A stretch of 64,000 nucleotides of DNA from positions 62,001 to 126,000 of the forward strand of contig JAYZAS010000021.1 of NCBI GenBank assembly GCA_036339585.1. Reading direction: 5' to 3'. The stretch is from Pseudomonadota bacterium. Lineage in GTDB: Bacteria; Pseudomonadota; Alphaproteobacteria; UBA8366. Positions 1-64,000 of the stretch are shown here, one piece after another (within the stretch, counting starts at the first letter, position 1; every line of letters begins with the position of its first letter). The position numbers and the translations under genes were made by a program. The notes under the pieces are model-generated. The model worked only from the letters and a program-made list of their open reading frames with translations. It was not told the origin of the DNA and did no database searches.

Positions 1-566
1 TCTCTTTCTGTACGCATGCGGTTAAACACCGCTTGGCTAGTTTGTTCGGGCAGGTCCGTACGACCTATTCGTATATCAACAATCTTGATACCAAACCGCA
101 ATGCATCGGCTTCGATATCTTTTTGAATTTGCTCCATCAGGTCAGTACGTTTCGCGGACAGAACTTCTTTAAGTGAAACCCGAGCGATTACTGCACGCAG
201 TGCCGGATTAACAAGTGCTGCCAACCTATCGCGGGCACCTATTTCGTTTTGAACGGTTTTGAAAAATTCCAACGCATTTACAATTCTGTACCGTGCGAAA
301 GCATCTACATTTATACGCTTTTTGTCGGTCAAAAGAACCTCAAAAGGAGGTGGGTCCAGATCGAGGGTCCGTTTCTCATAAAACGTAACGTTCTGCACAA
401 ACGGAACTTTCCAATGCAGACCAGGTTTATCTTTCACTGCACGGGGATCTCCAAATTGGAGAACTATCGCCTGCTGCGTTTCATGGACAGTAAAAAAGGT
501 TTGGGAAATCACTACCAATGTAACGAGTGCGAATACGCCAAAGATGACTGGTTTTTTGCTCTTCAT
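1..566 (-). CDS. hflC: Protease modulator HflC (3' end cut by window edge)
   Basis: SPFH/band-7 membrane protein that, with HflK, forms a large periplasm-facing cage around the FtsH protease and modulates its activity. About 188 codons are visible. The N-terminus begins MKSKKPVIFGVF and runs into one membrane segment (about residues 5-24), followed by the SPFH domain (VHETQQAIVLQFGDPRAV; later FYEKRTLDLDPPPFEVLLT). The C-terminal part lies beyond position 1. The ATG at 566 follows an AGGGG ribosome site and lies 12 nt after the hflK stop, the usual hflK-hflC operon order. The reading frame is open to the window edge. Confidence 0.93.
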   Translation of the reverse strand, partial: MKSKKPVIFGVFALVTLVVISQTFFTVHETQQAIVLQFGDPRAVKDKPGLHWKVPFVQNVTFYEKRTLDLDPPPFEVLLTDKKRINVDAFARYRIVNALEFFKTVQNEIGARDRLAALVNPALRAVIARVSLKEVLSAKRTDLMEQIQKDIEADALRFGIKIVDIRIGRTDLPEQTSQAVFNRMRTER

Positions 567-578
567 ACTACTACCCCT

Positions 579-1760
579 TTACCGCTGACTCGGTGTGGTT
601 TGCGCATCTGATTCGTTAAGCTGCTCATTCCGTTCCTCCGAGCTTTCACGAATTCGGCGCTGAACTTCTGGCAGAGGTAGATAGGGAACCACACCCGACC
701 CCTGCCCGGTTTTTTGGTCTATAATGACCTTTTGAGCATCTCCGTAGACCTGACCAATCACTTCTAAATACATACGCCGTTTTGTGACCTCGGGTGCCGC
801 TTTATAAGACGCATACACATCTTCGAACCGCTTTGCCTCACCAGTTGCTTCCTGAATTTGCTGCTCTCTGTAGGCCTCTGCTTCTTTTATTTTTTGTTCC
901 GCCTGACCTCGCGCCTCAGGCACTATCGAGTTCGCGTAAGCCTCAGCCTCATTTCTCATTCGGCTGCGATCTTGGCGCGCACGTTGTACGTCGTTAAAAG
1001 CATCGATGACTTCTTTTGGAGGATCGGACTGCTCGAGTTGTACATTCACGATGTCGATGCCCGATTTGTAATCATCGAGGTATTTTTGCATCAGCGCTTT
1101 GGTCCGACTTTGAATTAGCTCACGCCCGACCGTCACTGCATCATCAAACGATGTTTGCCCTACGACTTCGCGCATAGCGCTCTCAGCTACGACTTTGACT
1201 GTGCCCTCTGGGTCTCGTATGTTAAATAAATAATCTGTACCATTTTTAATGCGCCACAGAACAGCGAAATCCATGTCAACGATATTCTCATCTTGAGTTA
1301 GCATCAAGCTTTCAGCTGGGACATCTTGAGGAGAGCCTCGACCACCTCGACGGTCAGTTCGGCTTATGTAGCCAACGTCGACCCTGTTCACGCGCGTCAC
1401 CTTCGGAGTAAGGACTTCCCCAAAAGGAGCCGGATAAAAGTAATGCAAACCAGGTGGGGTAGGTTGTTTTGTCCGATCGACCTTGCCAAATAGCACTTCT
1501 ACGCCTTGCTCATCTGCTTGGACACGATAGAAACCGGTAGCAAGCCAAACGGCTATTAAACCGGCAATGATTAAAGCTAGAAGCTTTCCAGAGCCGCCTC
1601 CCGGAAAAATTTGTTTCAAGCGGTCTTGGCTTTTGCGCAACACCTCATCTAAGTCTGGAGGGGTCCCACTGCCACCGCTGCCACCGCCCCATGGTCCCTG
1701 TCCTCCACCGCCGGAGCCCCCCCATGGGCCTCCACCGCCACTCTGATTTTGCCAAGGCAT
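579..1760 (-). CDS. hflK: FtsH protease activity modulator HflK
   Basis: Partner of HflC in the HflKC complex that surrounds FtsH. The 393-residue protein has a very Gly/Trp/Pro-rich cytoplasmic N-terminus (about residues 5-35), typical of HflK, and one membrane segment near residues 60-77 (LLALIIAGLIAVWLATGF). The SPFH domain follows (EQGVEVLFGKVDRTKQPTPPG) and then a charged helical region rich in Glu/Ala/Arg (residues about 255-310). It is transcribed first in an hflK-hflC operon and diverges from mrp across a 160-nt intergenic region. Because FtsH degrades LpxC in enterobacteria, the presence of lpxC in the same window is of some interest, but the two loci lie far apart. Confidence 0.95.
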   Translation of the reverse strand: MPWQNQSGGGGPWGGSGGGGQGPWGGGSGGSGTPPDLDEVLRKSQDRLKQIFPGGGSGKLLALIIAGLIAVWLATGFYRVQADEQGVEVLFGKVDRTKQPTPPGLHYFYPAPFGEVLTPKVTRVNRVDVGYISRTDRRGGRGSPQDVPAESLMLTQDENIVDMDFAVLWRIKNGTDYLFNIRDPEGTVKVVAESAMREVVGQTSFDDAVTVGRELIQSRTKALMQKYLDDYKSGIDIVNVQLEQSDPPKEVIDAFNDVQRARQDRSRMRNEAEAYANSIVPEARGQAEQKIKEAEAYREQQIQEATGEAKRFEDVYASYKAAPEVTKRRMYLEVIGQVYGDAQKVIIDQKTGQGSGVVPYLPLPEVQRRIRESSEERNEQLNESDAQTTPSQR

Positions 1761-1920
1761 ACTTTTTCCCCGTCGTAATTAATTTGTTCGAGCCAATACA
1801 GACCTTTAACTCTGCGCAATCTAACCATATATGACACTGCGAGCACAAATGCGCAAATAACGAAATTGTTGCGCTTACCCCGCCAACATCATATTAGAGC
1901 GGTCGAAAGGAATTTCAACA

Positions 1921-3051
1921 ATGTCTTCAGTAACAAAAGCGCAAATTGTAGAAGCTTTAAAGACTGTAAAAGAACCGGCTAGCGGCAAAGACTTAATAAC
2001 GTTGAATATGGTCAGCGGATTAGTGATCAAAGATGGCAACGTTGGTTTTTCAATCGAAGTTCAACCAGATAAAGGCGCCGAAATGGAACCAGTTCGGCGC
2101 GCAGCAACTACGGCTGTGAATAAAATCAATGGTGTAGCTTCCGTTACCGCAGTTTTAACTGCTCACCGTGCTGCCTCACAGAATAAGACAGATGCAGGCC
2201 CACAGGCGCAACCTCAAAAAACCATCCCATCAAACAAGCAATCGGTTGCAGGGGTTAAAAATATTATAGCGGTAGCAAGCGGAAAGGGCGGCGTCGGAAA
2301 ATCAACAGTAGCCACAAATCTCGCATTAGCATTTAACACAATCGGCTTGAAAACAGCTTTGTTAGACGCCGATATATATGGTCCATCGCAACCTCGAATG
2401 ATGGGTCTGGCGGGCGAAAAACCGTCAGGCGGCGACGGGGAAAAACTCAAGCCCATTGAAAAATATGGTTTAAAATTAATGTCAATGGGTTTCCTGGTTG
2501 AAGAGGAAACCCCCATGATTTGGCGCGGCCCCATGGTGATGAGCGCTCTGCAACAATTCATGCGAGATGTTGAATGGGGCGATTGTGACATTATGGTAGT
2601 TGATATGCCGCCGGGAACTGGGGATGCGCAATTAACACTGGCGCAACAAGTGCCGCTAGCAGGAGCCGTTATTGTCTCTACGCCCCAAGATATAGCGCTT
2701 ATTGATGCCAGAAAGGGTCTCAATATGTTCCGTAAGGTTGAGATCCCTGTACTCGGAATAGTCGAGAACATGAGCTATTTTCTCTGCCCTAACTGCGACC
2801 ACCAAGCTGATATTTTTGGTCATGGAGGCGCGAGAGCGGAAGCAGAAAAACTTGACGTCCAATTTCTGGGTGAAATTCCGCTCCACATGCAAATACGCGA
2901 GACCTCAGATGGTGGGGCGCCCGTAGTCGTAAGTGACCCAGCAAGTTTAAATTCGGAGGTTTTTCTCTCAATTGCAAGCAAGGTTTGGGCAATTTTGGAA
3001 GACGATTCGGCAGACTCACGGCCTGCCCCTAACATAATTATCGAAAAATGA
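1921..3051 (+). CDS. mrp: Mrp/ApbC/NBP35-family iron-sulfur cluster carrier ATPase
   Basis: P-loop ATPase that binds a [4Fe-4S] cluster at a dimer interface and passes it to apoproteins in the cytoplasm. Of 376 residues, about 1-90 form a MIP18/DUF59-type domain (VEALKTVKEPASGKDLITL), as in long bacterial Mrp proteins. The ATPase core has the deviant Walker A ASGKGGVGKST (about residues 119-129), a Walker B-like VVDMPPGTGD, and the cluster-binding CxxC in YFLCPNCDHQ. The ATG follows AAAGGA at a 9-nt spacing. It diverges from hflK and has no evident operon partner. The family call is firm; the target proteins cannot be told from sequence. Confidence 0.96.
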   Translation: MSSVTKAQIVEALKTVKEPASGKDLITLNMVSGLVIKDGNVGFSIEVQPDKGAEMEPVRRAATTAVNKINGVASVTAVLTAHRAASQNKTDAGPQAQPQKTIPSNKQSVAGVKNIIAVASGKGGVGKSTVATNLALAFNTIGLKTALLDADIYGPSQPRMMGLAGEKPSGGDGEKLKPIEKYGLKLMSMGFLVEEETPMIWRGPMVMSALQQFMRDVEWGDCDIMVVDMPPGTGDAQLTLAQQVPLAGAVIVSTPQDIALIDARKGLNMFRKVEIPVLGIVENMSYFLCPNCDHQADIFGHGGARAEAEKLDVQFLGEIPLHMQIRETSDGGAPVVVSDPASLNSEVFLSIASKVWAILEDDSADSRPAPNIIIEK

Positions 3052-3245
3052 GTTGCAATTTTGGATAGGCAGACCAGCTATCTTCCGTTCTATATCGTTT
3101 GACGTTCATATCGGATGTGTTCCCGCAGTTTGGGAAAACAGTGTAAGGTGGCTTAGGCAATTTCGATATCGGTTTTATTGATTTTTATCACAGAATGATG
3201 TGAAAGTTCCTTCCACGAAGCCGCATATGCTGGTTTGAACAAATT

Positions 3246-3737
3246 TCATTCCTGCAGCAACGTCACGAAGCTGTACGTTAAGCCGCTTTGCTCATCTTGA
3301 AAAGGGCCTTGGCGCTCCGTTTCAATCCAAGCATCACGATTAAATCGAGGGAAAAATGTGTCGCCAGATATAGATCTATGGATTTCCGTGAGGTAGATAC
3401 AATTCACGTAGCAGAGTGCTGCGCGATATATTTCTGCTCCACCTATAATCATAATTTCATGCTCTGTTAAACTTTCAGCTATAGTTAGCGCATCCTCCAA
3501 AGTATGCGCGCTGGACACCCCATCAACGGCAAAATTTGGATCTCGGCTTAGCACAATATGTGGACGACCTGGCAATATTCTTCCCAGCGAATCCCATGTC
3601 CGACGACCCATGATTATTGGCTTACCCATTGTAATTGACTTGAAATGTTTCAGATCTTCCGGAATATGCCATGGTAACGCGTCACCACGACCGATAACGC
3701 CGTTCTTAGCCATCGCAACTATAAGCGAGAGTGTCAT
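3246..3737 (-). CDS. folA: Dihydrofolate reductase
   Basis: Reduces dihydrofolate to tetrahydrofolate with NADPH, regenerating the folate that thymidylate synthase oxidises. The protein has 163 residues, the usual chromosomal length. The N-terminal block MTLSLIVAMAKNGVIGRG, the PWHIPEDLKHFK active-site segment with an acidic residue, IIMGRRTWDSLG, LPGRPHIVLSRD and MIIGGAEIY are all classical FolA motifs. The start lies 6 nt downstream of the thyA stop, so the two are almost certainly co-transcribed and translationally coupled. Confidence 0.97.
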   Translation of the reverse strand: MTLSLIVAMAKNGVIGRGDALPWHIPEDLKHFKSITMGKPIIMGRRTWDSLGRILPGRPHIVLSRDPNFAVDGVSSAHTLEDALTIAESLTEHEIMIIGGAEIYRAALCYVNCIYLTEIHRSISGDTFFPRFNRDAWIETERQGPFQDEQSGLTYSFVTLLQE

Positions 3738-3743
3738 CGGCCC

Positions 3744-4538
3744 TTAAATCGCTACTTTTGCAGCAATGTGCGGATGGAATTTGTAACCTTCAAGCGAGAA
3801 ATCATCAAACTTAAAAGCAAACAAATCCTTCACATCTGGATTCAAAAACATCTTCGGCAAGTCGTAAGGCTTTCGTCTTAGCTGTTCATCGGCCTGCTCA
3901 AGGTGGTTGGAGTAGATGTGTGCATCTCCAAACGTATGGACGAAATCGCCGAGTTCTAAGCCGCATACTTGCGCTATCATTCCAGTTAATAAAGAGTATG
4001 AGGCAATATTGAATGGCACGCCCAGAAATATGTCAGCGCTCCGTTGATACAACTGACAAGAGAGTTTTCCATTAGCAATATAGAACTGGAACAAGCAATG
4101 ACAGGGGGGCAAGGCCATTCTGTCAACTTCACTCACGTTCCACGCACAAACGATTAACCGTCGTGAGTTAGGATTGTTATTAATTTGCTCCAACAACTTC
4201 GTAATTTGATCAATACTACCTCCATTCGGGTTCGGCCACGATCTCCATTGATGCCCATAAACTGGCCCGAGCTCGCCATATTCGTCGGCCCACTCATCCC
4301 AGATCGAAACCCCATTATCATTCAAATATTTGATGTTGGTGTCACCGCTTAAAAACCAGAGCAACTCGTGTATTATGGATTTTAAGTGTAGCTTTTTGGT
4401 AGTTAGTATAGGAAACCCTCTACCCAAGTCGAAGCGCATTTGATACCCAAATATTGAATGGGTACCAACACCGGTGCGGTCATTTTTAAAGACCCCTTCG
4501 GTTTTAACGTAACGTAACATGTCTAAGTACTGCAGCAT
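3744..4538 (-). CDS. thyA: Thymidylate synthase (ThyA type)
   Basis: Methylates dUMP to dTMP using methylene-tetrahydrofolate. At 264 residues it equals the length of the E. coli enzyme. Visible family motifs are [15 protein letters not shown] near the N-terminus, the catalytic cysteine in [13 protein letters not shown], the dUMP-binding [20 protein letters not shown] and the C-terminal [10 protein letters not shown]. It leads the thyA-folA pair and diverges from the ssrA gene. No frameshift or odd codon use is apparent. Confidence 0.98.
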
Positions 4539-4654
4539 AATTGTATTTTATTCCTGACAATTTGTATGAAAAAAACCGTAAAATACTGTGAATTAGGTGA
4601 AAGATGGGGAAGATATTTTTAAGTTAAGAAAAAAGTTAAATTTTTGTTCAACTA

Positions 4655-4683
4655 TTTATATCTTTTCTGATTCAAACTATAGT
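4655..4683 (+). promoter_or_regulatory. Candidate promoter of ssrA
   Basis: TATAGT at 4678-4683 could be the -10 element, with TTTATA at 4655-4660 as a weak -35 at a 17-nt spacing. Transcription would then begin close to 4690, at the 5' edge of the acceptor part of the tmRNA. The -35 matches TTGACA at only four positions, so this is a suggestion. Confidence 0.35.
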
Positions 4684-4889
4684 TGAGGTGCCGGTTCACC
4701 GGCTATGGCGCTAAACGGTTTGCGGAATAAGCGTTGCGGACCCGGGGGCGGTACCCGGCGCCTCCACCATTACACCGATTGGATATGAGTCAGGTGGTTC
4801 TGTGGGGGCGAAATAGGATCGACGCATGTAGTAAAGGCAAACTTTGTTCCCGGCATTGTACCACCGTTATCGGGCTATAGTCGTTAAAT

Positions 4890-4931
4890 GCCAACGACAA
4901 CTTTGCGGGCGAAGCCCGCCTCGCTGCTTAA
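4890..4931 (+). other. ssrA: tmRNA proteolysis tag reading frame (ANDNFAGEARLAA-stop)
   Basis: Thirteen codons starting at GCC and ending in TAA encode ANDNFAGEARLAA. Adding the charged alanine gives an AANDNF start, the region read by SspB in alphaproteobacteria, and an LAA end, the type of C-terminus recognised by ClpX. The middle codons form a perfect hairpin in the RNA: GCGGGC-GAA-GCCCGC at 4905-4919. The resume codon context (AAAT before GCC) fits the family. Confidence 0.93.
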
Positions 4932-4954
4932 CTTCGGTTAAGCAAGCGCGGTTC

Positions 4955-4990
4955 GGGGGGCACCGGGCAACAGAAGCCCCCCACTTTTAA
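4955..4990 (+). terminator. GC-rich hairpin and T-run at the ssrA 3' end
   Basis: The stem GGGGGGC (4955-4961) and GCCCCCC (4976-4982) encloses a 14-nt loop and is followed by ACTTTTAA. It may serve both as the last helix of the primary tmRNA and as an intrinsic terminator. The T-run is short, so read-through into sspB is possible. Confidence 0.55.
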
Positions 4991-5060
4991 TATTCGGTGG
5001 ATTTTATTCTCATGGAAGATCGCACCGTACAAAGTGAATAGCTGGGAACATAGAAACGAT

Positions 5061-5564
5061 ATGGATTCAATTGCATTACGATATGACCAATTAATAGACA
5101 CCGCGTTAAAAGGCGTTGTTAGGGAAGCGCTACGTCAAATTCAAGAGACCGGCCTTCCGGGTTCACACCATATTTATGTAACGTTCTCAACTCAGTATCC
5201 GGGAGTCGACATACCAGAATTTCTGCAAGAAAAATATCCCACCGAAATGACCATAGTGCTGCAACACCAGTTCTGGAATTTGGACGTGGAAGAAAATAAA
5301 TTCGCCGTTTCTCTAAGTTTTAACGATAATCAAGAAAGACTTCATATCCCATTCGCTGCCGTGACGGCTTTTGCAGATCCATCCGTAAATTTCGAACTAC
5401 AATTTCAACTCGTTGTCCAAGATGTCCAAACACCCAGCAACACTGCATCATATGCAGTTCCATCAAATAAGCTCAACCGAAAGGAGCCACGTGCTGCCAG
5501 CACTGATCCGTCGATAGGGGATGATAATAATGTCGTGGCACTCGATGTATTTCGGAAGGATTGA
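5061..5564 (+). CDS. sspB: SspB-family ClpXP adaptor (alphaproteobacterial type)
   Basis: Binds the N-terminal part of the ssrA tag and ClpX, delivering tagged polypeptides to ClpXP. From the ATG at 5061 the protein has 167 residues and opens MDSIALRYDQLIDTALKGVV, the family start. A beta-rich core follows (HIYVTFSTQYPGVDIPEFLQ, MTIVLQHQFWNL, LHIPFAAVTAFADPSV, FELQFQL). A charged flexible tail ends near VVALDVFRKD, the kind of segment that docks on ClpX. An in-frame GTG at 5034 would add nine residues, but family alignment favours 5061. It lies just downstream of ssrA, which encodes the tag it reads. Confidence 0.9.
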   Translation: MDSIALRYDQLIDTALKGVVREALRQIQETGLPGSHHIYVTFSTQYPGVDIPEFLQEKYPTEMTIVLQHQFWNLDVEENKFAVSLSFNDNQERLHIPFAAVTAFADPSVNFELQFQLVVQDVQTPSNTASYAVPSNKLNRKEPRAASTDPSIGDDNNVVALDVFRKD

Positions 5565-5803
5565 AGGGTGCATAAAAATTACCGATGAGCGACGAGAAAA
5601 ACTTTGTGGGTCACTTATATAAACTAGGGAGCAGTGATCTCTCAAAAAACCCTTTTAGGATAATAAGTGTTAGTGAGGCTTAACATGTCTGAGAGAAAAC
5701 GTGTATTGCAAAATTCGGTATGAATTTGAGTCCTTCGGCATGTTTTTTCTTATTACTCAGGAGATGTCTAATTTTTTCTTACCTACTATGAGAGATTTGG
5801 ATA

Positions 5804-6436
5804 ATGTTAAACGTATTCATTGATGGCGCCTTAAAAGCAGACCGAACTCTCATCCTTGCTCACGGAGCGGGAGCAGGCAAGGACCATTACTTCATGAATT
5901 TTTTTGCCCGCGAACTTGCAACCGATCAATTCCGAGTCGTCCGGTTTGACTTCCCGTACATGGCACGGTCTCGTTTGACTGGCAAAAGAACTCCACCGGA
6001 TCGTCAAATTAAATTAATGACCTCGTGGCAGGAAATAATTTCCAAATTCAGGACCAAGGAGCTCATTATTGGCGGAAAATCGTTGGGCGGCCGAATCGCA
6101 AGTATTATTGCGGACTCACAGGGGGTGGATGGTTTAGTCTGCCTTGGTTACCCCTTTCACGCGCCAGGCAAGTTTGATAGACCCCGCGTAGCGCACCTTC
6201 GCTTACTTCAAACGCCTACTCTTATTTGCCAAGGCACCCGAGATCCATTTGGAAATATAGATGATGTTGGCACTTATCAACTTCCAGAAAACATATTTTT
6301 TAAATGGCTTAAGGATGGCGACCACAGCTTTAAACCTCGCAAGAGTTCAGGTCTAACTGAGGCTGACAATCTTTCAACAAGCCTGAAAGCTGTTAAAACG
6401 TTTTCTCAAAATTTATTTGAAGGTAAGAAGACGTAA
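5804..6436 (+). CDS. Predicted alpha/beta-hydrolase (KANL3/Tex30-like, COG3571 type)
   Basis: Small 210-residue alpha/beta-hydrolase of unknown substrate. The fold is recognisable from LILAHGAGAGKDHYFM near the N-terminus (oxyanion-hole region), the nucleophile elbow GGKSLGGR with serine at about residue 95, an acidic residue in CQGTRDPFG and the C-terminal histidine in GDHSFKP, giving a plausible Ser-Asp-His triad. There is no signal peptide, so it is probably cytoplasmic. A short gap separates it from the small RHH gene in the same direction. Family assignment is good; the reaction is not known. Confidence 0.8.
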   Translation: MLNVFIDGALKADRTLILAHGAGAGKDHYFMNFFARELATDQFRVVRFDFPYMARSRLTGKRTPPDRQIKLMTSWQEIISKFRTKELIIGGKSLGGRIASIIADSQGVDGLVCLGYPFHAPGKFDRPRVAHLRLLQTPTLICQGTRDPFGNIDDVGTYQLPENIFFKWLKDGDHSFKPRKSSGLTEADNLSTSLKAVKTFSQNLFEGKKT

Positions 6437-6480
6437 GCCTTACATATGTTGTCACCTTTAGTTCTGAAGCAATAGACCGT

Positions 6481-6726
6481 ATGAAAAACAAGCCTGACCC
6501 TAAAGATATCAAAAAACACTCTGTCAATCTTAGCGGCCATAGAACAAGCATAACTTTAGAGAATATTTTTTGGGATCAAATCAAAACTCTCGCCACCGAT
6601 CGTGGTGTAACTGTGAATCAATTGCTTACCGAAATTGATCTTGACCGCAAAGGTAACCTATCGAGTGCAGCTCGGGTTTATGTCCTTGAACATATCACAA
6701 ACAAAACCGTTACCACTAATCGATGA
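6481..6726 (+). CDS. Ribbon-helix-helix domain protein (RHH_4 type)
   Basis: An 81-residue protein whose centre fits the ribbon-helix-helix fold. The strand KHSVNLSGHRTSITL is followed by helices FWDQIKTLATDRGVTVNQLL and AARVYVLEHI. Such proteins are common in alphaproteobacteria as stand-alone small genes and are presumed DNA-binding dimers, but their targets are mostly unknown. It follows the hydrolase by 44 nt and converges on the AsmA gene, leaving only 3 nt between stops. No toxin partner is seen next to it, so a toxin-antitoxin role is not supported. Confidence 0.75.
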   Translation: MKNKPDPKDIKKHSVNLSGHRTSITLENIFWDQIKTLATDRGVTVNQLLTEIDLDRKGNLSSAARVYVLEHITNKTVTTNR

Positions 6727-6729
6727 ATC

Positions 6730-9700
6730 TTATGGTTTGAAAATGCCTTTGAAAATATCTTGGGGCTTCGGAGGTGTTCCTTGCGAAGCAGAGGGCTGAC
6801 CGGGTTTCCTGGGCTGGGCCGGTGTTCGGGAAGATTTCCCAGCTTTCAGCCATCTTCCACCGATTTTTACCTTCGGTCGATCTAAATCGCCTTTAACCGC
6901 AGCACTTATAAAAGTTTCTCCCTTGCGGCCAGTCTCGATAACTTGGGAATTGCTCTGAATCTGCCAAGGCGAGAGGGCTGCATTCCCGGCTGTAAGCAAA
7001 ACTGCACCACGACCTAATAATTGCAGGTTCTGAGTACTAACCGTGCCATTTAAGATGGTGAGATCACCCAAGAACTTGTTAGGAGCATTCCCAAAGTATC
7101 CAATCAGCCGGTTCGTTGTTTTAGACACCCGGCCTATTGTTCCCAGTCCCTTCACTTTGTTACCAAACAGAACTGCAGCGATGCCAGCCGCATTATTGAC
7201 ATTCTGACTTCCCTTAGACAACGTAATGTTAAGTACACCATCAATGCGGCCCGCACCGTTGAGAGACGAAATAATTTCTGCTGTACTCGAACCTTGAGCA
7301 AGTAGGTTCAAATTTCTTATGTTTGCTTTACCGCTGATTTTCCCGCCAAGACGAAACGGGCCCGCATTAATGCGTACCTTTTCCAGTTCTGGGATAAGTT
7401 TATTTACCGGAATATTTTCTGCGCTCATTGAAAGTGAGAACTTTGGTATCTTAGTCTTGACGTCGAATTTTGCACCACCAACAAAAGACCCACCGCCCAT
7501 TCTTGCTTTCAATACCTTAAGGTTTAGAATACCCTCGCTGAGATTGCCTCGCGCCTCCAATCTGTTCAATTGTTTTTGAGACAAGCGGAACCTTTCAATT
7601 CGGACTTTAAAGTCCGCCTCAATATTCTTGAGAAGCTCAAAACTAGCTTGTTTCCGTGACCACCGCGGATGTACGCCAATCGAATTCTTACCGACTGTAA
7701 ACTTGCGCCGCGAATAAGACCTTTTAGGTGTTTGTATCCGGTTGGGACTCTTGGTAGCGGTATTCGCCCCTTTCCTGTTTCGGTTCTGAAACCTGTCAAA
7801 ATCAAGGTCTCCAAAACTCAAATTTACCTTCAATCTCGGCGTAGTATGGCCCAATTTCAACGCTGCAGTACCTGCTATTGACGTTTTACTTATGTTTCCC
7901 TTGATGTCAGATATTAAGAGCTGATTTTTATCTCCACCCGCGCGAAAAGTAAGAACTGATGGGCCCAATCTACCTGAAACCACGCGATAGCCAGGTTCAA
8001 AAATTTTTGCTAACTTTCCGGTCTCTAAAGTACTCAGGCCTACCCGAACATCAAAACCTAAGTCACTTAAAAGATTTCTAAACTCCCCGCGCAGTTTTGC
8101 CTCCGCACCGCCAAGCTTCATGATGGTGTTAAGTTTGAGAACCCTAAAATCACCATTGAATGTGCCTTTCGCCGAAAATTTACCAGCTCGCCGCACAGCG
8201 GCTGGAGGCCATCCGCCAAAATACTTAAATAACCGCTTGCTATCATTGACTGTAACGTTAAACCCTATTGCGGATTCTTTAGTGCCTCTTGGACCAAATA
8301 ATCGACCGCTTATTGCACCAGATGCGCCAGCGAAATCGAGGACACTTATTCTCTTTGCTGTTACCAAGCCATCTATTACAGATAATTCGGCGTTAACATT
8401 GGTAAATTTATTTTTCTTAAATAATAAGTCTTTGACAGTTAACGCAATATTTGCGTTAAATTCGCTCAATATTTTAGCAAATTCAAGTTGAGTAGTCCCC
8501 TTTTTCTGGTTTGAAAGTGTCTTGGTTTGTGCCACGTACACATTGCTATTTTGGTTGCTTGGAGCCTGACCTTTTACGGGCCTGACATCATCTTTCAGGT
8601 AGGAATCTAAATTTAAGCGATCAATAGCAAGTCGTGCTCCAAATGCTATTTTTGGACCGATCACTAGCGAAAGTCCTCCACGAATATCCGTGTTATCAAG
8701 CCTTGACTTTATAGCGTGCACCCTCAATCTTGGAGCGCTTCCAAACAATATCATCTCAAGCGAAAAACTACGTAATCGTGACGGAGGAATATGGTGTAGC
8801 TCTATCCCGGCCCAGCTCAGCAAGTTGCGCAGTCGTTTTGATTTTACTTGGATTCTTATGTTTGCAAATGGCTTGCCCTTCACAAGCTGGACTGTCCCCG
8901 CCATTCCAGCAGAACTATCACCAGGCAAAAGAATACCTATTTGCTGAATTTGAAGTTTCCCGTTTGCAAAACGAATTTTAGCGGATGCCTGGCGTAAAAG
9001 TTCAGACCGATATTTTATAGAATCCGCAAAAGCCGTAATAGTGAAATCAATATTTGAAGGAATTACAGCCTTAGAACCGGAAGGGCCAGATTTAGACTCA
9101 CTGTTACTATTTTTTTCAACGCCCTTTTCCTGAGATTGAGATGATATTGACCCTGGTTTTTTAGTCACAGGATAATTCATTTCAGCCAAGAGTTCATCGA
9201 AATCGAGGCTCTCCGCAGTAAATCGAAGAGAACCAGATAATCCGTCACTCCATGATAACGAGGTTTCCGCTTCTCCCTGCATTGACCCTAGTTTCAAATT
9301 AGCTGCCGACAATTTGATCTGGGCAAGACCACCCCTTAATTCCCCGGAAACATCAAATTTCTTTGCAAGAGACTTCGGTGTGATACCCGTTAGAGAAGCA
9401 TATGTAGTCGCGAAGTTTTCTGCACTTGCAGATAGCGTACCCTTCAATTCAGGAGAGCCAGTCGAATAGTCGATCACCCCATCTAATGCGACTTTGCTCC
9501 CAAGACTGCTCAAATGTAATTTTGCAGCAACTGCCATGGCATTTTCAAATTCTTCCTTGCGCATTACAATATCAAATATAAGCGGATATTTGTGCAACTC
9601 GGCCTCGCCCTTAACAAAAAAGGGGCCTTTGAGAGAAGCGAAAGAAACCTCCGAATTAAGGTTGGTCACACTTTCCATTTTGCCGGTTTGCCCATCTAGA

Positions 9701-10233
9701 AAAGTGAGAGCCCCTTCTTTTATAAGAAAGCTATCGAGTTGCAAATCAAACGGACGCGACTCCTCTTTGAGAGAACGATTGGTTTTTATATCTTTTTCCG
9801 GGAAAGCATTCTGTACCGGAGAACTATTTTTTATTACCTGTCTCCTTGGCACAAAATCCCAACTAGCGTTGCCGTCTTTGGTCACTTCAAGTGCGACAAC
9901 AGGCTTGTTGAGAGTTATAACCAATCGGAGGTGTCCCTTTAGCAAATCACCAAAAGCAATGCCCATACGCATATCTTCTGCCACGAGCATGTCTTTTTTG
10001 ACTGCCCCAGCAACGTTAGCAAACCTCACTCGGGTTATTTTCAATGCGAGTTCAGGAAACATAGTTACCACAATGTCTCCGTCGACGGTCAACCTACGCC
10101 CTGTGGCATTTTGCACCGCTGAAATAATAGTGGGCTTGTATGAACTCCAATTGATAAATTGGGGAACAATTGTCAAAGCAGCCGCGATAATTAGCAGTGC
10201 TGCCATGAAGGTGATAGTTAATTTCTTTACCAT
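6730..10233 (-). CDS. AsmA family protein
   Basis: Large envelope protein of the AsmA-like clan, whose members are thought to bridge the inner and outer membranes and influence lipid transport. The ATG at 10233, after an AGGA site, gives about 1167 residues opening MVKKLTITFMAALLII, one N-terminal membrane anchor. The AsmA N-terminal domain follows (LKITRVRFANVAG, LRLVITLNKPVVALEV). The long beta-rich middle contains low-complexity Ser/Lys and Arg/Lys linkers (about residues 380-400 and 800-850). The AsmA C-terminal domain contains LNGAGRIDGVLNITLSKGS and ILNGTVSTQNLQLLGRG. The Pro-rich tail ends PQDIFKGIFKP. An upstream in-frame start at 10281 lacks a clear ribosome site. No operon partner is seen. 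Confidence 0.88.
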   Translation of the reverse strand: MVKKLTITFMAALLIIAAALTIVPQFINWSSYKPTIISAVQNATGRRLTVDGDIVVTMFPELALKITRVRFANVAGAVKKDMLVAEDMRMGIAFGDLLKGHLRLVITLNKPVVALEVTKDGNASWDFVPRRQVIKNSSPVQNAFPEKDIKTNRSLKEESRPFDLQLDSFLIKEGALTFLDGQTGKMESVTNLNSEVSFASLKGPFFVKGEAELHKYPLIFDIVMRKEEFENAMAVAAKLHLSSLGSKVALDGVIDYSTGSPELKGTLSASAENFATTYASLTGITPKSLAKKFDVSGELRGGLAQIKLSAANLKLGSMQGEAETSLSWSDGLSGSLRFTAESLDFDELLAEMNYPVTKKPGSISSQSQEKGVEKNSNSESKSGPSGSKAVIPSNIDFTITAFADSIKYRSELLRQASAKIRFANGKLQIQQIGILLPGDSSAGMAGTVQLVKGKPFANIRIQVKSKRLRNLLSWAGIELHHIPPSRLRSFSLEMILFGSAPRLRVHAIKSRLDNTDIRGGLSLVIGPKIAFGARLAIDRLNLDSYLKDDVRPVKGQAPSNQNSNVYVAQTKTLSNQKKGTTQLEFAKILSEFNANIALTVKDLLFKKNKFTNVNAELSVIDGLVTAKRISVLDFAGASGAISGRLFGPRGTKESAIGFNVTVNDSKRLFKYFGGWPPAAVRRAGKFSAKGTFNGDFRVLKLNTIMKLGGAEAKLRGEFRNLLSDLGFDVRVGLSTLETGKLAKIFEPGYRVVSGRLGPSVLTFRAGGDKNQLLISDIKGNISKTSIAGTAALKLGHTTPRLKVNLSFGDLDFDRFQNRNRKGANTATKSPNRIQTPKRSYSRRKFTVGKNSIGVHPRWSRKQASFELLKNIEADFKVRIERFRLSQKQLNRLEARGNLSEGILNLKVLKARMGGGSFVGGAKFDVKTKIPKFSLSMSAENIPVNKLIPELEKVRINAGPFRLGGKISGKANIRNLNLLAQGSSTAEIISSLNGAGRIDGVLNITLSKGSQNVNNAAGIAAVLFGNKVKGLGTIGRVSKTTNRLIGYFGNAPNKFLGDLTILNGTVSTQNLQLLGRGAVLLTAGNAALSPWQIQSNSQVIETGRKGETFISAAVKGDLDRPKVKIGGRWLKAGKSSRTPAQPRKPGQPSASQGTPPKPQDIFKGIFKP

Positions 10234-10373
10234 TATTCCTAAGTGCAAAAACTGACCCACAAATAATACATTAAACTTCACACCTAAACATGAATTAAAA
10301 TGCTACAACTAGAATTACTGCGCAATTGTGGGGAGCATTTAACCCTTGCAGAAACATAGCGAGGGACTTGATG

Positions 10374-11168
10374 TTATTCCCCCGTAAAAACTGGTTTCCT
10401 TTTCTCCATAAAGGCTGTGCGACCCTCTCTGTAGTCCTTGCTGTTAAAACAAGTTTTACCAATCTCTTCAATGGCAACAAGGTTTCGGTCTGCCGGATTT
10501 TTAAGAATTTCATCAACTGTAAGTTTGCTAGCTTGCATAGAGAGGGGTGCATTTTCAAGTATGGCTTGGGTGTATTCGGCTACCTTTTCCTCCAGACCAG
10601 CCAATGTTGTAACCTGATTCACAAGCCCAATACGAAGTGCCTCGGGCGCCTTTATGCGACGCGCGGTAATTAAAATATCTTTCGCAATAGATGGGCCAAC
10701 AAGGCTACAGAGCCGATGAATTGCATCGAATGAGTAAGCAATACTCAATCGAGCTGCTGGAATACCAAGCTGTGAGTCCTCGGAACAAATACGAAAGTCT
10801 GTCGACAAAGCAACCTCCATACCTCCGCCAAGACAGTACCCCTGAATCATTGAAATGGATGGCTTGGGAAAGTTTTTCAAAGCCTTTTTCCCCTCCGAGG
10901 ATATGCGTGCGTATTCAGCAGCAGCATTTGCATCTGACCTTGCCTTTTCGAACTCTGATATATCCGCTCCAGCGACGAAACTCTTATCGCCTGCCCCGGA
11001 AACCACTAGGCATTTAACGTCAGGATCTTTTGAGAAATCATCCAGAGCAACTTTCGCTGCTTGCCACATCTCGAGTGACGTTGCATTTCTCTTTTCAGGA
11101 TTATTGAAGATAAGGTGACCTACACCGTTTCTTTTTTCTCCGATCATTTTATCGGTTTTTAAACCCAT
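10374..11168 (-). CDS. Enoyl-CoA hydratase/isomerase (crotonase) family protein with altered active site
   Basis: A 264-residue crotonase-fold protein acting on an acyl-CoA. The first oxyanion-hole segment AGADISEFEKA and the second, MIQGYCLGGGMEVAL, are clear. In classical hydratases the next block reads QPEIKLG with the first catalytic glutamate. Here the block is GIPAARLS, so that glutamate is replaced by alanine, and the second acidic position falls in SIAKDIL. Water addition as in FadB or Ech is therefore doubtful. A decarboxylase, isomerase or other crotonase reaction is as likely. It follows the CoA-transferase gene in the same direction after a 47-nt gap, suggesting a shared CoA-ester pathway. 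The ATG follows GGAG. Confidence 0.85.
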   Translation of the reverse strand: MGLKTDKMIGEKRNGVGHLIFNNPEKRNATSLEMWQAAKVALDDFSKDPDVKCLVVSGAGDKSFVAGADISEFEKARSDANAAAEYARISSEGKKALKNFPKPSISMIQGYCLGGGMEVALSTDFRICSEDSQLGIPAARLSIAYSFDAIHRLCSLVGPSIAKDILITARRIKAPEALRIGLVNQVTTLAGLEEKVAEYTQAILENAPLSMQASKLTVDEILKNPADRNLVAIEEIGKTCFNSKDYREGRTAFMEKRKPVFTGE

Positions 11169-11215
11169 ATCAGTCTCCGATTAATTTTGTTTGAGAGAAG
11201 CCTTGATAAGACAAA

Positions 11216-12412
11216 TCATACAATATTGCGTTCATGAAAATCTTTGATTTTGTCATCGCCAAACCCCAATTCTTTTAAAACCTCGTCAGTATGTTGGCCT
11301 AAGTCGGGCGTCGGCTTTCGAACGTGATTCTCGACGTTAGTCCTACTCATGACAATTGGAGTACGAACAACCGGAAAATCGCCAGCTGACCCACCCTCCA
11401 TCGACCATGCCATTCCTAGATGCTTGACCTGTGGATCTTCGAATACGTCACCCATGTTGTATATGGGGCCACAGGGAACGCCAATGTCTTGCATCATATC
11501 TACCCAGTGCTCCGATGTCTGTTTCCGTGTTTCTCCCTCTATTTCTACTCTCAGTGCATCCCGATTATCGGATCTCTCCTGAAAACCATTAAACCGCGGG
11601 TCCTCTATCAGATCCTCGCGCTTGATAGCCTTGCAAAAGCGCTCGTATAGGACACCGCCAGATGCTGCAATGTTAATGTGCCCATCTTTGGTCTCAAACA
11701 CACCTGTGGGTACTGACGTGGGATGGTCGTTCCCCATTTGTCTCGGAATATCACCATCTTTTAAGACACGCGCTGCCTGAAAATCCATCATCGCGATAAT
11801 TGCCTGCAAAAGCGACGTCTGTACCCATTGACCCTTACCCGAACGTTCACGCTCAAACAAAGCAGAAGCTAATCCAAACCCGAGGAACATTCCCGATGTC
11901 AGATCGCAAATAGGAATGCCTACCCTCACGGGTCCCTGTCCAGGAATACCGGTGACTGACATTAATCCACCCATGCCTTGTAAAATCTGATCCACACCAG
12001 GACGATTGTCGTAAGGGCCATCTTGCCCAAACCCAGACAATGAGCCATACACAATTTGTGGGTTTATTTTTGCACAGCTTTCATAATCAACTTTGAGGCG
12101 ATGTTTGGTTTGTGACCGAAAGTTTTCAACAACAACGTCAGAGACCTTCACCAAATCATAAAACAAGTCGAGTCCATCGGGGTTCTTGAGATCAATGGTC
12201 ATACTCCGCTTGTTACGGTGCAGGTTTTGTAGGTCAAATCCGTTTCGAGCACCCAAAATGCTGCCCTTGTCTTTGCTGATTGATTCGGGTTGTTCGATTT
12301 TTATAGTGTCAGCACCCCAATCAGATAATAAACGTACGGCAGTGGGGCCAGCGCGATGAGCAGTCAGGTCCAGAACCTTTACACCAGCGAACGGTAAACT
12401 GTATTCAGACAT
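11216..12412 (-). CDS. CaiB/BaiF family (class III) CoA-transferase
   Basis: Moves CoA between acyl-CoA and a free carboxylic acid through an enzyme aspartyl anhydride. The 398-residue length is usual for the family. Family motifs include VLDLTAHRAGPTAVRLLSDWGADTIK at the N-terminus (split here by function: nucleotide-like fold and CoA contact), HRNKRSMTIDLKNPDG, and PICDLTSGMFLG, which carries the likely catalytic aspartate (about residue 170). The ATG follows AGGAGA. It leads a two-gene unit with the crotonase-like gene and diverges from the amidase gene. The substrate cannot be read from sequence. Confidence 0.9.
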   Translation of the reverse strand: MSEYSLPFAGVKVLDLTAHRAGPTAVRLLSDWGADTIKIEQPESISKDKGSILGARNGFDLQNLHRNKRSMTIDLKNPDGLDLFYDLVKVSDVVVENFRSQTKHRLKVDYESCAKINPQIVYGSLSGFGQDGPYDNRPGVDQILQGMGGLMSVTGIPGQGPVRVGIPICDLTSGMFLGFGLASALFERERSGKGQWVQTSLLQAIIAMMDFQAARVLKDGDIPRQMGNDHPTSVPTGVFETKDGHINIAASGGVLYERFCKAIKREDLIEDPRFNGFQERSDNRDALRVEIEGETRKQTSEHWVDMMQDIGVPCGPIYNMGDVFEDPQVKHLGMAWSMEGGSAGDFPVVRTPIVMSRTNVENHVRKPTPDLGQHTDEVLKELGFGDDKIKDFHERNIV

Positions 12413-12534
12413 TACATTCTCCTATTAAGTCATCAAAACTGAAACTATAGTTTTAAACAGACATTTTTCTCTTTTGTCGCCGGTTATAACAAGAAAACTT
12501 TCATTTGAAAGCAACTCAAGGAGTTACCCCATTT

Positions 12535-13908
12535 ATGGAGAGAGCCAAAGCACCAAAATACAATCCGCAAAAACCAATGTTACTTCAATTTCATAATGCA
12601 ATCCCAGACTTCCTTGATTGCGTTGATACACCGCGCGACTATCTTGAGAGATGTCTTAATGTGATTGAAAAAAAGGAACCGAACGTTGCCGCTTGGGTTT
12701 GTTTAGCTATAGAAAATGCGCGCGCGGCAGCCGATGCCGCCACTGAAAGATATAAAATGGGCCGACCACGCTCTTTACTTGATGGATGCCCCATGGCGAT
12801 TAAAGATATTATTGAGACCATCGACATGCCCACACAAATGAACAGCGGCATTTACGAAGGTTGGCAATCCAAAAGTGATGCTGCGGCCGTGTATGCTTTG
12901 AGGCAGAGCGGGGCTGTCATACTAGGTAAGACTGTAACAACCGAGTTCGCAACTGGTGCGGCTGGCCCTACCAAAAATCCGTTCGACTATGCTCGAACAC
13001 CCGGAGGATCATCGAGTGGAACAGCAGCAGCAGTGGGATGTGGAATGGTGCCCGCTGGGTTAGGCACGCAAACCGCCGGTTCTGTAGTGCGCCCTGCTGC
13101 CTACTGTGGGGCTTTTGGCTTCAAGCCGACGCATGCCTCACTCAATATGGGTGGTATTCACCCCATCTCTAATAGCCATGATACACTTGGAACAATAGCC
13201 GGAAGCATTGAAGATTGCTGGCGTGTTGCTCATAAAATTGCCGAAACTGTTGGCGGAACTGCACCCCATTCCGGAATAAGTGGACCGGAAAAACTTGGGG
13301 CCGGTATAAAGCCATCACGTCTTATACGACTGTATACCGATGGTTGGGCCGAGGTTGAAGAAACGACCCGCAGTGGCTTTGAGAGTCTTCTTATTAAGCT
13401 TGAGGATTCGAATGTAGAGATTATTGATAACCGAAAAGATTCACACGTAGCAGAACTCGAAAGGCTCCTTAAAGGCGTCGGCCCGGTTGCGCGCACCATC
13501 ACTCAGTATGAGCGTCGATGGCCCTTCGAACATTATTATGAACAGTGGAAGGATAAACTGAGCCAAGAACTTCGAGAGAGTATTAAAAATTCAAAAAATA
13601 TAACACACCTAGAATATTGCAAAGCTATTGATCAGCGTAAAAAAATTCGTCAAAAAATTACTTGCCTACGGAAAAAATGTGATGGGTTCATAACGCTCAC
13701 AGCTGCCGGCCCTGCACCTCTTGGTCTAAAAAATACCGGCAATCGTTCATTTCAAATTGCGTGGACCCTCACTGCAGCGCCATGTTTTACGCTTCCTTTG
13801 CTAGACCTCGACGGGTTACCAATGGGCATTCAGTTGATGGGTTTCCCTAACAATGACAAAGCTCTTGCACTTCACGCGAAATGGGTCGCCCAAGCGTCGC
13901 TCACTTAG
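12535..13908 (+). CDS. Amidase signature family amidase
   Basis: Ser-cisSer-Lys hydrolase of amides, related to AtzF, GatA and indoleacetamide hydrolases. The catalytic lysine is in CPMAIKDIIE. The glycine/serine-rich signature GGSSSGTAAAVGCGMVPAG holds the cis-serine, and TQTAGSVVRPA holds the nucleophile. The preferred ATG at 12535 follows AAGGAG at an 11-nt spacing and gives 457 residues. A TTG at 12505 is in frame but lacks a ribosome site. GatB and GatC are not nearby, which favours a catabolic amidase over the tRNA amidotransferase subunit. It converges on the FAD oxidase gene with a 4-nt overlap of the ends. Confidence 0.9.
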   Translation: MERAKAPKYNPQKPMLLQFHNAIPDFLDCVDTPRDYLERCLNVIEKKEPNVAAWVCLAIENARAAADAATERYKMGRPRSLLDGCPMAIKDIIETIDMPTQMNSGIYEGWQSKSDAAAVYALRQSGAVILGKTVTTEFATGAAGPTKNPFDYARTPGGSSSGTAAAVGCGMVPAGLGTQTAGSVVRPAAYCGAFGFKPTHASLNMGGIHPISNSHDTLGTIAGSIEDCWRVAHKIAETVGGTAPHSGISGPEKLGAGIKPSRLIRLYTDGWAEVEETTRSGFESLLIKLEDSNVEIIDNRKDSHVAELERLLKGVGPVARTITQYERRWPFEHYYEQWKDKLSQELRESIKNSKNITHLEYCKAIDQRKKIRQKITCLRKKCDGFITLTAAGPAPLGLKNTGNRSFQIAWTLTAAPCFTLPLLDLDGLPMGIQLMGFPNNDKALALHAKWVAQASLT

Positions 13909-15299
13909 GAGTCGATCATCTTTCCTGGGTTCATAATATTGTTGGGATCAAGAGCATGCTTCAAAGTTCGCATGATCGTTAAGCTCTCACCGTGTTCATC
14001 AAGCAAATAGGGCATTTTGCCCAAGCCAACTCCGTGTTCACCTGAACAAGTACCACCCATAGCAAGTGTCCGACGGATTAACCGTTTATTGATTGCATGA
14101 GCCCGAGCAATTTCGTCTTCATCGTTTGGATCGTATAAGATAATAAGGTGAAAGTTTCCATCACCCGCATGGCTGACGATCGGGACAGTGAGTTTATACT
14201 TTTTAATGTCCGCGCGAGTTTCAATCATACAATCTGCAAGACGTGAAATTGGCACGCATGCATCGGTGGTAAGCGCCTTTTTCCCTGGCTGTAATGCTAG
14301 GCCGGCATAATATGCATCATGCCGTGCTTGCCATAATTGATTACGTTCTTCAGATTTTATTGCCCATTGAAAGGCTTTGCCCCCTAGGTCTCTAGAAATC
14401 GTGCCAACCATTTCAGCTTGTTCTACCACCGATTTTTCAGTGCCATGAAACTCAAAGAATAAAGTTGGACTGGCAGAGAATCCTTTTAACCTAGAATATT
14501 GAATGCAAGCATCCATTTGGACCTCATCTAAGAGCTCAATACGTGCTACTGGAATACAATTTTGAATAGTGGAAATAACCGTATTTAAAGCTGCCTCGAG
14601 ATTTGGATATTGACAGACTGCAACTGAAGTGTTCTGAGGTATTCCAAATAGACGAAGTTGAACTTCAGTGATCACGCCAAGAGTACCTTCCGAGCCGACG
14701 TAAAGCCGGGTTAGGTCATAACCGGCGGCAGATTTTTTTGTTCTCCCCCCTGTCTTGATTATCCGCCCGTCAGGCAACACAACTGTAAGGCCGAGCACAT
14801 TCTCTCGCATAGTTCCATATCGAACAGCATTGGTGCCGCTTGCTCGAGTTGCACTCATACCTCCAATTGAGGCATCGGCGCCAGGATCAATCGGGAAAAA
14901 AAGCCCGGTATCACGGAGGTGCGTATTCAATTGCTTACGAGTGACTCCCGCCTGAACACGGCAGTCTGAGTCCTCCACATTTACAACAAGTATCTTATTC
15001 ATAGGGGTCAAAGCAATAGAGACGCCGCCTCTAACTGCTTGAACGTGCCCCTCTAATGACGTGCCTGTTCCATAAGGTATGATAGGAACATTGTTCTCGG
15101 CACAGAGCCTCACAATTTCAGATACCTCTTCCGTACTGTTAGCAAAACAGACTGCGTCTGGTGGCTGGGTTGTATGGTGTCCCTCACTCTTACCGTGGTG
15201 CTCAAGGACAGCGGGAGCTGTTGTCAAACGTTTGCCCAGGAGCGCACGCAGCGCATCTTCTAAAACAGGCTGAAAGCTAGCTTTACTTGGTATTACCAT
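13905..15299 (-). CDS. FAD-linked oxidase, D-lactate/glycolate dehydrogenase (GlcD/DLD) family
   Basis: Flavoenzyme that oxidises a 2-hydroxy acid, likely D-lactate or a relative, and passes electrons to the respiratory chain. From the ATG at 15299 it has 464 residues. The PCMH-type FAD domain is shown by PIIPYGTGTSLEGH, GADASIGGMSATRASGTNA and YVGSEGTLGVI. The C-terminal FAD-oxidase domain is shown by VSHAGDGNFHLIILYDP and CSGEHGVGLGK, both metal/substrate-site motifs. A TTG at 15356 would extend it by 19 residues into the divergent gene, so 15299 is preferred. Neither glcE nor glcF is adjacent, which argues for a single-subunit DLD type. Confidence 0.88.
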   Translation of the reverse strand: MVIPSKASFQPVLEDALRALLGKRLTTAPAVLEHHGKSEGHHTTQPPDAVCFANSTEEVSEIVRLCAENNVPIIPYGTGTSLEGHVQAVRGGVSIALTPMNKILVVNVEDSDCRVQAGVTRKQLNTHLRDTGLFFPIDPGADASIGGMSATRASGTNAVRYGTMRENVLGLTVVLPDGRIIKTGGRTKKSAAGYDLTRLYVGSEGTLGVITEVQLRLFGIPQNTSVAVCQYPNLEAALNTVISTIQNCIPVARIELLDEVQMDACIQYSRLKGFSASPTLFFEFHGTEKSVVEQAEMVGTISRDLGGKAFQWAIKSEERNQLWQARHDAYYAGLALQPGKKALTTDACVPISRLADCMIETRADIKKYKLTVPIVSHAGDGNFHLIILYDPNDEDEIARAHAINKRLIRRTLAMGGTCSGEHGVGLGKMPYLLDEHGESLTIMRTLKHALDPNNIMNPGKMIDS

Positions 15300-15358
15300 A
15301 GCACCTAAATTATCCTGTGCGACTTGACAGGGCAATGCGTTTGAACGAAAAGGCAACG

Positions 15359-16543
15359 ATGAACAAAAAAAGGAAGAGCATTACGAAGAATCTACGGATG
15401 GGAAGACTCCATGCTGAAGCTGGTCGTTTAGATAGTGCAGAAGCGTCGTTCTCTGAAGCGGCAACCGAGGATCCAACATGCTCAGAAGCCCATTTCAACC
15501 TTGCTGTTTTATTTTTAGAAAAAGGGAGAGCTGATCACGCAATCGAAAAATTCCTCAAAGTTATCACACTATCACCTGATATAGTTTCAGTTCATAAAGA
15601 ATTCGGTGAGACAATCATTGATTATGAAGTGCCTTATTTCGACTCTAAAACCGAATTTAAAAATATGAGTGCCCTTAATTCTGCCATGGCGTCATACCGT
15701 GAGGCAATCGACGCGATCCCGATCTTGCGTGAATGCCACCGAAATATTGGCGAAATTTTAATGACAAAGGGGCAATATTCCGAAGCCGACACAGCATTCG
15801 CGGAAGCCACCAAAATACCCGGCGATCTTCAGGAGGTATTCCACAATGTCGGTGCAACGATTCATTGCCCGGGAAATTTAGATAATGCCATTTCGATGCA
15901 TCGGTCTGTAATGTCCGGCGCGCCTGATTACGAAGGAGATGAAATATCGGAACAATCATATTTAGAAACAGATCTAACGTTTACTGACAATGAAATATTA
16001 TTACCGGACGGGTTTGAAGTAATGATGGAATGGGAGCGCCCTATAATGGAACGCTCAGCAGAAATTATCACTATAAACAGCGGTGATGTTCTGAATGTAG
16101 GTCATGGAATGGCGATTATTGATACAGCAATTCAAACCCACGACGTATCCACGCACTCAATAATTGAAGCGCACCCTCAAGTGGTTCGTAGGGCAAGAGC
16201 TTGGGCCCGAGATAAAAATGGAATCAATATCATAGCAAAACGTTGGCAAGATGCTATTGGCGATATAGGCCCTTTTGATGGTATATATTTCGACACCTTA
16301 ATGCCTCCAATGGTACCATTTCTCCTTGAATCCCCTAATCTTCTTAAAAAGGGTGGAGTTCTTACGTTTTTCCAAATGATGGTGCAGTTTGAAAACATGG
16401 AGGCAATGGCTACCACAGGATTGAACTTCGTGCTCGAACGACTGTCCTTTGAAGCGGTAGAAAAAAATCGGTACTACCGGCTACTAGAGAAGGATAGCTC
16501 AGGGCACTACTCAGCTCCGTTATTTATATACCGCAAGATTTAA
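15359..16543 (+). CDS. TPR protein fused to an RMT2/GAMT-like SAM-dependent methyltransferase
   Basis: The N-terminal half (about residues 15-180) holds TPR helices (MGRLHAEAGRLDSAEASFSE, EAHFNLAVLFLEKGRADHA, ECHRNIGEILMTKGQYSEA). The C-terminal half (about 205-394) is a class I methyltransferase resembling RMT2 (protein arginine N5-methyltransferase) and guanidinoacetate methyltransferase: MMEWERPIME, VLNVGHGMAIID (motif I), HSIIEAHPQV, RWQDAIGDI and FDGIYFDT. The TPR part may choose a protein or peptide substrate; this is inference. Of three in-frame starts (GTG 15317, ATG 15335, ATG 15359), the last has AAAGG at a 5-nt spacing. It diverges from the FAD oxidase and has no co-directional partner. 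The substrate is unknown. Confidence 0.75.
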   Translation: MNKKRKSITKNLRMGRLHAEAGRLDSAEASFSEAATEDPTCSEAHFNLAVLFLEKGRADHAIEKFLKVITLSPDIVSVHKEFGETIIDYEVPYFDSKTEFKNMSALNSAMASYREAIDAIPILRECHRNIGEILMTKGQYSEADTAFAEATKIPGDLQEVFHNVGATIHCPGNLDNAISMHRSVMSGAPDYEGDEISEQSYLETDLTFTDNEILLPDGFEVMMEWERPIMERSAEIITINSGDVLNVGHGMAIIDTAIQTHDVSTHSIIEAHPQVVRRARAWARDKNGINIIAKRWQDAIGDIGPFDGIYFDTLMPPMVPFLLESPNLLKKGGVLTFFQMMVQFENMEAMATTGLNFVLERLSFEAVEKNRYYRLLEKDSSGHYSAPLFIYRKI

Positions 16544-16643
16544 TATTAATGATCAATTACAATAATATAAAACCAATTCCACGCGAACTTTCGAGGCTTG
16601 GAAAACGGCTATGCACGTGCATTATTCATAGCAGCTTTCACCC

Positions 16644-17303
16644 TCATTTGAGCTGGTATTCCACAATGGACCCGTCTTTTGCCTCAAATTTGAGGTACAC
16701 CAACGACATATTATCCGAGCTATCAAACCAAAGATCGCGCTCAACGCCCCCTGTCATCCTATAATGCTTTGTGGGCCGAGGCTCGCCTTTTACCTCCAAG
16801 ATTTGATCGCCAATATATTCAACCTCTATGGGCAGAATCCCGCCACGAAGGGTGCTGAATAGGGTCTCAGAATTTAACATCGCCGCACTCCAGAAACTGG
16901 CGGGTAGCGTTGTTCCGGGTAATTTTTCTCGCCCTTGAAGACTTTCAATTATAAGCCCGTCATCTGACACCTGAACAGAGAGAACTAATCTCTCACCATC
17001 ATCATTTGTTGTGGCTTCCATAGATATCAAACGCCCATCTTGCCATATCTCCGTCGCTACGTGGCTATGGGTATAAATCGGTATAGAGAACAGACGATAA
17101 TTTATTTCTGCACTTACCCCTACTTTGAGACGTTGCTGATTTGTAATAAACTTAAATCTATGGTGACCTAGGACTTTGCCATTTCGAACTACTTCGAAAT
17201 TAGAACTTCCCGATTTTGGAACACTCAGAAACGTTGTGTCAGCGAGCGATGCAGAATGCCAAAACAGAATCAAAATTAATAAGGTGAGAAAACGAGAAAA
17301 CAT
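16644..17303 (-). CDS. Exported DUF6134-like protein
   Basis: About 219 residues with a clear signal peptide (MFSRFLTLLILILFWHSASL, cleavage near ADTTF). The mature part is beta-rich (FEVVRNGKVLGHHRFKF, IYTHSHVATEIWQDGRLISM, YLKFEAKDGSIVEYQL). This pattern resembles the DUF6134/DUF3108 group of periplasmic proteins found in alphaproteobacteria, whose function is not known. The ATG at 17303 is preferred over a TTG two codons upstream. It lies 66 nt after the oxoprolinase gene in the same direction and converges on the TPR-methyltransferase gene. Confidence 0.6.
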   Translation of the reverse strand: MFSRFLTLLILILFWHSASLADTTFLSVPKSGSSNFEVVRNGKVLGHHRFKFITNQQRLKVGVSAEINYRLFSIPIYTHSHVATEIWQDGRLISMEATTNDDGERLVLSVQVSDDGLIIESLQGREKLPGTTLPASFWSAAMLNSETLFSTLRGGILPIEVEYIGDQILEVKGEPRPTKHYRMTGGVERDLWFDSSDNMSLVYLKFEAKDGSIVEYQLK

Positions 17304-17375
17304 GATCAATTTTTTTTGTTCACACGCAAATCGTTAATGCGAAGGATACGACTTTGATAATTGAGGAGATGGAGA

Positions 17376-20300
17376 CTATTTTTTCCCAAAACCGCCGCCC
17401 CCAGGTGTCTCGACCTCAAACACATCGCCCGGCGATACATCTAAACTGACGCAGCCTGGCAAACCTTTGCGCCTACCGTCAACATATTCAATCCAATTTT
17501 GCCCTACGCTACCGGGGCAACCCCCCGCTTGGCCATGCGGGGCAACTTTGCGCCGCCCCGATAAAATAGAGAGCGTCATGGCTTCCTCAAATCGAAGTCT
17601 TCGACGCACTCCATTCCCACCACGCCATTTCCCGGCCCCACCGGACCCATCGCGGATTTCAAACTTTTCTACCAGTATCGGAAAACGCGATTCCAGCACT
17701 TCCGGGTCAGTAAGTCTTGAGTTTGTCATATGAGTTTGCACTGCATCGACACCATTAAAGCCGACCCCACGAAACACTCCTGCACCTGAACCGCCACATA
17801 TAGTTTCATAGTACTGATAATTTTCATTTCCAAATGTAATATTATTCATAGTTCCTTGAGCACCGGCCATTATGCCAAGGGCTCCATAAAGAGCATCAGT
17901 TATGGCTTGTGAAATCTCAACATTACCGGCAACCACAGCAGCTGGATATCGGGGATTGAGCATTGATCCCTCGGGAACTATCAATTTCAATGGCTTTAAA
18001 CAGCCCTCGTTCATAGGAATTTCAGAAGATACCAATGTCCTAAACACATAAAGCACCGAAGCCCGACAAACCGCCAGAGGAGCATTAAAATTCGTACTAC
18101 ATTGCCCACTAGTTCCGGTAAAATCAATTTTTGCCGTTCGCGTGTCACGGTCTACTGTTACGCGTACTTTCACTGCAGAGTTGTTATCCAAAGTGCACAC
18201 AAATTCACCGGGCTCAAGAATATTTATTATTTTTCTGACTGCTTCCTCAGCGTTCATCTGCACGTGATCCATATAAGCTTGGACAGTAGCAAGGCCAAAA
18301 TGATCGATCATGCGCCAAATCTCTGAAGCTCCCGTTTCATTTGCGGCAATCTGCGCCTTGATATCAGCGATGTTTTGGTCGGGATTTCGTGCCGGATATT
18401 TCCCGTGGCCTAACAAATCACGAAACTTTTGTTCTTGAAAAGAACCGCGCTTTACAAGCTTGAAATTATCAATCACGACCCCCTCTTCTTCAATGCTCCG
18501 GCTCAACGGGGGCACAGAACCTGGCGTAATACCTCCGATATCCGCTTGATGGCCGCGACTACCCAAGAAAAATAGTACTTCGGATCCAGATTTATTGAAT
18601 ACCGGTGTTATGACAGTGACGTCTGGAAGATGTGTACCGCCATTGTATGGTGCATTCAGAGCAAATACATCGCCCGGCATGATGGATTCTTTGTTATTTG
18701 ATATTACAGAACGGACACTCTCACTCATTGATCCCAGGTGAACGGGTACATGCGGTGCATTTGCAATTAAATGCCCCTTCGAATCAAAAAGCGCACAAGA
18801 AAAATCAAGCCTCTCTTTTATATTCACAGACGAAGCAGTATTTTGAAGCGTAAACCCCATCTGTTCCGCTATTGAAACAAAAAGATTGTTGAAAATCTCG
18901 AGCATTACTGGGTCACATTCAGTTCCGATGGAAAATTTTGTTTTACGGGGTGTGACACGCCGAAGCCTCATTACTCCATTCTCCGTCATTCGCAGCTGCC
19001 AGCCTGGCTCTACAACCGTTGTTGCAAGCTGCCCCGCAATAATTGCGGGTCCATCAAACCTTACCCCAGGCGTTAAGTCTTCAAACCGATAAACTGCGGT
19101 TTTGTATACCATCCCATCGAAAGTGACTGGTCTTACTGCAGCAGCTTTTGCGGCAGAAGGCTTATTGTCAGACCCCCGCTTGATTGGAGTTTCAGATCTC
19201 GCAATTACTTCCGCCTCTAAAGTCTCAGCAATCAATTCCTTTTTGGGTATGGTAAAACCGTAACGTTTTCGGTGTGCAGCTTCAAAATCTGTCCTCATTA
19301 CCTCCATCTTTGAAAAATTAACGGGTTCAGCAATATCTGTCCCAACATATTTAAGATATAGGCGTTTCTTGATGATAACCTCCGCCCCTAGCACGCCTTG
19401 TTCTACTAATTCAGATTTGGCAGCAGCTGAAAGACGATCAAGACGTTTTCTGATACGCGCTATTTGCTGATTATTAAGACCGGTCTCGAGAGTTTCCTGT
19501 CGAAGCACACGTAAATGAGCAAGGCCTATACCGTAGGCCGAAAGCACGCCGGCCATCGGATGGACCAATATTTCTTCCAATCCAAGTGCATCAGCCACAA
19601 GGCATGCGTGCTGTCCTCCAGCTCCGCCGAATGAACATAGGGCATATTCCGTAACATCATGCCCCTTTTGAACGGAAATCTTCTTAATTCCATTTGCCAT
19701 ATTATCAACTGCTATTCTAAGAAAACCCTCTGCCACCTCCGTTGGGGTACGCTTATCTCCGTTGTTCGACTGAATTTCTTCTGCTAACTTGCTGAATTTT
19801 TTTGTAACAATATTTACATCCAAAGATTGATCCTGTTTCGGACCAAATACCTTGGGAAAGAAATCCGGCTGCAGCTTGCCTAATATCAAATTACAATCAG
19901 TAACAGTAAGTGGCCCGTTTTTACGATAACATGCTGGTCCTGGCTCGGCACCGGCCGAAGCAGGGCCAACGCGATAACGCCCACCCTCAAAAGAACAGAT
20001 TGAACCACCGCCAGCAGCAATAGTATGAATTTGCATCATTGGAGCGCGAATGCAAATTCCATCCACCTTAGTTTCAAGCGATCGCTCATATTCGCCACCG
20101 TAGTGCGCCACATCAGTTGAGGTACCTCCCATATCAAAACTAATTATGCGATTGAGACCAGCTGCCTTCATTACCGAAACAGCACCAATCACGCCCGCTG
20201 CTGGACCGGATAGAATTGCATCCTTACCTTGGAACCGCCACCCCTCCGTAAGCCCTCCATGCGACTGCATAAAGTAGAGCGGTATATTGCCCAATTTTTT

Positions 20301-21026
20301 TGTAATTCGATCTACATAACTACGCAGGCTGGGAGTAAGGTATGCATCAGCTACTGTAGTATCGCCGCGCCCTACGAACTTCATCAGTGGGCTAGTACCA
20401 TGGCTTGTCGAAATTTGGTTGAAACCTAGCTCAGCGGCAATCTCTGCAGCCCTCGCTTCGTGATCATTATATTGGTATCCATGCATGAAAAGAATTGCAA
20501 CCGAACGAAAGCCACAGCCATATGCCCTCTCAAGGGATGTACGCGTACTCTTTTGGTCTAGCTTTTTTAATACAGATCCGTCAGCCGAGATTCTTTCGTT
20601 TACCTCTATAACCTGATCATACAAAATAGGTGGAAGTTTTATTTTTAAGTCAAAAAGTTTCGGGCGTGATTGATACCCTATGCGGAGAGCATCTTTAAAG
20701 CCTTTCGTAACCAATAATAGTGTACGTTCCCCTTTTCGCTCTAGGAGAGCATTTGTTGCAATAGTTGTACCTATACGTACATCTATGATTGGCTTCTCGC
20801 TGAGCATTGTTTCAGAATTGATATTCAACGCTCGACGTATACCTTCCTCGGCAGGATCTTCATATTTGCCGGGATTACTTGAAAGAAGTTTTTCTGTAGT
20901 GATCGACCCGTTGGGGTGACAGGCTACAACATCCGTAAATGTACCGCCTCGGTCTATCCAAAAGCGCCAGCCTTTTTGATTGCATGGCACTGCCTTTGAA
21001 TATTTTTTTTCCAATTGTCTATCCAA
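17376..21026 (-). CDS. Hydantoinase/5-oxoprolinase family protein, HyuA-HyuB fusion
   Basis: ATP-dependent hydrolase of 5-oxoproline or a related cyclic amide. The 1216 residues join both subunits in one chain, as in eukaryotic-type 5-oxoprolinase. The HyuA part (about 1-680) shows FWIDRGGTFTDVVA, GTTIATNALLERKG, FDMGGTSTDVAHY and FGGAGGQHACLVAD (actin-like ATPase fold). The HyuB part (about 690-1210) shows PVMLEIFNNLFVSIAEQMG, NAPYNGGTHLPDVTVITPV, FFLGSRGHQADIGG and a glycine-rich C-terminus ending VETPGGGGFGKK. The annotated start is a TTG at 21026, chosen because the conserved N-terminus follows and no ATG is available. Substrate (oxoproline, hydantoin or other) is unproved. Confidence 0.9.
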   Translation of the reverse strand: MDRQLEKKYSKAVPCNQKGWRFWIDRGGTFTDVVACHPNGSITTEKLLSSNPGKYEDPAEEGIRRALNINSETMLSEKPIIDVRIGTTIATNALLERKGERTLLLVTKGFKDALRIGYQSRPKLFDLKIKLPPILYDQVIEVNERISADGSVLKKLDQKSTRTSLERAYGCGFRSVAILFMHGYQYNDHEARAAEIAAELGFNQISTSHGTSPLMKFVGRGDTTVADAYLTPSLRSYVDRITKKLGNIPLYFMQSHGGLTEGWRFQGKDAILSGPAAGVIGAVSVMKAAGLNRIISFDMGGTSTDVAHYGGEYERSLETKVDGICIRAPMMQIHTIAAGGGSICSFEGGRYRVGPASAGAEPGPACYRKNGPLTVTDCNLILGKLQPDFFPKVFGPKQDQSLDVNIVTKKFSKLAEEIQSNNGDKRTPTEVAEGFLRIAVDNMANGIKKISVQKGHDVTEYALCSFGGAGGQHACLVADALGLEEILVHPMAGVLSAYGIGLAHLRVLRQETLETGLNNQQIARIRKRLDRLSAAAKSELVEQGVLGAEVIIKKRLYLKYVGTDIAEPVNFSKMEVMRTDFEAAHRKRYGFTIPKKELIAETLEAEVIARSETPIKRGSDNKPSAAKAAAVRPVTFDGMVYKTAVYRFEDLTPGVRFDGPAIIAGQLATTVVEPGWQLRMTENGVMRLRRVTPRKTKFSIGTECDPVMLEIFNNLFVSIAEQMGFTLQNTASSVNIKERLDFSCALFDSKGHLIANAPHVPVHLGSMSESVRSVISNNKESIMPGDVFALNAPYNGGTHLPDVTVITPVFNKSGSEVLFFLGSRGHQADIGGITPGSVPPLSRSIEEEGVVIDNFKLVKRGSFQEQKFRDLLGHGKYPARNPDQNIADIKAQIAANETGASEIWRMIDHFGLATVQAYMDHVQMNAEEAVRKIINILEPGEFVCTLDNNSAVKVRVTVDRDTRTAKIDFTGTSGQCSTNFNAPLAVCRASVLYVFRTLVSSEIPMNEGCLKPLKLIVPEGSMLNPRYPAAVVAGNVEISQAITDALYGALGIMAGAQGTMNNITFGNENYQYYETICGGSGAGVFRGVGFNGVDAVQTHMTNSRLTDPEVLESRFPILVEKFEIRDGSGGAGKWRGGNGVRRRLRFEEAMTLSILSGRRKVAPHGQAGGCPGSVGQNWIEYVDGRRKGLPGCVSLDVSPGDVFEVETPGGGGFGKK

Positions 21027-21277
21027 ATCTCAGTAGTGTTCATCGAAATTTTTTCAGAATCCCATATCGAAGTAATAATCGCTCCGTCCGTGGAATAAAT
21101 CAATGAATTCTATTAGTCTTATGTAAATAAAGGCTGTGATAATTCCACATTTATTTTTATTTAAATATTATAGTTTAATTTATATAGAAATACTATTCAC
21201 TGCCGTATACAATAATATTATTTTTAAAAATTCATTTATTATTCTAATATGCATAAGACCTTTGTAATATGTATAAA
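21027..21277. other. AT-rich intergenic stretch upstream of the oxoprolinase gene
   Basis: Strongly A+T-rich DNA with several TATAAT-like strings and no credible reading frame. It probably carries the promoter of the oxoprolinase gene. No single promoter can be chosen with confidence. Confidence 0.5.
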
Positions 21278-21302
21278 GAAGGGAGGACGCTATCCTCCCT
21301 TC
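21278..21302 (-). terminator. Intrinsic terminator of the 26-codon small gene
   Basis: A perfect 10-bp stem, GAAGGGAGGA (21278-21287) and TCCTCCCTTC (21293-21302), encloses a 5-nt loop. On the minus strand the stem is followed by TTTATAC, while the plus-strand side has no T-run, so it is oriented to end the small gene that stops at 21343, 40 nt upstream. Confidence 0.7.
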
Positions 21303-21342
21303 CGTGAATATGCAGGCACTGAAGCCAGACAAACCCAAAATA

Positions 21343-21423
21343 TTAGGAAGAATTACAAGGTCTCCTTTGCAATCCCATCTGGCGAATTCGACTAACCTTC
21401 GGTGCATCAATATCACTAGACAT
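21343..21423 (-). CDS. Unknown 26-residue small protein with a perfect Shine-Dalgarno
   Basis: A 26-codon frame, too short for routine calling, opens MSSDIDAPKVSRIRQM and ends RRPCNSS. It is rich in Arg (four), has one Cys near the end, and has no signal peptide or membrane segment. Its support comes from context. An extended -10 promoter lies at 21458-21466. The ribosome site is complementary to the last 15 nt of 16S rRNA, with 7 nt from its GGAGG to the ATG. A strong hairpin terminator lies 40 nt after the stop. The whole unit would be a transcript of roughly 175 nt. I do not recognise the family: it does not match PqqA, mycofactocin or methanobactin precursors as I know them. It could be a small protein, a modified-peptide precursor or a leader peptide. 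Confidence 0.6.
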   Translation of the reverse strand: MSSDIDAPKVSRIRQMGLQRRPCNSS

Positions 21424-21425
21424 TA

Positions 21426-21440
21426 GATCACCTCCTTTCT
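21426..21440 (-). promoter_or_regulatory. Full-length 15-nt Shine-Dalgarno sequence
   Basis: On the minus strand this reads AGAAAGGAGGTGATC, the exact complement of the typical 16S rRNA 3' tail GATCACCTCCTTTCT. The GGAGG lies 7 nt before the ATG at 21423, an ideal spacing. Typical genes in this window show only 4-6 matching bases. Confidence 0.85.
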
Positions 21441-21457
21441 GCTGTTTCAGTCCGGTC

Positions 21458-21466
21458 AGTATACCA
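21458..21466 (-). promoter_or_regulatory. Extended -10 promoter of the small gene
   Basis: On the minus strand the sequence is TGGTATACT: a TGn extension followed by TATACT (five of six to TATAAT). A start near 21451 would leave a 5' leader of about 28 nt ahead of the ATG. No good -35 is present at 16-18 nt, which is normal for extended -10 promoters. Confidence 0.55.
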
Positions 21467-21838
21467 GAAAAAATGAACGCCGTAGATCAAATGCAAAAAT
21501 TTTTTGCGCTCGCAACGTGGAGTTTCAAGTCACGACAATCTCAATTTATCGACTTATACGATGCTGAAACATTCAAAATATGGGGGGATATTGTGTTATT
21601 ACCTTTCAATATGATATCGCATTTGGACAAACCAATTTTTCCGAAATTCTTTTCCATGCCCAACATGGCGTAAATGAATTGATGTGGACTACGGATTCTA
21701 ATAATTCAACCAGGTATAAGAACCTCAAGATCAATATTTCGATTCTATCTTTCACGGGTAGTAGCAGTTGTTGAATTAAGAAATAGACTCCGTCAGACAC
21801 TTCCGTGCAAACAAGACACATAACTACGTGCGCGAGGT
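21467..21838. other. Intergenic stretch with no supported gene
   Basis: Short overlapping frames occur on both strands, but none has a ribosome site, a recognisable family or a good codon pattern. I see no RNA gene or mobile-element remnant here. Confidence 0.5.
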
Positions 21839-23701
21839 TTATTTTAATAGCCCGCCTCCCCTAAGTGAGCGAACGAGCGGTTGCAAATGGCTCTCGTATT
21901 GCTCCCATCGCCGAACTGCATCGCTGTAAATCGGACGTCGCACACCTTCGGGGTTAGTAAACACTGGCCGTTCTGTTTTATAAAAATGGAGGCATTTTTC
22001 GTCCCAGTTGAGGCCACAAGCTGCAATTAAACGGCGGCTTTCAATTTCAAAGCTTTCGACCAAATCTTCATATACAACCTCGACTATCCGACCGGGAAAT
22101 ACTGAATTCCAGTGGCTCATTATGCGCTGGTACAAACCGTAGAACTGTCCAAGCTCTCGAAGGTCATAGCTATATGGATGATTATGCGAAAAAAGACGCT
22201 TATAGCACGAAAGACAGGTGTCTATCGGGTCACGCCGGCAATGCACTATAGTTGCAGCCGGCATTGCCAATGCTATTGGTCCAAGGAACAGAAAATTAGT
22301 TGGCATTTTATCTACAATATATGCGGCTTTCGGAGCAAGCTTACTTATTGCAGATACATACGTTTTCCCGATTTTTATTAGTTGATCCATGCATATATTT
22401 TCAAAATTATCGGTGGAAGGAAACCGTTCTCTGAAAAGTCTCTCAAACAAGTCAAGCTCGCCAGCCCCATGAACCGAGGAGTGGCTCGCAAGCACTTGCT
22501 CTACCAAGGTAGTCCCTGAACGCGGCATGCCCAAAACGAAAATTGGTTTTTTGCCATCCCGACTCGTATCAAATGCAGCAGGTCTTAGTTTATCAGCGTC
22601 AAACGATTTGATCATTATCTCTACAAATGCTTCATCCTCACCTATATTGTATGTCAATGAGGATCGATAACGCTGATTTGCCGCTTTGAAGGCCGCAAAA
22701 GCTTGATCGAATTCTCCAATATCCTCTCTAATTTTACCTAACGCAAATCCTATCTGCACCGCCTCATTTTGCGAAATATTATCCCGTTTCGATTGCGAAT
22801 AAACTGCCGCAGCATCTCCATCAAAAGCTTCAAACCGTTTAATTTCAGCCAAGTTACAATGTGCGATTACTAAATTCTTTTCGGCAGATAAAGATTTCCG
22901 AAAAAATTGCTCCGCCAACCTGATATTTCCAAGTGAGACTTGTATAGTTCCTAACCCATTCAGAGCAACAGCACAAAATGGGTCAGCCGAAAGTGCATTT
23001 TCATATGCGCGCTTTGCTTCTGCTAATTTTCCTATGTCAGCAAGCAAGCAACCAAGGTTACAATAGGCCTCTGAATAATCGGAATCAATTTCCGTAGCTT
23101 CATAAAGTAATCGTATTGCTTGGGGATCGTTGCCAAGCTCGTGCATTACTTTAGCGTAATAGAATTTTGCCTCAGCATCGTTTGGAGCAAAATGCACTGC
23201 CCGGGCAAAGGCGGCATTGGCAACATCAAATTTTTCCAAAATAATGGCCGCCCTACCTTGACCAAAATACGCATCACCATGCTCAATATCTTCAGCTAAG
23301 ATACAGTCAAAGGCTGCCAACGCCTCTTCGGCATCACCCACCTCCAATAACAAAAACCCATAATTGAGCCAATCGTCCAAAGATGCATTGGGAAGTGAAA
23401 CTATTTTTTTTGCAAAACTCTTAGCCTCAGATAGTTGTCCAGATCTCTGATACGCAATTGCCATGGGTCGTAAGATGTCAGGGGAAATTTCCTCGTAATC
23501 GATAAAACTCAGCAGGCGGTCGAAGCATTTTGCAGATTGTTTTGGTTGGTCGCGCTCGAGGAGGATAATAGCACTTAAATGAAGAACATCTAAGTTTTCT
23601 GATGACGGCCCACCGAGGGTTTTCAAAACTGCTTCAGCGCCAACCAAGTCACCTGACTTAAATCTTTGCATAGCTTTTGAAAATTCAGGCGAATTATTCA
23701 T
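21839..23701 (-). CDS. TPR-repeat sulfotransferase family protein
   Basis: The 620-residue protein combines about eight TPR units (residues 1-340; for example DAYFGQGRAAIILEKFDVAN, EAYCNLGCLLADIGKLAEAK, VALNGLGTIQVSLGNIRLAE) with a C-terminal PAPS-dependent sulfotransferase domain. The 5'-phosphosulfate loop is FVLGMPRSGTTLVEQVLASH (about residues 385-405), and the 3'-phosphate motif lies near IVHCRRDPIDTCLSCY. Members of this group sulfate proteins or glycans. No export signal is seen. It is transcribed alone, upstream of the 26-codon gene and in the same direction. The substrate is unknown. Confidence 0.88.
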   Translation of the reverse strand: MNNSPEFSKAMQRFKSGDLVGAEAVLKTLGGPSSENLDVLHLSAIILLERDQPKQSAKCFDRLLSFIDYEEISPDILRPMAIAYQRSGQLSEAKSFAKKIVSLPNASLDDWLNYGFLLLEVGDAEEALAAFDCILAEDIEHGDAYFGQGRAAIILEKFDVANAAFARAVHFAPNDAEAKFYYAKVMHELGNDPQAIRLLYEATEIDSDYSEAYCNLGCLLADIGKLAEAKRAYENALSADPFCAVALNGLGTIQVSLGNIRLAEQFFRKSLSAEKNLVIAHCNLAEIKRFEAFDGDAAAVYSQSKRDNISQNEAVQIGFALGKIREDIGEFDQAFAAFKAANQRYRSSLTYNIGEDEAFVEIMIKSFDADKLRPAAFDTSRDGKKPIFVLGMPRSGTTLVEQVLASHSSVHGAGELDLFERLFRERFPSTDNFENICMDQLIKIGKTYVSAISKLAPKAAYIVDKMPTNFLFLGPIALAMPAATIVHCRRDPIDTCLSCYKRLFSHNHPYSYDLRELGQFYGLYQRIMSHWNSVFPGRIVEVVYEDLVESFEIESRRLIAACGLNWDEKCLHFYKTERPVFTNPEGVRRPIYSDAVRRWEQYESHLQPLVRSLRGGGLLK

Positions 23702-24003
23702 TCCTATTTCAATGTATTTGTTATTAATTGGGATTAATTATATCTTTAATTTAAGTTTAACGAAACGCGTATGCTTCATCCGAGGAAATAACAAAAAAGC
23801 TATATTTAAACGGCAATATACTACTTTATGGCATGATGGCAAAAACGGACTTACCGTTAAGTAGTATTCAGAACGTTCCTGCTCGTTTTACCCAGGATTG
23901 TCGGGTAGCGTCGTCAATTTTAAGGCTGACGGTAATTTACAAAAGTTGTTCGGGGCTGCCATGACCAAAGCTATGAAGAATTTGCTGAGCTTAGACCTAC
24001 GAA
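23702..24003. other. Intergenic region between sulfotransferase and amidase genes
   Basis: Divergent promoter space. A 42-codon + strand frame starts MAKTDLPLSSIQ near 23832 and stops at about 23962. It lacks a ribosome site and has no recognisable homology, so it is not called. Nothing else is seen. Confidence 0.4.
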
Positions 24004-24663
24004 ATGCGTAGCGTATATTCACCCAACTTTGGTCCGCGCCGCAGAAATACACCAGTCGATATGTTAGTGTTTCATTACACGGGGATGCAAACAGCGCAAT
24101 CTGCCATTAACAAGCTATGCGATCCCGATTCAAATGTAAGCGCGCATTATTGTATAGACGAAAACGGCCTTATCTTTTCATTAGTAGATGAGAGCAAACG
24201 TGCGTGGCATGCAGGTGAGAGTTACTGGCGCGGGGAAACCGATATTAATAGTCGCTCAATCGGCATTGAAATCGTAAATCCAGGGCATCATTTCGGTTAC
24301 TGTTCCTTTCCAGAGAGTCAAATGAACTCTGTTGTAAATCTCTCTAAGGATATTCTGTCTCGTTTTTCTATTCCCGCTTGGAATGTTGTAGGCCATTCTG
24401 ATATCGCACCCGATCGTAAAATAGACCCAGGCGAATTTTTTGACTGGAAAAAACTCGCGGCTGCGGGAGTTGGTGTTTGGCCAACACCCAGAGCTTCCAA
24501 ATTATGCAACTTAAAATTAATGCTTACTAACTACGGTTATGACAGCGAGGCATACAATACGATTGCAGCTTTCCAAAGACATTTTCGCCCGTCTGCAATA
24601 ACTGGCAAAGCCGATGAAGAGAGTTGTCGGATTGCTGCTGGGCTACTCGAATTGGTTACTTAA
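24004..24663 (+). CDS. N-acetylmuramoyl-L-alanine amidase (AmiD/AmpD-like, Amidase_2)
   Basis: Zinc amidase that cleaves the lactyl-peptide bond of peptidoglycan or anhydro-muropeptides. The 219 residues contain LVFHYTGMQTAQSAI (first zinc histidine), VSAHYCIDENGLIFSLVDE, RAWHAGESYWRG, RSIGIEIVNPG and VVGHSDIAPDRKIDPGEFFDW (second histidine and downstream Asp ligand). A C-terminal peptidoglycan-binding-like domain follows (MLTNYGYD, IAAFQRHFRPS). No signal peptide is seen, which favours a cytosolic recycling role like AmpD, but this is not certain. It lies directly upstream of rnpB and the dcw cluster. Confidence 0.9.
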   Translation: MRSVYSPNFGPRRRNTPVDMLVFHYTGMQTAQSAINKLCDPDSNVSAHYCIDENGLIFSLVDESKRAWHAGESYWRGETDINSRSIGIEIVNPGHHFGYCSFPESQMNSVVNLSKDILSRFSIPAWNVVGHSDIAPDRKIDPGEFFDWKKLAAAGVGVWPTPRASKLCNLKLMLTNYGYDSEAYNTIAAFQRHFRPSAITGKADEESCRIAAGLLELVT

Positions 24664-24728
24664 TTTTGACCTTTTTCATTTCGTAATGCTAGCATCTTCC
24701 TTCAAAAACACGCATAATATTATCTGTG

Positions 24729-25106
24729 CCAGATGGCCGTATGGCTGCCTTTCGACAATGGGGAAACTCGTCGAGGGGAGGAAAGTCCGGGCTCCATAAG
24801 AACACGATGCCGGGTAACACCCGGCGGGGGAAACCCTAGGGAAAGTGCCACAGAAAGGAAACCGCCAAACAATGCCAAGCAGTGTTATGGTAAGGATGAA
24901 AGGGTGTGGTAAGAGCGCACCGCGGCATTGGTAACAGTGTCGGCATGGCAAACCCCATTGGGAGCAAGACCGAATAGGAGTGGCTAATGCGAGTTCTTAC
25001 GCCGCTACTCGGGTAGGTCGCATGAGGCGCTTGGTAACAGGCGTCCCAGATGAATGGCCATACGTCAAATTTTTGACGACAGAACCCGGCTTACAGGCCA
25101 TCTGGT
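24729..25106 (+). ncRNA. rnpB: RNase P RNA (class A)
   Basis: Catalytic RNA that matures the 5' end of tRNAs. The ends pair (CCAGATGGCC at 24729 with GGCCATCTGG at 25096-25105, helix P1). The conserved cores are present in order: GAGGAAAGTCCGGGCTCC near 24778, ACAGAAA near 24851, AGAGCGCACCGC near 24912, GGCAAACCCC near 24946, and AGATGAATGGCC and ACAGAACCCGGCTTA at the 3' end. The length of about 378 nt fits a bacterial A-type RNA. Its place directly before mraZ is common in alphaproteobacteria. Confidence 0.96.
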
Positions 25107-25354
25107 GCATACCCATGTGAGCCGAATCAAACAAATTGTGCACCATAACCCCGATTATTTCTCTGTAGTTACCATTTTTATTTACTCACCTTCAGCAGAA
25201 CAAAAGAAGAATACTTGTGGGTTTTTTGATGACGATCTTTAAATATAGCTTCAGAATACTAGGATTTGTGAATGAAATTTCCAAATAACAATATTGAGTA
25301 GATAAAATTTATTGTAAAAAGATAAGTTTTACCGGCATATTTACTTAAGAATTG
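25107..25354. other. Spacer between rnpB and the mraZ promoter
   Basis: A+T-rich DNA without a credible gene. No clear intrinsic terminator for rnpB is seen; GTGGGTTTTTTGATG near 25217 gives a T-run but no strong stem. Confidence 0.45.
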
Positions 25355-25395
25355 TTGACTTCCCATAAAAACCCATGATATCCCATACCATCCCA
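25355..25395 (+). promoter_or_regulatory. mraZ promoter with four 10-nt MraZ boxes
   Basis: Four direct repeats lie at 25361, 25371, 25381 and 25391, each starting TCCCAT or ACCCAT. On the minus strand they read TGGGA (once TGGGT) every 10 nt. TGGGN repeats with this period are the established binding site of MraZ. TTGACT at 25355-25360 directly precedes the first box and suits a -35 element; the -10 (GATATC near 25377) is weak and would lie among the boxes. Binding of MraZ would block RNA polymerase, giving autoregulation of the whole dcw cluster. Confidence 0.8.
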
Positions 25396-25468
25396 TGCAG
25401 AAGGCGCGGGTGTATTGTTATGCTTTCAAGGCAAAAGTTCAGCGAGGACAATACAGAGGCTGGAGAAA

Positions 25469-25945
25469 ATGGCGCTATTTATTTCAGAGCAGACAAATAA
25501 GGTGGATAAAAAAGGTCGAGTATCAGTTCCGGCCCAATTTCGATCTGCGCTTGGCGAAGCCCTGTCGTTGGGTATTGCTGCATTTCCATCTTTCAGCCTC
25601 CAAAAACAAGCTATCGATGTTTGGCCATTAGCTAGGTTGGAACAACTACAAAACAGCTTGGATGCAAATTCTGATCGTTTTACGGCGGGTCAAAAAAATC
25701 TGGCTCAGCTGATATTTGCTGATGCCAGACAATTGAGCTTTGACGACAATGGTAGAGTGTTATTGCCGCCTTTGTTGCTTGAATCCGCTGGAATTAAGGA
25801 AGAGGCATTGTTCGTTGGCCAAGGTCGCACCTTTCAAATTTGGTCGCCAGATCGCTACACGCCCTACAAAGCCGGAATAGAAAGCTTGGTTTCTGATGGC
25901 GAAAAGTCACTTTCCATATTTCCTTCTGCTGAGGTGCACGGTTGA
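25469..25945 (+). CDS. mraZ: Transcriptional regulator MraZ
   Basis: DNA-binding repressor of the dcw cluster, related to AbrB-like swapped-hairpin proteins and forming rings. The ATG at 25469 (after GGAG) gives 158 residues, near the usual 150. Both family repeats are seen: VDKKGRVSVPAQFR near residue 11 and FDDNGRVLLPPLLLE near residue 91. An earlier in-frame start would add 18 residues that do not fit the family. Its stop overlaps the rsmH start (TGATG). Four matching operator boxes lie upstream. Confidence 0.95.
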   Translation: MALFISEQTNKVDKKGRVSVPAQFRSALGEALSLGIAAFPSFSLQKQAIDVWPLARLEQLQNSLDANSDRFTAGQKNLAQLIFADARQLSFDDNGRVLLPPLLLESAGIKEEALFVGQGRTFQIWSPDRYTPYKAGIESLVSDGEKSLSIFPSAEVHG

Positions 25946-26922
25946 TGAAATTTTCCCACCAACCAGTAATGCTGTGCGAAATGCTGCAGGCTCTAAATCC
26001 TGTTGATGGCGAGACATATTTAGACGCAACCTTTGGCGGTGGTGGCTATTCAAAAGCAATCCTTAGTAAGGCTACTTGCATGGTTTGGGCAATCGACCGG
26101 GATCCAGATGCCGTAGCGCGAGCATTAAAAATGTCAGAGCCAAGGCTCACAATTCTCCATGGGAATTTCGGCGACATGGAGAATTTGTTGTCTGACCATA
26201 GGATTGAGCGACTAAATGGCATCGTCATGGATCTTGGAATTTCCTCACCGCAAATTGATGATGCAGCGCGCGGTTTTTCTTTTCGTTATGACGGCCCGCT
26301 TGACATGCGTATGAGCCAGGAGGGGCCGACCGCAGCAGAACTCATCAACGAAGCCGACGAAGAGAATCTCGCTGGAATTATAAGAATCTTTGGAGAAGAA
26401 CGCTTCGCGCGCCGCATAGCGAAGGCAATAGTTGCCGCGCGAATTCATAAATCCATTAAGAATACCCACGCACTTGTCGATATAATAAAATCTGCGGTGC
26501 CAAAAACTAAAGACGGGTTAAATCCAGCAACGCGCACATTTATGGCGCTCCGCATTTATATAAATGATGAGCTTGGTCAGCTGGAACGTGCGCTTGATGC
26601 TGCTGAGCGGCTTCTCGCTCCAGGGGGGCGGCTAGTAGTTGTTTCTTTTCACTCGTTGGAGGACCGCCGAGTCAAGCAATTCCTAGACTCGCGTACGGGC
26701 CACGGCATCTCGAGATCACGTCACCTGCCACCGATTGATGTTGAAAATAAACCCACTTTTTATCAAGCAAAACGTCAGGCGCTGAAACCCTTAGAGAATG
26801 AGATCGAGGTTAACCCGAGGGCACGATCAGCACGGCTCCGAATTGCGCATCGCACGGATGTCGCAGCAGGTGGATTTCCACCTTTCCAAACCTCATCCAT
26901 CCAAATTGGAGCATCAGCATGA
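25945..26922 (+). CDS. rsmH: 16S rRNA (cytosine1402-N4)-methyltransferase RsmH
   Basis: Methylates N4 of C1402 in the 16S rRNA decoding centre using SAM. The protein has 325 residues from the ATG at 25945. Motifs are HQPVMLCEMLQAL, YLDATFGGGGYSKAIL (SAM site), VMDLGISSPQIDDAARGFSF, GPLDMRMS and the C-terminal VVVSFHSLEDRRVKQF. Start and stop overlap both neighbours, consistent with translational coupling in the dcw operon. Confidence 0.97.
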   Translation: MKFSHQPVMLCEMLQALNPVDGETYLDATFGGGGYSKAILSKATCMVWAIDRDPDAVARALKMSEPRLTILHGNFGDMENLLSDHRIERLNGIVMDLGISSPQIDDAARGFSFRYDGPLDMRMSQEGPTAAELINEADEENLAGIIRIFGEERFARRIAKAIVAARIHKSIKNTHALVDIIKSAVPKTKDGLNPATRTFMALRIYINDELGQLERALDAAERLLAPGGRLVVVSFHSLEDRRVKQFLDSRTGHGISRSRHLPPIDVENKPTFYQAKRQALKPLENEIEVNPRARSARLRIAHRTDVAAGGFPPFQTSSIQIGASA

Positions 26923-27293
26923 AAACCTTAAGCCTTACAGTTTGGCTCACACTCGCCGCTATGACTGGTTATGCAATGTTTCACGTAACATTCGAAGTTG
27001 AACGGTTGGAGTCAGAACTGAGAGATGTCAATCGGCTTTCTGAAAAGGGAAAGGACGAAGTTCATCATTTGAAAGCAGAATGGAGCTATCTCAATCGTCC
27101 CGACCGGTTGTCTGAATTAACGCGGAATTTTCTCCCAGATTGGGCTCCGCCTGAGACCGATCAAATTATTGCAATTGACAATTTATCTGAAAATTTAGCC
27201 GATAGAAAAAAACCCTCAAAAACAAAGTCAAACATGACAAAAACAAAGCACGGTTCAAAAAAGCCAGAAAGGCGACGCTATGCAAAACACTGA
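26919..27293 (+). CDS. ftsL: Cell division protein FtsL
   Basis: Small bitopic membrane protein that with FtsB and FtsQ activates septal synthesis by FtsWI. It has 124 residues: one N-terminal membrane helix (MKTLSLTVWLTLAAMTGYAM), then a coiled-coil (EVERLESELRDVNRLSE). A conserved patch LNRPDRLSELTRNFLP follows, and the very basic C-terminal tail is rich in Lys/Thr. It overlaps rsmH by 4 nt (ATGA) and ftsI by 14 nt. The sequence is weakly conserved in general; position and topology make the call. Confidence 0.9.
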   Translation: MKTLSLTVWLTLAAMTGYAMFHVTFEVERLESELRDVNRLSEKGKDEVHHLKAEWSYLNRPDRLSELTRNFLPDWAPPETDQIIAIDNLSENLADRKKPSKTKSNMTKTKHGSKKPERRRYAKH

Positions 27294-29055
27294 TGGAAGA
27301 AAAGGATATCCTTTCATTCGTTCTGGGGGTGTCAATAAGCCAGCTGGGATACGCACTATTAATGATAGTTTTCAACCATTTCATGCTGCCATCGAAACTG
27401 GTCGCAACCGACTCTTAATCGCGGCAACCGTAATCAGCCTTACCTTTGCCGCCATTGGTACCAAACTTGTCGAACTATCGATTCTTGATAACGCTGGTAA
27501 AGTTGCTAGCAAGAACGGCACACATGCTACTAAGCGCCAAGCGAGGTCAGACATATTAGATCGCAACGGTAACGTTCTAGCAACCGACTTGACTATGGCC
27601 TCACTATATGCGGACCCTTTCAACATTATTGAGCCAGCGAAGGCTGCTGCTGCGATAACTGGCATATTACCGGAACTTGATGCAAATAAGGTGCTCTCAC
27701 TTCTTAAACGTGAGCGCAGGTTCGTCTGGATAAAACGCCATCTTAGTCCTAGACAGCAACAAGCAATACATCAGCTCGGAATTCCCGGACTTGATTTCCG
27801 GCGCGAATATAAGCGCGTTTATCCACACGGCACACTTATGGCGCATGCGCTAGGTTACGTCGACATTGACAATAATGGCATTGCGGGCATTGAAAAAAGT
27901 TTCAATGTACGCCTTCGAAAGGAAAATCGTCCCATACACCTATCATTAGATGTACGAGTACAGCATAAGCTGCGCACTGAACTTTTAACTAGCATGGCAC
28001 ACCACCAGGCAAAGGGAGCCGCTGGATTGGTGCTCGATGTAACTAACGGCGAAATTATATCGATGGTCTCACTTCCAGACTTCGATCCTAATATACCCGG
28101 GAAAGTTTTAGATGGGCGACACTTTAATAAAGCGAGTCTTGGTGTTTATGAGTTAGGCTCCGCTTTCAAAATTCTAACCTCTGCCATTGCATTTAATGAG
28201 GGCATAATTACTTTTCGTGACGGTTACGACACCAGCAAGCCTATACGCATTTCTGGTTTCACTATAAGAGATCACTATGGCAAAAATCGCTGGTTATCTG
28301 TGCCGGAAATTTTTATTTACTCTTCAAATATTGGGGCTGGTCGTATGGCTCTGGATATAGGGGCTAAAACCCAGCAACTATATTTTGGAAGACTTGGCTT
28401 GCTCGAACCGGCCGACACTGAGCTGCCGGAGATAGGGTTACCTATTATTCCAACTAATTGGAGCCGCACTCAGGCTGTAACAATTGGTTTTGGTCACGGA
28501 ATATCTGTCAGCCCACTGCAATTGTCTGCATCAGTGGCAGCATCCGTTAATGGGGGTGTTTTCTTCCAGCCTACATTTATAAAGCGGAGCGAAAAAAATC
28601 TTTTGGATGGTGGCTTACGCGTCTTTACCGAGGCGACATCAAGTAAAATACGACGTTTGCTAAGACTATCGGTGCTTGACGGAACCGGAAAAAATGCGGA
28701 TGCGAAAGGTTATCTTGTTGGCGGCAAAACAGGAACTGCCGAAAAGAAAATAGGGGGTGGCTACAGTAAAGATATGTTGATTTCATCATTTGTAGGCGTC
28801 TTTCCCATGACAAAGCCGCGTTACGCTATCTTCGCGATGCTCGATGAGCCCATCGGCACCAAAGAGACATTTGGACGTGCCACGGGTGGTTGGGTTGCGG
28901 CGCCTATAGTCAAACGAGTAGTTGAACAAATTGCGCCAATTTTGAGCATAGCTCCTCTTGACGAAGACAGCCAAATAATCCGGCGTACCCTTGCTATAGA
29001 CGAGTTCCAATCGAAAGTGGAGGCACGTACGCTTGCATCTTTCAAAGCTCATTGA
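27280..29055 (+). CDS. ftsI: Septal peptidoglycan transpeptidase FtsI (PBP3)
   Basis: Class B penicillin-binding protein that crosslinks septal peptidoglycan in the periplasm, partner of FtsW. Of 591 residues, a membrane helix lies near 45-65 (LLIAATVISLTFAAIGTKL). The pedestal domain follows (RSDILDRNGNVLATDL). The transpeptidase domain has the active-site SxxK in GSAFKILTSA, the SxN in YSSNIGAG and the KTG triad in GGKTGTAEK. The Ala in SAFK is a mild variant of the usual STxK. It overlaps murE by 23 nt. Confidence 0.96.
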   Translation: MQNTDGRKGYPFIRSGGVNKPAGIRTINDSFQPFHAAIETGRNRLLIAATVISLTFAAIGTKLVELSILDNAGKVASKNGTHATKRQARSDILDRNGNVLATDLTMASLYADPFNIIEPAKAAAAITGILPELDANKVLSLLKRERRFVWIKRHLSPRQQQAIHQLGIPGLDFRREYKRVYPHGTLMAHALGYVDIDNNGIAGIEKSFNVRLRKENRPIHLSLDVRVQHKLRTELLTSMAHHQAKGAAGLVLDVTNGEIISMVSLPDFDPNIPGKVLDGRHFNKASLGVYELGSAFKILTSAIAFNEGIITFRDGYDTSKPIRISGFTIRDHYGKNRWLSVPEIFIYSSNIGAGRMALDIGAKTQQLYFGRLGLLEPADTELPEIGLPIIPTNWSRTQAVTIGFGHGISVSPLQLSASVAASVNGGVFFQPTFIKRSEKNLLDGGLRVFTEATSSKIRRLLRLSVLDGTGKNADAKGYLVGGKTGTAEKKIGGGYSKDMLISSFVGVFPMTKPRYAIFAMLDEPIGTKETFGRATGGWVAAPIVKRVVEQIAPILSIAPLDEDSQIIRRTLAIDEFQSKVEARTLASFKAH

Positions 29056-30493
29056 AAAAGAAACGACTAAACTGCGACAAGGCTGGACCGACGTAGAGAT
29101 AAGCGGCCTTAGTGCAGATAGCAGAAATATTCGGCCGGGGAATTTATTTGCTGCAATTCCCGGTGCTGCAATTGATGGACGCCGTTTCATAGACGAGGCA
29201 ATTGCCAAGGGTGCAAGTGCAATTTTGGCACCACCGAACACACATCTCGATGCCTCACACAAAAAGATACCGCTTGTGATCGAGGCAAACCCACGCCGCG
29301 CGCTTGCTAAAATTTCTGCCCGTTTCTTTAATACCCAACCCAAAACAACGGTCGCTATCACCGGCACTAACGGAAAAACCTCGGTAGCTCATATCACACA
29401 ACAACTATGGAACAACCTTGGGAAGAAGGCTGCAAGCCTTGGTACTTTGGGTGTAGTTGGATCTTGCAACCTAAACCTCAGCAAGCTTACCACGCCGGAT
29501 CCTGTAGAGCTCCATCGTTTGCTTCACAAGCTCGCCTCGAAAAGAATAAATCACCTAGCACTTGAGGCCTCGAGCCATGGCCTCAGCCAATACCGTCTTG
29601 ATGGCGTCGTTATTCAAGCAGCTGTCTTTACTAACTTTAGCCGTGATCATTTAGATTATCACAAAACTATGGCCGCTTATCTAAACGCCAAGCTTAGGCT
29701 TTTCCACGAATTAGTATGCGATGGCGGAACCGCCATTGCTTACTCCGGCGCTCCCGAGGCTGCTATCATAGAATCCATTGCTAAGCGAAAGCGCCAGAAT
29801 TACATAAGTTACGGATCAGTTTCTGCGGATATTTCAGTTGTTGAGAAATATCAGACGAATGAGGGCTGGTCCGCAAACATTCAAGCATTCGGGAAGACCT
29901 ATCCAGTGATGCTAGGTTTTGCGGGGGGATTCCAGATACAAAATCTGCTCGCCGCAATAGCTTTGGTGCACTCAACTGGCACACCACTGGAAAATATCAT
30001 CCCTAAAATTGAAACACTCACAGGAGTGCCGGGTAGGATGCAACGCGCTGGCAAGTCGATCGCCGGCGGCACAGTTTATATTGACTATGCCCATACGCCC
30101 GATGCTCTCAAGAATGCTCTCTTTGCATTACGGCCTCTTATTGCGAACAAACTTATATTAATTTTTGGCTGTGGCGGCGATCGTGACATTGGAAAACGCA
30201 CTAAGATGGGTGCAATAGCTTGCCAGTTTGCTGACCGAGTGATTGTTACTGATGACAATCCCAGAACTGAAGATGCTGCTGCCATCCGTCGCAGTATATT
30301 GAAAGGATGTGCAAGTGCCTGCGAAATAAGCGACCGACGCGAAGCCATTGAAAATACTATTGCTCAATTAGAATGTGGTGATGGGCTCTTGATCGCTGGG
30401 AAAGGCCATGAAACGGGCCAGATAATGGGCAATGAAGTATTACCGTTTAATGACCTTGAAATAGCTAAAGCTGCGTTAGGGGGTGCCACGTGA
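29033..30493 (+). CDS. murE: UDP-MurNAc-tripeptide synthetase MurE (meso-DAP adding)
   Basis: Adds the third residue to the UDP-MurNAc dipeptide. The 486 residues show ISGLSADSRNIRPGNLFAAI (uridine-site domain), the P-loop ITGTNGKTSVAH, LEASSHGLSQYRLDG and TDDNPRTEDAA. The DNPR motif selects meso-diaminopimelate, so this organism has the Gram-negative type peptide. The start is a TTG at 29033 inside ftsI, supported by GGAGG at 29019-29023 with 9 nt spacing. It overlaps murF by 4 nt. Confidence 0.97.
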   Translation: MHLSKLIEKETTKLRQGWTDVEISGLSADSRNIRPGNLFAAIPGAAIDGRRFIDEAIAKGASAILAPPNTHLDASHKKIPLVIEANPRRALAKISARFFNTQPKTTVAITGTNGKTSVAHITQQLWNNLGKKAASLGTLGVVGSCNLNLSKLTTPDPVELHRLLHKLASKRINHLALEASSHGLSQYRLDGVVIQAAVFTNFSRDHLDYHKTMAAYLNAKLRLFHELVCDGGTAIAYSGAPEAAIIESIAKRKRQNYISYGSVSADISVVEKYQTNEGWSANIQAFGKTYPVMLGFAGGFQIQNLLAAIALVHSTGTPLENIIPKIETLTGVPGRMQRAGKSIAGGTVYIDYAHTPDALKNALFALRPLIANKLILIFGCGGDRDIGKRTKMGAIACQFADRVIVTDDNPRTEDAAAIRRSILKGCASACEISDRREAIENTIAQLECGDGLLIAGKGHETGQIMGNEVLPFNDLEIAKAALGGAT

Positions 30494-31911
30494 GTACCCT
30501 TTGGACACATACGGAGGCATCAAAAGCGACAGGCGGGAAAGCGTATGGCGCTTGGCAAGCAAACGGTGTGTCAATCGACAGCAGGACTGCCAAAGCCGGT
30601 GACCTCTTCGTTGCGATTAAAGGACTAAATTCCGATGGTCATGATTATGTAACCTCAGCAATCGCCCGAGGTGCAGCCGCAGCAATGGTCACTAAAAGGC
30701 GTGCAAATTGGGACAAAAATATGCCGTTATTAGAGGTGCCAGATGCTAATTTGGGACTTTCTGCTTTAGGCCAATTTGCACGACAGCGACTCAGCAAGAA
30801 AGGGCGTATTATTGGTGTCACAGGAAGCGTTGGTAAAACCGGAATAAAAGAAGCGCTTCGGCATTGTTTGAGCCAACAAGCTCCTACTTCTGCGACTAAA
30901 GGAAATCTAAATAATAAATGGGGACTGCCGCTCAGCCTTGCGCGCATGCCGGCTTCAACGGTGTATGGCATTTTCGAAATAGGCATGAATTGCTCTGGAG
31001 AGATCTCTTCGCTTTCCAAGATACTGAAACCCGAAATAGCAATTATCTCAAACATAGAGGCGGTTCACATTGAATTTTTTGACAGTGTTGGCGACATAGC
31101 CAACGCGAAAGCTGAGATCTTTCATGGAATGGGAAAAAACGGGATTGCAATTCTGAACCGCGACAATCACTATTTCAAAAAACTCGAAAATCACGCCGAA
31201 ATTGCCCATCTCTCTGAAGTAATCAGTTTTGGCAGCAGTAAAAATGCAGATGCTCGGCTACTGAATTTTAATCTTGAAGCAAACTTCACTACAGTCCAAG
31301 CAGATATCTTCGGTGAGATTTTAAAATATCAGATCGGAGTGCCAGGAGACCATTGGGCCCTGAATAGCCTAGCCGTTCTGGCCGCTGTGAAAGCCAGCGG
31401 TGGCAATATTTTTCTTGCCGCAGATTCACTCCGTGAAATGCCCCAACTCAAAGGGCGTGGCGAACAAACTAAAATTTCAATGCCTGATGGCGATTTCATT
31501 CTCATCGATGAAAGTTATAATGCTAGCCCTGTTTCAGTTCGAGCTGCACTCAAAGTGCTGTCGAATATGCAGCCGGCTCCACCTGGTAGAAGAATAGCTG
31601 TTCTTGGCGATATGCTTGAGCTGGGCGATTGCTCTAATAAGCTTCACGCAGAACTCGCAGTCGAAATTGAAGAAGCCGGCGTAGACGTTGTTTTCACCGT
31701 TGGAAACAGAATGGCAGCGCTAGCAGAAAAACTGCCTGGCCAGATCATCTCATGGCATGAAATTACCAGCGATAAAATCATTCCTAAGGTTGTAAGTGAG
31801 GTGCGAGCCGGAGACGTCATCACGATCAAAGGCTCATTTGGAAGCCGCATGGGCCTAGTTGCAGATGCACTGAGAACTCTCTGCAAAGATAAAAGAGAGG
31901 AATTTAAATAG
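30490..31911 (+). CDS. murF: UDP-MurNAc-tripeptide D-Ala-D-Ala ligase MurF
   Basis: Adds the D-Ala-D-Ala dipeptide, completing the pentapeptide precursor. The protein has 473 residues with a GTG start in a GTGA overlap with murE. Motifs are VSIDSRTAKAGDLFVAIKG, the P-loop GVTGSVGKTGIKEAL, NLNNKWGLPLSLARMP, FEIGMNCSGEIS and LIDESYNASPVSVRAAL, all diagnostic of MurF. mraY starts on the base after its stop codon. Confidence 0.97.
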   Translation: MSTLWTHTEASKATGGKAYGAWQANGVSIDSRTAKAGDLFVAIKGLNSDGHDYVTSAIARGAAAAMVTKRRANWDKNMPLLEVPDANLGLSALGQFARQRLSKKGRIIGVTGSVGKTGIKEALRHCLSQQAPTSATKGNLNNKWGLPLSLARMPASTVYGIFEIGMNCSGEISSLSKILKPEIAIISNIEAVHIEFFDSVGDIANAKAEIFHGMGKNGIAILNRDNHYFKKLENHAEIAHLSEVISFGSSKNADARLLNFNLEANFTTVQADIFGEILKYQIGVPGDHWALNSLAVLAAVKASGGNIFLAADSLREMPQLKGRGEQTKISMPDGDFILIDESYNASPVSVRAALKVLSNMQPAPPGRRIAVLGDMLELGDCSNKLHAELAVEIEEAGVDVVFTVGNRMAALAEKLPGQIISWHEITSDKIIPKVVSEVRAGDVITIKGSFGSRMGLVADALRTLCKDKREEFK

Positions 31912-32997
31912 ATGCTTTATAACCTCCTCGCCCCACTCGCCGATGATTTTGGGCCGCTAAATCTTTTCCGTTATCTGACCTTTCGCACAGGTGGTGCGAT
32001 AATGACTGCGCTGATAGTCAGCTTCATACTTGGCCCAACTATAATCATGTGGCTCAAAGGACGACAAGAAGGAGCGACTAATATCCGGGAAGATGTGCCT
32101 CGAGGGCATTTAAAAAAAGCGGGCACGCCAACGATGGGAGGCTTTCTCATCCTAATTGCTATTTTAACTAGCACGCTTCTTTGGGCTGACTTAAGCAACA
32201 CCTATGTTTGGCTGGTTATATTGGTAACATTAGGCTTCGGGGCAATCGGATTTGCTGACGATTATTTGAAATTAACAGAAAAAACTTCAAAGGGTTTGGA
32301 GGGGCGCACCAAGCTAGCATTAGAGATTTTGATAGCAACCGCGGCTGCGTACTGGCTAACTTCACTTACTCCCACACCCCTTGATAAAGGGCTTACTATC
32401 CCATTTTTCAAAAATGTCCTGATTGATTTGGGCTGGTTCTTCATCCCTTTCGCTGTTTTTGTTGTAGTTGGAGCTTCAAATGCAGTGAATTTGACTGATG
32501 GCCTGGATGGCCTTGCTATTGTGCCCGTGATGATAGCTGCTGGCTGTTTCGGCATCATTTCATATTTGGTTGGACACTTTGTCTATTCTGGTTATCTGCA
32601 AATTTACCATCTACCCGGAACAGGTGAATTGTCGATCTTCTGTGGAGCCCTTGTCGGGGCCAGCCTCGGGTTTCTTTGGTATAATGCGCCGCCAGCTATG
32701 GTGTTTATGGGAGATACCGGCTCACTCGCTGTAGGTGCCGCTCTTGGTGTCCTCTCCGTTGTTACGAAACACGAACTAGTTCTTGCTATTATAGGCGGCC
32801 TATTTGTACTCGAAACGATTTCGGTCATGGTGCAAGTCATCTCATTCAAACTAACTGGCAAACGAGTTTTCGCTATGGCACCTCTGCACCATCATTTCGA
32901 GAAAAAGGGGTGGGCAGAATCAACAATTGTCATCCGATTTTGGATTATCGCGATGGTTTTGGCATTAATTGGCCTCTCAACTTTAAAACTGCGTTAA
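31912..32997 (+). CDS. mraY: Phospho-MurNAc-pentapeptide transferase MraY
   Basis: Integral membrane enzyme that transfers phospho-MurNAc-pentapeptide to undecaprenyl phosphate, making lipid I. The 361-residue length is standard. About ten hydrophobic segments alternate with conserved cytoplasmic loops: [22 protein letters not shown] (catalytic Asp pair), [14 protein letters not shown] (Asn/Asp magnesium site) and [16 protein letters not shown] (the HHH substrate motif). It is immediately adjacent to murF; 19 nt separate it from murD. Confidence 0.98.
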
Positions 32998-33016
32998 GGA
33001 AACTTTCTAAAGAATT

Positions 33017-34438
33017 ATGATTGACCTTTCATCACACAGCGGCAGAACTATTGCATTGATGGGGCTTGGAAAGTCTGGCCTAGCGACTGCTCAAAGACTT
33101 TGTGATGCAGGCGCAAAAGTATTAGCGTGGGACGATTCTGAAATCGCAAGGAAAAACGCAACGGATGCCGGCATCCCAATTTCCAACCTCATGTGTGATG
33201 ATTGGACAGAAATAGATCACTTAATTCTAAGCCCGGGCATACCACATACCCATCCGAAGCCACACGCTGCTGCCATCGCAGCGAAAAAAGCAGGTAAAAA
33301 GATAATTGGAGACATAGAACTTCTGATTCGTGCCAACAAAGAAGCACGTGTGGTGGCAATTACTGGCACTAATGGGAAATCAACCACGACGGCATTAATC
33401 GGACATATTTTAAAATCTGCGGGCATTGAGACTGGTATCGGTGGAAACCTTGGAACACCCGCCCTTGATCTGCCCGCATTAAATACGAAGGGTGTGTATG
33501 TGTTAGAACTATCCTCTTATCAGTTGGAGCTTACTCCATCACTATGCCCCCAAGTCGCCGTCTTGCTAAATATTTCTCCCGACCACCTCGACCGTCACGG
33601 TGGATTAGAGGGCTATATTGATGCCAAGAGCCTTATATTCAAAAACCAATCAATTGATGACACAACATTAATCGGCATAGACGAGGCAATCGGTAAAGAT
33701 TTATATGACGATGCCATGGCGAGGAATGAGCAGCAGGTCATTCCTCTCTCTGGGCACCAACAAGCTCAAGGTGGCATTTTTGGTGTAGATAGAGTGCTTT
33801 ACGATGACCGCAACCATCTCAAAAAGCCAATCGTTTCACTTCACGGTAGTAACAACTTACCTGGCAACCATAATGTCCAAAATGCAGCAGCAGCAGCGGG
33901 CACTGCACTAACACTTGGGCTCACACCAAATATCATTGCCGATGGCATACGAAGCTTTCCTGGTCTTGCCCACCGTCAACAATTAGCAGCAACTATTGAT
34001 GGTGTGCGATATGTTAACGACAGTAAGGCGACAAATGTAGACGCTGCCGCTCGTGCATTACATTCGTATAAAAAGATTTATTGGATAGCAGGAGGACTTG
34101 CCAAAGAAGGTGGTCTTGATAGCCTATTGGATAAGATTAGTGCAGTCCGACATGCATTTCTTATAGGTGAAGCGGAACGAGAATTTGAGAAGGCGCTCAG
34201 AAATAAAGTTCCTGTCACATGCTGTGGTAAAATGGAAACGGCAATTTATGCAGCGCACAAGCTATCCCATCGCGAACGACTCTCAAATGCAGTCGTGCTA
34301 TTGTCGCCCGCATGCGCCTCCTGGGACCAATATAGCAGCTTCGAAGAACGTGGTTCCGAATTCTGCCGATTGATAGCTCAATTGCCCGGAACTGAAAGAG
34401 AAATTTACTGGAGTGGCGATATGGAAGGCTCAGCGTGA
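33017..34438 (+). CDS. murD: UDP-MurNAc-L-Ala--D-Glu ligase MurD
   Basis: Adds D-glutamate to UDP-MurNAc-L-Ala. The 473 residues contain the N-terminal Rossmann fold TIALMGLGKSGLATAQRL, SPGIPHTHPK, the P-loop ITGTNGKSTTTALIGH, ELSSYQLE, LNISPDHLDRHG, and the C-terminal YVNDSKATNVDAAARAL. The stop overlaps the ftsW start (TGATG). Its ATG follows a 19-nt spacer after mraY. Confidence 0.97.
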   Translation: MIDLSSHSGRTIALMGLGKSGLATAQRLCDAGAKVLAWDDSEIARKNATDAGIPISNLMCDDWTEIDHLILSPGIPHTHPKPHAAAIAAKKAGKKIIGDIELLIRANKEARVVAITGTNGKSTTTALIGHILKSAGIETGIGGNLGTPALDLPALNTKGVYVLELSSYQLELTPSLCPQVAVLLNISPDHLDRHGGLEGYIDAKSLIFKNQSIDDTTLIGIDEAIGKDLYDDAMARNEQQVIPLSGHQQAQGGIFGVDRVLYDDRNHLKKPIVSLHGSNNLPGNHNVQNAAAAAGTALTLGLTPNIIADGIRSFPGLAHRQQLAATIDGVRYVNDSKATNVDAAARALHSYKKIYWIAGGLAKEGGLDSLLDKISAVRHAFLIGEAEREFEKALRNKVPVTCCGKMETAIYAAHKLSHRERLSNAVVLLSPACASWDQYSSFEERGSEFCRLIAQLPGTEREIYWSGDMEGSA

Positions 34439-35556
34439 TGTCTGCTTTCGCCCGCTCAGATATATCTGTGCTTGGCCGTTGGTGGTGGACTGTAGATCGC
34501 CTATCCCTTTTGGTTGTTGTCGCATTAGCTGCTTTTGGCCTTTTACTGGCAGCCTCAGCTAGCCCGTCCGTGGCGGAACGCCTAGGCCTTGACTCCACCT
34601 ATTTTCTCAGACGCCAGGCACTCTACCTATTTCCAGCTTTGTTATTAATGTTTTTCATCTCTCTTTTGAATATCACTCAGGTTCGGCGGCTTGGCCTGTT
34701 AATTTTTGCGGGATCCTTCGGTTTACTTTGTGCAACCCCGTTAATTGGCACAGAGATCAATGGGGCGATACGTTGGATAAGCATTGCAGGCTTTTCCTTG
34801 CAGCCGTCTGAGTTTATCAAGCCCGGTTTTGCTATTTTTTCAGCTTGGATTTTTTCAATTAGCAGGCTGCGGGCAAACATGCCTGGCGCTAGAATTGTCT
34901 TTTATAGTTATGCGTTGGTTGTTGCTTTGCTGATGGTTCAGCCAGACTTGGGCCAATCGGTTATCGTAACTGCTATTTGGTTTTCACAGTGGTTCCTTGC
35001 AGGCTTACCGACAACCATGATTTGCGGGTTAATATTGTTGACTACAATATTTCTGTTTGGCGCTTATTTATCTTTCCCACACGTAACCAGTCGCATTGAT
35101 CGGTTTTTTGACCCTAAGACAGGTGATACCTATCAAATTGATAAGGCATTGGAAGCATTCACAAATGGCGGGATTCTAGGAACTGGCCCGGGACAAGGAA
35201 TTGTTAAAACACGTCTGCCCGATGCGCACACAGATTTTATATTCGCTGTGGTTGGCGAGGAATACGGTCTTATTGCGTGCCTCGTCTTGGTGATAGCATT
35301 TGCCTTTGTTGTTCTTCGCGGACTATTCCGCCTGATGCGTGAAACAGATCTCTTTGTTGTATTGGCCGCAGCTGGATTGCTTGTACAATTTGGAATCCAA
35401 GCACTCATAAATATGGGTTCCACAGTCAACCTCCTGCCAACTAAGGGTATGACACTACCCTTCATTTCCTATGGCGGTTCTTCACTGTTTGGATTAGCTG
35501 CTGGAATGGGAATGGCGCTAGCCTTAACTCGTGCTCGTCCTAGAGGTGTAGAATGA
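34438..35556 (+). CDS. ftsW: Septal peptidoglycan polymerase FtsW (SEDS family)
   Basis: Polytopic membrane glycosyltransferase that polymerises lipid II at the septum together with FtsI. It has about 372 residues and ten predicted membrane segments. SEDS motifs include RWISIAGFSLQPSEFIKPG, the long periplasmic loop with RIDRFFDPKTGDTYQIDKAL, LPDAHTDFIFAVVGEEYG (catalytic Asp region) and GMTLPFISYGGSSLF near the C-terminus. The ATG at 34438 is preferred over an adjacent GTG at 34435. It overlaps murG by 4 nt. Confidence 0.96.
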   Translation: MSAFARSDISVLGRWWWTVDRLSLLVVVALAAFGLLLAASASPSVAERLGLDSTYFLRRQALYLFPALLLMFFISLLNITQVRRLGLLIFAGSFGLLCATPLIGTEINGAIRWISIAGFSLQPSEFIKPGFAIFSAWIFSISRLRANMPGARIVFYSYALVVALLMVQPDLGQSVIVTAIWFSQWFLAGLPTTMICGLILLTTIFLFGAYLSFPHVTSRIDRFFDPKTGDTYQIDKALEAFTNGGILGTGPGQGIVKTRLPDAHTDFIFAVVGEEYGLIACLVLVIAFAFVVLRGLFRLMRETDLFVVLAAAGLLVQFGIQALINMGSTVNLLPTKGMTLPFISYGGSSLFGLAAGMGMALALTRARPRGVE

Positions 35557-36692
35557 AGAGAACTGAAAAAACAGTTGTTCTTGCTGCCGGCGGCACTGGA
35601 GGACACCTATTTCCAGCCGAAGCTTTGGCTGAACAATTGGGACGCCAAGGGGTTCGTTTGAGCTTAATTACTGACAAGCGTGCGACAGAAATCAGCGGCG
35701 CACTTGCTGAAGCAGACATCTACCGTATCAGTGCATCCGGTGTTAGCGGACGTAGTATATTTCGCCGTCTATGTGCCATTTTTGGCCTATGTCTTGGCTT
35801 CATTCAAGCGATACTATTTCTGCGCACGATTAAACCAGATGTTGTGGTGGGGTTCGGGTCATATGCATCTTTTCCTACAGTGGCAGCCGCAACATTACTA
35901 GGTTGTCGCACAGTCATCCACGAACAAAACGCCATACTTGGCCGTGCAAATCGATTTTTGGCTCCAAGAGTAACGCGAATAGCTACCGCCTTTGAATTTG
36001 TTTCAAATCTAAAAGCAAAAGACCGACGGAAAATGGTGTGGACAGGAAATCCGCTGCGCCCCGACATAGTCGCAATATCGCATAAGCCGTACCCAAAATT
36101 CGACCAGAACTCAAATATCAACATATTGATTTTTGGCGGAAGTCAGGGCGCGACAATTTTTTCAAATATTATCCCTAAAGCTTTGCTGCTTCTACCACAA
36201 GAAATGATGATACGAATTCGCGTCGTCCAGCAATGCCGAGAAGAAGATGTGGCCAGAGTTCAGAAAATTTATAGAGAAGCGAATATAGAGGCAATTGTTG
36301 AACCATTCTTCAATGATATCGCAACCCACATTAATTGGTCTCACCTTGTAATCTGCCGAGCCGGTGCGTCTACACTTGCGGAATTAGCCGCGGCTGGAAG
36401 GCCAGCGATTTTAGTGCCTTTTCCCCATGCCATAGACGACCATCAGACACGTAATGCACAAGGTCTCTGTGATGCAGGAGGTGGATGGATGATTGCACAA
36501 GATGCTTTCACCGCCAAGACACTAGCGAGCCGCCTCGAAGCACTCTGTTCAATCGAACACACACTCGCAATGGCAGCTGAGTGCGCGACCAAAATAGGTG
36601 TGTCAAGCGCTGCGGAGCGACTGTCGAGTTTAGTTATGGAAACATTAGAGTCTGACCAAATAAGCCGGACAGAGAAGAGGCCTGCTATATGA
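35553..36692 (+). CDS. murG: UDP-GlcNAc:lipid I transferase MurG
   Basis: Membrane-associated GT-B glycosyltransferase that converts lipid I to lipid II. The 379 residues include the glycine-rich [19 protein letters not shown] at the N-terminus, [46 protein letters not shown] and the donor-site [20 protein letters not shown]. It overlaps both neighbours by 4 nt (ATGA). Confidence 0.97.
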
Positions 36693-38113
36693 ATGCCTTA
36701 CCTCTTAATATTGGAATGGTTCATTTCGTTGGGATAGGGGGAATCGGTATGTCCGGCATCGCCGAAATACTCCATAATCTAGGGCATCAGGTGCAAGGCA
36801 GCGATATCTCGGAAAACCAAAATGTCAGCCGTCTCAGGGAGTTAGGGATTAAAATTCATGTGGGGCACCACGAGGACAATATTAATCAAGCCAGCGTAGT
36901 TGTGATTTCTTCGGCTATCAAAATTGAAAATCCAGAAATCGCAGCAGCCCGCACGCGCCGCATTCCAGTGGTCCGTCGCGCTGAAATGTTAGCTGAATTA
37001 ATGCGCCTTAAATCGTCAATTGCAGTTGGCGGTACTCACGGAAAAACTACTACTACATCAATAATCGCTGCAGTTCTTGATGGTGCAGGGCTTGATCCTA
37101 CCGTTATAAATGGCGGCATAATAAATTCTTATGGAACGAATGCACGACTTGGAGATGGAAAGTGGATGGTGGTTGAGGCTGATGAGTCCGATGGAACCTT
37201 TATCCGTCTGCCTGCTACAATCTCCGTAGTCACCAATCTTGACCCGGAACACCTCGATTTCTATGGTGATTTCGAGACCGAAAAAGATGCTTTCCACCGC
37301 TTCATAGCGAATATTCCCTTCTACGGATTTGGAGTTCTTTGCATAGATCATCCAGAGGTCCAGAATCTGATAGGCAGAATCTCGGATAGGCGTTTGGTTA
37401 CCTATGGCTTCAGCCCACAAGCAGAAGTACGCGCAATCAATCTGGTGCCGGCGGCTGATGGTGTTGCATTTGAAGTCATGATTACGCGACCGGAAGGGTC
37501 AAAGCATTTTGCCAATCGCATATGTTTGCCAATGTTTGGTGAACACAATGTTCTTAATGCACTAGCTGCCATCGCAATCGCCATAGAGCTTGAGATTAAT
37601 GAAAAAGTAATTTTGAGAACACTAGCCGGTTTTGAAGGAGTTAAGCGTCGCTTCACAAAAATAGGTGAACCAGGAGGCGTTGCGATTGTCGATGATTACG
37701 GGCACCATCCAGTTGAAATTACTGCAGCACTAAAAGCTGCCCGTTCAGCGAGCGAAGGAAATATCATCGCAGTAATCCAACCGCACCGCTATAGCCGTGT
37801 TAAAAAGTTGTTTGAAGAATTTTGTACCTGCTTCAATGATGCGGATACAGTAATTATTGCTGATATTTATTCTGCAGGTGAACAACCTATTCCCGGGATA
37901 GACAAGTTGGCCCTTGTTGATGGCATCAAATCACGCAGCCATAGAAACGTTTTGGCCTTGGAAAAGCCTAGTGAATTACCCGCGCTGATACATTCAATTT
38001 CTAATGCAGGCGATCTAGTTATTTGCTTGGGGGCAGGTAACATCACTAAATGGGCCGCGAGCTTGCCTGATGCCCTCGCTGAACACCAAGCAGCCGCAGG
38101 GAAGGTAGATTGA
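36689..38113 (+). CDS. murC: UDP-MurNAc--L-Ala ligase MurC
   Basis: Adds L-alanine to UDP-MurNAc, the first peptide step. The 474 residues include [30 protein letters not shown], the P-loop [42 protein letters not shown], and [14 protein letters not shown] in the C-terminal domain. Its stop overlaps the murB start. Confidence 0.97.
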
Positions 38114-39051
38114 TGATAATGTCTCGAACACATAGGAGGAAAAATACACCCGAATACCTCCCTCCTGTGCGTGGAGAATTACTTTTTGGCGAGGACTTGG
38201 CTCGTTATGCTTGGTTTCGAGTAGGTGGTCCTGCCGAAATTCTTTTCCGCCCGGCCGACACCAAAGATCTGCAAGAGTTTCTGCAAAATGTACCTGCAAA
38301 ACTCTCAATTACTGTTATCGGGGTCGCGTCAAACCTCCTTATACGTGACGGAGGCGTTCCTGGTGTAGTGATACAGCTACGAAAACCATTTAATACTATT
38401 TCGCTTACCAAAGATGCCATCACAGCGGGGGCCGGAGCACTTGATATAAGTGTTGCACGATATGCGCTTTCCAATGGACGCAAGAATTTAGAATTCCTGT
38501 CAGGGATTCCTGGCACCATCGGTGGAGCACTACGCACGAATGCAGGTGCTTATGGTTCTGAACTTAAGGATATTCTTATCAACGCGGAAGCTATTGATCG
38601 AGAAGGCAATATACATACGGTAAACAATGATGAACTTCAGCTCACTTACCGCCACTGTCACGCACCTCAAGATTGGATATTCCTCAAAGCGAACTTGGCT
38701 GCAGTGCCCGGTAAAAAGGAAAAAATAGCTGCTAAAATGTCCGAAATCGCTGAAGCTCGTGCGCATAGTCAACCAATAAGACAACGCACGGGAGGTTCGA
38801 CATTTAAAAATACTTTAGAGAAACCAGCTTGGCAGCTCATCGATGAGGCTGGATGCCGTGGCCTGCGCGTGGGCGAGGCGCAGGTTTCTGAGCACCACTG
38901 CAACTTCCTTATCAATTGCGGCCACGCGAAAGCATATGATCTGGAACACCTTGCCATCGAAGTGCGCCGCAGAGTCCAGGAACAATCCGGAGTACTGTTG
39001 CAATGGGAACTTGATCGAATTGGTCTTGAAGAAGAGGAGGCCAATTCATGA
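38113..39051 (+). CDS. murB: UDP-N-acetylenolpyruvoylglucosamine reductase MurB (type I-like)
   Basis: FAD/NADPH enzyme forming UDP-MurNAc from the enolpyruvyl precursor. It has about 312 residues. Motifs are ARYAWFRVGGPAEILFRP (FAD domain), VIGVASNLLIRDGGVPGVVI, LSGIPGTIGGALRTNAGAYG, and RQRTGGSTFKNTLEKPAWQL with the catalytic serine in GGSTFKN. The ATG at 38113 overlaps the murC stop. The position between murC and ddl is the usual alphaproteobacterial arrangement. Confidence 0.96.
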   Translation: MIMSRTHRRKNTPEYLPPVRGELLFGEDLARYAWFRVGGPAEILFRPADTKDLQEFLQNVPAKLSITVIGVASNLLIRDGGVPGVVIQLRKPFNTISLTKDAITAGAGALDISVARYALSNGRKNLEFLSGIPGTIGGALRTNAGAYGSELKDILINAEAIDREGNIHTVNNDELQLTYRHCHAPQDWIFLKANLAAVPGKKEKIAAKMSEIAEARAHSQPIRQRTGGSTFKNTLEKPAWQLIDEAGCRGLRVGEAQVSEHHCNFLINCGHAKAYDLEHLAIEVRRRVQEQSGVLLQWELDRIGLEEEEANS

Positions 39052-39971
39052 GCCAAAACAAAGATAAACATATAGTAGTATTAAAAGGGGGTTGGTCTGC
39101 CGAACGAAAAGTCTCATTAGACAGTGGCAAAGCATGTGCCAGCGCACTAAGGACAATAGGCTACAGGGTCACTGAGATCGATATCAAACGCGACTTGACC
39201 CAATTTTTAAACGCTCTCAAACCCAAACCGGATATCGTTTTCAATGCGCTTCATGGAAGATATGGTGAGGATGGCTCAATATCCGCCATTCTAAATATCC
39301 TTGAGATCCCCTATACACATTCTGGGCTGCTACCTTCAGCGCTAGCTATGGACAAATTCCAAGCTAAACGGCTACTGCTAACAGCTGGGATACCGTTTCC
39401 AGCCGGTACTATTACCGACCGCGAAACCCTTGCCTGTCGTCTTCCTATTGATCCGCCGATTGTTGTAAAGCCAATAAACGAAGGCTCAAGCGTAGGAGTC
39501 CAAATCATTCGTGAAAATGCATCTTTTGTCGATTTTGATCAATGGCAAGAGGGCCAAAAATTATTAGTTGAAGAATTCATCCCTGGACGGGAACTAACAG
39601 TGGCAGTAATGGGTGATAAAGCTCTGGGAGTCACCGAACTACAGCCTAAATCAGATTTCTATGATTTTGAAGCAAAGTATACTGATGGGAAAACAGTGCA
39701 TAAGTGCCCCGCTCTTATCGACGACAATGTCTCAGCTGAAGCAATGAAATACGCAGAATTAGCGCATAAAACCCTTGGCTGTAGGGGGATAAGTAGATCC
39801 GACTTTCGTTACAATGATACTGCTGGAGAACCCGGGAAACTTTTTATGTTAGAGGTCAATACTCAGCCTGGCATGACTTCACTTTCCCTTGTACCAGAGC
39901 AAGCTGCTATGGCTGGCATAACTTTTGCTGGGTTAGTTGAGTGGATGGTAAAGCAAGCGAGGTTTGATTAG
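39048..39971 (+). CDS. ddl: D-alanine--D-alanine ligase
   Basis: ATP-grasp enzyme that joins two D-alanines for MurF. The protein has 307 residues, DdlB-like in length. Motifs are VLKGGWSAERKVSLDSGKAC, FNALHGRYGEDGSISAILN, YTHSGLLPSALAMDKFQAKR, VVKPINEGSSVGVQII, and the metal-site MLEVNTQPGMTSLSLVPEQA. It overlaps murB by 4 nt and ftsQ by 1 nt (TAGTG). Confidence 0.97.
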   Translation: MSQNKDKHIVVLKGGWSAERKVSLDSGKACASALRTIGYRVTEIDIKRDLTQFLNALKPKPDIVFNALHGRYGEDGSISAILNILEIPYTHSGLLPSALAMDKFQAKRLLLTAGIPFPAGTITDRETLACRLPIDPPIVVKPINEGSSVGVQIIRENASFVDFDQWQEGQKLLVEEFIPGRELTVAVMGDKALGVTELQPKSDFYDFEAKYTDGKTVHKCPALIDDNVSAEAMKYAELAHKTLGCRGISRSDFRYNDTAGEPGKLFMLEVNTQPGMTSLSLVPEQAAMAGITFAGLVEWMVKQARFD

Positions 39972-40834
39972 TGAGACGCAATAGGGATAAAAATTCCAGT
40001 AAGAATGCTGAGAAAATTCGATCTATTCAGCGTGAAAGGGCTTTAATGGTTCCTTTGCGCGCGAAAACAATGCTTCTCTCAATTACAGCTCTAGTCATTC
40101 TAGTTAGCTGTAGTGCTGGTATAGCAGTAATTCGGTATACAGGGGCGGGTAATGCTCTGTTTGAGGCGGTTAATCAAATTAAGAAGAATACTGCGACCAC
40201 ACTTGGACTTACTATTAATGAGGTTTTAGTCACCGGCAGAAATGAAATATCTCGGAGTAAACTGATTACAATCCTGAACGTTCGTCGAGGGGACCCTATC
40301 CTGGGGTTTGACCCGCACGCCGCACGGGAACGGCTGCTATCTATTGGCTGGGTTGCAGATGCGGATGTCCAGAGGAGATTACCAAATACCATATATGTGC
40401 GTATTACTGAACAAAAACCTGCTGCCATATGGCAACATAATGGAAAATTTAAATTAATTGCCCGGGATGGCAAAGTAATTAGCAAGAAGATTTCAACACA
40501 GCATAGAGCTTTGAAGGTGCTAGTCGGAGAGGACGCGCCAACATACGCAGCACAATTAATAAAAATGCTCGAGACAGAGCATGATTTAATGAAGCAAGTC
40601 ACACACGCAACTCGAGTTGGCTCTCGTCGTTGGAACCTACTTCTTAAACAAGGAATTGATGTACGACTACCAGCTGAACATGCCGAAACAGCATGGCGCT
40701 ATCTGGCAACTTTGCAGCGAAATCATCAGATCTTGCAACAGGAAATTCGGGCGGTTGACTTACGTATACCCAATCGATTGACGGTTCAGGTCTTGCATAA
40801 AAAAACGAGCACACGAGCTGGGAATGAAACATGA
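39971..40834 (+). CDS. ftsQ: Cell division protein FtsQ
   Basis: Bitopic membrane protein that recruits FtsL/FtsB and late division proteins. The 287 residues have a basic cytoplasmic N-terminus, one membrane helix near 36-55 (MLLSITALVILVSCSAGIAV), then a POTRA domain (TINEVLVTGRNEISRSKLI, LSIGWVADADVQRRLPNTIY) and the beta domain (NGKFKLIARDGKVI). The start is GTG, overlapping the ddl stop. ftsA follows after about 40 nt. Confidence 0.94.
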   Translation: MRRNRDKNSSKNAEKIRSIQRERALMVPLRAKTMLLSITALVILVSCSAGIAVIRYTGAGNALFEAVNQIKKNTATTLGLTINEVLVTGRNEISRSKLITILNVRRGDPILGFDPHAARERLLSIGWVADADVQRRLPNTIYVRITEQKPAAIWQHNGKFKLIARDGKVISKKISTQHRALKVLVGEDAPTYAAQLIKMLETEHDLMKQVTHATRVGSRRWNLLLKQGIDVRLPAEHAETAWRYLATLQRNHQILQQEIRAVDLRIPNRLTVQVLHKKTSTRAGNET

Positions 40835-40875
40835 GCCCGAACGAAACAGTATGTGAACATAGGAGTTAATTGGTC

Positions 40876-42114
40876 TTGGCACAAGATGAAGTGATAAGTG
40901 CATTAGATGTTGGCAGCAGCAAAGTTACCTGTTTTATCGCCGAAAATGACTCCGTTAACGGGCTAAGAGTGCTCGGGATAGGTCACCATGCGAGTAACGG
41001 AGTAAAAGCTGGTAATATCGTAGATATGGACTCGGCCGAAACGGCTGTACGAGCGGCAGTCACAGGTGCTGAAGAGATGGCTGAGAAAACAGTCCGCAAG
41101 ATTACTGTGAATATGAGTGCAGGCCAAATGCAAAGTTCAGTAACTGAGCACCGGGTGCCCGTGGGCGGTGCGACAATTTCAGAAAGTGATCTTAACAAAT
41201 TATTGATGGAGTGTCGATCAACACAAGATACACAAGACCGCGCCCTTGTTCATGCTATTCCTATCGGATTCGATGTTGATGGAGAAGCAGGCATACATGA
41301 CCCTCGAGGCCTGCACGGCCGAGAACTTGGTGTGAAAATGCATAGTGTTTCTATCACCACCTCAGCATTACATAATCTTGCAACCTGCATTTCACGCTGT
41401 CACTTGGAGTTACGTGATCTTGTTATAACGCCATACGCGGCGGGCCTTGGGTGTTTGGTCGAAGACGAATTGGACCTAGGGGCAACCATAGTTGACATAG
41501 GCGCGGGCACTACTAGCCTTGCAATCTTTTTTGACGGTGCTCTCATTCACGTTGACTCAATCCCATTAGGTGGTTGGCACATAACCAGCGATATCGCCCG
41601 CGGTCTGTCAACTCCTATTAATCAAGCTGAGCGCATTAAAACACTGTATGGAAGCTGTGAGGGCATGCTATCAGACGAGCGTACTATGATTGCTGTCCAG
41701 CAAATTGGGGAAGAAGATGAGATTGCGCCAGAGCAAGTTCCCAAATCTATGCTAACTGGAATTATAACGCCGCGTGTCGAAGAAATACTTGAAATTGTGC
41801 GCTCCCAGCTCCTAGCGAGCGGGCTAGATAAAATTGCCGGACGCCGTGCAGTTCTTACCGGAGGAGCCTGTCAACTAGAGGGCATTCCTGAGTTGGCATC
41901 AAAAATCCTTAAAAAACAGGTGCGCATTGGGCGCCCTCGCGGTATCGCTGGGCTAGGCGATGCTATGGATGGCCCAGCTTTTTCTGTAAATGCGGGCTTG
42001 TTAGCCTTCGCCATCGATGATCAAGGCGAAATACGACAAATCGCAAATGAAACCTACACAACAAGTGGTGGCCTACTCGGCCGCCTTGGAGGTTGGTTCC
42101 GTGAGAATTTCTGA
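40876..42114 (+). CDS. ftsA: Cell division protein FtsA
   Basis: Actin-like ATPase that tethers FtsZ to the inner membrane. It has about 412 residues. Motifs are ISALDVGSSKVTCFIAEN (phosphate 1), the SHS2 subdomain (RKITVNMSAGQMQSS), TIVDIGAGTTSLAIFFDG (phosphate 2) and AVLTGGACQLEGIPELA (adenosine site). An amphipathic C-terminus ends LLGRLGGWFRENF, the membrane anchor. Starts are TTG: 40876 has AGGAG at a 10-nt spacing, while a TTG at 40870 is only 4 nt from it. Confidence 0.95.
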   Translation: MAQDEVISALDVGSSKVTCFIAENDSVNGLRVLGIGHHASNGVKAGNIVDMDSAETAVRAAVTGAEEMAEKTVRKITVNMSAGQMQSSVTEHRVPVGGATISESDLNKLLMECRSTQDTQDRALVHAIPIGFDVDGEAGIHDPRGLHGRELGVKMHSVSITTSALHNLATCISRCHLELRDLVITPYAAGLGCLVEDELDLGATIVDIGAGTTSLAIFFDGALIHVDSIPLGGWHITSDIARGLSTPINQAERIKTLYGSCEGMLSDERTMIAVQQIGEEDEIAPEQVPKSMLTGIITPRVEEILEIVRSQLLASGLDKIAGRRAVLTGGACQLEGIPELASKILKKQVRIGRPRGIAGLGDAMDGPAFSVNAGLLAFAIDDQGEIRQIANETYTTSGGLLGRLGGWFRENF

Positions 42115-42153
42115 CCTCCCATACAAGTTTCGTATGTTTTCTCATGTCAGAGA
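42108..42153 (+). promoter_or_regulatory. Nested inverted repeat before ftsZ (CATAC-N7-GTATG core)
   Basis: The inner repeat CATAC (42120-42124) and GTATG (42132-42136) has a 7-nt loop. It is enclosed by an outer repeat TTTCTGAC (42108-42115) and GTCAGAGA (42146-42153), which pairs throughout with one G-U. The outer arm contains the ftsA stop codon. The core ends 80 nt before the ftsZ ATG. A second element with the same core and the same nesting is found before lpxC. Confidence 0.5.
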
Positions 42154-42166
42154 GGACAACGGAATG

Positions 42167-42180
42167 CCAGCTTACGCTGG
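42167..42180 (+). other. Short hairpin in the ftsZ leader
   Basis: CCAGC-TTAC-GCTGG forms a compact 5-bp hairpin with a 4-nt loop, 36 nt before the ftsZ start codon. There is no T-run, so it is not a terminator. It could shape the leader of ftsZ mRNA. Confidence 0.4.
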
Positions 42181-42216
42181 TAACCCCTGGCACCTCAAAT
42201 TAAAGTGGAGGCTCTG

Positions 42217-44064
42217 ATGACCATTAAGTTATCGATGCCCATTTCAGAACAACAACTGAAACCAAGGATCACAGTAATCGGTGTTGGCGGCGCAGGTGGA
42301 AACGCTGTCAACAATATGATTAGCTCGAGCCTTGAGGGCGTAGAATTTCTCGTTTGTAATACGGACTCACAAGCGCTTGATCAATCAATCGCAGAAAATA
42401 AGTTGCAGCTCGGGGTGTCGATTACCCAAGGCCTGGGGGCAGGTGCCCGACCTGAAGTGGGTCGAGCAGCAGCTGAAGAAGTACTTGATACCATCCTCGA
42501 TCAGGTCATCGGAAGCCACATGTGCTTTGTTACAGCGGGAATGGGCGGAGGTACGGGTACTGGAGCAGCTCCCGTCATTGCCCGAGCTGCACGAGAAAAC
42601 GGCATGTTGACTGTCGGTGTCGTTACCAAGCCATTTCATTTCGAAGGCGCCCAACGCATGCGTACCGCAGAAAAGGGAATTGAAGAATTAGCACAATATG
42701 TTGATACTTTGATTATTATTCCAAACCAGAATCTTTTTCGAATAGCAAATGAAAAAACCACGTTTGCCGAAGCCTTTAATATGGCTGATGAGGTTCTTAA
42801 TTCAGGCGTTCGCGGCGTCACTGATCTTATGGTAATGCCCGGTTTGATAAATCTCGACTTTGCAGATATTCGGACTGTAATGAGTGAAATGGGCAAGGCA
42901 ATGATGGGTACGGGCGAGGCCGAAGGCGACAGTCGCGCCATCGATGCAGCGGAGTCCGCTATCTCAAATCCATTACTTGATGACATCACAATGGAGGGAG
43001 CCAAGGGTGTGCTTATTAACATAACAGGCGGCCCAGATATAACGCTATTTGAAGTTGATGAGGCGGCAAACCGAATTCGGCAGGAAGTGGATGACAATGC
43101 TAATATTCTCTTTGGATCGACGTTTGAAGATACCATGGAGGGGAAAATCCGCGTTTCAGTTGTAGCGACAGGCATTGATGTTGACTCAGCAGCTCAACCG
43201 CGACCGATAGTGAAAGAAGATGAGCAGTCCAATACCGTTGGAGACTTGGGAGAGAACAGAATCTCAACTGTGGAACCCACGCCGATTGAATTGGCGGTGG
43301 AAGCCGCTAAACAATTGGATTCCAGCCAAGCATCTCACCCTAAAAATGCGCTTGGCCGGCTTGAACAATATGCAAACGACAAAGGATCGCCAACATCTAT
43401 GCCGGAAAAGGCAAAAATTGATCAAAATCTGGCTAACTCCGAAACTACAAGCCGCGACCCATTCATTCCTCCCCAACCAGTAGATGTTGGGATATCGTTA
43501 AGCGGAGAGAATGAACTTGATCCATTCAGTGAAGCTGACTTTACAAATGCACAAAGCGTCAAGGATCAATCCCAGAAAAGAAAACGGCCCAGTTTCTTTA
43601 AAAGACTAACAGGGGCAGCAAAGCGTGAGGAGGAATCTCAGCGTTTGGCAATGACAGCACAGCTCAACCGCCAGCATGCAAAAACAGAGGCAAGAGAGCC
43701 TATATCTTCTAAAGCGGTAGGCCCTTATGCCACCCCTACTCTAGAAAGTGCTACTGAACCTTCCGTGCCAGCTCCAAATTCAGAGACCATGACGGAGAGA
43801 TCTTCCCATTTAAACAGTAGTCCACTGCCTGACATGCAAGTTGAAGAAATATCGATCACTGCGGCAGCTCCAGAAATTAAAGCTGCGCAGAGCTCACCTC
43901 CAGCGCCTGTCAGCTTACCGCAAAAAGTGCCTGTATCTAGTCCGGACACTTCATTCCCAGAAAAATCGCCGAAGGAAGCTGCTCCAACCGATCAATTCTC
44001 TTTATCTCAAGCTGAAACAGAGATGCTCGAAATACCGGCCTTCCTTCGTAGACAGGCAAATTAA
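42217..44064 (+). CDS. ftsZ: Cell division GTPase FtsZ, long-linker form
   Basis: Tubulin-like GTPase that forms the Z-ring. From the ATG at 42217 (GTGGAGG at 5 nt) it has 615 residues. The GTPase core (about 15-320) has [13 protein letters not shown], the tubulin signature [31 protein letters not shown] and [20 protein letters not shown] long polar, Pro/Ser/Glu-rich linker (about 325-600) follows, and the chain ends with the conserved peptide [10 protein letters not shown] that binds FtsA. The linker is much longer than in E. coli (383 residues total), as in some other alphaproteobacteria. An in-frame GTG at 42205 lies within the ribosome site and is unlikely to be the start. Confidence 0.97.
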
Positions 44065-44095
44065 GACTCGTTGACAACTCAAGGCATGACAGATG

Positions 44096-44122
44096 GCAGC
44101 CGCGCAAGCTCAGTGCGGCTGC
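44096..44122 (+). other. Strong hairpin after ftsZ
   Basis: GCAGCCGC (44096-44103) and GCGGCTGC (44115-44122) form a perfect 8-bp stem with an 11-nt loop, 31 nt after the ftsZ stop. The downstream sequence TACGTCTAG has no T-run, so a factor-independent terminator is unlikely. It may protect the ftsZ mRNA 3' end or partly separate ftsZ from lpxC. Confidence 0.5.
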
Positions 44123-44208
44123 TACGTCTAGACATAGAAGAAACAAATAGTAACAAAGAGTGATTTGAGGTCCAAAGCGGAGGTTGATAAAGAATGATAG
44201 AGGTTTTT

Positions 44209-44255
44209 GTGATAGCACATACGGATTATGTATGAATGCCATACTGAGCTATCAC
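44209..44255 (+). promoter_or_regulatory. Nested inverted repeat before lpxC (CATAC-N7-GTATG core)
   Basis: Outer repeat GTGATAGC (44209-44216) and GCTATCAC (44248-44255), a perfect 8 bp, encloses the inner repeat CATAC (44218-44222) and GTATG (44230-44234) with a 7-nt loop. The core ends 70 nt before the lpxC start. The same core and nesting occur before ftsZ. It may be an mRNA structure or a protein operator. Confidence 0.5.
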
Positions 44256-44304
44256 GTAGAGCGAGTACTATATTGAAAATCAAAGCACCATAATACCTTT
44301 TGGG

Positions 44305-45240
44305 ATGAGCATGCGCCAAACAACCATTGAAAACGAAGTCCATTGCTCGGGTATAGGTCTTCACTCTGGCAAAGAAGTTTCAATGTCACTCCATCCAGCG
44401 GAAGCGGATACGGGTATTATCTTTCGACGTCTTGATGTCCCAGACAATAGATCAAAAATACCAGCCCTTTTCGATCAGGTTATTGATACTCGTTTATGCA
44501 CTACACTCGCGAATGATAGGGGTACTTCAGTTGCAACTATTGAACACCTTATGGCTGCATTAGCTGGGTGCCAGATTGATAATGTAATTGTCGCTATTGA
44601 TGGATGCGAAGTGCCAATTATGGATGGCAGTGCAGGACCCTTTGTATCTCTTATTGAGTGCGCTGGGATTGTAGAATTAGACTCGCAGCGAAACATAATA
44701 CAGATATTGCATGAAGTCTCAGTTAATGAAGGAAATGGTAGAGCTTCTATTTCCCCAATAAGCCAACAGGGCTCTAGCCTAAACATCAATTTAAATATCG
44801 ATTTCGATAATGCAGCGATAGGGTACCAAACACTTCTCATAAGCCTGTCATCTTGGAATTTCAAACGAGATATATGCAACGCCCGTACATTCGGTTTTTT
44901 AGAGGATGTAGAAGCGCTTCGCCAAGCAGGCCTTGCCCAAGGTGGTTCACTAGATAATGCGATTGTTATAAGTGAAAACGGTATCCTTAACAAAGATGGC
45001 TTACGATATGATGATGAATTCGTTAGGCACAAGGCCCTAGATTGTATTGGAGATCTTTACTTGGCTGGTAATCAGATAGCTGGATGTTTTTCTGGATATC
45101 GCACTGGGCATAGCATTCATAACAAATTACTGCGTCGTTTATTTGCAGATCGTGAGGCTTGGAGACTAGTCCCTGTGGATGAGTCGACAGAAATTCGTGC
45201 TCCACATTGGAATGTCGAAAGCCAAAGAGCAATCGCCTGA
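44305..45240 (+). CDS. lpxC: UDP-3-O-acyl-N-acetylglucosamine deacetylase LpxC
   Basis: Zinc deacetylase for the committed step of lipid A synthesis. The 311 residues contain HCSGIGLHSGKEV at the N-terminus, VATIEHLMAALAG with the first zinc histidine, VPIMDGSAGPFV, ARTFGFLEDVEALRQAGLAQ, and RHKALDCIGDLYLAG with the second histidine and the aspartate ligand. An alternative ATG lies six bases downstream. It follows ftsZ as in enterobacteria. A structured leader lies upstream. Confidence 0.97.
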   Translation: MSMRQTTIENEVHCSGIGLHSGKEVSMSLHPAEADTGIIFRRLDVPDNRSKIPALFDQVIDTRLCTTLANDRGTSVATIEHLMAALAGCQIDNVIVAIDGCEVPIMDGSAGPFVSLIECAGIVELDSQRNIIQILHEVSVNEGNGRASISPISQQGSSLNINLNIDFDNAAIGYQTLLISLSSWNFKRDICNARTFGFLEDVEALRQAGLAQGGSLDNAIVISENGILNKDGLRYDDEFVRHKALDCIGDLYLAGNQIAGCFSGYRTGHSIHNKLLRRLFADREAWRLVPVDESTEIRAPHWNVESQRAIA

Positions 45241-45400
45241 GTAAAAAACACCGCGATACCGGGCAATCAACAAAAAACTGTTAGTATGAATATGTCCCGG
45301 GGAGTGGTATGTATAAGTGTGGGTTTACGCAAACTGACTCGTGATTACCCCTTATTTATTATTAAACAAATAAATTTGTCTAACAAAGGTCTGAACCCTA

Positions 45401-46267
45401 ATGAAAGTGAGACACAGCCTAACATATTTTCTTAGAATTTGTATGTTTCCTGCCTTGTTAGTCCTTAGTGCCATTCCTTTAATCGGGTGTAGCGATACTA
45501 TGGACTCTATATTCGGAAAGCCTGAAGAAGAAAAAAAACTAGCGCCACGAACGGTAGAACAAATCTATAATGACGCTATGGATCACTTGCACGGGGGCTG
45601 GTACGAAACAGCTGCAGAACATTTCGACGAAGTGGAGCGTCAATATCCTTATTCTGCTTGGGCAACAAAATCCCAACTGATGGCTGCCTATTCTCAATAC
45701 TTAGAAAACCACTACGACGAAGCCATAATTGCACTAGATCGTTTCATTGAGCTTCATCCGGGTAACCGTGATGTAGCCTATGCTCTTTACCTAAAAGCCC
45801 TGAGTTATTACGAACAGATATCTGACGTAGGGCGAGACCAAAAAATGACACAGCTAGCGCTCAAATCACTCAAAGAAGTAGTGCGCAGGTATCCAAAAAC
45901 GCCTTATGCACGCGACGCGCGCATAAAAATTGACCTAACAACTGACCACCTTGCCGGGAAAGAAATGAACATTGGTCGATATTATCAACGTAAAGGTGAA
46001 TTTCTCGCCGCGATAAATCGCTTCCGACGTATTATTGAACGTTATCAGATGACAAGTCAGACTCCCGAGGCACTGCACCGTCTAACAGAATGCTACCTTG
46101 CTCTCGGCATTACTGATGAGGCGCAAATGGCAGCCGCAGTATTAGGGCACAACTACCCCGGCAACTCATGGTATAAAAGCAGCTTCGCCCTCCTCGAAGG
46201 GCAAAGACTCAGACCTCTCAAAAAAGATGGTTCATGGCTTAGCTGGATGTGGGATTGGGCATTATAG
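45401..46267 (+). CDS. bamD: Outer membrane protein assembly factor BamD
   Basis: Essential lipoprotein of the BAM complex that inserts beta-barrel proteins into the outer membrane. It has 288 residues with a signal sequence and lipobox LIGC (acylated cysteine at residue 30). About five TPR-like units follow (VEQIYNDAMDHLHGGWYETA, YAWKAT-like spacing, QYLENHYDEAIIALDRFIEL, YYQRKGEFLAAINRFRRIIE). It lies between lpxC and recN, the common alphaproteobacterial order. Confidence 0.94.
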   Translation: MKVRHSLTYFLRICMFPALLVLSAIPLIGCSDTMDSIFGKPEEEKKLAPRTVEQIYNDAMDHLHGGWYETAAEHFDEVERQYPYSAWATKSQLMAAYSQYLENHYDEAIIALDRFIELHPGNRDVAYALYLKALSYYEQISDVGRDQKMTQLALKSLKEVVRRYPKTPYARDARIKIDLTTDHLAGKEMNIGRYYQRKGEFLAAINRFRRIIERYQMTSQTPEALHRLTECYLALGITDEAQMAAAVLGHNYPGNSWYKSSFALLEGQRLRPLKKDGSWLSWMWDWAL

Positions 46268-46277
46268 GGGTGATATC

Positions 46278-50008
<3,731 letters not shown>

Positions 50009-50094
50009 AATCTTTTTTTCGTGTTTTCTCTACGAGAGCTTTTTACGACTCTAGGAATACAAAAAACGCGACGTAACGTGGTGTCCTTTGCGCC

Positions 50095-52128
50095 TTATGG
50101 TTGAAGTGGTCGTGTTGCAGTTTTTAACCATTGAGCTGTCTCGGATTCTACCATTGGCTCAATCAATCGACGCACTGAAGAATGGTAATTGTCCAACCAT
50201 TCTATCTCACTCGATGTGAGCAATGATCGCTCCACCAGACGTGTATCTATTGGGACACACGTCAGAGTATCGAGGCCCAGCCATGCTCCCGCACTGCACC
50301 CGTTTTCATCACGCTTACAAACTACTACGAGATTTTCGATTCTAACGCCAAACTCACCGGCTTTATAATATCCAGGTTCATTGGAAATGATCATGCCAGC
50401 TCTAAGCGTTACTCCACCGGGTGCTTTAGAAATTCTGTGAGGACCTTCATGAACGCATAAATAGGAACCAACACCATGGCCCGTTCCGTGATCGTAATCT
50501 AACCCTGCCTTCCACAGGGGTAACCGCCCAAGAGTATCAAGCTGGCTTCCGCGGGTACCGACAGGAAACTCAACCGAAGCAACTGCAATATGCCCTTTCA
50601 AGACCCTCGTAAAACGATCTTTCTCTTCACAAGACGGCCTACCACCATCAGAATCCTCAATATAGACAGTACGAGTTACATCAGTAGTGCCATCCAAATA
50701 TTGGGCGCCGGAGTCAATCAAATACAAATCACCGGGCTTGAGAAGTTTGTTCGTTTGCGGTGTCACATCGTAGTGTACAATCGCAGCATTAGCACCCGCA
50801 GCAGATATTGTCCTGAAGCTAAGATCGCGAATCAAATCGCAACGAGATCGGCATGCTTTTAGATATTCACTGGCACTGATTTCTGAAACTTCTCCCTTGG
50901 GTGCCATTTTGTCGAGCCAGGCCAAAAAATTCACCATTGCAACACCATCTCTAATATGGGCTGCGCGCGACCCTTTCACCTCAATATTGTTTTTGCTGGC
51001 TTTAGGCAGTGAACAAGGATCTTTTCCCATTATTACGCATGCACCAGAATTCTGGAGGACAGAAACCAGGTAAGCGGGTGCTACGGTTTTGTCTACGACG
51101 ACCGTTTTGAGTTTGGCTCCGATCTTCTGAAGAAAGGGGCCAATATGGCTGATATCATCAATAATGATTTCTCCGCGTAATGACTCCACGACTTCAGGCA
51201 GTAATTTTCTTTTGTCGATAAACCAGTACACATCTTCATTTGCAAAGATGACTAGAAAAGAATGGGCAAGCGGTGAGTAAGGTACATCTCCACCACGTAT
51301 ATTTAGCATCCAAGCTATCGAGTCTGGGCTTGTAATGAGCGCGGCATCATGATTTTCTTGCAATAATTCATTTGATATGGACCTACGTTTCTTTCGTGAT
51401 GATTTTCCAGCAAAACAGATACTGTGGTTGGTGACGGGGGCTAAGGGTGGTGCCGGTTGATTATCCCAGACTGCATCGACCAGATTTTTTTCGACTGCAA
51501 CGAATTCGGCACCTATCTCAATAAGCTTCCGTTGATAATTATTCTGGGTTGTATCGGTTATTAACCAAGGATCAAAAGCCAAACGAGAACCTTCCCTAAG
51601 ATTATTGGCTGACCAAGTCCACGGAGTCATTTCGGATATGTTAAAAATATCATAAATCGCAGGGTCAACCTGTTTCCGAACTTGCAGAGTATAACGCCCA
51701 TCTACAAAAATCGCTGCCCTATCAATCAGAACCACCGCCACACCGGCTGAACCGGAAAACCCTGTCAACCACCTAAGCCTTTCGCTATGCACAGGCACTG
51801 ATTCCCCCATAAATTCGTCAGCACGAGGTACAACGAACCCGTCGACATCTGAAGCCCTGAGTCTTTCACGTAGCTTCGCAATCCGATCCTTCGGCGATGG
51901 CCCTTCACTGAACTCGGATTGGATACAGGCGGCTAACTCGGCCCTAGCAGACACCAAAACGTCTTTCAATGAAGGACATGCATTAGGTGCGATCAGCTGA
52001 ACCCAATCGCATTCCCATAAATGGTCAGGCGTAGCGGCTACCCCAGCAAGAAGGTCTTCAAGATCAGAAGATTTTATCTTTAAACCAGACTTGCGAACTG
52101 CTTCAATTGCTATTTTTAATTTTGACAT
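50095..52128 (-). CDS. Xaa-Pro aminopeptidase (aminopeptidase P family, M24B) with N-terminal extension
   Basis: Dinuclear metalloenzyme removing the N-terminal residue before proline. Of 677 residues, the two creatinase-like N-terminal domains start near residue 80 (KLRERLRASDVDGFVVPRAD, LRWLTGFSGSAGVAVV). The pita-bread catalytic domain carries the metal ligands in LYLIDSGAQYLDGTTDVTRT (two Asp), GTGHGVGSYLCVHEGPH (His), ISNEPGYYK (Glu) and VRIENLVVV (Glu). About 75 residues precede the usual start; they contain no recognised domain. The ATG at 52128 directly abuts the prmA stop, so translational coupling supports this long form. Confidence 0.92.
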   Translation of the reverse strand: MSKLKIAIEAVRKSGLKIKSSDLEDLLAGVAATPDHLWECDWVQLIAPNACPSLKDVLVSARAELAACIQSEFSEGPSPKDRIAKLRERLRASDVDGFVVPRADEFMGESVPVHSERLRWLTGFSGSAGVAVVLIDRAAIFVDGRYTLQVRKQVDPAIYDIFNISEMTPWTWSANNLREGSRLAFDPWLITDTTQNNYQRKLIEIGAEFVAVEKNLVDAVWDNQPAPPLAPVTNHSICFAGKSSRKKRRSISNELLQENHDAALITSPDSIAWMLNIRGGDVPYSPLAHSFLVIFANEDVYWFIDKRKLLPEVVESLRGEIIIDDISHIGPFLQKIGAKLKTVVVDKTVAPAYLVSVLQNSGACVIMGKDPCSLPKASKNNIEVKGSRAAHIRDGVAMVNFLAWLDKMAPKGEVSEISASEYLKACRSRCDLIRDLSFRTISAAGANAAIVHYDVTPQTNKLLKPGDLYLIDSGAQYLDGTTDVTRTVYIEDSDGGRPSCEEKDRFTRVLKGHIAVASVEFPVGTRGSQLDTLGRLPLWKAGLDYDHGTGHGVGSYLCVHEGPHRISKAPGGVTLRAGMIISNEPGYYKAGEFGVRIENLVVVCKRDENGCSAGAWLGLDTLTCVPIDTRLVERSLLTSSEIEWLDNYHSSVRRLIEPMVESETAQWLKTATRPLQP

Positions 52129-53028
52129 TCATGACTTCCGCGTAAGAACTCGTTCTGGTCTTTTAAGAAGTAGTGTGACCCAGTCACCTAGTTGATAGGT
52201 TTTTACTAATAATAGCCCGCGTCCTCGATAAACATTCAAGACCGCTGATCTCTGATGGGACAAGAGACCGGAGAGCACAATGAACCCCGACCTTTCGATG
52301 TACCCGGCTAAATTTGCCGCCAATTTAATTAGAGGGCCCGATAAGATATTGGCAATAACCAAGTCAAACGGTCCCGCTTGCGAAACCCATCGCCCTGTTA
52401 AACCATTACTTTCCTTAACAGTCATATAGGCGTGGACTCTATTCATACGTGCATTAGCACGAGCGACTTTGACCGCCTCAGGATCAATGTCCACCGCCAT
52501 TATTTTTTTTGTCCAGATTTTTGCCGCTGCTATAGACAAGATACCCGAGCCACACCCGAGATCAAGAATTCTTTTGGGGCGAAAGTTTCGAGCTAATTTT
52601 GATAACATTAGAAGACAACCGGCAGTACTCTCGTGCTCACCACTGCCAAAGGCTGTGGCTGCATCAAGCCAAATTACCTTATCAATTGCCGAAACTGCAC
52701 CCTTATGGTGGGTAGGGCAAATGCAAAATTTGCCGATGTGCTTCGGCTCAAAAGAGGCACGATTTTCAGCTAACCAATCTTTTTCAGGTAGTGGCTCACA
52801 GATTATATTGGGCTCGTCAACACCAGCAGCAGCCGCTGCAATGGCTATCGCAGCATCAAGGCTTGTTCTGTCTGGCATACTGGCCGAGTAAGAGATCAGC
52901 TGCAAACGGTCACTACCTGTTATCTCAAAGCTACTAGTGGCAAGTGAGAAGCGTTCTAGGGCCTCCTCAAAAATATATGCGGTGGTCCGCGGTATTACTA
53001 ATTCAATTTTCCAAAAAGACTGCTTCAC
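52129..53028 (-). CDS. prmA: Ribosomal protein L11 methyltransferase
   Basis: Trimethylates ribosomal protein L11 using SAM. It has 299 residues: an N-terminal recognition domain (MKQSFWKIELVIPRTTAYIF) and the methyltransferase domain with AFGSGEHESTAGCLLML, ILDLGCGSGILSIAAAK (SAM motif I), AVDIDPEAVKVARANAR and LVIANILSGPLIKLA. Adjacent to the aminopeptidase gene, as in several alphaproteobacteria. Confidence 0.93.
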   Translation of the reverse strand: MKQSFWKIELVIPRTTAYIFEEALERFSLATSSFEITGSDRLQLISYSASMPDRTSLDAAIAIAAAAAGVDEPNIICEPLPEKDWLAENRASFEPKHIGKFCICPTHHKGAVSAIDKVIWLDAATAFGSGEHESTAGCLLMLSKLARNFRPKRILDLGCGSGILSIAAAKIWTKKIMAVDIDPEAVKVARANARMNRVHAYMTVKESNGLTGRWVSQAGPFDLVIANILSGPLIKLAANLAGYIERSGFIVLSGLLSHQRSAVLNVYRGRGLLLVKTYQLGDWVTLLLKRPERVLTRKS

Positions 53029-53262
53029 AATGCATTATCCACCTTTCAGTAAATCTAATTCATTTCAAAACCGTTTGGGGTTAAAGAACAAAAAGCCGTG
53101 TGTTTAACAAAACTTAAAACCCCACAAACAATTTTGAAAATAACGAGCATCGTTGTCGGATATAAAGTCCCTACCATGCTCGGGAATCTACAACAAATCG
53201 TAGGAGACCCCCCTTAGGGCTTACTCGATACTTTCTTAATCCACGGTCCATATGAAAATCGG

Positions 53263-55551
53263 CTAGTGTTTTTTTACAAAAGCTGCAATGACTTTTTTTG
53301 TACCTGCTCGGTCAAATTTGATGGTTAAGTGGTCACCCTCTAAATCTGAAATGATCCCCATTCCAAATTTCTGATGGAAACATCGATCTCCCTCACTAAA
53401 ATCATCACTAGTTTCCTGATTGTTATTTGCATCTACATCGATAAGCGGTAGTCCGGGGCCGCGTCTCTGAAATCTCAACCAACCAGGCCCACCGGACGAA
53501 GTTTCATTGAATGAAGGTCCCGATCCCACTGAATTACCGATCCCATCAAGCGCATTGCCATACTGCGCTTTCTCACACTCCATCTCAATGTGTTCTTGCG
53601 GTAACTCCTGGATAAAACGAGACGGAATTGCGCTATGCCATTGATTGTGTATGCGTCTATTGGCGGTAAAACTTATCCATAGATTCTTCTTTGCGCGGGT
53701 GATTCCAACATAAGCAAGACGGCGTTCCTCTTCCAATCCTGCCAATCCATCTTGGTCCAAAGACCGCTGATGTGGAAAAAGCCCCTCTTCCCAGCCGGGC
53801 AAAAAAACACTTTCGAACTCTAGGCCCTTGGCGCTGTGGAGAGTCATTAGATTAACCATGTCATCTTCGGAGTTATCAGAATTATCCATAACAAGGCTCA
53901 CGTGTTCCAGAAAATTTGCAAGTGAGTCATAATCCTCTAATGCCGCGATCAACTCCTTGAGATTTTCTAATTTTCCCGGAGCTTCCGGTTTCTTGCTATT
54001 TTTCCAAAACTCAGTATAGCCAGATTCATCCAAGATAATTTCTGTTAGTTCAATATGAGGCAAATTTTCTGCCATTGCACGCCATCGGTCTACATTGTCG
54101 ATGAATCGTCTCAAAGCGTTCCGAGAAGAAGGTTTAAGCTCATCAGATTCAATGAGCTTAGTTGATGCTAGATAAAGAGAGACTTTAAGATGGCGTGCGA
54201 GGCTGTGCACTGCTTGCACCGTTGCAGTTCCAATTCCACGAGCTGGCTTGTTCACAATCCGTTCAAAAGCAAGATCATCATCCTGCATGTTGATAATGCG
54301 AAGATAGGCAATTGAGTCTCTTATTTCCTCACGTTCATAAAAGCGTGGACCCCCTATCACACGATATGGCACCCCAAGGGTTATAAAACGTTCTTCAAAC
54401 TCACGGGTCTGAAAACCGGCGCGAACTAAAATTGCTATCTCGTTGAGATTATGTTTTTTTCGTTGAAGTCCTTCTACTTCGTCCGCTATCGAGCGCGCCT
54501 CCTCCTCCCCATCCCATAGGCCTTGTATTTTCACTCTTTCTCCGTGTTTTGCTTCTGTCCACAGCGTCTTGCCAAGTCGGCTTTTGTTATTTGCGATAAG
54601 TCCTGATGCAGTCCCAAGGATATGCGATGTGGATCGATAGTTTTGCTCAAGCCGTACAACTTTTGCACCTGAGAAATCAGTCTCAAATTTCAAAATGTTT
54701 TCTACCTCAGCACCACGCCAACCATAAATCGATTGATCATCGTCGCCGACACAGCAAATATTCTTATGTTTCTGAGCCAAGAGCCTTAACCATAAATACT
54801 GAGACACATTAGTATCTTGATATTCATCCACTAAAATAAAACGGAATAAACTTTGATACTCAGTTAAAACCTCAGGAGACCGGTTGAATATGATCAAACA
54901 ATGCAAGAGCAAATCTCCAAAATCCACTGCATTCAAGGTTTTTAAGCGGTCCTGATATTGAGTGTATATCTCTGTCGCACGTCCATCAGCCAGCTCACCT
55001 GCTTCGCCTGAGCCGACTTTTCCAGGGGTAAGTCCTTTATCCTTCCATCGCTGGATCGCGTTCGCCAATACACGAGCAGGCCATCTTTTATCATCAATAT
55101 TTTCAGCCTTGAGGATTTGTTTAAGTAATCTGATCTGATCATCGCTATCTAAGATTGTGAAGTTTGTCTTGAGCCCCACAAGTTCAGCATGCCTTCGCAG
55201 AATTCGCACTCCAAGTGAGTGAAAAGTACCAAGCCAAAGCCCATCAACCGCGCGCCCGATCAGTGTTGCCAACCGCTTTTTCATTTCTCGGGCGGCCTTA
55301 TTAGTAAATGTCACAGCAAGCACCTGATATGGGCTAGCACGCCCCTCGCGAAGGATATGCGCAAGACGTGTTGTAAGAACACGCGTCTTGCCGGTGCCAG
55401 CGCCAGCCAATACCAGCACTGGACCGTCTATCGCAGCAACAGCCTGCCCCTGCTCCTCATTAAGATCAGTCAAATAACTAATTTGGTGTTGTCTCTGGGT
55501 CCCACCCGAATGCAGATTATCTAAGGGATCGCAGTCTAATGGTTCAGTCAT
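53263..55551 (-). CDS. UvrD/PcrA-type DNA helicase
   Basis: Superfamily 1A 3'-5' helicase for excision repair and removal of proteins from DNA. The 762 residues show the Q motif LNEEQGQAVAAIDG, Walker A LAGAGTGKTRVL, motif Ia AVTFTNKAAREMKKRL, Walker B ILVDEYQDTN, motif III GDDDQSIYGWRGA, motif IV RLEQNYRST, and motifs V-VI in LMTLHSAKGLEFESVFLPG and EERRLAYVGITRAKKNLW. The C-terminal Tudor-like tail (HQKFGMGIISDLEGD) fits PcrA/UvrD. Naming it uvrD or pcrA would be arbitrary. Confidence 0.95.
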   Translation of the reverse strand: MTEPLDCDPLDNLHSGGTQRQHQISYLTDLNEEQGQAVAAIDGPVLVLAGAGTGKTRVLTTRLAHILREGRASPYQVLAVTFTNKAAREMKKRLATLIGRAVDGLWLGTFHSLGVRILRRHAELVGLKTNFTILDSDDQIRLLKQILKAENIDDKRWPARVLANAIQRWKDKGLTPGKVGSGEAGELADGRATEIYTQYQDRLKTLNAVDFGDLLLHCLIIFNRSPEVLTEYQSLFRFILVDEYQDTNVSQYLWLRLLAQKHKNICCVGDDDQSIYGWRGAEVENILKFETDFSGAKVVRLEQNYRSTSHILGTASGLIANNKSRLGKTLWTEAKHGERVKIQGLWDGEEEARSIADEVEGLQRKKHNLNEIAILVRAGFQTREFEERFITLGVPYRVIGGPRFYEREEIRDSIAYLRIINMQDDDLAFERIVNKPARGIGTATVQAVHSLARHLKVSLYLASTKLIESDELKPSSRNALRRFIDNVDRWRAMAENLPHIELTEIILDESGYTEFWKNSKKPEAPGKLENLKELIAALEDYDSLANFLEHVSLVMDNSDNSEDDMVNLMTLHSAKGLEFESVFLPGWEEGLFPHQRSLDQDGLAGLEEERRLAYVGITRAKKNLWISFTANRRIHNQWHSAIPSRFIQELPQEHIEMECEKAQYGNALDGIGNSVGSGPSFNETSSGGPGWLRFQRRGPGLPLIDVDANNNQETSDDFSEGDRCFHQKFGMGIISDLEGDHLTIKFDRAGTKKVIAAFVKKH

Positions 55552-55627
55552 CGGCGAATGCGGTAGTTCGGCGAAATGAATTTATTATGCCCTGTCATTT
55601 ATCAATTACTCACCGGTCAATGCCAAC

Positions 55628-56128
55628 TTATTTCTGCCTAATACCAATAGTTCGGCCTACCAGTTGCGGACAATCTAAAGCCTTGTGGATTTTGCATGTG
55701 TTGCTAACTCTTACCTGAACATCGGGCGCCATTGGAGCTACTCTGCGCGTTTCCATATCCATATGCATAGAAAGAACCTCGTTGGTGGCGGCTAAAAATG
55801 ATTCCTCCGCATGATACATCTCATGAAAATAATGCAGCGCTTTTTTGCTGCAGTCAATTAACCTTGTTTCAATACGAAATGCTTCCCCTAGTCTCAATTC
55901 GCGTTTGTACGATACATTCATATCAACCGCAAATGTGGAGACCTTATTCTTAAGTTTGTAGTCACTAGAAAGACCTACAAAGTTAAATAATGCGTCGGTA
56001 GCAAAATCGAATGCCAGAACGTAATATGCAACATTCATGTGATTATTATCATCAATCCATTCTTTTTGGACGGTGCCACTATATGAGTTGAGAGGCGTAG
56101 GTACTGTGCTTAAATCCTTGATTGCCAT
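55628..56128 (-). CDS. Hotdog-fold acyl-CoA thioesterase family protein
   Basis: A 166-residue 4HBT-type protein. The opening block EWIDDNNHMNVAYYVLAFD is the usual active-site region of the YbgC/FadM-like group (Asp/Asn-His pattern). TFAVDMNVSYKRELRLGEAF and LHYFHEMYHAEESFLAATNE complete the fold. The substrate is probably an acyl-CoA; its chain length cannot be read. It lies between metH and the helicase gene in the same direction, with no obvious link to either. Confidence 0.82.
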   Translation of the reverse strand: MAIKDLSTVPTPLNSYSGTVQKEWIDDNNHMNVAYYVLAFDFATDALFNFVGLSSDYKLKNKVSTFAVDMNVSYKRELRLGEAFRIETRLIDCSKKALHYFHEMYHAEESFLAATNEVLSMHMDMETRRVAPMAPDVQVRVSNTCKIHKALDCPQLVGRTIGIRQK

Positions 56129-56174
56129 CTGATATTGCCCTTAATAATGTGATAGGAATACCGCGGTGTTATCC

Positions 56175-59100
56175 TTAAATAGCATAACCGAGATTGGGTG
56201 CGAGTAAACGTTCTGCATCAACACGAGATAATCCCCTCCGTTTCGCATAATCTAGCACCTGATCTTCTCCTATCTTACCAATACCAAAATATCGCGCTTC
56301 AGGATGAGCCAGGTAATAACCAGAGACGGATGCTGCGGGCATCATTGCAAAGCTCTCTGTAAGACTTACTCCTGCATTTTTTTCTGCGTCTAAGAGTTGG
56401 AAGAGGCCAGGCTTGTCACTATGGTCGGGACAAGCTGGATAACCCGGCGCGGGTCGAATACCCCGATACTTCTCGCGAATCAGATCTTCATTATCAAAAG
56501 TCTCATCAGGCGAGTAGCCCCAAAATTCGGTTCTCACTCGTTCGTGCATTAGTTCAGCAAAAGCCTCGGCCAACCGATCAGCCAACGCCTTCAACAAGAT
56601 ATTATTGTAATCGTCGTTATCGGCAGTAAATTGAGCGATTTTTTCTTCTATGCCTATACCTGCGGTTACAGCAAAAGCTCCTATATAATCATTCACATCC
56701 GTCTTCCGGGGCGCAATAAAATCCGCGAGTGAGTAATTAGGACGTCCCGCTCTTTTTTTCATCTGTTGACGTAAGAAAAAAATACGTGTGCGCTCCGTCA
56801 TTCGTGTATCATCGTCATAAACTATTACATCATCCCCATCACTATTCGCGGGGAAAAATCCAATGACGCCTCTTGCGGCAAGCCAGCTGTCCTCAACAAT
56901 CTTTTCCAGCATTTCCTGTGCGTCGCTATATAAACCGCGAGCCGCATCTCCGACGATCTTGTCATCCAGTATAGCTGGAAAATTGCCCGCCAACTCCCAT
57001 GTCCGAAAAAATGGGGTCCAATCTATTCTGGGAACCAAGTCACTGAGATCATAATTTTCAAAAGATCTCAGCCCTAAGAAGCTTGGCGGAACGACCTGGT
57101 CGTACCCTACCCCGGGACGATTAGCTCTTGCTTCCTCCAACCCGAAGCGTTTGCTTGCTCGATCGTGACCGTTATAGTCATTTAACGTCGCTTTATTATC
57201 CGCTGCAATTTCTGCAAGGTAAGACTGACGCCGTGTCTCACTCGTAAGGTTTGTTGCGACTGCCACTGAACGAGATGCATCCAAAACATGCAGTACAGGG
57301 CCGCTGTATTTTGGTGCAATTTTGACGGCTGTGTGAACTTTTGATGTGGTAGCACCGCCGATCAGTAACGGGAGATCCATGCCAATCCGCTCCATTTCGA
57401 GTGCAACTCCGGCCATTTCTTCAAGGGAGGGTGTTATCAAACCACTCAAGCCAATCATATCCACTTCTTCGTCGCGAGCGACCTCTAATATTTTCTGATA
57501 TGGCACCATGACGCCGAGATCTACGACCTCAAAGTTATTACACTGTAAAACAACCCCTACAATATTTTTACCAATATCGTGTACATCGCCTTTCACTGTC
57601 GCCAGAAGAATTTTGCCTTTAGAGTGTGTGTTGGAACCCTCACATTTTTCCGCCTCAATGAAAGGCAACAAGTGAGCCACCGACTGCTTCATTACCCGCG
57701 CACTCTTCACTACTTGGGGCAAAAACATCTGGCCGGAACCAAACAAGTCCCCCACAACATTCATGCCCTCCATCAACGGCCCTTCAATTACCTCAATCGG
57801 GCGATCATGCTTGAGGCGTGCCTCTTCAGTATCCTCTTCGATGTACTCATTCATGCCTTTGACCAAGGCATAGGTCAAACGCTCACCAACAGTACCTTCA
57901 CGCCACGACAAGTCCTCTTTTTTTTCCTTTTTACCGCCCTCAACATCATCAGCAATTTGAAGTATGCGTTCAGTCGCATCGCTACGACGGGCGAATATAA
58001 CGTCTTCAATACGCTCTTTCAGATCATCTGGTAGATCCGCATAGACACCGAGTTGCCCCGCATTGACAATTCCCATGTCCATACCTGCTTCGACTGCATG
58101 AAACAGGAATGCTGCATGCATAGCTTGCCGCAGCGGTTCATTACCTCGGAAAGAAAAGGATAGATTACTGACTCCCCCGCTCACTTTTGCGAATGGCAAT
58201 TGTTTTTTTATGTCACGAGTTGCCTCAATAAAATCTAAAGCGTACCGTGAATGTTCCTCAATGCCTGTAGCGACTGCGAAAATATTCGGGTCGAAAATTA
58301 TGTCTTCGGGTGGAAACCCAACTATTTCGGTTAAGATACGGTACGATCGTTCACAGATTTCGAATTTGCGCTCGCGATTGTCGGCTTGCCCAGCTTCATC
58401 GAAGGCCATGACGATGACAGCAGCCCCAAACCTTCGAATTTTCCTAGCCTGCTCTATGAATGGTTCCTCACCCTCTTTAAGGCTTATTGAATTAACCACC
58501 CCTTTGCCTTGAATACATTTCAACCCGGTTTCAATTACGTCCCATTTGGATGAGTCGACCATTATAGGAACCCGGGATATATCTGGCTCCGAAGCAACGA
58601 GATTCAAAAATGTTCCCATAGCCTGCTCGGCGTCGAGCATGGCCTCATCCATATTCACATCAATGATTTGTGCGCCGTTTTCAACTTGGTCGCGAGCCAC
58701 ATCCAAAGCAGCGCTGAAATCACCATCCATAATTAATTTCTTAAAACGCGCTGAACCTGCAACATTGGTACGTTCACCAACATTCACAAACCCAGTTACC
58801 TCATTGAGTGGCATTGGCTCAAGTCCCGCCAAAGTACAAACGTGTCTATCTTTTGTTATTTCTCTAGGAGCTAGCCCATTCATCGAATCAACGATTGCTG
58901 AAAGATGTTCAGGTGTAGTGCCACAACATCCACCAACAATGTTTACTAATCCACTCTCGGCAAACTCGGTTAAAGCGCTCGCCATATATTCAGGTGTGTC
59001 ATCGTAGCCACCAAATTCATTCGGCAGGCCAGCATTCGGGTGAACACTGACAAAGGTATTAGCTAGGTTGCTCACTTCTTGTACGTGTGGTCGAAGATCT

Positions 59101-59906
59101 CCAACTCCAAGAGCACAATTAAAGCCTATACTCATAGGTTCTGCATGCGCAACTGAGTGCCAGAATGCCCCTGCTGTTTGCCCTGACAGAGTTCTACCAG
59201 ATGCGTCTGTAATCGTACCAGAAATCATGATTGGCAACCGTATCCCAAGCTGCGCAAAAACTTCTAAAATAGCGTAAATTGCAGCCTTGCAATTCAGTGT
59301 ATCGAAAACGGTTTCAACGAAGATGGTGTCAGCCCCGCCATCAACTAATGCGCGAGTAGCTAGGGAATAAGCACTCACCAGCTCATCAAAATTAACATTC
59401 CGGAAGCCGGGATCATTTACGTCGGGCGATATGGACGCAGTCCGACTTGTTGGGCCGAGAACCCCAGCAACGAACCGAGGCCGTGACGGATTCTGCTTTA
59501 CTGCGTCGTCAGTGATTTGACGCGCCAAACGCGCACCCTCATAATTAAGTTCGTAGACCAAGTCTTGCATACCGTAATCAGCCTGAGAGGTCTCCGTGGA
59601 GTTGAATGTGTTTGTCTCAATGATATCCGTTCCAGCAGCCACAAAAGCTCGATGAATGTCCGAAATTAGATCGGGCTGAGTCAAAGTTAAAAGATCATTG
59701 TTTCCCTTTAAATCTTCGGGCCAGTCGGCAAAACGCTTGCCCCGAAAATCGTCCTCCTCTAATTGTTCCTGCTGTATCATGGTGCCCATGGCGCCATCGA
59801 GCACGAGGATACGTTCTCGCAGCAATTGAGTTAGTTCGCGACTACGATCGATCGGAGTCACGATTTTTTGTGGCTTAAAGGTTCCCTTATTCATTTTTCT
59901 TTTCAA
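56175..59906 (-). CDS. metH: Cobalamin-dependent methionine synthase MetH
   Basis: Transfers the methyl of methyl-tetrahydrofolate to homocysteine through B12. The full-length 1243-residue chain has all modules. The homocysteine domain (30-345) has [13 protein letters not shown] and zinc cysteines in [12 protein letters not shown]. The pterin domain (370-630) has [16 protein letters not shown] and [12 protein letters not shown]. The B12 domain (660-900) has the DxHxxG in [13 protein letters not shown]. The activation domain (930-1243) has [13 protein letters not shown] and [15 protein letters not shown]. The TTG at 59906 overlaps the metF stop and has GAGG 7 nt upstream; an ATG at 59894 is the alternative. 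Some alphaproteobacteria split this gene; here it is intact. Confidence 0.97.
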
Positions 59907-60763
59907 ACCCCTACCTCACCATTAACTCCGAGGTTCCGACAAATCTCGAGTGCAAGGTCCGCTTGGTTTAGGGTGTAAAAGTGAAATTGCTTAACACCGC
60001 CAGAACTAAGATCTTGACAAAGTTTCGTGGCTATATCAGCGGCGATCGTTTTCCTAGCTGCCACATCATCATCCAGCCCAATAAACCGTTCCTCCAACCA
60101 TGGCGGAACTTCTGTTCCGCATTTTGCGGCAAACGATTTTATACGGGCCAAATTGAACACTGGAATAATACCTGGGATTATAGGAATTGAAATACCTGCA
60201 GCGGCAACTTTGTCTCGATAACGAAAGTATTGTTCGGGGTTAAAGAAAAATTGGGTTATTGCCTGTTTTGCTCCAGCATCTGTTTTCTTTTTAAGCATTT
60301 CGATATCTGCAGTGGGTGAAGGAGACTCTGGGTGCGTTTCGGGATACGCTGCGACACTTATAAAGAAATCACCGATAGCTCTTATCCCTGCTGTCAATGC
60401 GGCAGCGTTTTCGTATCCCCTCGGGTGTGGTTTATAGCATCCCGTTGACCGATCAGGTGGATCGCCCCTCAACGCTACAATATGTCGAACACCAACCTCC
60501 CAGTATCCCCGTATTATCGTATTCACCTCTTCAACCGTTGCCCCCACGCAAGTTAAGTGCGCCGCAGGTTCAAGCCCGGTCATTTCTTGCATCTGCTTAA
60601 CCGTTGCATGTGTTCTATCCCGTGTACTTCCTCCCGCACCGTACGTTATTGAGACAAATTTTGGTTTTAGAGGAGCTAACAGATCAACCGCTTTCCAAAG
60701 ACTTTTCTCCATTTTTTCTGATGCCGGCGGGAAAAATTCGAAACTCACAGTGGTTTTGCTCAT
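59903..60763 (-). CDS. metF: Methylenetetrahydrofolate reductase
   Basis: FAD enzyme that makes the methyl-tetrahydrofolate used by MetH. From the ATG at 60763 (AAGGA 7-8 nt upstream) it has 286 residues, close to E. coli MetF. Motifs are [59 protein letters not shown] and [15 protein letters not shown]. The ATG overlaps the stop of the upstream regulator gene (ATGA), and the metH start overlaps the metF stop, so the three genes form one coupled operon. Confidence 0.97.
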
Positions 60764-61722
60764 GAATAAATCCTTTCCTGCTTGGCAACACTTTTCACTG
60801 CTGGCCACAACTTAATTTTCAATGAGCTCCCGGAAAGCGTAACCGCAGACCGACGCTCAAGTCCGGCCTCTTCTTGCCAAGTGAGCATTTCCTCATCTGC
60901 AAAGCCTAGCCATTTGTGCCCCCGCTCCTCAGCCAAATCGGCCTGTTGGTGTGTTGTAAAATCAATTACAACTATGCTGCCACCTGCCCGCAGTACTCTC
61001 GCAGCCTCACGCAATGCGTGACCCGGACTTTCTGCATAATGAAGCACTAGGTGAAACGTTATAAGATCAAAACTTTCATCTCTGAATGCAAGGCCATTCA
61101 TATTTCCATGACGGACGTGGCAGTTTTTAATTCCCGCGCGCTCCAAATTCACTCTCGCAACGGCCAACATGTCTCGCGACATGTCGATGCCAATACCTGC
61201 CTCCACTTTGTGGGCGACCATTTCAAGGATTCTACCAGTGCCCGTTCCAATGTCTAGAAACCGGTGGACTGATTTTTGGGGCCACAAGGCCTCAAACGCG
61301 TACTCAACCTGACTGTCGTCTATGTGTAATGCACGTATTGCATCCCATTGACCGGCATTACGATTAAAAAATTCTATAGCTTTTGAAGCTCGGTCCCTTT
61401 TCACGTCATTAAGACGCGTAACATCCTTAGAAATAAGATGGTCATCAAAAGGCACTGAGGTCACCAAAGTTTGCAGTAACTCGGGCCATTTGCCAGATTC
61501 CGAAAGCCGGTAATAGGCGTGGGTGCCCTCCCGAAACCGAGTCAGAAGGCCCGCGTCGACTAGCACCCTGAGGTGCCTAGATATTCTAGGCTGGCTTTGC
61601 CCCGTAATTTGCATTAGTTCACTTACCGACAATTCGCCCTCGCGACAGAGCAGTAAAAGCCGAAGGCGCGTTTTTTCGGCCACCGCTCTCAAAATTTGTA
61701 ATAAGTTATCTATTTGATTCAT
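60760..61722 (-). CDS. ArsR-family regulator fused to SAM-dependent methyltransferase
   Basis: The 320-residue protein has an ArsR-type winged helix (residues 5-85: ILRAVAEKTRLRLLLLCREG, VSELMQITGQSQPRISRHLR, LTRFREGTHAYYRLS) and a class I methyltransferase domain (130-260) with FLDIGTGTGRILEMVAHKVE (SAM motif I) and ITFHLVLHYAESPGHALREA. It leads the metF-metH operon, so SAM, SAH or a methylation state may be the signal it senses; this is inference. It lacks the metal-binding cysteines of arsenic sensors. A palindrome in its own promoter suggests autoregulation. Confidence 0.88.
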   Translation of the reverse strand: MNQIDNLLQILRAVAEKTRLRLLLLCREGELSVSELMQITGQSQPRISRHLRVLVDAGLLTRFREGTHAYYRLSESGKWPELLQTLVTSVPFDDHLISKDVTRLNDVKRDRASKAIEFFNRNAGQWDAIRALHIDDSQVEYAFEALWPQKSVHRFLDIGTGTGRILEMVAHKVEAGIGIDMSRDMLAVARVNLERAGIKNCHVRHGNMNGLAFRDESFDLITFHLVLHYAESPGHALREAARVLRAGGSIVVIDFTTHQQADLAEERGHKWLGFADEEMLTWQEEAGLERRSAVTLSGSSLKIKLWPAVKSVAKQERIYS

Positions 61723-61747
61723 GACAATTTTCCAGCTTTCTTACATC

Positions 61748-61776
61748 AATATATAAACATATCGTTATGTAGTAAA
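61748..61776 (-). promoter_or_regulatory. Promoter of the metF-metH operon with palindrome in the spacer
   Basis: On the minus strand, TTTACT (61771-61776, -35) and TATATT (61748-61753, -10) are separated by 17 nt. The palindrome ACATA-N4-TATGT (61757-61770) fills most of that spacer, directly next to the -35. The downstream leader is about 20 nt. This is the usual placing of an operator for an ArsR repressor. The rest of the 61723-62049 intergenic region shows no gene and, apart from a GAGGGG site before mlaA, no clear signal. Confidence 0.6.
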
Positions 61777-62049
61777 GAAAAAATGAAATAATCGGATAAA
61801 CTGGATCATTCATGTGGCATGATATTTTTGCAACACAACGCATAAAGATAAAGTATTCACTGCCCGGCCGCTTTCAATTTTAAACCCACTTGCTATACTA
61901 ATTATTAACGTTGGTTGAACAAATTGCAGACTACGATGACTGGGTGGTGCATTTTGCAAAACGCTGGAGAGTTGGGGTAAAAAGATTTCTGGCTCTAGGG
62001 TGTTTGACCTAGTCAATTTGGTTTAAGCCTGCGACTGAGGGGTTTTGAA

Positions 62050-62865
62050 GTGGCAAAAAACAAAAAATCAATAAGGTTGGGTATTGTTCGCCTTACAGTT
62101 GTTTTAGTGGCAGCACTAACACTGTCTAGTTGTGCCGGTAAGCCGGGTGATGGAACGAATGATCCCTTCGAAACGGTCAACCGTGAGATTTTTGACATTA
62201 ATATGTCACTAGACAAGGCAATTCTCAGACCAGTAACTCAGGCGTACGTAGATGTTGTACCAGATCCGATCCGTGATATGGTTAATAACTTGTTGTTCCA
62301 CCTGAAAGAACCTGTGACCCTTGCCAGTGACATTTTGCAAGGAGAGTGGGATAGAGCCGGCCAAACGACCGCGCGGATAGTTGGAAATACTGCCATAGGG
62401 TTTGGCATGTGGGATGTAATGGGATCCTCCGATGCTAAAGGTCATAAAGAAGACTTAGGACAAACGCTGGCTGTTTGGGGCGTGCCTGAGGGTCCTTATT
62501 TGGTACTGCCAATTCTGGGACCTTCAAATATTCGTGATGGCGTGGCCGAGCTAGCACAATCGTTATACGATCCAGTCGATTTCGTTACAGACACTTACCT
62601 CGATTACAATACCAATTTTTATGTGTCTGGCTCACGAACAACGTTTACAGCGATAGATAAGCGTGCACAAGTTCTGGGTAAACTTGCAGAGCTTGAGAAG
62701 ACTTCTTTAGATTTTTATGCCACAATACGCAGCTTATACAGGCAAAAACGGGCGGACGAAATACGTAATGGAGAATCGGGGGATGCTGTTCCAATACCAG
62801 AGATCACACTGGAGTTGGATGAGCCCATGCCTAACGAGCCGATTGCACAAACCAGCAAAAAATAG
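62050..62865 (+). CDS. mlaA: MlaA (VacJ) outer-membrane lipid asymmetry lipoprotein
   Basis: Outer-membrane part of the Mla system that removes phospholipids from the outer leaflet. It has 271 residues with a signal sequence and lipobox LSSC (cysteine at residue 28). Family motifs are NDPFETVNREIFDIN, RPVTQAYVDVVPDPIRDMVN, NLLFHLKEPVTLASDILQG, and YLVLPILGPSNIRDGVAELA. GTG start after GAGGGG at an 8-nt spacing. mlaC follows after 24 nt; mlaFED is not in the window. Confidence 0.95.
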   Translation: MAKNKKSIRLGIVRLTVVLVAALTLSSCAGKPGDGTNDPFETVNREIFDINMSLDKAILRPVTQAYVDVVPDPIRDMVNNLLFHLKEPVTLASDILQGEWDRAGQTTARIVGNTAIGFGMWDVMGSSDAKGHKEDLGQTLAVWGVPEGPYLVLPILGPSNIRDGVAELAQSLYDPVDFVTDTYLDYNTNFYVSGSRTTFTAIDKRAQVLGKLAELEKTSLDFYATIRSLYRQKRADEIRNGESGDAVPIPEITLELDEPMPNEPIAQTSKK

Positions 62866-62889
62866 GCCCGTTAGTTTCTATACCACCGT

Positions 62890-63600
62890 ATGAAACGGAT
62901 AATCTATCTCAGCGTCACTCTGTTTTTGGCGCAGGCGATCAGTGCAAATTGTTTTGCTGCGTCCCCTAAACTTTTGCCGACCCCCTCTGAGCCAGGTGCT
63001 TTTATTGAACATCTCGGACAAAGAGCAATTAAACTACTAGGAGACAAAACCGCTACAGAGCAACAGCAAAAAAGTGGTTTCAGAGCATTACTTCGGGAAG
63101 GGTTTGCAACGAGAGCTATTGGGTTTTTTGTGATTGGGAAGTATAGACGCTCAAGCAACCAGTCCGACATCGACGAATTCGTCGCTACGTTCGAAAATTA
63201 TATTGTCGAATTGTATTCATCTCAGTTTCGTAATTATTCTGGGCAAACCTTTCGAGTGGCCAGAGTACAAGCAACCAGTCGGCCTTCAGACTTTATCGTT
63301 ACAACAAATATCCTTCGGGCCAACGGTGATTTAATCTTCAAAGTAGCTTTTCAAGTCCGCCAGCGCAGAGGGAAGCCAAATAAGATAGTTGACGTCAAAA
63401 TCAAGGGCGTAAGCATGATTTTAGCCCAACGCGATGAGTTTACGGCGTTTATCTCACGTAATGATGGCAAATTGAGAGCGCTTGTAGAGGTGCTCAAAGA
63501 ACGCATCGGAAGCCTTAAAATAAAAAGACAGAAAACTGATAAATCTTCTGCTGAACCAACGAATGGTCGCCCACCACCGGAGGGTGATGGAGATTTTTAA
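62890..63600 (+). CDS. mlaC: MlaC phospholipid-binding periplasmic protein
   Basis: Periplasmic carrier that moves phospholipid between MlaA and the inner-membrane MlaFEDB complex. The 236 residues have a signal peptide (MKRIIYLSVTLFLAQAISAN, cleavage near CFA). The Tol-Tol-B/Ttg2-type fold follows (FRALLREGFATRAIGFFVIG, FVATFENYIVELYSSQFRNY, DVKIKGVSMILAQRDEFTAF). The C-terminal tail is Lys/Pro-rich. It forms a unit with mlaA. Confidence 0.93.
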   Translation: MKRIIYLSVTLFLAQAISANCFAASPKLLPTPSEPGAFIEHLGQRAIKLLGDKTATEQQQKSGFRALLREGFATRAIGFFVIGKYRRSSNQSDIDEFVATFENYIVELYSSQFRNYSGQTFRVARVQATSRPSDFIVTTNILRANGDLIFKVAFQVRQRRGKPNKIVDVKIKGVSMILAQRDEFTAFISRNDGKLRALVEVLKERIGSLKIKRQKTDKSSAEPTNGRPPPEGDGDF

Positions 63601-63644
63601 ACCCTGAAAATACAACAACCTTTGCCCTTAGTGCTCTTTTTAGT

Positions 63645-64000
63645 TTAGCGGGTCAGCGGCCTATACTTAATTCTGTGTGGCTGATCGGCGTCAGCTCCTA
63701 ATCTTTTGCGTCGGTCGGCCTCATAGTCCTGATAATTACCCTCAAACCACGTCACCTGACTATTTCCTTCGAAAGCGAGTATATGAGTGGAAATTCGGTC
63801 GAGGAACCAACGGTCGTGACTGATGACAAGCGCAGAACCAGCATAATTTTGGATGGCTTCCTCGAGTGCACGCAAAGTATCGACGTCTAAATCATTAGTC
63901 GGCTCATCAAGTAACAAAAAATTAGCGCCCGATCTTAGCATCTTTGCAAGGTGGACCCGATTGCGTTCACCCCCGGAGAGTTGCCCCACCTTTTTCTGCT
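63645..64000 (-). CDS. ettA: Energy-dependent translational throttle EttA (ABC-F), C-terminal end only
   Basis: Ribosome-associated ABC-F ATPase; EttA regulates entry of 70S initiation complexes into elongation according to ATP level. Only about 118 C-terminal residues lie in the window: the ABC signature [16 protein letters not shown], Walker [21 protein letters not shown], the switch histidine in [12 protein letters not shown], and the EttA-type ending [15 protein letters not shown]. The reading frame is open to the window edge, so the gene starts beyond it. Confidence 0.93.

Follow-up and report, generated by a model that had tools for sequence, protein, structure and literature searches.

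A stand-alone alphaproteobacterial transcription unit with a 15-nt Shine-Dalgarno sequence and a reading frame that stays open while its peptide drifts, a putative relative of the CC2171 RNA

Dual-function sRNAs, such as SgrS, Spot 42, RNAIII of S. aureus and rnTrpL/peTrpL of S. meliloti, are small stand-alone RNAs containing a short open reading frame (ORF), whose peptide is functional. In type I toxin mRNAs (hok, AapA), a strong Shine-Dalgarno (SD) sequence goes together with a start region that base-pairs with 3' sequences of the same transcript, and in hok mRNA this fold-back of the 3' end inhibits the start region. The alphaproteobacterial sRNAs SmelA075 and SmelA099 carry an anti-SD in CCUCCUCCC loops (PMC3927594). 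The RNA CC2171 (RF01867) is typed by Rfam as an sRNA gene; in the accessible part of the open-access literature it appears only in a Rfam table. No description of a perfect-SD sRNA in Alphaproteobacteria was found in the open-access literature, and open-access papers on S. meliloti sRNAs contained no identifiable homolog of the unit described below.

The window (the whole stretch of 64,000 nucleotides that was analysed) carries on its minus strand a compact unit composed of (i) an extended -10 element, TGGTATACT (21458..21466), with a weak -35; (ii) a 15-nt SD, AGAAAGGAGGTGATC (21426..21440), in the form of the exact complement of the 16S rRNA 3' end; (iii) a 26-codon ORF, MSSDIDAPKVSRIRQMGLQRRPCNSS (21343..21423), whose ATG at 21423 follows the SD after a gap of 2 nt; and (iv) a 12-bp terminator-like hairpin, GGAAGGGAGGAT-AGC-GTCCTCCCTTCT, followed by TTTAT (21277..21303) and separated from the ORF end by 39 nt. 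The preliminary description had placed a 10-bp terminator hairpin with a T-rich tail within 21343-21466; the hairpin exists, but it is longer and lies outside that interval, and its tail is only moderately rich in T. A promoter scan with an obligatory -35 did not list the element at 21466-21458, nor did a simple terminator scan list the hairpin at 21303-21277; the weakness of the -35 accounts for the first miss and the shortness of the T tail for the second. Within the genus, identity from promoter to terminator is 0.85-1.00 compared with 0.59-0.76 in the flanks; the promoter block reaches 0.87-0.94 (0.59-0.71 further upstream) and the terminator hairpin 0.89-0.97. The limits of conservation are thus those of the promoter and terminator, which bears out the earlier view of a small transcription unit that is complete and independent and whose ribosome site is exceptional. 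The predicted RNA (approximately 180-190 nt here, 160-280 nt across the family, judged from sequence) folds more stably than its shuffles (z -3.3).

The assembly (2.79 Mb) contains the exact SD 15-mer a single time, compared with a chance expectation that we estimate at about 0.005 copies, and no copy with one mismatch. The 16S 3' end was not found in the window's own assembly, even with a long pattern; this pattern also failed in single-contig relatives, so the 16S rRNA gene of the window genome is possibly masked or missing. Complementarity was instead checked against two genomes of the same order, whose 16S end (GGCTGGATCACCTCCTTTC) is complementary to 14 of the 15 nt, and in this form the earlier claim of a complement to the last 15 nt holds.

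The same order of elements (promoter, AACAA box, SD, ATG/GTG/TTG-TCN, short ORF, terminator) recurs across the class. The exact pattern GAAAGGAGGTGATCYRATG was found at at least 119 loci among named genomes, all titled Alphaproteobacteria except one MAG labelled 'Pseudomonadota', and a short ORF stood behind it in every locus examined. Allowing one mismatch, 62 of 289 class genomes had matches (a reversed control pattern gave 0), with ATG, GTG or TTG as the start codon among the variants. A sequence-only model (R1), run on 340 class genomes at E<=0.01, matched 133, and in about 100 of them, from many alphaproteobacterial families, the match extended beyond the start codon. R1 matches ending at model position 38 were set aside, their sequence being that of 16S antisense ends. 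In a sample of 249 genomes of the phylum, R1 matched 66 class genomes and one outside the class (G485); the latter match corresponds to the ribosome site at the start of a long, unrelated gene, which by eye we take to encode a 2-oxoacid oxidoreductase-like protein, and no true member was found among the non-alphaproteobacterial genomes of this sample. All these family counts are inflated by the relatedness of the genomes.

No part of the family's sequence is better conserved than the SD, which is kept across the class, although its conservation and that of the start codon stem partly from sample selection, since the initial pattern demanded both. Upstream, an AAC-AA box is present in 122 of 160 members (14% of shuffles) and CTTG[AC] at -75..-40 in 64 of 160 (6% in shuffles). 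There is usually one copy per genome; G052, G387 and G393 have two. In G052 (L170, L247) and G393 (L280, L281) the two copies differ in type, one being of the long-ORF or sphingomonad type and the other of the CC2171-like MSHC type; G393 thus holds a long Azospirillum-like copy and a short CC2171-like one.

RF01867 scores 28.5 bits (E ~1e-4) against the window region and 31.2 against a second member of rhizobial type, below its gathering cut-off of 75. In a search of 193 class genomes it matched 53, six of them above the cut-off, and at many loci its matches coincide with those of R1; the cut-off is exceeded in relatives whose helix P1 (see below) fits the Rfam consensus helix. The CC2171 consensus shares with our unit a 5' block, CAACAA..GAAAGGAGGUGAUCCA-GUGUCU, represented in the window copy by the SD-like GAAAGGAGGUGAUC, a start codon and UCU. 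Both have helix P1 just 3' of the start codon, formed by post-start and pre-terminator segments, with a terminal hairpin directly after it; the cmscan alignment of the window copy put the last hairpin of RF01867 on hairpin P2 instead. The window copy differs from CC2171 in its P1, which is of the A type (AGTGA/TCAC), and in starting with ATG. A chain of intermediates links the members, and the comparison therefore supports the unit as a divergent relative within an enlarged CC2171 family, outside formal Rfam membership. The 75-bit cut-off hides most of this class-wide family, which could be rebuilt: a Rfam-catalogued Caulobacter sRNA appears to have relatives across much of Alphaproteobacteria that were missed by the cut-off and by gene callers. 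Judging from its class-wide occurrence and its relation to CC2171, the unit is not a product of chance, an alternative that had been left standing at first.

In helix P1, codons 2-7 of the ORF (21403..21420) pair with a segment directly 5' of the terminator (GTGCCTGCATATTCACGGA, 21301..21320). Over 134 elements the native partners pair better than swapped ones (Wilcoxon p 4e-23, uncorrected for relatedness); the P1 of the window copy, at -16.3 kcal/mol, is more stable than the pairing of 96% of swapped partners. In pair counts over two subgroups, 95% of cells are paired and covariation exceeds both shuffles and slid registers, with 16 double-changed cells (5.8 in shuffles) and a covariation score of 0.292 (0.148 in shuffles). 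A second hairpin, P2, with a CARY loop near the end of the ORF, occurs in 45 of 87 non-'TCTCAT' members and in 1.8% of shuffles. The window copy has a predicted P2-like hairpin, ATTGCAAAGG-AGA-CCTTGTAAT (21352..21373), without the usual CARY loop. Relative to the ORF, P2 occupies frame 0 in 34 members, frame 1 in three and frame 2 in eight, so that its translation changes, for example, from EQPL-type to KSNLS-type peptides.

The reading frame itself is under selection. All 141 distinct members keep frame 0 open over 15 codons or more, compared with 14-codon openness of 55% in frame +1, 48% in frame +2 and 64% in shuffled sequence, and a stop codon is reached by codon 40 in 96% of members; the 26-codon frame at 21423-21343 (minus strand) had been read correctly. 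The strongest of the rival readings is a small-protein gene, whose function would lie in the 26-residue peptide or its counterparts, with the strong SD as a means to high expression. A frame selectively held open, with start and stop codons, agrees with it, but the peptide does not behave accordingly. Among short-ORF members, pN/pS is 0.75 over 51 independent close pairs (1.26 in sphingomonads, 0.67 in non-sphingomonads), substitutions fall evenly over the three codon positions (89/100/99 in close pairs), and the few ORF changes within the window's genus yield amino-acid differences only. The peptides (14-39 aa) are polar, unalignable between orders in both length and sequence, and without any match in Pfam or NCBIfam. 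In addition, P2 persists across shifts of its reading frame, which the preliminary description had itself named as evidence against a peptide. In these comparisons the frame is conserved and the peptide sequence is not; what matters would seem to be less the protein than the RNA and its translation. The functional peptide or modified-peptide precursor proposed earlier thus finds no support, nor does the suggested link to a methyltransferase acting on Arg residues. In the same respect the short-ORF members depart from the dual-function sRNAs: like these, the unit is a small stand-alone RNA with a short ORF, whereas its peptide sequence is unconserved although the frame is kept.

An exception favouring the small-protein interpretation is formed by members that, behind the same leader and SD, encode 54-59-aa secreted-looking proteins (signal-peptide-like by eye) with the motifs ..ANAECSSSHSASA.. 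and ..AMAECSGSHQAKK... They were found in Azospirillum or Azospirillum-like genomes (L040, L083, L249, L250, L280) and in one family of the window's order (L209, L211, L277-L279), and their pN/pS is mostly 0.2-0.5 (about 0.2-0.8 overall). The long ORF is unannotated in Azospirillum lipoferum 4B p4, and in A. oryzae the site is annotated as a 'hypothetical protein' on the opposite strand. The peptide may have a role in particular lineages, in view also of the pN/pS of 0.67 in non-sphingomonads; for the family as a whole we consider a small-protein gene unlikely.

Somewhat less probable still is that the SD acts as a decoy that only binds and titrates 30S subunits, or senses free ones, with no need for elongation. 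Such a role would agree with the strong conservation of the SD and with the absence from the genome of a second site of 15-nt complementarity, but a pure binding site has no need of the selected open frame, and a decoy would presumably require very high RNA abundance.

Sequestration of the SD by an internal anti-SD was considered as a general property and rejected (median p 0.46 over 137 elements); it is lineage-specific, being clear in L004, L005, L035, L212 and in members from putative Rhizobiaceae-like and Rhodobacteraceae-like families, and an anti-SD segment was not found in most other members of this set. In the Rhodobacteraceae-like members the SD itself is paired. An additional A is present in the SD of the Rhizobiaceae-like members (AGGAAGGT), and this form of the SD has its complement in a segment behind their stop codon (ACCTTCCT/GCCTTCCT). 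In L230-L234, the SD with the inserted A (AAAGGAAGGTGATCC) is accompanied, right behind the stop codon, by a complementary ACCTTCCT/GCCTTCCT-like segment, apparently an internal anti-SD that co-varies with the SD. After the stop codon of L004 lies, in its orientation, GATTGGATTACCTCCTTTCAG, which mimics the 3' end of 16S rRNA almost perfectly and is predicted to pair with the RNA's own SD at -26.5 kcal/mol. SmelA075 and SmelA099 are likewise alphaproteobacterial RNAs with SD/anti-SD complementarity; they carry the anti-SD, whereas the present unit carries the SD itself together with a reading frame.

The genes beside the window copy encode an oxoprolinase (PF02538/PF01968/PF05378) and a TPR-sulfotransferase (PF13469). 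This adjacency is common to the genus only; other orders have different genes beside the unit, and no conserved neighbour or co-oriented downstream gene was found across lineages. By its genomic context, the unit stands alone. A cis-acting leader peptide or attenuator of the downstream gene is consequently very unlikely: the short ORF, the alternative pairings and the terminator resemble those of classical attenuators, but the downstream genes vary by lineage and the unit has its own terminator, so that this reading is already largely refuted, and with it the earlier suggestion of an oxoprolinase leader. Least credible is a type I toxin mRNA of the hok kind, in which the 3' end of the RNA would occlude the start region behind a strong SD. 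The contact between start region and 3' segment does resemble hok-type fold-back inhibition, but the short-ORF peptides are polar and unconserved instead of hydrophobic, and the distribution is class-wide, mostly single-copy and vertical-looking.

A small RNA controlled by ribosome binding and translation best fits the combination of perfect SD, start region engaged in P1, frame kept open regardless of its sense, and lack of a linked gene. We therefore favour, with a probability of roughly 55%, a stand-alone regulatory sRNA or mini-mRNA of the enlarged CC2171 family, whose fold would be set by ribosome binding and by translation of a disposable ORF. The perfect SD would capture 30S subunits at the start codon, and the codons that follow would be held in P1 by the 3' segment immediately preceding the terminator. 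A ribosome that binds and translates the short, sequence-neutral ORF would open P1 and P2, and without ribosomes the RNA would close on itself. Thermodynamic folding lends this reading no support as to exposure of the SD, which is 0.34 unpaired in the predicted folds and 0.32 when the flanks are shuffled. Translation may in this manner set the fold, stability or activity of the RNA, whose output would be an activity in trans rather than a peptide. Going further, and tentatively, the RNA might read ribosome availability throughout the class, translation of a meaningless ORF switching it between an open and a closed form, both active in trans, and peptide-neutral translation would then itself be the signal; we regard this as possible, though doubtful. 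Selection that holds a frame open while the peptide drifts, beside one of the strongest possible ribosome sites, would offer a clean case, open to test, in which translation serves as a signal and not for protein, in laboratory organisms that include Caulobacter, Mesorhizobium, Azospirillum and Sphingomonas.

Two further RNA genes were identified on the plus strand of the window. RNase P RNA of class A (RF00010) is located at 24729-25109, downstream of an amidase-like ORF (24004-24663, named by eye), and several small ORFs listed around it are spurious. A permuted (two-piece) alphaproteobacterial tmRNA gene (RF01849, 263.5 bits) is located at 4651-4985.
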